Virus record (IMG/VR): IMGVR_UViG_3300012356_000007
Span: 1-22,373 of that record
Strand: one strand, 5' to 3'
DNA: 22,373 nt
Source: a virus
How positions within the stretch are numbered: position 1 is the first letter of the stretch; the number at the start of each line of letters is the position of its first letter. This document shows positions 1 to 22,373 of the stretch, in pieces. The notes under the pieces were generated by a model that was given only the letters and a program-made list of their open reading frames with translations, searched no databases and had not been told where the DNA came from. The position numbers were made by a program, and so were the translations under genes.

Positions 1-450
1 CGGCAGCAAAAGCGCGGCCACGAAACCTGTTGCTCCACTGAAATCAATGGAAACCGTTCCGTCAGGCTCCATAAACCTCGCTACCTCAAACGGTCCAATG
101 ATCCCCAGGCCAGTCGTCGCGGTCATCGCTGACGTGGTCAGGTCGCCTTTGCCGCCTTCAAAACTCGGATAGGTCATTGATGCGCTCGCGGTTCCTGCGC
201 CGGTCTTTGTCAAGCCGCCGTCAGAGGTTGCACCTCGTACAGTGACCGTGCGGCCTGTGCCATTGGTGTTGAGCACCAATAAGATCATGCGATCAATACT
301 GCCACCGGCGGGAATGCCAGTCGTCGGAATGCTCACAGACATGCCATTGGTGGCATCAGTGGCAGTGAAGTTCGTGCCGTCATTGAGCATGTTGACAATG
401 CTGCCATTAGCAGTCAATGTCTTTGGCGTTAACGCTGTTCGATTGGTCAT
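1..450 (-). CDS. Partial phage structural protein downstream of the major capsid gene
   Basis: The frame is open from an ATG at 450 to the left edge, giving 150 residues with no stop, so the C-terminus lies outside the window. A strong AGGAGG ribosome site sits just upstream and overlaps the stop of the capsid gene, so the two are coupled. The protein begins MTNRTALTPKTL and is rich in Thr, Gly, Ser and Ala, with little Lys and no Cys in the visible part. That composition fits a beta-rich virion protein. Its place directly after the capsid gene is typical of head-decoration, head-fibre or head-tail joining proteins. I do not recognise a family, so the structural role is inferred from position and composition only. 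Confidence 0.7.
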   Translation of the reverse strand, partial: MTNRTALTPKTLTANGSIVNMLNDGTNFTATDATNGMSVSIPTTGIPAGGSIDRMILLVLNTNGTGRTVTVRGATSDGGLTKTGAGTASASMTYPSFEGGKGDLTTSAMTATTGLGIIGPFEVARFMEPDGTVSIDFSGATGFVAALLLP

Positions 451-458
451 GTCGCCTC

Positions 459-1382
459 CTATGGGTGGGTGAAGTACGCCGCCGCCAACGCATACGGACG
501 AATAGTCTTTGCGCCATAGAGCGCCAGGCCCTTGATGGCATCAGCAAAGCGCAGTGGCGGGCGATACGCTTCAACCTTGTTGAGTCCCTCGGCCTTTGTC
601 AGCGCCATCGTATGTCCAGCCATAACGACATCAGTGCTGCCTGTGGTACCCACGGTCCCGGAGAGATGCGGCGCGTTAATGGATTCGTAGACATCCAGAG
701 ATGCAACTTTGCCAAGGTACGCATCGCTGGCCGCTGCGCCGCCGCTGGCGTCAAGCTTGTTGGTCAGAATGGTCAGGCGTGCATCGGGCGTGTTGTAGCC
801 AGTGAAGCGAATATCTTGCATGAGTAACGTTGTGATCCAGGGCGGCACGGCTGCCCATCGTCCCTGTTTCGGGACTTTGTTCTCAGTGAGTTTCTGGTTG
901 AGGACAACGAGATAGTCGTACACGGTGGTGCCAGCGCCGATATTGCTTTGCGTGGCGACCGTGGGCGTTACCGGACTGCCGGAGCTCCCAAGGAGATTCG
1001 TCGCGTCGGTGTAGAACCCGGCATAGAACGTATCCATCGTGTTTGCGAGCTCATAGGCTGCCCAGCTCATTGCCTCGCCCATGACTTTGGGCTGGCTCTG
1101 TGCTGCATCGACATCATCGACCTCGAAGTTATACGCCTTGCTTTGTGTAATGATCAGCGTTGCCTGTGCATCAGTGAGTGCTTGCGGCGCGTTGAGGTCG
1201 GTGTCTTTGGAGTAGTTGAAGATGGTGATATCGCCAATTGAGTTGATCTTGACGGAATCACCCATGCGTGAAATGATTCCCTCGTAATCGTCGTTGTAGA
1301 GATTCCCATAGATCAGATTTGCCCGTAGTGCAGGCAAGAGCTGATCTGCCCACAATGTGGGTATAAAATTCTGGAGTGAGAT
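459..1382 (-). CDS. Major capsid protein (P22 coat / HK97-fold type), apparent AUC start
   Basis: This is the main shell protein of the procapsid. The N-terminal pattern (NFIPTLWADQLL, then YEGIISRMGDSVKINSIGD, then FEVDDVDAAQSQPKVM) matches the P22-coat-like capsid family. The first ATG/GTG/TTG-class codon in frame is a TTG at 1355, but it has no ribosome site and would remove the conserved NFIPT segment. The frame is open nine codons further upstream to an ATC codon at 1382-1380. A GGAGG box ends six bases before that ATC, and an in-frame TGA lies at 1397. I therefore place the start at ATC, giving 307 residues. The scaffold gene lies upstream, as usual. A sequencing error or a frameshift from the nearby GTG is the alternative. 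Confidence 0.9.
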   Translation of the reverse strand: MSLQNFIPTLWADQLLPALRANLIYGNLYNDDYEGIISRMGDSVKINSIGDITIFNYSKDTDLNAPQALTDAQATLIITQSKAYNFEVDDVDAAQSQPKVMGEAMSWAAYELANTMDTFYAGFYTDATNLLGSSGSPVTPTVATQSNIGAGTTVYDYLVVLNQKLTENKVPKQGRWAAVPPWITTLLMQDIRFTGYNTPDARLTILTNKLDASGGAAASDAYLGKVASLDVYESINAPHLSGTVGTTGSTDVVMAGHTMALTKAEGLNKVEAYRPPLRFADAIKGLALYGAKTIRPYALAAAYFTHP

Positions 1383-1463
1383 GTCACACCTCCGTCATCC
1401 CCGGCTCAACATCTCTCTAAAGGTGCTGGGCAGGAGATACAAAGATATTCAAACGATAAATGC

Positions 1464-2156
1464 CTACTTCATGCCGTAGCGGTGCGGGTGCTGATACAGC
1501 CACCGCGTGATTGATCCGTCGGCATTGCGCCGGTTGTATTCCTCTGGATTCTTCTGCAATTGAATGATCGTCTCCCAGGAAAGCTCTTGCGGCGCAGTAC
1601 TCTGCGATCTGCTCGGATTCGTTGCGCCCCCGCTTGTCGCTGCCTGTGCTTTGCTTACCAGTGTTGGATACTGCTTGATCAAGGCTTTCAGCACATCAGC
1701 AACGTTTGCCGGGGTGCCATCATCGCCATACTCAATCTCAGAGCGATCAATGAGCTTACTGGCTAGCGTCGGATCGATGCCTTGTTGCAATGCTTGAAGC
1801 TGGATAGCAGAGCCAACGCGCAGTTCCTGGGCTTGCAGGGTGGCTTGCTCTTTCTCGGCTTGCAGAGTAGCTAACTGTTTTTGCAGTTTCTCCGTCTCGC
1901 TGAGCTTCGATGCTTCAAGCTCTGACTTGAGTTTCTTGTACTCATTGGCATCGTGACGATGTGCCGCAGCCTCAGAGTTGGCTTTCTTGCGCGCTGCCCG
2001 CTCTTCATCTAAGAGCTTCTGCAATTCTTCAATGGACAGTGGTGTTGTCGTGGTAGTCCCTGGCGTCTCACCAGTTCCTGCGTTGGGCGTCTCGCCCGGT
2101 GGGACCGTTCCGTTCGGCGTCTCGCCTTGCGGATCGGTGTTTGCTTCGTTAGTCAT
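1464..2156 (-). CDS. Phage scaffolding protein
   Basis: The product (230 aa) should guide capsid protein assembly into the procapsid and then leave. It has the usual scaffold layout: a disordered Pro/Thr/Gly N-terminus with repeated GETPN/GETPG units (residues 10-40), a long charged coiled coil with many Lys, Glu and Gln (about 41-120), and a basic C-terminal tail ending in HPHRYGMK, the part that usually touches the coat protein. An AAGGA site lies seven bases before the ATG. It directly precedes the capsid gene, the standard order. A consensus TTGACA box lies just upstream (see the promoter entry at 2157). Confidence 0.88.
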   Translation of the reverse strand: MTNEANTDPQGETPNGTVPPGETPNAGTGETPGTTTTTPLSIEELQKLLDEERAARKKANSEAAAHRHDANEYKKLKSELEASKLSETEKLQKQLATLQAEKEQATLQAQELRVGSAIQLQALQQGIDPTLASKLIDRSEIEYGDDGTPANVADVLKALIKQYPTLVSKAQAATSGGATNPSRSQSTAPQELSWETIIQLQKNPEEYNRRNADGSITRWLYQHPHRYGMK

Positions 2157-2185
2157 AGTGTATCCTTTTATTTACCTCTTGTCAA
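2157..2185 (-). promoter_or_regulatory. Possible sigma70-like promoter at the scaffold start
   Basis: TTGACA (2185-2180), a 17-base spacer and TACACT (2162-2157) read toward the scaffold gene. The -10 box abuts the scaffold ATG, so transcription would begin inside the scaffold gene. It could only serve the capsid gene and those beyond it, or be fortuitous. Confidence 0.35.
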
Positions 2186-2231
2186 GCAATAATGAAACTT
2201 TGTTCATACTTTGTATACTCTGTGCTCTCTT

Positions 2232-2552
2232 TTATTGCGCCATATTCTTTAAGCTGTCAGGCGGCGTCATCTTTGCCTCTTGATACGCTCGTAGCAATGC
2301 CTTCGCTGCCTTCTTCCTGTCTGCCGGTGACACGCCCTTCAGCCCTCCACGCGCGCCCATCAATGCACCCAAAGCGGGCCCGAGGGCGTTGCTATTAATA
2401 TCGCCGTTGGGCTCTTTGATGGGCAGTTTGCAATTCGATTGCACTTTGTCTTGCCCTGGCTCATTGGTATCGATGAGACAAGCGGCACAATACGCGGCGC
2501 TATCAGGGTACTTCGATGCTGAACCATCCCATGCTTTACTTGTGATTGTCAC
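2232..2552 (-). CDS. Conserved small phage head-region protein
   Basis: The product (106 aa) begins MTITSKAWDGSASKYPD and carries AYCAACLIDTNEPG, CKLPIKEPNGD and GARGGLKGVS, ending in a helical KKAAKALLRAYQEAK segment. I recall this arrangement (WDGSASRY..., CLIDTN..., CKLP.KEP.G, GARGG..GVS) in many phages, next to or fused with head maturation or protease-type proteins. Three Cys residues could bind a metal. The gene overlaps the preceding one by 17 bases and lies just upstream of scaffold. Its exact function is not known to me; a head-assembly role is inferred from position. Confidence 0.75.
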   Translation of the reverse strand: MTITSKAWDGSASKYPDSAAYCAACLIDTNEPGQDKVQSNCKLPIKEPNGDINSNALGPALGALMGARGGLKGVSPADRKKAAKALLRAYQEAKMTPPDSLKNMAQ

Positions 2553-2730
2553 TGCTTTCCTCTATTGCTCTCTGCATCTGCGTGATGTGGTACCGCGCCT
2601 GCCTATGAAGCTCTCTGACGTAGCGATGATCCCCTGCCGCCTGCACAGTACCATGCTTCTCTTCGATGCTTTCCAGGATGCGCGACAATTCATGCAGATG
2701 ATCGTTGATCGTCTTGTTTGTGACTGCCAT
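2536..2730 (-). CDS. Small helical protein, unknown function
   Basis: 64 residues, MAVTNKTINDHLHELS..., almost entirely charged helix with heptad-like Leu/Ile spacing, so a small coiled coil is likely. AAGGAG sits eight bases before the ATG. A second ATG at 2748, in another frame with a stronger AAGGAGG site, would give only 19 residues (MKRSKAHGSHKQ...). It may be a leader that couples translation. The gene overlaps the next one by 17 bases. No family recognised. Confidence 0.65.
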   Translation of the reverse strand: MAVTNKTINDHLHELSRILESIEEKHGTVQAAGDHRYVRELHRQARYHITQMQRAIEESSDNHK

Positions 2731-2793
2731 GTGCTTTACTCCTTTTCATAGAAGCCTCCTTAGTACATTCCATTTTCAATCTAACCGAGTTCT

Positions 2794-2910
2794 CTACGGC
2801 TTCTTCTGTGGCATCGTCGGCGGCTTTGGCGGTGCTGGCTTCGTTGCCTTGGTTTTGTTTTCCTTGAGTCGTTTGTCAGGCGCGGTGCCCTTCGAGGGTT
2901 TGCCTCCCAT
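2794..2910 (-). CDS. Tiny Lys/Pro-rich protein (38 aa)
   Basis: ATG at 2910, with AAAGGACGAGC upstream, opens a 38-residue frame beginning MGGKPSKGTAPDKRLKENK and ending in a run of Pro and Lys. Very basic MxGKPSxGTxxDKRLKxNK-type microproteins occur in phage head clusters. The position between minor head protein and scaffold fits that. The net positive charge suggests contact with nucleic acid or with acidic virion proteins, but nothing more can be said. Confidence rests on the ribosome site, the composition and the neat fit into an otherwise empty gap. Confidence 0.65.
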   Translation of the reverse strand: MGGKPSKGTAPDKRLKENKTKATKPAPPKPPTMPQKKP

Positions 2911-2933
2911 AGTATTGCTCGTCCTTTCTGTTA

Positions 2934-3512
2934 CTAAGCTTTTACCAGTTGCTTCACTTGCTTTGCAGAACGCTGATAGATCGACTTGCCATACTTCGGA
3001 TCGTGGTCAGTGCCGACAAAATCGTCAAGACTGGCATCGCCTGACGCATACAACTCAAACGCTACCTGGGAGCCAAGTATTTCCTGTTGCGTGTCTGCGT
3101 TCTGCTCATCGAACCAATCAGCGCCGCTCTGGATATCCGGTTCTTGACCCGGGTAGATCGGTGTCATGTGGCACCTGCAGTTGACGTGTGAGTCAAGCGT
3201 CTCGCTGATATCGTGCTTTGTGCCATTCATGGCAATGCAGGCAGCACACGTTTTTGAGGAGAGCTCTGCTGTCCATATCCATCCAATGGCCTCATGGGAA
3301 GTAAGCAGTTGATCAGAGAGGCCGCTGCGAAACACCTTGTAGATGCCGTCCCTGGCGACCGTGAGCGTCCGTTGTAGCGTGCTTTGCAGTGCCTGCCCGA
3401 TGTCAGCCGCGATGTCAGCCGCGCTCTCTCCCAGCGATATGGCGCGTGTCAGGATACCATTGACCGCCTGAGCAGCCTGTGTGCCCATGCCGCGTAAGAG
3501 ATTAACGCTCAT
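2934..3512 (-). CDS. Phage minor head protein, C-terminal part (Mu gpF / SPP1 gp7 family)
   Basis: This 192-residue product carries the hallmark region of the family. IGWIWTAELSSKTCAACIAM is followed by NGT and by SHVNCRCHMTPIYPG, giving the conserved Cys/His set C..C...H..C.C at about residues 88-120. The family protein attaches to the portal and takes part in early DNA passage or head morphogenesis. Full-length members carry an N-terminal helical domain, which here is a separate upstream ORF. The start ATG overlaps that ORF's stop as ATGA and has an AAGGGG site of its own, so the halves look translationally coupled and not simply broken. Confidence 0.85.
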   Translation of the reverse strand: MSVNLLRGMGTQAAQAVNGILTRAISLGESAADIAADIGQALQSTLQRTLTVARDGIYKVFRSGLSDQLLTSHEAIGWIWTAELSSKTCAACIAMNGTKHDISETLDSHVNCRCHMTPIYPGQEPDIQSGADWFDEQNADTQQEILGSQVAFELYASGDASLDDFVGTDHDPKYGKSIYQRSAKQVKQLVKA

Positions 3513-3850
3513 CGCTGGCCCCTTCCATGCAGCACGGCTGTCTGTTTGCCCATAGCCTGTGCCTGTTCTTGTGTGCGCTGTATCAGATCGTTCGCTGACC
3601 CTGCGTAGCCCTCCAGGTGCTGCTCTACTGCCTGTGTCAGCGTTGCCAGCCGATGATTTTGGTGGAGCCAGAGCAGGGAAACGGTTTCACCTTGCTGCTG
3701 TACCTGCTCGTACTCACGTAGGAACGCGTCCACGTAGGGCTGTATGGCGTTCATTGTCTGTGCATGCTGTGCTCGCAGTGTGGCGTCCGTGGTAGCTTCG
3801 AGTGTGCGGAGCTGGCGGCGTGAGTGCGCGGTGATGTGCTTGCTAATCAC
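3509..3850 (-). CDS. Minor head protein, N-terminal helical part (split gene)
   Basis: 113 residues, strongly helical. YVDAFLREYEQVQQQGETVSLLWLHQNHRLATLT resembles the N-terminal portion of gpF/gp7-type minor head proteins, which place a long Leu/Glu/Arg helix and a V-x-x-x-W-L segment before the metal-binding domain. The start is GTG at 3850, overlapping the upstream stop as GTGA with AGGAGG just before it. It ends four bases into the C-terminal half. The two products together (305 aa) match the usual size of one minor head protein. Confidence 0.75.
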   Translation of the reverse strand: MISKHITAHSRRQLRTLEATTDATLRAQHAQTMNAIQPYVDAFLREYEQVQQQGETVSLLWLHQNHRLATLTQAVEQHLEGYAGSANDLIQRTQEQAQAMGKQTAVLHGRGQR

Positions 3851-4074
3851 TGCCTCCTAAAAACGGCGATCCGTCCGCCCTCGCCGGCAGAGAGTGCAAT
3901 GCTGATGCAGTGGATCTCCGCAGCTTTGAGCACGTCATCAAGTGCGTGGAGCATGGAGAGATCCATGTCGTTGCCTTTGAAGACCAAGAGATACTTGCGA
4001 TCTGGCTTGAGTTCGATGATATTGCTGATCGCTTGCAATGGTTGCTGTGCTGCCTGTGATGTGGAAGTGCTCAT
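3847..4074 (-). CDS. Small conserved head-cluster protein, unknown function
   Basis: 75 residues counted from the ATG at 4074, which overlaps the upstream stop as ATGA; an upstream ATG at 4098 would sit inside the previous gene. After a short Ser/Thr/Gln tail comes a compact domain: LKPDRKYLLVFKG, a helix LSMLHALDDVLKAAEI, then IHCISIALSAGEGGRIAVFRR. The alternating strand-helix-strand pattern suggests a small alpha/beta fold. It lies between portal and minor head genes, where such small ORFs are common in siphophages. No specific function is assigned. Confidence 0.65.
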   Translation of the reverse strand: MSTSTSQAAQQPLQAISNIIELKPDRKYLLVFKGNDMDLSMLHALDDVLKAAEIHCISIALSAGEGGRIAVFRRQ

Positions 4075-4526
4075 GCGCTGTCCCTCTGTGCTTTCCACTG
4101 ATTGAGATGCATTTCACTGCAAAATGCGAATGCTCTCCACGTATCTCCATCTTTATACCCAAACCAGCCTGGTGCATCCTCTTCGTAGACCTTGCCACAC
4201 ACTGCACAGGCGATGTTGTGCTGTTTTTCTGGCATTTCCGATTTCCATGCAGTCACATCGACCACAGGATTATTCGTTATCACATCACCTATCACGGGTT
4301 CTCCATCGTCTTTTACGGCAATGCATTTGTCATTGTGCTTATAGAAACGTAGGGCCGCTGTACTCTCTTTGGATGCATCGAGAATCAGGACGGCGCGACA
4401 CACATTGATAATCTGTTCGCCAGTCTCGATATCGTAGACGTGCAGTAGACGTCCGGACGTCTCCCCTGTCTTCCCAACGATACGCACGCGGCCTGTGTAG
4501 CTTTCGTCGATATACATAGTGTTCAT
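4071..4526 (-). CDS. Phage protein with C-terminal zinc-binding motif
   Basis: 151 residues. The N-terminal two thirds are beta-rich (MYIDESYTGRVRIVGKTGE...). The C-terminus holds CAVCGKVYEEDAPG and FAFCSEMHLNQW, a CxxC...CxxxH arrangement like treble-clef or FCS-type zinc fingers. The start overlaps the portal stop as ATGA, so it is coupled to the portal gene. Position suggests a head or packaging accessory role. The zinc site is read from the Cys/His spacing; the function is unknown. Confidence 0.7.
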   Translation of the reverse strand: MNTMYIDESYTGRVRIVGKTGETSGRLLHVYDIETGEQIINVCRAVLILDASKESTAALRFYKHNDKCIAVKDDGEPVIGDVITNNPVVDVTAWKSEMPEKQHNIACAVCGKVYEEDAPGWFGYKDGDTWRAFAFCSEMHLNQWKAQRDSA

Positions 4527-6013
4527 TGCCCTATCCCAGCCTTTCCTTGCTGTCCTTGTGCACTCTGCGCCATGCCTTGCTGTTGCGGTGGCTGACCAGG
4601 TGATGCCGAGGGAGCTGGCGGCATGCCCTGGCCTCTGCTGAAGTTTGTGAGTTTCTTTGCATCTTCCTGGGTGCTTTTCTCTGCCTCATCATCAGGGTCA
4701 TAGCCAAGGCCCTGCTGAATGGTGGCATCGCTGATTCCAAGCTGCTTAAGCACCAATGCTTCCTGAGCCGCTGCCAGATCATCCACTGGTAAGAGCGGCT
4801 GCCAGTGCAAGCCAATCTTGTAATCCTCGAATTGCTCTACAGGGATAAGACCAGAGAGAACCAGCGCCGCCCGCGAGATCTCACGGATCAAGCGACCATA
4901 GAGCCGCTGCTTCTCTGTGGTCTTTTCCAGGATGGGCTGATAATACACTGTGAGTGCCACGCCGCTGATATTGCCCCTGGGCTCGTTGACGCCTCGCGCG
5001 ATAGCAGGGACACGGCTCTGCACATCGATATAGGTCTGGATATCGCTTGCATGGTCGCGGCTGCTTTGCAGGTTGCTCTGCATTTCCAGGTTCTTTACCG
5101 TGCTATCAGGCGATGGCAAACAGAGCACATCATCGACAGAGACGCTAATCTGCGTTGAGACCACGCCAGTCGCAACGGTCTTTGGATGCGCGTGGTACTT
5201 GATGATGCGGCTTGTGTTGCTCATGGTGAACTGCAACGATTTTGCGAGTGCGATGATCTCAGGGGGCAAGTCAGTGCCTCCCCAAGACTCGTTGGGATTC
5301 GGGAGATTCTTGTTCGTGAAGATGGGCGGGAATGGATAGAGCCAGTCTTGCGGCTCTCCGACCTGTTGCCACGTATCCTGCGGCCCGCCCAGCGCACGCC
5401 GCTGATAGTTGGTGATCGTCCATGTATCATCAGGGTCATTGTTGCCCCAGAGCTCCACAGAGCTACCAGGATCAATCCTGGCAATGATTTGTCGCTTTTG
5501 CATCCCGCCGGATATCGGGTATTCGAGGATAAAGGCAAGGATGATCTCGCAGTCCTCTGGATCTACGACTTTCCTGATCAGCATTGGATCAAGGTTGACC
5601 ATGCGTGGATACTTCATACCCTGCTTTGCTGGAATCAGCTTGACAAAGGTTTGCCCGCACACACCGCCATTCGTGGCAATCTCAGTGAGGAGTGACATTT
5701 TGTCGTCGTCGTCGCCCCACAAGCCATTCAAGAAATCCTGGATTGGCGAGTTTGCTTTGCTTGTTTCATCGCTGGCCTCGATCTTGACCGGCTTATTGCA
5801 GAGATAGGAGACGCCTTTCTCGACAATGGTTGCGCAGGGATTCGGCTGCACATTGTCGTCAGGCTGATCTTTGTCGATCTTGAGCGGCTTTGAAAACTCG
5901 CCGCGATACGCTTTCCATGCTTCCCGCATTGCCCGCTTCCTGTCCTGGTCTACCTGGGGAATCGGGGCCTGGGCCAGTGATAAGCGTTGCTGTTGTTGGG
6001 TCGGTGCGATCAT
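4523..6013 (-). CDS. Phage portal protein (SPP1 gp6-like)
   Basis: The portal is the dodecameric ring at one head vertex through which DNA enters and leaves. The 496-residue product has WKAYRGEF, the NPCATIVEKGVSYLCNKPVKIE segment and a long acidic/aromatic middle typical of SPP1-type portals. The C-terminus is Gln/Pro/Gly-rich and low in complexity. The start ATG overlaps the stop of the homing endonuclease gene as ATGA, and the GGAGG ribosome site lies inside the last codons of that endonuclease gene. The order terminase-portal-minor head-scaffold-capsid is classical and supports the call. Confidence 0.9.
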   Translation of the reverse strand: MIAPTQQQQRLSLAQAPIPQVDQDRKRAMREAWKAYRGEFSKPLKIDKDQPDDNVQPNPCATIVEKGVSYLCNKPVKIEASDETSKANSPIQDFLNGLWGDDDDKMSLLTEIATNGGVCGQTFVKLIPAKQGMKYPRMVNLDPMLIRKVVDPEDCEIILAFILEYPISGGMQKRQIIARIDPGSSVELWGNNDPDDTWTITNYQRRALGGPQDTWQQVGEPQDWLYPFPPIFTNKNLPNPNESWGGTDLPPEIIALAKSLQFTMSNTSRIIKYHAHPKTVATGVVSTQISVSVDDVLCLPSPDSTVKNLEMQSNLQSSRDHASDIQTYIDVQSRVPAIARGVNEPRGNISGVALTVYYQPILEKTTEKQRLYGRLIREISRAALVLSGLIPVEQFEDYKIGLHWQPLLPVDDLAAAQEALVLKQLGISDATIQQGLGYDPDDEAEKSTQEDAKKLTNFSRGQGMPPAPSASPGQPPQQQGMAQSAQGQQGKAGIGQ

Positions 6014-6633
6014 GGTGTATTCCTCCGAGGATGTTTACGGCCAATCTTAGACAACCTTATTTTCTCAATGGTTTCAGGTGCAAGTTTCTGACCAAGCTTC
6101 GATTTATTGCCTATCAAGGCCAAGTGAATCTTCTCACGGGCCTCATCTGAATGTTTACGACCAAGAACAGCTCGTCTTTGCTTTTCGATGGCTTCAGGAG
6201 AGGGCTTACGACCCAAAATAGGTGTGAGTCCAACGTGAGCTTTTCTCTTCTTTTCTCGTGTTTCAGGAGAGTCTTTTACACCAAAACGAGAGCCAGCAAC
6301 ATGGGCGATATTATAGCCTTTTTCACCAAAAGCCTTGAGCTTATCGATCCAATATTGTTCACGCGCCGTCAAAAGCTCAGAGAGGAGGACCAGTTCTAGT
6401 ACTTCAAAGGTGAAATTATGTTCTCCGTACGTGTTCCATGCATTTTGTAATTTGGGGTTGCCATGCTTTTTTAACCGAAGGTTACTAAGATGTGTGCTTC
6501 GTCGACGACGGAGATTGGTCGTGCTTCCAATGTATATCTTGTGGGTAGCAAGACAGGTAATTTTGTAAATACCGGATGCATCCGGTATTTGCGAGGGATT
6601 GCCGTTATAGCCATGAGGTGATAAAGTATCCAT
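6010..6633 (-). CDS. GIY-YIG homing endonuclease with NUMOD3 repeats
   Basis: 207 residues from the ATG at 6633, with AGGAG seven bases upstream; an in-frame start at 6765 overlaps the terminase and lacks a ribosome site. Residues 21-23 (GIY) and 34-36 (YIG) begin the nuclease domain, which continues through SELLTAREQYWIDKL. The C-terminal half has four NUMOD3-type DNA-binding repeats of the form K-x-S-P-E-x-x-E-K-x-x-x-x-x-x-G. This makes it a free-standing mobile endonuclease placed between terminase and portal. It has its own promoter, and its end supplies the portal ribosome site, so the insertion is cleanly adapted. Confidence 0.92.
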   Translation of the reverse strand: MDTLSPHGYNGNPSQIPDASGIYKITCLATHKIYIGSTTNLRRRRSTHLSNLRLKKHGNPKLQNAWNTYGEHNFTFEVLELVLLSELLTAREQYWIDKLKAFGEKGYNIAHVAGSRFGVKDSPETREKKRKAHVGLTPILGRKPSPEAIEKQRRAVLGRKHSDEAREKIHLALIGNKSKLGQKLAPETIEKIRLSKIGRKHPRRNTP

Positions 6634-6661
6634 GACAAGTCTCCTAATCAGATTTGTCCAC

Positions 6662-6691
6662 GTCCGAGGGTGCGGGTAACACCGCTCGGAC
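6662..6691 (-). other. Stem-loop in the leader of the homing endonuclease mRNA
   Basis: A 7-bp perfect stem, GTCCGAG with CTCGGAC, encloses a 16-base loop. It lies between the promoter at 6712 and the ribosome site of the endonuclease gene, about 30 bases upstream of the start. It has no T-run, so it is not an obvious terminator. It may insulate the gene from read-through translation or stabilise the message, which is inference. Confidence 0.5.
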
Positions 6692-6711
6692 ACCACATTA
6701 TTTATGGGCTT

Positions 6712-6740
6712 ATTATACCATAAACCCGCCTGTAGAGCAA
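6712..6740 (-). promoter_or_regulatory. Extended -10 promoter of the homing endonuclease gene
   Basis: TTGCTC (6740-6735), a 17-base spacer and a consensus TATAAT (6717-6712) preceded by TGG. It lies in the gap between the terminase stop and the endonuclease start, giving a leader of roughly 70 bases. This is one of the best sigma70-like promoters in the window. It suggests the endonuclease is expressed independently of the late operon and may also transcribe the portal gene. Confidence 0.75.
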
Positions 6741-6755
6741 ATTTAGACGTTTTTA

Positions 6756-8138
6756 TCATCGCCATATATCCTTGAAATACGTGGCTCCGCCCGGCTGCAA
6801 ATCGAAGCGAGCGCAGAGATAGCGGACACAGTCCTCAGCGTGATTGTCTGCGTCTACCGGCTCTTCTTTGGCGCTCTGGTCTGCGCCACGCTTCCATACA
6901 TAGACTTCCATCTCGTCCTCCAGGCACTTCGGCTTTTTGAGCCGTGCTAGCTCAGGATCAGCGTCGTAGAGACTGCCACGCACAATGACTAATCGCGGCT
7001 TGCCATCACCGGCGGGTCGTAGCCTGGCTGCAACCGCCTGGATACCATCGGATATCGTCTTCTTGGCCGCAGTCGTCATCATGCCAAGATGCCGCTCCAA
7101 GGTTGCGCGGTCCTCAGCGTCATGATCCGCAATAATCTCGCGTGGCAATGGATCAGCCCACTCAGCCGGGCGCGCATGGTACTTTGCGTGATCTTTGGGT
7201 AGGAGATGATACCAGCCGCTCGCTATGGCGATCTCGCGGGCATGGTCCTCCACAAGGCGCTTTGTCCGGTAGAGTTGGCGATAAATGACCATGCGCCCGT
7301 CGGGATCAATGGCTGCCCACAGACAGACGAAGGGGTTCGAGTAGCCGAAGTCGATAGCGAGATAACGCGGCCATTCAGTCGGCACATTGAAACGATCTAT
7401 GACGTTACGCGCACGGTCCCAGGAATCGAGGTAGACCGTTCCCTCAGCAGCGACCCATTGTCCATAGCGCAATCGTGCCAGACGTACACCTGTGAGGCCA
7501 CCTAAGACGCCTTCGATGTAGTTGTATCCCTCATCTGTCCAGTCCTGTGTAGTAGCATCGTAGTACTTGGGATTATACTCATGTCTGGAGAGTAACCGTG
7601 TAGTAATTCCTTCGTTCATCCTCTGATTCAGCCAATGGGTTGGCTCTACAGGGTTCACGTCAGCGATAAGTTGATGGTAAGGGGCCGCGCCATGCCTGAG
7701 TCGAGACCGAACGAACTCCCAATCCTCAAGACTTACTTCGGTCGCTTCATTAATATAGGTGAAGTCATATTCCCATGATTTGATCTTTTCAGGGCGATCT
7801 AGCCCATTTACAACAAGTACGGAGCCATTCGGATATTCAAAGGCTGCTGGACGTATCTTATTCCCGCCGAAGTATTTTATGCGCTCTCTCACATCAATCA
7901 TTTCGCGATAGGTAGCGACAGCGGAGCCTGCAAGAGCAGTATTGGTCTTTCTGGCAACTAAGGCTTTGGAGCCTGGATACATCGTAAGGAGCATATGTAC
8001 CTTAAACAGCGCCGCCACCGTTTTACCGCTACCGGCTGGCCCGTCGAGACAAACCTCTAAGTCTCGACAGGCCCCTAGTTCAAGATGCGCGCCTCTCAAC
8101 TCGGGCGCTTTGATCACGATCTCGGCGGCTGTGGTCAT
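6756..8138 (-). CDS. terL: Terminase large subunit
   Basis: TerL is the ATP-driven motor and nuclease that packages and cuts phage DNA. The 460-residue product has a Walker A GPAGSGKT at 33-40, a Walker B-type strand with acidic pair in FTYINEATE (about 130), and a C-terminal RNase H-like nuclease domain. The domain starts at YLAIDFGYSNP (first catalytic Asp, near 257) and contains a late acidic cluster DADNHAEDC (near 433). Length is normal. AGGAG lies seven bases before the ATG. The start region is duplicated about 410 bp upstream as a direct repeat. The putative small subunit is not adjacent but about 3 kb upstream. Confidence 0.95.
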   Translation of the reverse strand: MTTAAEIVIKAPELRGAHLELGACRDLEVCLDGPAGSGKTVAALFKVHMLLTMYPGSKALVARKTNTALAGSAVATYREMIDVRERIKYFGGNKIRPAAFEYPNGSVLVVNGLDRPEKIKSWEYDFTYINEATEVSLEDWEFVRSRLRHGAAPYHQLIADVNPVEPTHWLNQRMNEGITTRLLSRHEYNPKYYDATTQDWTDEGYNYIEGVLGGLTGVRLARLRYGQWVAAEGTVYLDSWDRARNVIDRFNVPTEWPRYLAIDFGYSNPFVCLWAAIDPDGRMVIYRQLYRTKRLVEDHAREIAIASGWYHLLPKDHAKYHARPAEWADPLPREIIADHDAEDRATLERHLGMMTTAAKKTISDGIQAVAARLRPAGDGKPRLVIVRGSLYDADPELARLKKPKCLEDEMEVYVWKRGADQSAKEEPVDADNHAEDCVRYLCARFDLQPGGATYFKDIWR

Positions 8139-8139
8139 G
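8122..8139 (+). repeat. 18-bp direct repeat, copy 1
   Basis: TCGGCGGCTGTGGTCATG here is repeated exactly at 8532-8549, 410 bp away. On the minus strand it encodes the first codons of terL. On the plus strand it supplies the upstream half of a promoter in both copies. The repeats bracket the small plus-strand gene. Confidence 0.85.
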
Positions 8140-8162
8140 TCAACACTCCTCTATGGTATACT
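8132..8162 (+). promoter_or_regulatory. Plus-strand extended -10 promoter for the 8183 gene
   Basis: TATACT at 8157-8162 is preceded directly by TGG, an extended -10. A poor -35 (TGGTCA, 8132-8137) lies 19 bases upstream. Transcription would start near 8169, immediately before the AGGAG ribosome site, giving a very short leader. The second plus-strand promoter at 8542 has the same layout. Confidence 0.55.
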
Positions 8163-8182
8163 TGAGAAAAAGGAGTCAGGAG

Positions 8183-8521
8183 ATGGAATGGCCGGAGAAT
8201 ACGCATCGATTCGCCATAAATCAGGACGGGAAGGATATCACCATTCTGCTGTGGAAGCTCGGTTCGCTCTGCATTGACGAGATGCAGACTCTGTTGCACG
8301 GCACCGATTATAAACACGCCCCACTTTTCCATCCAGGCATCAATAGGCAGGAGTACAGAGAACAGAGAGAGTATCTGCTCACGCTTATGATGGATGTTGC
8401 GCAAGAAATCGGCGCAACGAAAGAGGATGTCCTTGCAGCCTGGGATGCTGCCACGTCGGAACGCGAAGAAGGGCAACACTACGCGCAAGAAACAAAACAG
8501 TATTGGAGTCATGAGACATAA
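8183..8521 (+). CDS. Moron-like small protein on the opposite strand, unknown function
   Basis: The only convincing plus-strand protein gene. The ATG at 8183 has AGGAG seven bases upstream (an in-frame start at 8153 precedes the promoter). The 112-residue product, MEWPENTHRFAINQDGKD..., is hydrophilic, mostly helical and acidic, with no membrane segment or Cys motif. It contains EYREQREYLLTLMMDVAQEIGATKEDVLAAW, a helix-rich middle that might pack as a small helical bundle. I recognise no family. It has its own promoter, lies between direct repeats and opposes all neighbours, the usual signature of a phage moron that can be expressed from a prophage. A minus-strand frame over the same bases looks like a shadow. 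Confidence 0.75.
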   Translation: MEWPENTHRFAINQDGKDITILLWKLGSLCIDEMQTLLHGTDYKHAPLFHPGINRQEYREQREYLLTLMMDVAQEIGATKEDVLAAWDAATSEREEGQHYAQETKQYWSHET

Positions 8522-8531
8522 TTTTCTTGCT

Positions 8532-8549
8532 TCGGCGGCTGTGGTCATG
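8532..8549 (+). repeat. 18-bp direct repeat, copy 2
   Basis: Exact copy of the repeat at 8122-8139. The similarity continues weakly for about 20 bases into the following promoter, which ends in TATACT in both places. Confidence 0.85.
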
Positions 8550-8570
8550 CTTCACCGCCTCTGCTATACT
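8542..8570 (+). promoter_or_regulatory. Plus-strand extended -10 promoter for the structured RNA
   Basis: TGGTCA (8542-8547), a 17-base spacer and TATACT (8565-8570) preceded by TGC. The predicted start, near 8577, coincides with the first base of the outer stem of the structured RNA. Confidence 0.6.
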
Positions 8571-8576
8571 TCTTGC

Positions 8577-8762
8577 ACACAAGCGTGGCAGAAAAGAGAA
8601 TGCTAATCAGAGTGTGGAGAACTTGTTCGGTGTAGTGATACGGTGCGGACAAGACTTGCCGAGATGAGTATGGTAGGCAAGCGACAAGGAATAACGAGGC
8701 GTCATCACAAACACGCCTATCCACATTCCATGCAGGGTGCAACTCCCTGCCGCTTGTGTACA
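8577..8762 (+). ncRNA. Candidate structured RNA with cloverleaf (tRNA-like) topology, about 185 nt
   Basis: Hand-folded helices nest without conflict. Outer stem 8577-8585/8751-8759 has 9 bp. A 4-bp arm 8587-8590/8601-8604 has a 10-base loop. A 9-bp stem 8610-8618/8720-8728 (one GU) encloses three hairpins: 8622-8629/8646-8653, with an inner GTGA tetraloop at 8635; 8655-8660/8676-8681; and 8697-8702/8713-8718. A 6-bp arm 8732-8737/8745-8750 has the 7-base loop TGCAACT and abuts the outer stem. This is the order acceptor, D-like, expanded anticodon domain, T-like, acceptor. No CCA is encoded, no ORF fits well, and it is much shorter than typical tmRNA. The promoter just upstream favours the plus strand. 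Confidence 0.65.
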
Positions 8763-8765
8763 CGA

Positions 8766-8996
8766 TCATCCCTCTTGCTCCTTTACCAACTGTTGCAGGT
8801 GCTCACGCTCTTGCTGTAGCCAACCGAGCAACGAGAGAGCTTCTAGCGGAATGAGCACAACATGACGCATCTTGTCAGAGATCGAGATCGATTCTAGAAA
8901 GAAGCTCTCTCCGTCGTCATCCTCGTAACGGTCATCGATATAAGCGACCGATGCGTTATGTCCCAGGTCGCCGTTATGTAAAGTGGTAGCCGTCAT
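8766..8996 (-). CDS. Small acidic phage protein, unknown function
   Basis: 76 residues, MTATTLHNGDLGHNAS..., with an acidic stretch (DDRYEDDDGE, about 21-30) and a C-terminal amphipathic helix LEALSLLGWLQQEREHLQQLVKEQ. The ribosome site is weak (GAAAGAG). The start lies only 14 bases beyond the T-run of the attenuator-like hairpin at 9011. Expression is therefore likely to depend on read-through of that element from the promoter at 9083. No family recognised. Confidence 0.6.
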   Translation of the reverse strand: MTATTLHNGDLGHNASVAYIDDRYEDDDGESFFLESISISDKMRHVVLIPLEALSLLGWLQQEREHLQQLVKEQEG

Positions 8997-9010
8997 AGTT
9001 ACTCTTTCAT

Positions 9011-9045
9011 AAAAAAAGGCGTTCTCCCAAACTCTCGGGAGAACG
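9011..9045 (-). terminator. Rho-independent terminator in a gene leader
   Basis: A 9-bp perfect stem (CGTTCTCCC with GGGAGAACG, 8-base loop) is followed on the minus strand by CC and seven T residues. It lies between the promoter at 9083 and the gene starting at 8996. A conserved upstream segment (9047-9074) can pair with the 5' arm, so the structure resembles a transcription attenuator. Confidence 0.85.
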
Positions 9046-9078
9046 TCGTAATCGATTTAGTGCAGTCACGTTCTTGCT
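9041..9078 (-). promoter_or_regulatory. Attenuator-like leader element, copy 1
   Basis: On the minus strand this 5' leader carries GAACGT (9073-9068), a 21-base conserved loop containing GACTGCACT and GATTACG, and ACGTTC (9046-9041). The two 6-mers are complementary, and the second is also part of the terminator stem, so the structures exclude each other. A closely similar element lies at 12741-12773 with a compensatory base change. It could alternatively be the body of a 65-nt small RNA ending at 9011. Confidence 0.55.
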
Positions 9079-9082
9079 AGTG

Positions 9083-9091
9083 ATTATAGCA
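9083..9091 (-). promoter_or_regulatory. Extended -10 promoter of the leader at 9076
   Basis: TATAAT (9088-9083) preceded by TGC. No good -35 is present at 16-18 bases (GGGACC-like sequence there), as tolerated by extended -10 promoters. The predicted start near 9076 falls at the beginning of the attenuator-like element. Confidence 0.55.
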
Positions 9092-9098
9092 TACTTAC

Positions 9099-9578
9099 TT
9101 ATCGCGGTCCCAGGAACTCACCTGAAACCGCCCGTACACCTGTATTCTCTCGTACAATCCCACGATGGGCCATTAGTTTCTTCTCTGCTTCAACAGAGAT
9201 GGGGAATGCTTCTACGCCCGATTGATCACATAGCTGAATATCTTTGATCTCTGCGTGAAATAGTTTAGCAAGATACGTCACAACATGATTCTGCTTTGCC
9301 TCCTGTGCAGCTTCTTCAAGACGTACCCTGGATGTCATTGACATTCGCTCACATTTATCTGTATACACACGACGCGTAACATAAAAATCCATAGACTCCC
9401 ACTCCGCCGCATAGGATATCGAAAGAGATTCTTCAGTATCAGCGAGTAACAGCGTCATGGACTGATTTATAATCGATAGTGAAGGTGATGCCGAAAGTGC
9501 GTAGGCACCATTCACGGTTTGCGGGCGTATTTGCGCTTTTGCCAAGCCACCAAATAACGTCAATTCCTGCTCGCTCAT
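9099..9578 (-). CDS. Unknown protein overlapping the CoiA-like gene out of frame
   Basis: The longest frame starts at ATG 9578 with a GAGGG site and gives 159 residues, MSEQELTLFGGLAKAQ.... The first 46 codons lie inside the CoiA-like gene in another frame, which is a long overlap for this compact genome. An internal ATG at 9458 would give 119 residues with only a small overlap, but no ribosome site is visible there. The C-terminal part (about 80-159) is helical with Lys/Glu and looks genuine. No domain recognised. I keep the longer start because of its ribosome site, with doubt. Confidence 0.6.
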   Translation of the reverse strand: MSEQELTLFGGLAKAQIRPQTVNGAYALSASPSLSIINQSMTLLLADTEESLSISYAAEWESMDFYVTRRVYTDKCERMSMTSRVRLEEAAQEAKQNHVVTYLAKLFHAEIKDIQLCDQSGVEAFPISVEAEKKLMAHRGIVRENTGVRAVSGEFLGPR

Positions 9579-9996
9579 AATCCCTCGTTCTCTCCTCTAA
9601 TTGCTCCGTAGTAATTGATGCTAATTGCACCTCATGGGCAACTTTGTGCCCTTTGGGAAAGGTCGCTAGCAAATCAACAACACGGCTCACTTCTTTAATG
9701 GGAACTTCATATTCCAAGTCAGCATCTTTATAATCACTATATCGTTGTGGTAGTTGTTCTTTCAGGAACATCTTAGCAGCGCGATGTTCTGGACTCTCAG
9801 GATGAGACGCGTAATCAGTATCACAAGAGTTTGCATGAGCAAAATGAGAGCGTTTAATTAATCCTGCTTTGATGATCATAGGTAATCTACAAAGTTGACA
9901 AATACACTCACCAGATACCAATACATCACGAGGTTTCGCGATCTTAGTAATATCGATCCTTTCCCCTGTATCCTTGTGCAATGCTATAAATGGCAT
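9439..9996 (-). CDS. CoiA-like competence/nuclease protein
   Basis: 185 residues from ATG 9996, with a GAGGGTGG site; an upstream ATG at 10071 lies inside the previous gene. Features match CoiA-family proteins: a zinc-type C33-x2-C36, then HFAH (51-54), ESPEHRAAK (67-75), and a PD-(D/E)xK-type core with VVDLL (Asp108), HEVQ (Glu122, Gln124) and GIDVIWWLG (144-152). CoiA is linked to DNA processing in natural competence, and phage homologues are probably DNA nucleases. It is paired with an HTH/GIY-YIG-like gene just upstream, 19 bases away, in one unit. Confidence 0.8.
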   Translation of the reverse strand: MPFIALHKDTGERIDITKIAKPRDVLVSGECICQLCRLPMIIKAGLIKRSHFAHANSCDTDYASHPESPEHRAAKMFLKEQLPQRYSDYKDADLEYEVPIKEVSRVVDLLATFPKGHKVAHEVQLASITTEQLEERTRDYERAGIDVIWWLGKSANTPANREWCLRTFGITFTIDYKSVHDAVTR

Positions 9997-10015
9997 CAAT
10001 TCCACCCTCTCATTG

Positions 10016-10549
10016 TTAGACAAAAGCCGACGGCAAAAGTGTGGGCATACACGCAAAGAACGCATCACCACGCGCTAGCAAGTTCTCGATATCGGCGCAT
10101 CCGTAGACCTCGCCACCAATTAAGATACAGTTCTCAGCAGTGAGGCTGTCAATCGCTGCTCGTTCCCATGTAGAGCGACAAGGCCATGTCCTCACAATAC
10201 GCGCCTCTGGTGAAAGCGTGCGATAGGATGCAAGGCGTCGGGTCGCATCGGATGCATAGCCCAACTTGAGGCGGGTCGAATCAGCATCAGGCATGATTTG
10301 CACAACATAAAAGACGCCTATCCCGTTCTCAATCGGGTGCACGTTCCCGCTATATCCCTCCTGTGATCGTACCTCCCGTAACAATTCCGCTTCCTCAATC
10401 TTTAAGGCAAGTACCGCCTGGTGAGTACGATCCTCACCACGAACCCGCGCAAAGTCAAAGCCACGACGGAGCGCATACTTACGAGCAGTTGATCTATCAA
10501 TGCCCCATTCCTGAGCTAATGTAGATAATAAGACGTACCCTTCTACCAT
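10016..10549 (-). CDS. HTH plus GIY-YIG-like (T5orf172-type) protein
   Basis: 177 residues. The N-terminus (1-45) looks like a DNA-binding helix-turn-helix: LSTLAQEWGIDRSTARKYALRRGFD. After a linker comes FYVVQIMPDADSTRLKLGYASDATRRLASYRT and then RIVRTWPCRSTWERAAIDSL, which fits the GIY-YIG-like T5orf172/Mud family, with the YVVQ strand, the KLGYA strand and the Glu of WERAA. GAGGAG precedes the ATG by five bases, and a strong promoter lies upstream. It could be a nuclease or a regulator that lost activity: the first GIY motif is FYVV here, so catalysis is uncertain. Confidence 0.7.
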   Translation of the reverse strand: MVEGYVLLSTLAQEWGIDRSTARKYALRRGFDFARVRGEDRTHQAVLALKIEEAELLREVRSQEGYSGNVHPIENGIGVFYVVQIMPDADSTRLKLGYASDATRRLASYRTLSPEARIVRTWPCRSTWERAAIDSLTAENCILIGGEVYGCADIENLLARGDAFFACMPTLLPSAFV

Positions 10550-10581
10550 CGGTTCTCCTCTCTATAAGGTAGTGAATTGGC

Positions 10582-10604
10582 ATGCACCGTACCATGCCTT
10601 GCCT
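10582..10604 (-). other. Leader stem-loop upstream of the HTH/GIY-YIG-like gene
   Basis: Near the predicted transcription start, GGCATG and CATGCC pair around an eight-base loop. Flanking TAAGG and CCTTA can close a second helix around it. The near-palindromic sequence could be an operator or an RNA leader structure. Coordinates are approximate. Confidence 0.4.
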
Positions 10605-10607
10605 TAC

Positions 10608-10636
10608 ATGATAGCAAAAAATCATCTCTCTGTCAA
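10608..10636 (-). promoter_or_regulatory. Strong promoter for the 10549-9099 unit
   Basis: Consensus TTGACA (10636-10631), a 17-base spacer and TATCAT (10613-10608) preceded by TGC. It is the only promoter here with both a perfect -35 and an extended -10. The leader to the HTH/GIY-YIG-like start is about 50 bases. Confidence 0.8.
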
Positions 10637-10681
10637 GGAAGTGCTTATTAGTCCTATTCTTCTTGTGAGGGGAAAAATGTG

Positions 10682-10722
10682 TAGTGGGTATCTTATACCG
10701 TTCTGGTATAAGACACCCACTA
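10682..10722 (-). terminator. Long hairpin, likely terminator between transcription units
   Basis: An 18-bp stem (one mismatch) at 10682-10699/10705-10722 has a 5-base loop. On the minus strand it is followed by CACATTTTT; on the plus strand by a TTTT run. It separates the unit ending with the 35-aa gene from the promoter at 10608, so it is best read as a minus-strand terminator. Confidence 0.7.
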
Positions 10723-10794
10723 TTTTGTGTGGAACATGGGGTATATTACTGGCAACGCTAGACCGCAACGAACACTTTCGCGTTGCAGAAGGGG

Positions 10795-10902
10795 TTATCG
10801 CGTCTGAGCGATTGAAAGGGCGCTATCTGCGAATGCCGGCGCGATCATGAACAACACTCCGAAGATGGGAAGTAAAACAACAAACCATTTAAACTTCTGC
10901 AT
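10795..10902 (-). CDS. 35-aa secreted or membrane microprotein
   Basis: ATG at 10902 has AAGGAG six bases upstream and opens a 35-residue frame. The sequence has a Lys-rich start (MQKFKW), a hydrophobic core (FVVLLPIFGVLFMIAPAFA) and a short polar tail DSALSIAQTR. The AFA-DS junction looks like a signal-peptidase I site, so it is either a tiny exported peptide or a single-pass membrane protein. It is the last gene before the terminator. No family recognised; such peptides in phages can be holin-like, exclusion or host-membrane factors, but this is speculation. Confidence 0.65.
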   Translation of the reverse strand: MQKFKWFVVLLPIFGVLFMIAPAFADSALSIAQTR

Positions 10903-10918
10903 ACCGTTCTCCTTGTGG

Positions 10919-11143
10919 TCATGCGTTTTGATCTCGTATAGTTTTCTCGATTGCATCAAGTCGATCAATTGTTCTGATAAGAAGCGCAGAGAGTACCAGA
11001 TGAGCAGGAATATGAGAGAGAATTACATCCGCACGAGGAGAAACCATCCTTAATTCTGTTTCAATCATCTGGTCAGATGTAGCTAGTTGAGAAAAGTACT
11101 TTCGTACATATTGCTCAACCTGTTCTGGATCAATTGTATTCAC
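10919..11143 (-). CDS. Small helical protein, unknown function
   Basis: 74 residues from GTG 11143, which shares one base with the upstream stop (TAGTG); GGAGGG lies eight bases before it. Mostly helix: IDPEQVEQYVRKYFSQL at the start and LVLSALLIRTIDRLDAIEKTIRDQN at the end, the latter with a coiled-coil-like pattern. Coupled to the putative small terminase gene. No family recognised. Confidence 0.65.
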   Translation of the reverse strand: MNTIDPEQVEQYVRKYFSQLATSDQMIETELRMVSPRADVILSHIPAHLVLSALLIRTIDRLDAIEKTIRDQNA

Positions 11144-11592
11144 TATATGTTCCCTCCGTTATGTTCACCTAAATACCCTGGTGCGATCTCTCTCACCACG
11201 ACCATATTTGCTACATTGGCTGCATCCCGTTCCTGATCCAATCCCATCAACTCGCTAATGCGCTTTGAGAGAGTGACGAACCGATCCACTGCCCACGTCC
11301 AGTCTTTGTTCTTCTCATCGATGCCAGCCTTGTAACATCTGGCTTGCAATGTCGCTAACATGTAGTACTGTTTGTCGCGTAGTTCCTGTACATTACGTGT
11401 GACGCATCGGTCTAGCTCTCGCTGTACTGCATTGTGAGCGGCCCCACGTGAGGCATACCCAGCCTGTGCAGCGATGTCATCCCAGGATTGCACACCGTCC
11501 ATATACAGCTTGATTGCTGCTTGTGCACGAACGGCGGCATTGACATCACGTAGAGTATTACCCCTTGGGTTTTTTGCTCGTCTACCGCTCAT
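11143..11592 (-). CDS. Putative terminase small subunit or HTH DNA-binding protein
   Basis: 149 residues. The N-terminal half contains an HTH-like segment, LYMDGVQSWDDIAAQAGYASRGAAHNAVQREL (about 29-60). It is followed by a long helical region, ELRDKQYYMLATLQARCYKAG and VDRFVTLSKRISELMGLDQE. This layout (HTH, then a Leu-rich oligomerisation helix ending in LMGLD) is what I know from small terminase-like proteins of actinobacterial and related phages. GGAGGACAGT precedes the ATG. The terL gene lies 3 kb downstream instead of adjacent. A transcription regulator with the same fold is the main alternative. Confidence 0.65.
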   Translation of the reverse strand: MSGRRAKNPRGNTLRDVNAAVRAQAAIKLYMDGVQSWDDIAAQAGYASRGAAHNAVQRELDRCVTRNVQELRDKQYYMLATLQARCYKAGIDEKNKDWTWAVDRFVTLSKRISELMGLDQERDAANVANMVVVREIAPGYLGEHNGGNI

Positions 11593-11815
11593 ACTGTCCT
11601 CCGCACTGCTTCAAGGATAGCTCTTTCTCATTCAGGCGTCGTAGTTCTTCCTGATCATAGCAACGCAAGATCGTGAGCGCATCTAAGTACATGCCAGATT
11701 CTTCATAGCGAACCGCTTGTTCTAGTAGCTCGTGGTTCTTCTGTTTCCAGAGTGTATCCATATGCAGAAAATGCGGTCCTTCATGAGTCAGGCAGATGCA
11801 GTCTTTCTTGCTCAT
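11582..11815 (-). CDS. Small protein with N-terminal Cys/His cluster
   Basis: 77 residues from ATG 11815 (AAGGGA seven bases upstream, within the end of the previous gene). The start KKDCICLTHEGPHFLH has a CxCxxH...H set that may bind zinc. The rest is helical and acidic (ALTILRCYDQEELRRLNEKELSL). It overlaps the next gene start by 11 bases. No family recognised. Confidence 0.6.
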   Translation of the reverse strand: MSKKDCICLTHEGPHFLHMDTLWKQKNHELLEQAVRYEESGMYLDALTILRCYDQEELRRLNEKELSLKQCGGQYER

Positions 11816-11819
11816 ACGG

Positions 11820-12032
11820 TCATCCCTTCGGCAATGCCGTGAACTTTCCACAGAGGCACTGCTTCACTGCTGGTAGTCGTGTCTCCGAGACTGATACATG
11901 CAGTACAACCGCAACCGCGCCGCCACAGTCTTTACACATCAACAACAATGCATCGGGTCTGGATATATAGAACCGTTTGCCGCCGTGAGGGACAAACGTG
12001 CAAGGCGCATCATGCGCGGTGATATCAATCAT
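11820..12032 (-). CDS. Zinc-ribbon-like small protein
   Basis: 70 residues from ATG 12032. Two cysteine pairs, CKDCGG (about 33-38) and CLCGK (about 60-64), are separated by beta-type sequence, so a zinc ribbon is probable. The ribosome site is weak and the start lies four bases after the upstream stop, which suggests coupled translation. A longer in-frame version from 12170 would run through the previous gene and is rejected. Confidence 0.6.
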   Translation of the reverse strand: MIDITAHDAPCTFVPHGGKRFYISRPDALLLMCKDCGGAVAVVLHVSVSETRLPAVKQCLCGKFTALPKG

Positions 12033-12036
12033 ATGA

Positions 12037-12294
12037 CTACTCAGTGACGGCGCTAAGAACAATATCAAACTCTGTACCGATAGGGGTATCAAAGAAAACC
12101 TGTGCGGCGGACGGATTGACAATGAACATATCAAGCCGCCCAAATGGTGTATATGCACCAAAGGGTTCACCCTTCACAGCATTGAGCGTTACGCTTGCAG
12201 ACTGAACGTACTTTTCCTCTTCTTCACCAGGCGCTTTGTAGTATCCCTGTCCACGATTAACAGAGGTTAGGTAAAATCGTGCGTGTATATTCAT
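12037..12294 (-). CDS. Conserved small phage protein, beta-rich
   Basis: 85 residues from ATG 12294, with AGGAG five bases upstream. It starts MNIHARFYLTSVNRG and continues with EKYVQSASVTLNAVKG, FIVNPSAAQVF and TEFDIVLSAV. Compact beta proteins with the order R-F-Y-x-x-S-V, V-x-L-x-x-V, and a final F-x-x-x-F-x-P-type strand are common in early regions of phages. I recall them without a proven role. Ribosome site and composition make the gene credible. Confidence 0.65.
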   Translation of the reverse strand: MNIHARFYLTSVNRGQGYYKAPGEEEEKYVQSASVTLNAVKGEPFGAYTPFGRLDMFIVNPSAAQVFFDTPIGTEFDIVLSAVTE

Positions 12295-12302
12295 CAAGTC
12301 TC

Positions 12303-12431
12303 CTATTTATATCGTAAAGATCCATGTCGATAAAATGTGCGTGGATAACTCACACGCGACTTTCTCCGAACACAGTCAGATAATTTTATCTTTCGCTTGA
12401 ATAGGCGTCTAAGTAATAAGATCAGGAACAT
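12303..12431 (-). CDS. 42-aa basic, membrane-associating microprotein
   Basis: ATG 12431 with AGGAG eight bases upstream, overlapping the preceding gene's end by 10 bases. A short hydrophobic start (MFLILLLRRLF) is followed by a strongly basic tail (KRKIKLSD, RRKSRVSYPR). The hydrophobic part is too short for a standard TM helix, so peripheral membrane binding or nucleic-acid contact is equally possible. A longer frame from 12554 is a shadow of the upstream gene. Confidence 0.5.
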   Translation of the reverse strand: MFLILLLRRLFKRKIKLSDCVRRKSRVSYPRTFYRHGSLRYK

Positions 12432-12667
12432 AATTGTTGCTCCTGTACTGAGGCAAAGACCATGCGTACATCGAACTCGGTGGTGCATCCTTCTAATGCT
12501 CTTCCTAGTCGTCGCTGTAATCGGGCTGGGATGTGGGCGCATACAGTGTTCCATACCGGCTCACCACACGTGAGAGCAGCGCACGCATGCTCACACCAGC
12601 GAGCCAACTCAGCCCGAGCCAGACGGATTGAATCACCGTCTGGCACATCTGTGTCATCCGTTTGCAT
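12422..12667 (-). CDS. Small helical protein behind an attenuator-like leader
   Basis: 81 residues from ATG 12667 (CAGGGG five bases upstream); a TTG at 12682 is less likely. The sequence MQTDDTDVPDGDSIRLARAELARWCEHACAAL is helical, with RLQRRLGRALEGC later. No known family. Its start lies about 35 bases beyond the terminator at 12701, the same arrangement as the gene at 8996. Read-through control is therefore plausible. Confidence 0.6.
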   Translation of the reverse strand: MQTDDTDVPDGDSIRLARAELARWCEHACAALTCGEPVWNTVCAHIPARLQRRLGRALEGCTTEFDVRMVFASVQEQQLCS

Positions 12668-12700
12668 GTCAACCCCTGCCAAAAACCATGCAGTGACAAT

Positions 12701-12747
12701 AAAAAAGGCGTTCGAAATTCCTAAACTACTTAGGAATTTCGAACGCC
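12701..12747 (-). terminator. Strong rho-independent terminator, 18-bp perfect stem
   Basis: An 18-bp perfect inverted repeat (12707-12724/12730-12747) with a 5-base loop, followed on the minus strand by six T residues. It sits in the leader of the gene starting at 12667 and directly after the 12985-12776 gene. It shares its upstream element with the terminator at 9011. Confidence 0.9.
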
Positions 12748-12778
12748 GTAATCAATTCAGTGCAGTCGCGTTCTTTTA
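12741..12778 (-). promoter_or_regulatory. Attenuator-like leader element, copy 2
   Basis: GAACGC (12773-12768), a 21-base loop with GACTGCACT and GATTACG, and GCGTTC (12746-12741), the last also being terminator stem. Compared with copy 1 at 9041-9073, one base pair changes from U-A to C-G while complementarity is kept. No clear promoter is visible just upstream here. The element begins at the stop codon of the 12985 gene. Confidence 0.55.
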
Positions 12779-12985
12779 GGGATGTTTCTCATCCCTGACC
12801 CCAGGATCAATCATCTCCCACTTGTTCCATTGATCCTTCCCACCTTTGAACCGCGTACACAGTTCCACATCACCACCGTTCACGCCCAAAAAGAGTCGGA
12901 GCCGTTCACGCACCTTCTTGAACCAGGAAGGTGGGATTTCCGGTGCATGGACGGTAAGAAATTCATCCGTCGACATTCGTTTCAT
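12776..12985 (-). CDS. Small protein, unknown function
   Basis: 69 residues from ATG 12985, with AGGGGG five bases upstream. The sequence MKRMSTDEFLTVHAPEIPPSWFKKVRERLRLFLGV is helical and basic, then FKGGKDQWNKWEMIDPG. It has its own extended -10 promoter at 13012 and ends at an attenuator-like element. No family recognised. Confidence 0.65.
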   Translation of the reverse strand: MKRMSTDEFLTVHAPEIPPSWFKKVRERLRLFLGVNGGDVELCTRFKGGKDQWNKWEMIDPGVRDEKHP

Positions 12986-13011
12986 GACTTCCCCCTGAAA
13001 TACTACTCACA

Positions 13012-13020
13012 ACTATACCA
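13012..13020 (-). promoter_or_regulatory. Extended -10 promoter of the 12985 gene
   Basis: TATAGT (13017-13012) preceded by TGG; the -35 is poor. It lies just after the terminator at 13046 and gives a leader of about 20 bases. Confidence 0.55.
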
Positions 13021-13045
13021 TAGGGTTGCTTGGAGTGCTAGTCCC

Positions 13046-13089
13046 AAAAAGGAAAGCACCGCATCGATGGAGATGAGTGATGCGGTGCT
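13046..13089 (-). terminator. Rho-independent terminator, 11-bp perfect stem
   Basis: AGCACCGCATC pairs perfectly with GATGCGGTGCT around a 13-base loop. On the minus strand TTCCTTTTT follows. It ends the transcription unit that contains the microprotein cluster and also the candidate small RNA starting near 13134. Confidence 0.85.
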
Positions 13090-13134
13090 CGTTGACAATT
13101 GGCAATTTGGAGTCAAGTTATAAGATACTGCTCT
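13046..13134 (-). ncRNA. Candidate small RNA or short leader transcript, about 88 nt
   Basis: A promoter (13141-13169) and a strong terminator (13046-13089) on the same strand define a transcript with no substantial ORF. A 20-codon frame (13175-13113, MMLHCMNRCARIRAEQYLIT) starts upstream of the promoter's -35 and ends inside the transcript, so it could belong only to the longer operon message. The RNA 5' part is A/U-rich and unpaired. Evidence is limited to the promoter-terminator pairing. Confidence 0.4.
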
Positions 13135-13140
13135 GCTCTT

Positions 13141-13169
13141 ATTCTAGCACACCTGTTCATGCAGTGCAA
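13141..13169 (-). promoter_or_regulatory. Promoter upstream of the terminator at 13046
   Basis: TTGCAC (13169-13164), a 17-base spacer and TAGAAT (13146-13141) preceded by TGC. It lies just past the end of the 51-aa gene; its only products before the terminator would be a short RNA. Confidence 0.5.
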
Positions 13170-13171
13170 CA

Positions 13172-13327
13172 TCATGGTTGCTCCTGTGGTGTGAAGGTGA
13201 GCGCATGGCATGCCGGACTGAGCGGAGTGTGCTCACAGTGCGCAGCCACGATCATACCAGTAGCGAGTGCCAGGAGCATCAGGGCCAGGACGAATACGAC
13301 CGCGAGCGGCCAAAGTTGGAACTTCAC
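13172..13327 (-). CDS. 51-aa single-TM microprotein with C-terminal Cys
   Basis: GTG 13327 overlaps the upstream stop as GTGA; GAGGGA lies just before it. The sequence MKFQLWPLAVVFVLALMLLALATGM gives one clear TM helix. It is followed by a short outside or inside tail with two Cys and two His (HCEHTPLSPACHALTF). No family recognised. It is part of a run of tiny membrane proteins between 13862 and 13172. Confidence 0.65.
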   Translation of the reverse strand: MKFQLWPLAVVFVLALMLLALATGMIVAAHCEHTPLSPACHALTFTPQEQP

Positions 13328-13521
13328 TTTCCCTCAGTTTCTTCTACCCACTTTTCAGAGATGACGCGTCTCCCAAGACGCTCATCATCATACTGAACAA
13401 GGTATGATTGTAGTGAAATCTGCAATGCATGGGGTTGTGATAACGATTCCACAACGGTTGCCAGTTTTCCTGCGTACTTGTGTCCTTCTTTCACACGGAC
13501 CCTCTTTCCTACCGCAAACAC
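13324..13521 (-). CDS. Small KOW/SH3-like protein
   Basis: 65 residues from GTG 13521. The start VGKRVRVKEGHKYAGKLATVVES has the pattern of a KOW-type or SH3-like barrel strand-loop-strand (basic, Gly-rich turn, then T-V-V). YLVQYDDERLGRRVISEKWVEE continues the barrel. Such domains bind RNA or protein; the partner is unknown. The ribosome site (AGGATGG) is loose. Confidence 0.6.
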   Translation of the reverse strand: MFAVGKRVRVKEGHKYAGKLATVVESLSQPHALQISLQSYLVQYDDERLGRRVISEKWVEETEGK

Positions 13522-13532
13522 GTATCACCATC

Positions 13533-13625
13533 CTATCGATGAAACACCGCAACCGTAGCAAGGAAGATTACTCCCAGATACAGCACGGCCACAAAGACCA
13601 CGGCCACAATTCGTGTGGTGTTCAT
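13533..13625 (-). CDS. 30-aa single-TM microprotein
   Basis: ATG 13625 with GAGGTGAAGA upstream. The protein MNTTRIVAVVFVAVLYLGVI continues hydrophobic almost to the end, where FHR closes it. The ribosome site sits within the end of the preceding microprotein gene. Only the membrane segment can be described. Confidence 0.6.
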   Translation of the reverse strand: MNTTRIVAVVFVAVLYLGVIFLATVAVFHR

Positions 13626-13628
13626 TCT

Positions 13629-13733
13629 TCACCTCATTAGTCGTACCGGTATCTTCAGCACAACAGCATAGTATGCAATCAGGCCGGCCACGAGCAGCAC
13701 GACGGCGACCGATCGTGTGATCAGCTTCCTCAT
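13629..13733 (-). CDS. 34-aa single-TM microprotein
   Basis: ATG 13733 with a strong AGGAGG five bases upstream. Basic start (MRKLITRS), TM core (VAVVLLVAGLIAYYAVV), basic end (KIPVRLMR). Charge on both ends leaves topology open. The stop lies four bases before the next start. Confidence 0.65.
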   Translation of the reverse strand: MRKLITRSVAVVLLVAGLIAYYAVVLKIPVRLMR

Positions 13734-13742
13734 GACCACCTC

Positions 13743-13862
13743 CTATCGGTTATAGACTGCAATCGTGGCGAGCAGGGCCAGCCACACATAGATCAGGATC
13801 AGGACGATCCTCAGGACAATCAAGAGGACCGAGGTGATCCGGCTGAACCGCTCAATCATCAT
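13743..13862 (-). CDS. 39-aa single-TM microprotein
   Basis: Tandem ATGs at 13862 and 13859. MMIERFSRITS is followed by a long hydrophobic stretch (VLLIVLRIVLILIYVWLALL) and a short tail ending YNR. A 13-codon frame (MTQWKQEVKNEPL, 13900-13859) overlaps the upstream stop as ATGA and ends over this start, so it may serve as a coupling leader. The GAGGTGAAGA site lies within that leader. Confidence 0.6.
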   Translation of the reverse strand: MMIERFSRITSVLLIVLRIVLILIYVWLALLATIAVYNR

Positions 13863-13896
13863 AATGGCTCATTCTTCACCTCCTGTTTCCATTGTG

Positions 13897-14106
13897 TCAT
13901 TTCCTTCTTTCTCCGTCATAGCTCGCCAGTTCACGCGTGGGAACCAGCAAATAGCCAGTATCAACCATACTGCGAGGAACAATACCGAGTGCTTTCATCT
14001 TGATCCGAACACGACTGAGCAGATTGCGTACTGGACGCATAAGGATATCACATGGAAGCGCGCCTGAAAGCGTGTAGTGACCAAACCGCTCATCGTGATG
14101 GCCCAT
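13897..14106 (-). CDS. Small basic protein, unknown function
   Basis: 69 residues from ATG 14106, with AAGGA nine bases upstream; it overlaps the previous gene by 17 bases. LMRPVRNLLSRVRIKMKALGI is a basic helix, followed by YLLVPTRELASYDGERRK. It looks like a small nucleic-acid-associated protein from charge alone. No family recognised. Confidence 0.55.
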   Translation of the reverse strand: MGHHDERFGHYTLSGALPCDILMRPVRNLLSRVRIKMKALGIVPRSMVDTGYLLVPTRELASYDGERRK

Positions 14107-14320
14107 CAGAGTTATTCCTTACCTGTCTCCAACACGGCGATATATCCTTTATGCGCGCGACATGTACCACTCCGCATCCTGTGCACCCGCATACCAGGAG
14201 ACCATCTTCCACATGGAAGACATAAGCATGTCGAGGCTCACTCTCAAGTAATCGTGACACCAATCGGTCAAGGGCATCCTCAATGGCTTGTGCCAGGAGT
14301 CTGGCCGCTTCTTCACTCAT
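14090..14320 (-). CDS. Small protein with CxCxxC motif
   Basis: 76 residues; ATG 14320 overlaps the upstream stop as ATGA. An N-terminal helix (EEAARLLAQAIEDALDRLVSRLLE, 3-26) precedes AYVFHVEDGLLVCGCTGCGVVHV, where CGCTGC could be half of a metal site. A final Cys follows near residue 63. No family recognised. Confidence 0.6.
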   Translation of the reverse strand: MSEEAARLLAQAIEDALDRLVSRLLESEPRHAYVFHVEDGLLVCGCTGCGVVHVARIKDISPCWRQVRNNSDGPSR

Positions 14321-14577
14321 GGCTTTTTGTCCTCATACAAACTCACCAGATGCGTCTTCTGTGGAGTACGTTTCTGTACTGGCAACGATCCGGTCGTTTT
14401 CCGCTCTTTCTGTTGTGACATGCCGCAATGCATACAGAACTGGCATTCCATCAACAAGACTTTTGAGCAGAGGTGGCACTTTGGCAATACCCGCCAACGC
14501 GCCGCCTCTTCCTTTGCCACACTGATCTTGTGCAACTGATCGTATAACCAGTACAGTATCCGCTGTTTGATACTCAT
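14317..14577 (-). CDS. Double-CxxC zinc-ribbon protein
   Basis: 86 residues. A basic/aromatic helix (MSIKQRILYWLYDQLHKIS) leads to CHLCSKVLLMECQFCMHCGM, with two CxxC pairs close together (C34/C37 and C46/C49 approximately), typical of a zinc ribbon. The Lys/Thr-rich tail is probably flexible. Its start lies behind a copy of the 19-bp direct repeat and a GGGGGAAGTC stretch shared with the 12985 gene leader. Confidence 0.65.
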   Translation of the reverse strand: MSIKQRILYWLYDQLHKISVAKEEAARWRVLPKCHLCSKVLLMECQFCMHCGMSQQKERKTTGSLPVQKRTPQKTHLVSLYEDKKP

Positions 14578-14609
14578 TCTTCTCGACTTCCCCCTAGAGC
14601 GTTGTGCTC

Positions 14610-14628
14610 GCTATAAGAAATACTACAC
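14610..14628 (-). repeat. 19-bp direct repeat, copy 1
   Basis: GCTATAAGAAATACTACAC (plus-strand reading) recurs exactly at 14919-14937. Each copy lies 33-38 bases upstream of a minus-strand start codon, so it is a shared leader or promoter element. A shorter match (GAAATACTAC) precedes the 12985 gene. Confidence 0.8.
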
Positions 14629-14641
14629 ATGCCTCACTTCT

Positions 14642-14881
14642 CTATTGGTCCCATCGGGCAACTTTCCATCGCTCGTCTAACACTTCTGCCGGATAGTTCT
14701 CTGCAAAGTCCGAGATGACCGTCTCTAGCCGATCGCTCTGAGAAATGAGATTGAGGTCAAAGGCAAGATAGACCCCACGCGGGGCGCGTCCGATGGAGCA
14801 ACCGCTCTGGTGGATCGCTTTCCAATCGCCATAGATGCCGTACTCTTGCTGTGCGACAATGAGTGCTTCAATCAGTTTCAT
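14642..14881 (-). CDS. Small protein between direct repeats, unknown function
   Basis: 79 residues from ATG 14881, with GGAGGAGA directly upstream. KLIEALIVAQQEYGIYGDWKAI is an amphipathic helix; later GVYLAFDLNLISQSDRLETVISDF looks alpha/beta. The gene sits exactly between two copies of a 19-bp repeat, which makes it a removable or duplicated cassette. No family recognised. Confidence 0.65.
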   Translation of the reverse strand: MKLIEALIVAQQEYGIYGDWKAIHQSGCSIGRAPRGVYLAFDLNLISQSDRLETVISDFAENYPAEVLDERWKVARWDQ

Positions 14882-14918
14882 TCTCCTCCGTTTTCCCGCC
14901 TTTCTGATCTGACTCTTG

Positions 14919-14937
14919 CTATAAGAAATACTACACT
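14919..14937 (-). repeat. 19-bp direct repeat, copy 2
   Basis: Second exact copy of the element at 14610-14628, 309 bp away, in the leader of the 14881 gene. Confidence 0.8.
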
Positions 14938-15125
14938 CTTCCCTCTTTCACTCCCGGGTGTACCTTGCCTATGTAGATTGATCGTACCCGTGTTCCGATC
15001 GTCCAATAGGCATACCAGTAGGGGCCGTGGCCTCGACCATTGCGGCACGTACTGCATGCCGCTTTCCCACATTTCCGATATTGTAACTGATACGTGATAT
15101 GTTGGTCGGATGGTAATATTGTCAT
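14931..15125 (-). CDS. DUF6788-like small protein
   Basis: 64 residues; ATG 15125 overlaps the upstream stop as ATGA. The core YRKCGKAACSTCRNGRGHGPYW, then YAYWTIGTRVRSIYIGK, matches the DUF6788-type pattern (R-x-C-G-K..C..C....GHGPY-W-Y....G...R..Y-I-G-K). The family is frequent in mobile elements; three Cys may hold a metal. Function unknown, family recalled with fair confidence. Confidence 0.75.
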   Translation of the reverse strand: MTILPSDQHITYQLQYRKCGKAACSTCRNGRGHGPYWYAYWTIGTRVRSIYIGKVHPGVKEGRV

Positions 15126-16060
15126 TCTTTCCCTTTCTCTTCGGCTAGATCATATCGCTTGTGAAGAAGAAACCATACTTCCTGTACACACTTTTCTGCA
15201 TCCTGGTAGATTTCCTTCCCACCAAACCGGATAACATGCCAGCCCAGTGCTTCTATCTCCCGTTGCCTTTTGCGATCATGGGCAATAGCATCAGGACTGC
15301 TATGCGTTGCATGTCCATCTAGTTCGACTGCTGTTTTTGTCTCGACGTTTGCAAAATCGACGCGGTACCGATCAATCTGATACTGAGGTTCCAACTGTAA
15401 AAAGTCTTCATCGCTAAATGTATGAGAGCGAAAAGACATCCATTGTTTCCAGAATGCAGTCTCTATCGGACTGTCAAAATGGCGAGAATACCGCTTATTA
15501 CGATTAAGCTCATAGGCAATCGAATCTTCCAGGGGGCCAGGAGTGGAGACATTATCATAGAGGTGAAGTATGTCAGCCATCGTGTAGACAAACCATAAAT
15601 CACGGTAGCGTCGCGGTCCTGCAATCAAGACGGTTTTCCCTAATGCTTTTGCGTACCCGACTTCAGCAATCGTGCCATAGCAATCAAGACAATCAATCCA
15701 GGCAACAAAGAGATCGGCTCTTTTTATAGCATCGAAACACCACTGTTGTACCTCTATTTGCTGATGTTTCTGCTTGTCAAGGTTATAGATAGATACGTTG
15801 GCACCATGCCCATCCTCATAACCAGAGAACCCATGTCCACCTACGTTATCGGCAAAGAATGGGCCAGTATAGCGCAACCCACATATAGTTGTGCCGTACT
15901 CAGGCCACGGCTCATCATTAAATGACGTGTCAAAGTCAATAACCGGATTACACTTATGAGGATGGCTATTTTCATAGCCAGAATCATCAAAAAGATGACG
16001 CCGCCAATCATCGTCTTGCATCTTGCCAGCTACGTAGATTGACTTCCATTCTCCACTCAT
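15122..16060 (-). CDS. Nucleoside 2-deoxyribosyltransferase-like / DUF559 nuclease fusion
   Basis: 312 residues from ATG 16060 (GGGAG nine bases upstream); a GTG at 16078 is possible. Residues 8-172 look like a nucleoside 2-deoxyribosyltransferase-type fold: IYVAGKM, then CFDAIKRADLFVAWIDCLDC and YGTIAEVGYAKALGKTVLIAG, where Glu133 sits at the catalytic position. Residues 198-298 are a DUF559/Vsr-like PD-(D/E)xK nuclease: SPIE (Glu200), YRVDF (Asp235), AVELDGHATH (Glu246, Asp248), then GWHVIRFGGKEI. Both domains look intact. This could be a nucleotide-sensing nuclease or a base-excision-plus-cleavage enzyme, which is inference. The neighbours give no direct clue. Confidence 0.85.
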   Translation of the reverse strand: MSGEWKSIYVAGKMQDDDWRRHLFDDSGYENSHPHKCNPVIDFDTSFNDEPWPEYGTTICGLRYTGPFFADNVGGHGFSGYEDGHGANVSIYNLDKQKHQQIEVQQWCFDAIKRADLFVAWIDCLDCYGTIAEVGYAKALGKTVLIAGPRRYRDLWFVYTMADILHLYDNVSTPGPLEDSIAYELNRNKRYSRHFDSPIETAFWKQWMSFRSHTFSDEDFLQLEPQYQIDRYRVDFANVETKTAVELDGHATHSSPDAIAHDRKRQREIEALGWHVIRFGGKEIYQDAEKCVQEVWFLLHKRYDLAEEKGKE

Positions 16061-16087
16061 TCTATTCGACTCCCTCACTCTTTGTGT

Positions 16088-16591
16088 TCATCCCAAGAAC
16101 AAATTGACGACACCGTTGATCGTATCAGTGCTATCCGTCTTAGGTGTCGATGAAGTCGCTTGTGAAGTCTGTTCATGCCCTTCAAACAATTCACCGTTCC
16201 GAATTGTTTCCGAATTGTTGGGCAATTGTTTTTGTTCTGACTCCGAACTCTTTTCATTCGGTTCGGACAGTTCTTTCAGCGGGAATACCGCATTGAATAC
16301 TTCATTTGTTGGTTGTGTAAGATCGACAAAAGGCAACTTCACACCATACTTCAAGGCATGATTAATCACACGGCAGCGGTCATCAAAGGACCATTCTGGA
16401 ATACCGTTCTCATTTACCGGGATGCCTGCTACCTGTACAAATCTCTGGAATTGTGCATCTGTTGCGTCCATGACTTTAACCGCTTGCTCGTTTTCGGTAG
16501 GGAGTAACTTTACTGCTATCTCCCGTGGGTTGAGCCGTTGTGGGATGGAGCCAACGTTCACGGCGTTCCCAGCATTTGTTGTGTGTTGCAT
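16088..16591 (-). CDS. Unknown protein with disordered C-terminus carrying DNA repeats
   Basis: 167 residues from ATG 16591 (GAGGAAG upstream). The N-terminal part (LNPREIAVKLLPTENEQAVKV, then QFQRFVQVAGIPVNENG and DDRCRVINHALKYGV) looks folded. Residues about 105-167 are Ser/Glu/Asn/Thr-rich and disordered. The DNA coding for this tail (16199-16253) contains tandem 11-bp repeats like those in the upstream gene. Its start overlaps the previous ORF by about 115 bases in another frame. No family recognised. Confidence 0.65.
   Translation of the reverse strand: MQHTTNAGNAVNVGSIPQRLNPREIAVKLLPTENEQAVKVMDATDAQFQRFVQVAGIPVNENGIPEWSFDDRCRVINHALKYGVKLPFVDLTQPTNEVFNAVFPLKELSEPNEKSSESEQKQLPNNSETIRNGELFEGHEQTSQATSSTPKTDSTDTINGVVNLFLG
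16199..16231. repeat. Three tandem 11-bp iteron-like repeats
   Basis: CCGAATTGTTT, CCGAATTGTTG and GGCAATTGTTT follow each other without gaps. Related copies are dispersed at 16810-16950. Successive copies fall in different reading frames of the overlapping gene, which points to conservation at DNA level. Confidence 0.7.
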
Positions 16592-17414
16592 CTCTGCTTC
16601 CTCTCTTTGGTTTGGTGAAGTACATCCGTTCGTAGTACGCTTCCATATCTTTTGAAAGCCCAGGCCAATGACGGCCCATTTGATGACGGAATAAAATCAC
16701 TTCTTTTATTGGCTCTATATCATCAATTCCTAATTCATCGTACCTGCGTTGACGCCCTACTTTCCCAACTTTCTTGATTTCCGGTATTACCACCTGTGGA
16801 GCGGGTTTATCTGGTTCAATCAATTCGGACGGTGAATTGTTTCCAGAATTGATTTCATTCTCCGGGCGAACTCTTTTTGCACGATCTCCCGAATTGTTTC
16901 CATCCTCAATCCGAACTGTTTCCACAGACTCTCCGAACTCTTTTTGTTCCTCCGGTGCTCTGCTCTTTCCAGGATCTTCACGCGTCGGTGCTCCTGCTGT
17001 CGGCGTCTGCGGAGTTCGGTTGCGTTCAGGCTCCTTAGTCGTGTCTGGAATATTCGGCGCTCCATCGCCTCTTGTCGGCTTATCGGCTGCTCGCTCTTTT
17101 TCAATCCGTGGAGCACTTCCGGGTGGTTGCCGTTCAATATCTCTTCCTCCTGATGGGCTAGTAGAATTCACTACAGGGTCGTAGGACCGTGTGGCCGGTT
17201 GTGGCGGTTCGTGGATGACGACCACGCTTTCAATCGGGCCTGTGTCTCTTCCTGGAGTTTCTACGGGACGTTCTACGATGCGTTCTATTCGTTCGGTATG
17301 ATGATAAATTTCTTTCGAGTGTGCAGGCGTTGGTGGCGGATGATTTTTGACATCCGTCGGATCATCCGTTGGTCCCTTTACGCGTTCCTGCTCTTTCGCT
17401 CGCGTAAAGGGTTG
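16476..17414 (-). CDS. Frameshift-extension ORF: disordered protein with C-terminal domain
   Basis: Read as the -1 extension of the 4-TM membrane gene, this frame adds 312 residues, giving about 567 aa in total. The frame has no ATG/GTG/TTG before GTG 17225, no ribosome site there, and is open back past the slippery site, so independent initiation is unlikely. The middle is Pro/Glu/Arg-rich and disordered (KPTRGDGAPNIPDT and similar). A short conserved-looking domain follows (RRYDELGIDDIEPIKEVILF, MEAYYERMYFTKPKRG). The last 38 codons overlap the next gene. Function unknown; the membrane part would anchor the long cytoplasmic or external arm. Confidence 0.6.
   Translation of the reverse strand, partial: QPFTRAKEQERVKGPTDDPTDVKNHPPPTPAHSKEIYHHTERIERIVERPVETPGRDTGPIESVVVIHEPPQPATRSYDPVVNSTSPSGGRDIERQPPGSAPRIEKERAADKPTRGDGAPNIPDTTKEPERNRTPQTPTAGAPTREDPGKSRAPEEQKEFGESVETVRIEDGNNSGDRAKRVRPENEINSGNNSPSELIEPDKPAPQVVIPEIKKVGKVGRQRRYDELGIDDIEPIKEVILFRHQMGRHWPGLSKDMEAYYERMYFTKPKRGSRDATHNKCWERRERWLHPTTAQPTGDSSKVTPYRKRASG
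16810..16950. repeat. Dispersed iteron-like repeats (CCGAAYTGTTTCC and CCGAACTCTTTTTG)
   Basis: CCGAATTGTTTCC at about 16889, CCGAACTGTTTCC at about 16911, GAATTGTTTCC at about 16834, and CGAACTCTTTTTG at about 16867 and 16934. Translated, they read in different frames (NNSGD, ETVRI, QKEFG, AKRVR), so the repetition is in the DNA and not the protein. Confidence 0.6.
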
Positions 17415-17420
17415 AAAAAA
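17374..17420 (-). other. Programmed -1 frameshift site: slippery heptamer plus hairpin
   Basis: The heptamer T TTT TTC (17420-17414) is in the correct phase of the membrane gene. Two bases later comes a perfect 11-bp stem, CCCTTTACGCG (17411-17401) with CGCGTAAAGGG (17384-17374), around a 16-base loop. The zero-frame stop TAA (17380-17378) lies inside the 3' arm. A -1 slip enters a frame open for 312 codons. Spacing of two bases is shorter than the usual five to eight, so the lower stem may have to open. Confidence 0.75.
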
Positions 17421-18178
17421 GTCAGTTTTTTCGGAAGAGGGAGCGGTTTTGGTTTTGATTCTTGTTTCTCCGCATCTCTTTGAGCTATTGCATCAAGTTC
17501 TTGTTGCCTGGCTTCTTCACGTTCTCGCTTCACTCTCTCATAGTGAGTCGTGATAGCAGCGGGATCATCATTCATCCATTCCGAGAGTAACTCCGGGTCC
17601 ATGTCAAGCGCCGCTGACTCCAACTCGTCAATGTGCACTTGTTCCAAATCTTGACGGAGGTTTGCAAGCCGCTGATCCTCTGGAATAGTCTCCAGGATGT
17701 ACATGAACACGCCCAGCCCCCACACGAGTGGGGGAAGTAGCACAAAGAAGACCAGCAGCCATATCTCCCCCTTGTTGGAAAGGAATTGCGCACGAAAGCC
17801 CAGCGAGACCCAATCAAGGATGACAATCGCTCCTGCAATCGTCCAGGGCAGAGCAATGGGCCATTGAACTTTTCTCGCTTTGGCCCAGGCAATGAAGTCA
17901 TACAGCGTTTTCATAAAGCCGCTGAATGTCCAGATCCCTGCAATCATAAAACAGACACCGAGCACAAACGAAAGGAGCCCCGCCAACACTTTTCCCACAA
18001 GGTCAGGCGCAATCCCTTCAAGCAGCTTATGCGCCGTGAGCTGCACACTGTCATCAATCAAAAATGCAGCGGAGAGTGCCAACAAAAACTCAATGGCACA
18101 CGTTACCGCTATAATGGGATAATACGCTACAACATGCTTACGCTTTTTCCGTCGGCTGACTCTTCCAAATCCAAACAT
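17378..18178 (-). CDS. Four-TM membrane protein (zero-frame product of the frameshift cassette)
   Basis: 266 residues from ATG 18178 (GGAGGG seven bases upstream; GTG 18181 is less likely). Basic N-terminus (RRKKRK), then four hydrophobic helices at about 17-40 (YYPIIAVTCAIEFLLALSAAF), 62-88 (VLAGLLSFVLGVCFMIAGIW), 108-128 (ALPWTIAGAIVILDWVSLGF) and 139-160 (IWLLVFFVLLPPLVWGLGVF). A charged helical tail follows (ERVKREREEARQQELDAIAQR). The last ten codons follow the slippery site. A 2-TM microprotein gene lies just upstream, four bases away. No family recognised; a membrane-anchored complex or host-envelope function is possible. Confidence 0.75.
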   Translation of the reverse strand: MFGFGRVSRRKKRKHVVAYYPIIAVTCAIEFLLALSAAFLIDDSVQLTAHKLLEGIAPDLVGKVLAGLLSFVLGVCFMIAGIWTFSGFMKTLYDFIAWAKARKVQWPIALPWTIAGAIVILDWVSLGFRAQFLSNKGEIWLLVFFVLLPPLVWGLGVFMYILETIPEDQRLANLRQDLEQVHIDELESAALDMDPELLSEWMNDDPAAITTHYERVKREREEARQQELDAIAQRDAEKQESKPKPLPLPKKLTFFNPLRERKSRNA

Positions 18179-18182
18179 CACA

Positions 18183-18338
18183 CTACCCTCCCATCACTAA
18201 CGCAAGCACGAATGCCACAATCGCAAACGCCCAGAAACTGGGAAGAGGGAGATACTTTTGCACGACCGGATAGAGGAAAAAGGCGATCACAAACGCCAAT
18301 CCCAGAGAAACAGGACGATTCTTCAAGAAATTCATCAT
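18183..18338 (-). CDS. 51-aa two-TM microprotein
   Basis: ATG 18338 (tandem ATG) with AAAGG upstream. MMNFLKNRPVSLGLAFVIAF starts the first hydrophobic segment; SFWAFAIVAFVLALVMGG forms the second, joined by a short QKYLPLP turn, so a helical hairpin is likely. Its stop lies within the ribosome site region of the 4-TM gene, suggesting coupled expression of two membrane proteins. Size and shape resemble small holins, but position away from lysis genes makes that a weak guess. Confidence 0.65.
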   Translation of the reverse strand: MMNFLKNRPVSLGLAFVIAFFLYPVVQKYLPLPSFWAFAIVAFVLALVMGG

Positions 18339-18434
18339 TTTGCCTTTCCTATGCTACACTGCAATCGTGTAGCCAGACCAGTTCACTGGCTTTAAGGCGC
18401 GTATCCAACGGGGAACGCGCCACTCATCAACGCA
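18339..18434 (-). other. Structured intergenic leader with three stem-loops
   Basis: Between two minus-strand genes lie GGCGCGT/ACGCGCC (7 bp), AGCCAG/CTGGCT (6 bp) and GCTACAC/GTGTAGC (7 bp, loop GATTGCA). No T-run follows, so they are not clear terminators. On the plus strand a TGC-TACACT box at about 18351-18359 could start a short RNA through the same hairpins. Strand and role are undecided. Confidence 0.4.
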
Positions 18435-18611
18435 CTACTTGTTACATGTGGGGCATAACCACGTACTGCCATTCCACTCTAGATCACTTCCACACTTGCT
18501 GCAGGTGTGTGTGCCGACAGCCTGTACATCGGTGTGCACCAGAGGATGTATGTCCACAATCAGCCAATACGTGATCAATCCGATCACTATGAGTACTATC
18601 AGTGTCTCCAT
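18435..18611 (-). CDS. 58-aa membrane-anchored zinc ribbon
   Basis: ATG 18611 with AAGGAGAAAGAT upstream, inside the end of the preceding gene. One TM helix (LIVLIVIGLITYWLIV, 4-19) is followed by a linker and a zinc ribbon CSKCGSDLEWNGSTWLCPTC (37-56), two CxxC pairs. The layout, TM plus C-terminal zinc ribbon, is clear; the role is unknown. Confidence 0.7.
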   Translation of the reverse strand: METLIVLIVIGLITYWLIVDIHPLVHTDVQAVGTHTCSKCGSDLEWNGSTWLCPTCNK

Positions 18612-18700
18612 ATCTTTCTCCTTACATTCCTTGGAGGGAGATACCTGATGAGCAGGTACACGACCAGCCCGCCCAGGATCAACGTGATGAGAGTCCCCAC
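18599..18700 (-). CDS. 33-aa single-TM microprotein
   Basis: GTG 18700 shares one base with the upstream stop (TAGTG); GAGGAG precedes it closely. MGTLITLILGGLVVYLLIRY is a TM helix, with a basic tail (PPRNVRRKIWRH), suggesting tail-in topology. It overlaps the next gene by 13 bases. Confidence 0.55.
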   Translation of the reverse strand: MGTLITLILGGLVVYLLIRYLPPRNVRRKIWRH

Positions 18701-18858
18701 TACTCCTCTTTCGCGACGATTGCCTTCATCACCAACAGATCAGTACGCAATGCGATGATATTGCTGGTGAGCAGATGGATAGCCGTCTCTATGGCTTCCA
18801 TCTGGTCCTTCTGCTCAAGCATCATCTGTTTTATCTCGCGTAACAGCTCTTCTTCCAT
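18700..18858 (-). CDS. 52-aa coiled-coil protein
   Basis: ATG 18858. MEEELLREIKQMMLEQKDQM and following residues form a continuous amphipathic helix with heptad Leu/Ile/Met (EAIETAIHLLTSNIIALRTDL), so an oligomerising coiled coil is likely. No clear strong ribosome site is visible (GGTGTAGCG upstream). Coupled to the TM microprotein that follows. Function unknown. Confidence 0.6.
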   Translation of the reverse strand: MEEELLREIKQMMLEQKDQMEAIETAIHLLTSNIIALRTDLLVMKAIVAKEE

Positions 18859-18874
18859 CGCTACACCAACTGCG

Positions 18875-19084
18875 TCACGCGTACTTTGACCGACGGCGTG
18901 AGAGAGCGCCCCCTTTGCGCCCGGCAGCCCTGGCTTCCTCAGACGTAAAGCGATGCGCCGTGCCCAGACGCTGTGCAGCTCGCCCGCCCATTTGAGCGAT
19001 CCGGAATCGCTCTTCTTTGCTCATGGACGCGAATCCCTTGCCTTTGCCCTGTATACGTGGCTTTTCAATTTCTGTTACTGACAT
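18875..19084 (-). CDS. KGG-motif protein (stress-protein/con-10-like)
   Basis: 69 residues. GFASMSKEERFRIAQMGGRAA and FTSEEARAAGRKGGALSRRR carry two copies of the KGG-type repeat (E-x-x-R-x-x-G-x-K/R-G-G), one with MGG in place of KGG. KGG proteins (YciG/con-10 family) are small basic proteins found in bacteria and many phages; in phages their role is unknown. It overlaps the upstream gene's end by ten bases. Confidence 0.8.
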   Translation of the reverse strand: MSVTEIEKPRIQGKGKGFASMSKEERFRIAQMGGRAAQRLGTAHRFTSEEARAAGRKGGALSRRRSKYA

Positions 19085-19332
19085 ACTTCACTCACTTTCT
19101 CATCACTAGAACGAGTTTTCAACAGTTCATCCACAATTCCGATTGCTTGCTCAACCTGTTCAGACATGACCAGCGCGTTCCACTGTGCAATCCTTGCCTC
19201 AGCCAGACGGATCTGCGCAGGAGTGGCCGCGTTGTACGATTCTTCTCCGTGCCATAAAAACTGATCTGGCGCGATGATCAGAAACGGATAATGCCACTGA
19301 CGCCCCCAGGCAAGAAACTGATTGCGTGTCAT
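19075..19332 (-). CDS. Small protein coupled to the helicase gene
   Basis: 85 residues from ATG 19332, which overlaps the DnaB stop as ATGA. MTRNQFLAWGRQWHYPFLII starts with aromatic residues, then APDQFLWHGEESYNAA and a helix QIRLAEARIAQWNALV. The close coupling to helicase suggests a replication-associated accessory role, for example helicase loading or regulation, but this is only positional. No family recognised. Confidence 0.65.
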   Translation of the reverse strand: MTRNQFLAWGRQWHYPFLIIAPDQFLWHGEESYNAATPAQIRLAEARIAQWNALVMSEQVEQAIGIVDELLKTRSSDEKVSEVCQ

Positions 19333-20642
19333 GCGACCACCACCAACGGATTGCAAAATCGTGTCTCATTGGCCACAAATCGCAGCGAGACGGTACCTAC
19401 CGGCCCATTACGGTGTTTCGCAATGATGATATCCGCCTGACCCTGTGAAGCCTCTGGATCGTAGTACCCAGGCCGATAGAGAAACTGAATCACATCAGCA
19501 TCATTCTCAATTGCGCCCGACTCTCTCAAATCGGACAGTTGCGGTACCTTCGTCGCTCTGCTCTCAACCGCTCGTGAGAGTTGTGCCAGTGCCATGACCG
19601 GAATATCTAGCTCCTTTGCCAGCTCCTTCAGGCCAGTCGAGATTTGCGCAACTTCTTGCTCTCTATTCCCGTTGCGATGGTGACTATCGGCATGCATGAG
19701 TTGCAGATAATCGACAATCAGCAGATCAAGCCCCTGCTGTGCATGCAGCCGTCTGGCCTTCGCGCGCAACTCAGCGAGCGTGATACCGCCCGTATCGTCA
19801 ATGTGCATCCGATCGGTGTGGAGTCTCTCACGTGATGCCATCAAGAGATCCCATTCGTGGTCTTGAATGTGCCCATTGCGCAGCCGATAGAGATCAACAT
19901 GTGTGTCATAGCTGAGCAAGCGTTGCATGAGCTGCTTCTTGCTCATCTCTAAGCTGAAGATCGCGACACGCAAGTTCTCCCGAATGGCTGCATGATAGGC
20001 GATGGAGAGCATGTAGCTACTCTTTCCCATGCCCGGGCGTCCCGCCACAATAAGCAGGTCAGACCGTTGCATGCCGCCCAGGTAGTGATCAATGCCAACA
20101 AACCCGGTAGGCACACCAACGAGCGAACGCTCTTGCCTGTAGAGCGCGTCCAGATCAGAGAGCACATCATCGACAACTTGACCAGCCGTAGAGAAATCAC
20201 GATGGCTGTGAGGTGCCACCGCGAATAACAGCTTTTCAGACTCTTCCAGGGCATCATCTTGCTGTGCATAGGCCAGTGCCGCAATACGACCACTGGCATG
20301 GATGATGCGACGGTTGAGCGCCGCACGTGCAACCAGATCAGCGTAGTATTCCACATTGCCACTTGTCGGGACACCATTGATAAGCGAGCTGATGTATCCA
20401 GGCGTGATCTCGCTGTGCAGCTTATTCTGTCGCTCCAATTCATCACAGAGCGTGATGTAGTCGGATGGAATGCCTTTGTCCGCTAGCTCTGCGACCACCG
20501 CATAGATGTTGCGGTGGCTATCGCGGTAGAAATCTTCTGCATGCAGGCGATCTGCGATGAGATCGTAGACATCGGGATCGATAATCAGGCTGCCCAGGAC
20601 GCCTTGCTCTGCTTCGAGATTGTAGGGCAATTCGCGTTCCAT
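19329..20642 (-). CDS. dnaB: Replicative DNA helicase, DnaB family
   Basis: Ring helicase that unwinds the phage replication fork. 437 residues with the N-terminal DnaB domain (PYNLEAEQGVLGSLI at 6-20), Walker A GRPGMGKSS (201-209), FSLEMSKKQLMQRL (229-241), Walker B LLIVDYLQLM (307-316), and the C-terminal SDLRESGAIENDADV and RPGYYDP motifs. It is complete and of normal length. The start shares bases with the upstream methyltransferase stop (TAATG). The putative initiator lies two genes upstream. Confidence 0.97.
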   Translation of the reverse strand: MERELPYNLEAEQGVLGSLIIDPDVYDLIADRLHAEDFYRDSHRNIYAVVAELADKGIPSDYITLCDELERQNKLHSEITPGYISSLINGVPTSGNVEYYADLVARAALNRRIIHASGRIAALAYAQQDDALEESEKLLFAVAPHSHRDFSTAGQVVDDVLSDLDALYRQERSLVGVPTGFVGIDHYLGGMQRSDLLIVAGRPGMGKSSYMLSIAYHAAIRENLRVAIFSLEMSKKQLMQRLLSYDTHVDLYRLRNGHIQDHEWDLLMASRERLHTDRMHIDDTGGITLAELRAKARRLHAQQGLDLLIVDYLQLMHADSHHRNGNREQEVAQISTGLKELAKELDIPVMALAQLSRAVESRATKVPQLSDLRESGAIENDADVIQFLYRPGYYDPEASQGQADIIIAKHRNGPVGTVSLRFVANETRFCNPLVVVA

Positions 20643-21307
20643 TATGCCGCCACCTCCATCTGCGAAAGTGTGGCGAGCATCTGTTTGCCGACGAATTCGG
20701 TATACGCAGGCGGAATGGCCTGGGCCAGATCCTCTTGTGACATCCAGCCAATCCCCATTGCCGCGCGTCCTACCTCGACAGACACGCTATCAGGCCGTGC
20801 GCGTCCGTCTTTGCGTCGTGTGCCTGGCAGAGATGAATCCCACACGCTACGACCGTACACGCCTATCGTGGCGTTCTCATGCCTGCATGGACCAGGGGGA
20901 TAGATGAACAGGTCCGTCCCGCCAATCTCGAACAGTCGGTGTCTCTGTACCTGGAGACCAAACATCGAACCGCAAAGCAGCAAGGATGCTTTCATGTCTC
21001 GTTTTGCCCCTATGACATTTTCGATTATGAATGGTTTCCCACTGTGCAGCAACCGTTCCCGTACAGCAGCAATCAATCGCGGGTATTTCCCCTTCGGCGC
21101 AAGATTGCAGTAGGTGTAGGACTTACAAACGGGCGATGCGTGTATCACGTCGAATCCATCAAGCGGAAAGGTCAGTGCATCGGCCTGGTGAAACTCAAAG
21201 GGATACTTCTTTTGTGGCTCAAGGTCTACCCCAACGACCTCAAACCCTGCCAGGTGATACCCCCATGAACAGCCGCCAGCTTTGCAGAACAAATCAAGCA
21301 GTTTCAT
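20642..21307 (-). CDS. Small phage C5-type DNA methyltransferase
   Basis: 221 residues. Motif I LDLFCKAGGCSWGYHLAGF (4-22), an acidic motif II GVDLE (26-30), motif IV ASPVCKSYT (57-65, Cys61 as nucleophile), motif VI ENV (96-98) and motif VIII QRHR (121-124). There is no large target-recognition domain, as in many compact phage enzymes. The usual PPCQ is PVCK here, an unusual variant beside the catalytic Cys. The start overlaps the initiator-gene stop as ATGA. It probably methylates phage cytosines to evade restriction; the target is unknown. Confidence 0.88.
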   Translation of the reverse strand: MKLLDLFCKAGGCSWGYHLAGFEVVGVDLEPQKKYPFEFHQADALTFPLDGFDVIHASPVCKSYTYCNLAPKGKYPRLIAAVRERLLHSGKPFIIENVIGAKRDMKASLLLCGSMFGLQVQRHRLFEIGGTDLFIYPPGPCRHENATIGVYGRSVWDSSLPGTRRKDGRARPDSVSVEVGRAAMGIGWMSQEDLAQAIPPAYTEFVGKQMLATLSQMEVAA

Positions 21308-22314
21308 CGCACACCTCCCGCCAGTGGCTGCAGCGCAGGGACAGGTGGCAACGGCTTGTAACGCATGCCTGCAACGGCTTGCTGTGGGACGGCTTTGGGC
21401 ACAACATCAACCAACGGAATGTCAGAGAGCGAACGGAATCGCTCAAATTCACGGGCCACGTCTGCTAGATGCATCCCCTTCGACTTGTACCAGCCGTTGG
21501 TATCATTTTTGTACATCCAGAGACGGCACTGTGCTATCTCGCCCGGCACAGGCATAAATCCCGTAAGGACGGTTGCTTGCTCTATCAGTTTAGCCGTCGT
21601 GGGGATAGGATGCTTGAAGATCGCACGCCACTCCGTGATCACGGCCTGCACTTCCCGTGGCGCTGACTCAAAGAGATCAGGCTTTATCGGAGGAGCGGAT
21701 CTCTTTCGCGCAGTACTTCGCGTAGCTTGTGTACGTTCATCAGCCGGATCTCGTTTCTGATCTCTAGCAGCACGTTGTACAGAGCTGTGAGCGTGCTGGA
21801 CACCATGATTATCCCCATGACGAGGAGAATGGTGAGTATTGCTTGCTGGTTGGGCATCAGTATATTCCTTTCCCCCAACAGCGGCCGTAAGAGTTGCGCC
21901 CGACTCCGTTGGGGTTATTGCTTGTGTAACTTTCTCTTGTTCTGTGCGATTCGTGTGTGTGGTGGCTGCACGACGTATCTTTGCAAGGTCAAAATCAACC
22001 TGTCTTTCTTGCTCTTCCACTGAAGATCCACCGAGAATAGCAATGGTCTGCATGATCATCTCTTCCGTGATGTGACCACCTGAAGCAAGAGAGGCTTGTG
22101 CAATTGCTGCTCTGACAGAAGTTTGTATGTCTTCCTCTATAGTCAGTTCTGAAAGAATGTGCGGTGGGATGTCTGCGATAGCAGCACCATTACGTATCTT
22201 TTCTTTCTTAGGTATCTTTCTAGAGTTTCTTTCTAAAGTATCTTTCTCTGATCGATGGGTAGATGTTGCACCCCTGGGGGTAGATGTTGCACCCCTGGGG
22301 GGTAGATGTTGCAC
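21304..22314 (-). CDS. Putative replication initiator / helicase loader
   Basis: 336 residues from GTG 22314. A repeat-encoded Arg/Thr/Pro N-terminus (GATSTPR units) is followed by an acidic helical segment (PHILSELTIEEDIQ...). Then comes a long polar linker (about 145-225), and a C-terminal domain (KPDLFESAPREVQAVITEWR, then LTGFMPVPGEIAQCRLWMYKNDTNGW). The position before methyltransferase and DnaB, and the iteron-like repeats at its 5' end, support an initiator or DnaD/O-type loader. No motif is decisive. The linker region overlaps a second good ORF in another frame. The start is weakly supported. Confidence 0.55.
   Translation of the reverse strand: MQHLPPRGATSTPRGATSTHRSEKDTLERNSRKIPKKEKIRNGAAIADIPPHILSELTIEEDIQTSVRAAIAQASLASGGHITEEMIMQTIAILGGSSVEEQERQVDFDLAKIRRAATTHTNRTEQEKVTQAITPTESGATLTAAVGGKEYTDAQPASNTHHSPRHGDNHGVQHAHSSVQRAARDQKRDPADERTQATRSTARKRSAPPIKPDLFESAPREVQAVITEWRAIFKHPIPTTAKLIEQATVLTGFMPVPGEIAQCRLWMYKNDTNGWYKSKGMHLADVAREFERFRSLSDIPLVDVVPKAVPQQAVAGMRYKPLPPVPALQPLAGGVR
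21684..21857 (-). CDS. 57-aa membrane protein embedded in the initiator gene (alternate frame)
   Basis: ATG 21857 has AAGGA eight bases upstream. The sequence MPNQQAILTILLVMGIIMVS has one TM helix (about 6-28), then a charged coiled-coil-like tail LLEIRNEIRLMNVHKLREVL. It looks like a real phage membrane protein, whereas the overlapping initiator frame is a low-complexity linker (many His, Arg, Ala, Asp). Holin-like or membrane-anchor roles are possible. Either both frames are used or the initiator ORF is really two shorter genes. Confidence 0.55.
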   Translation of the reverse strand: MPNQQAILTILLVMGIIMVSSTLTALYNVLLEIRNEIRLMNVHKLREVLRERDPLLR

Positions 22315-22317
22315 CCC
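22257..22317. repeat. Three direct 18-bp iteron-like repeats
   Basis: GGGTAGATGTTGCACCCC occurs at 22257-22274, 22278-22295 and 22300-22317, with spacings of 21 and 22 bases. The one-base difference shifts the reading frame, so the first copy is read as VQHLP and the next as GATSTP. Each copy carries GGGT...ACCC dyad ends. A palindrome follows at once. Confidence 0.85.
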
Positions 22318-22373
22318 AGAGGGGTAGTATCTACCCCTCTATTATCATCTCTCTCTGTGGGGGTAGATACTAC
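22318..22373. repeat. Palindrome and inverted repeat next to the iterons
   Basis: AGAGGGGTAG-TAT-CTACCCCTCT (22318-22340) is a perfect dyad with 10-bp arms. In addition GTAGTATCTACCCC (22324-22337) is inverted at 22360-22373 (14 bp perfect). The same GGGTAG core is in the iterons, so one protein may bind all sites. The right edge cuts the region. Confidence 0.8.

Follow-up and report, generated by a model that had tools for sequence, protein, structure and literature searches.

The window, by which we mean the whole stretch of 22,373 nucleotides analysed here (positions 1 to 22,373 of the IMG/VR record IMGVR_UViG_3300012356_000007), is a viral contig with its head and packaging genes on the minus strand. 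A GIY-YIG/NUMOD3 homing endonuclease lies between terL and the portal gene (6010-6765, minus strand), and a protein with a CoiA-like nuclease domain is encoded at 9439-10071 on the same strand, both recognised with Pfam. In L002 (897-2708), as in L003 and L004, TerL carries an apparent intein, the 603-aa ORF being 70% identical to the TerL of the window outside the insert. On the plus strand, a small gene beginning MEWPENTH (8183-8521) adjoins terL under its own TATACTT promoter; it has no Pfam or PHROG match, is more than 90% identical in the syntenic relative L005 (IMG/VR 3300012354_000006), and is regarded here as a second moron-like cassette at the same site as the cassette described below.

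Our data show that a folded, non-protein RNA gene is present at 8577-8762 and that it belongs to a wider phage family; sequence and covariation support both points, and the features are collected in Table 1. L005 matches the window on both sides of the RNA cassette and is without 8525-8764. The promoter proposed in an earlier note, made from the sequence alone, is retained: its extended -10 element places the predicted start at about 8577, an inference from sequence, and the same type of promoter (CCTCT-N-TATACTT) also precedes the plus-strand gene at 8157. The copy of the terL-start repeat upstream of the RNA promoter reads MTTAAEA, and terL itself starts MTTAAEI. From this 18-bp repeat we infer that the cassette originated in a phage having the RNA directly upstream of terL, i.e. 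that it came from next to the terL of another phage. The minus-strand ORF 8769-8545 (74 codons) had no PHROG or Pfam match.

Table 1. Promoter, cassette and RNA elements in the window (window positions)
Feature	Position	Strand	Basis or remark
Promoter: -35-like TGGTCA, 17-nt spacer, extended -10 TGC-TATACT	8542..8570	+	sequence (predicted)
RNA cassette (promoter and RNA), 240 nt, absent from L005	8525..8764	+	L005 alignment: both flanks align, gap exactly here
18-bp direct repeat of the terL start (other copy 8122-8139), TCGGCGGCTGTGGTCATG	8532..8549	.	minus strand reads MTTAAEA
Structured RNA, 186 nt	8577..8762	+	fold, covariance model matches of homologues, covariation
Outer stem 5' strand, acceptor-like, 9 bp with 8751-8759	8577..8585	+	fold; equivalents in relatives
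D-arm-like hairpin, 8586-8590 paired with 8601-8605	8586..8605	+	fold; real D-arms in relatives
Linker AAUC, invariant	8605..8608	+	43/43 rows of alignment A9
P2 5' strand, in place of the anticodon stem, 9 bp with 8720-8728	8610..8618	+	compensatory changes at 8/8 alignment pairs
P3 5' strand CUUGU, pairs with ACAAG 8684-8688 (alternative: ACAAG 8649-8653)	8622..8626	+	P3 covariation in relatives
Cargo hairpin A, GUGA (GNRA) tetraloop 8635-8638	8626..8649	+	fold, covariation
Pseudoknot strand 1 GGUG, partner CAUC 8703-8706	8642..8645	+	99.4% of cells paired
Cargo hairpin B, 8655-8660 with 8676-8681; conserved loop GAUGAGUAUGGU	8655..8681	+	6/6 pairs compensatory
P3 3' strand ACAAG	8684..8688	+	covariation
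Constant module: (A)UAACGA, then hairpin C (8697-8702 with 8713-8718)	8692..8718	+	common to all subclasses; basal pair A-U/U-A/G-C
Pseudoknot strand 2 CAUC	8703..8706	+	covariation
P2 3' strand	8720..8728	+	covariation
T-arm-like hairpin, loop UGCAACU 8738-8744, flush against outer stem 3' strand	8732..8750	+	fold
Outer stem 3' strand, acceptor-like	8751..8759	+	fold

The minimum free energy of the plus strand over 8577-8762 was -66.2 kcal/mol (z -3.4), a value equalled by only 1 of 200 dinucleotide shuffles, and the minus strand gave a less stable fold (z -1.9). The earlier note had drawn a 9-bp outer stem, a T-arm-like hairpin with the loop TGCAACT flush against it, a D-like arm, a 9-bp inner stem and three hairpins, one closed by GTGA, and had read them as a tRNA/tmRNA-like topology with an expanded anticodon domain. 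All these elements are present in the sequence and the reading held, with one correction and one addition. The P3 strand CUUGU goes with the second ACAAG rather than, or besides, with the first one as in the minimum free energy fold, so that hairpins A and B lie within P3; and the pseudoknot between hairpin A and the loop of hairpin C had been missed and was seen only from the homologues. In the ACUUG subclass, the 5' strand of P3 (CUUGU in the window) is complementary to two 3' strands (8649-8653 and 8684-8688 in the window) and both seem to change with it, as exemplified by L258 (CUCGAUUG, GUCGAG, CAAUCGAG); this leaves room for a conformational switch, which is no more than a possibility. 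The outer part of the window RNA departs from a canonical tRNA: acceptor plus T-arm amount to 15 bp instead of 12, neither G18G19 in the D-loop nor a contact between D-loop and T-loop is evident although the outer stem, D-arm and flush T-arm are present, and CCA is not encoded. Cleavage of this particular RNA by RNase P or RNase Z is not assured, because of the 15 bp, the lack of an evident G18G19 and the missing CCA.

Homologues were not reached through the neighbouring genes: neither blastn of the window RNA against phages and plasmids nor searches centred on TerL gave any relative of the RNA, which indicates that it does not travel with terL. The first true relatives were obtained by scanning IMG/VR for a single 16-nt loop (CGGTGTAGTGATACGG) and matched R1, a covariance model with the window sequence as its only input, over their full length with E values of 1e-19 to 1e-34. 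A second pattern, made of letters common to these relatives, returned 63 IMG/VR stretches, and 59 IMG/VR loci other than the window matched R1 at E <= 0.002, most of them at 1e-11 to 1e-33 and over all 186 positions. A universal pattern for the constant module was found in at least 120 IMG/VR stretches; nearly all of the 60 loci added in this way also matched R2, the core model. Several candidates were discarded. The scan with an 18-mer of the T-arm (L007 to L011) returned only T-arms of tRNA or tmRNA type; the promoter/terL-start pattern gave L005 and chance matches only; L174, the sole R1 match (20 bits) in 47 genomes from the class to which a Ktedonobacterales MAG belongs, was judged to be a tRNA-like fragment or chance; L059, which is coding, as well as L179, L183 and L184, were dropped as chance matches.

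The structure was evaluated on an alignment (A9) of 43 distinct core sequences, with the window as row 1. Since it was built with MAFFT without the use of structure, this alignment is not biased towards the proposed pairs; these pairs were, however, picked by eye from the same sequences. The refined structure including the pseudoknot is paired in 91.6% of the cells, against 75.5% in shuffled alignments and 35-47% when the structure is slid along the alignment. Changes on both sides of a pair were observed at 23 pairs and in 242 cells (17.9 and 72.2 in shuffled alignments), and none of 500 shuffles reached either value. Such compensatory changes occur at every pair of P2 and of hairpin B, at 5/5 pairs of P3 and at two pairs of hairpin C. 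The four-pair pseudoknot, to which hairpin A contributes its 3' side and hairpin C its loop, appears as GGUG/CAUC, GGCG/CGUC, GAAG/CUUC, GACG/CGUC and GGUG/CACC. It replaces a kissing interaction between the loops of hairpins B and C (GAUGA/UCAUC), which the window alone had suggested and which failed on the alignment. The earlier note had named absence of covariation as an outcome that would refute it; this was checked and strong covariation was found instead. The window thus shows the covarying structure with pseudoknot by which window-type members are recognised, and as row 1 of A9 it also has the constant core that defines the new family (AAUC, P2, GAGA, AACGAGGCG, hairpin C and P2'). Across the family, this core forms a constant three-way junction made of GAGA, AAAACGA and hairpin C (GGCG..CGCC), and carries AAAACGAGGCG.

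In many relatives, this core is surrounded by tRNA-like parts: acceptor stem, D-arm, and a T-arm that directly adjoins the 3' acceptor strand. These shells were folded sequence by sequence with the core swapped for a stub, and a minority did not fold as a tRNA-like shell. Real tRNA-Leu-like D-arms with GG are found in L203 (GGCG GAAUAGGUAGA CGCU), L226, L216 and Listeria phage B025, three of which have the T-loop UGCAAAU. In many other relatives, the loops of the D-arm and of the T-arm are complementary and the complements differ from phage to phage (GCUGAU/AUCAGC, UAGCGA/UCGCUA, GUGAC/GUCAC, GCAAC/GUUGC): the mean Watson-Crick run was 4.57, compared with 3.23 after re-pairing the loops between members and 2.51 after shuffling, the observed value being reached in 0/5,000 trials of each control, with the caveat that the loops were read off by eye. 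As in the window, acceptor plus T-arm often measure 13-15 bp in the relatives and the 3' CCA is not consistently encoded. At least three members (L221, L194 and L206) have no tRNA-like shell and a longer P2, followed in L221 by a U-run, which indicates that the shell is separable and that the core can stand alone; in Achromobacter phage JWDelta, the outer stem is long and the T-arm absent. Two other RNAs, in Bacillus phage KLEB27-1 (L252 2001-2119) and Leuconostoc phage Ln-9 (L253 1501-1620), are tRNA-Leu-like with a different expanded insert replacing the anticodon arm, and could be further shells with other cores.

In contrast with the constant junction, the domain beyond P3 is exchangeable. 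In cultured phages and in many IMG/VR loci, the core model matches the ends (AAUC, P2 and GAGA on one side; AAAACGAGGCG, hairpin C and P2' on the other) whereas P3 differs in length and sequence. Of 102 distinct P3 domains, hereafter cargos, a sort by simple motifs assigns 45 to the window type, distinguishes at least five further groups and leaves 20 unclassified. Some of the cargos are tRNAs. ARAGORN finds a tRNA in 8/102 distinct cargos and in 0/1,020 shuffles, and a strict T-arm is present in 10 of the 102 and in no shuffle. Inside the RNA, Rfam tRNA scores reach 46.4 bits in L303, 45.0 in L291, 44.4 in L297 and 41.6 in L308, and by Rfam or ARAGORN the cargo tRNAs are those of L291, L303, L297, L308, L295 and L298. 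L291 folds with one complete cloverleaf inside the outer one, the inner acceptor stem passing without a break into P3. An inner tRNA of this type has no free 3' end and therefore, we infer, would not be chargeable unless cut out. The window-type cargo is a pseudoknotted two-hairpin domain that is not recognisably a tRNA; its conserved loop letters, GAUGRGUAUGGU, could equally be explained by ligand binding, by base pairing with a target or by catalysis. Cargos of another large class, about 130-160 nt long (GAGACCGCGUAAC..GAUAGCGAGA..CCCACAGA), were also observed with different shells, in L290, L292, L294, L306 and L320. Taken together, sequence and covariation establish an architecture in which a conserved shell and junction hold an exchangeable cargo, with its modularity and its association with tRNA genes.

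Among cultured phages, the carriers are Listeria B025, Klebsiella phi1_146050, Escherichia Jgk1, CUS-3, IME10, Huey, Achromobacter JWDelta, Acinetobacter SR and NL (the latter on a shared stretch only), Hafnia Meifeng, Aeromonas 62AhydR11PP and the Pseudomonas jumbo phage D6. The CUS-3 version is present in 118 of 5,426 complete E. coli genomes (about 2%). No feature was annotated under any of the 25 E. coli rows listed, nor any RNA gene in the records inspected. With the universal pattern, 0/369 genomes of one host class (that of a Pseudomonadales MAG) were positive; a host-chromosome version outside prophages was thus not found there, consistent with a phage-borne element. Genomic positions are diverse. 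CUS-3, IME10 and Huey have the RNA between Q and the holin gene. In Meifeng, two tRNA genes and the holin follow it directly, whereas it is within a tRNA cluster in D6 and just upstream of terS/terL in 62AhydR11PP. In nine loci, a tRNA gene of the same strand is no more than about 15 nt away, and in L180 and L190 tRNA genes flank the RNA on both sides, almost without gap.

Several other RNAs were recorded alongside. L180 is a 201-kb phage contig with the family RNA and 15 tRNA genes, in which an 81-nt Rfam tmRNA match spanning both model ends (9439-9519) corresponds to the tRNA-like domain of a tmRNA without ORF. In JWDelta (KF787094; L257 2797-3181), a permuted tmRNA (RF04321, 95.8 bits) holds a family member in its intervening segment, and in Listeria B025 an mcrA RNA (RF03010) is directly downstream of the family RNA (L249 4275-4325). 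A CCA-ended tmRNA-like RNA of about 100 nt (GGGTTTG..TTTCGA..GGGTGCAACTCCC..CAAATCCACCA), without tag region and missed by both ARAGORN and Rfam, is found in L007 (about 2000-2107, minus strand) and L009 (about 2500-2600).

Comparison with known RNAs did not assign the family to any of them. In Rfam 15, neither the window RNA nor the family RNA of the scanned member loci reached the gathering score of any family, and a permissive scan (up to E 10) gave only chance-level matches at the window RNA, to Tymo_tRNA-like and to a snoRNA. The Rfam search suggested in the earlier note was run in this way, without a family match. The window RNA has no ARAGORN or Rfam match as a tRNA and does not qualify as one. 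The 13 letters of its T-arm (GGGUGCAACUCCC) are identical to the tymovirus consensus of the plant-virus tRNA-like structures (RF00233), but the score (E 2.8, 12.9 bits against a gathering score of 40) is no family match, and RF00233 RNAs are the 3' ends of viral genomes. With tmRNA and permuted tmRNA (RF00023, RF04321) the family shares a tRNA-like domain whose anticodon arm is replaced by a large insert; in contrast, the window has no Rfam match and no tag-like ORF, the family RNA is likewise without tag ORF or match, and in JWDelta it sits between the two tmRNA pieces. YrlA-type Y RNAs are bacterial non-coding RNAs containing a tRNA mimic; their terminal stem binds the Ro/Rsr protein, whereas the family RNA uses this stem as the acceptor of its tRNA-like part. 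The exclusion of YrlA rests only on the absence of any Rfam match.

GOLLD and ROOL are phage RNAs of unknown function near tRNA islands, and the GOLLD linker sometimes holds tRNAs (PMC12286853). They resemble the family in their location, but they are several times longer, neither the window nor the scanned member loci gave a gathering-score match to them, and in the family RNA the tRNA-like part is the outer shell. The phi29 packaging RNA was likewise not matched in Rfam, and positions vary among relatives. In T4, rnaC (species 1) and rnaD (species 2) are also stable phage RNAs of unknown function inside a tRNA cluster, and rnaC ends in a T-arm and an acceptor-like strand; however, the constant AAAACGAGGCG module is absent from them and R2 finds nothing in the T4 tRNA region 69500-74500. 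In the engineered tRNA scaffold, a cargo RNA is displayed in place of the tRNA anticodon arm. That scaffold is a laboratory construct, whereas the family RNA is natural and has a conserved junction between shell and cargo. Unexplained phage RNAs have been seen by Grad-seq (PMC8545117), and no description of this RNA was found in the open-access papers searched, although one in a subscription journal could have been missed. As far as we could find, the family is therefore undescribed, being without an entry in Rfam 15 and without RNA annotation in the records inspected, and its shell and junction with an exchangeable cargo, even a whole tRNA, have no counterpart among the RNA families tested. 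The earlier note had proposed a tRNA mimic or a new class, and both options held, because of the strong covariation, the tRNA-like shell of the relatives, their covarying D-loop/T-loop contact and the lack of an Rfam match.

Our main reading, to which we give a probability of about 0.5, is that of a new and widespread phage non-coding RNA family with a natural tRNA scaffold outside and a decoy or mimic cargo inside, the decoy being its least certain part. The RNA would be transcribed as a separate, stand-alone molecule, an inference made without expression data. The outer domain would act as the scaffold and be matured by tRNA enzymes, RNase P at the 5' end and RNase Z or exonucleases at the 3' end; no processing data exist, and maturation of this kind is expected for those members that abut tRNA genes. 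By analogy with the laboratory scaffold, processing of the shell would protect the ends and yield a stable RNA. The displayed cargo might then tie up a host or anti-phage enzyme recognising tRNA or another structured RNA, and cargo swapping would reflect different targets. This last step is the weakest, as there are no binding data, and that the cargo is a decoy or mimic for such enzymes, the anticodon nucleases of anti-phage systems among the candidates, is a conjecture that we hold clearly more likely to be wrong than right. The same reserve applies to a bolder formulation, in which phages of many bacterial groups would carry a modular device in which a tRNA sits within a tRNA-like shell: this shell would provide tRNA-type processing and stability, the constant three-way junction would hold the device open, and the replaceable domain, in some cases an entire tRNA whose ends are buried, would be displayed as a bait or mimic to RNA enzymes of the host or of defence systems, e.g. 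tRNA-cutting nucleases. The variety of cargos, the whole tRNAs among them and the cassette-like gain or loss fit the decoy idea. It is weakened by the window-type cargo, which does not look like a tRNA, and by the neighbourhoods, where no consistent link of the RNA to a defence or counter-defence gene was established.

Other explanations could be put forward. The most serious is an RNA associated with translation, comparable to tmRNA or to the T4 stable RNAs, whose shell would reach EF-Tu or the ribosome while its core would either inhibit translation in the host or adjust it in favour of the phage. This remains possible: it is in agreement with the tRNA-like shell, with the location of members in tRNA clusters and of the JWDelta copy within a permuted tmRNA, and with the strong conservation of the core letters, but a tag ORF and a conserved anticodon are lacking, the lengthened acceptor plus T-arm and the inconsistent CCA are unfavourable, and some members have no shell at all. 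A base-pairing regulatory sRNA or sponge, with the variable P3 pairing to host or phage mRNAs or sRNAs and the shell as a stabiliser, appears unlikely. The cargo does vary between phages within a constant frame, and prophage sRNAs are known to regulate hosts (PMC13192938); however, the cargo is compact and paired, its loops are invariant across distant phages, unlike a seed tracking its targets, and most members end in a T-arm and acceptor stem without a U-tailed terminator stem.

Much less credit is given to the remaining proposals. An intron-like or self-cleaving mobile element, inserted into tRNA genes and cut out, would account for the order of acceptor, D-arm, insert and T-arm, as expected from an insert in the anticodon arm, and for the tRNA-Leu-like halves of some members (L203) and the gain or loss of the window cassette; yet no anticodon is left at the insertion point, the shell varies by member and does not correspond to a resident tRNA, matches to intron or ribozyme families are lacking and shell-less copies exist, which makes this reading very improbable. 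Even less likely is a packaging RNA of the phi29 pRNA type tied to the neighbouring terminase, an option raised in the earlier note and not supported. The RNA adjoins terL in the window and stands next to terminase genes in 62AhydR11PP, but in these two only; the other members lie between Q and holin, in tRNA clusters, in early regions or inside the permuted tmRNA locus, and phages with a related TerL, including the close relative L005, are without the RNA. That there is no RNA gene, the structure being a by-product of the minus-strand ORF, can be all but excluded: the open frame exists, but it matches no protein family and the compensatory changes across the 43 aligned sequences fit RNA pairing, which refutes this reading.

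The family spreads over phages of E. coli, Klebsiella, Hafnia, Aeromonas, Achromobacter, Acinetobacter, Pseudomonas and Listeria, and, because some relatives are in cultured E. coli phages, it is open to immediate testing. If the proposed reading is true, these RNAs would represent a possible general phage tool acting on the RNA machinery of the host, and they may bear on the old question of the purpose of phage stable RNAs in tRNA clusters, such as T4 species 1, GOLLD and ROOL.
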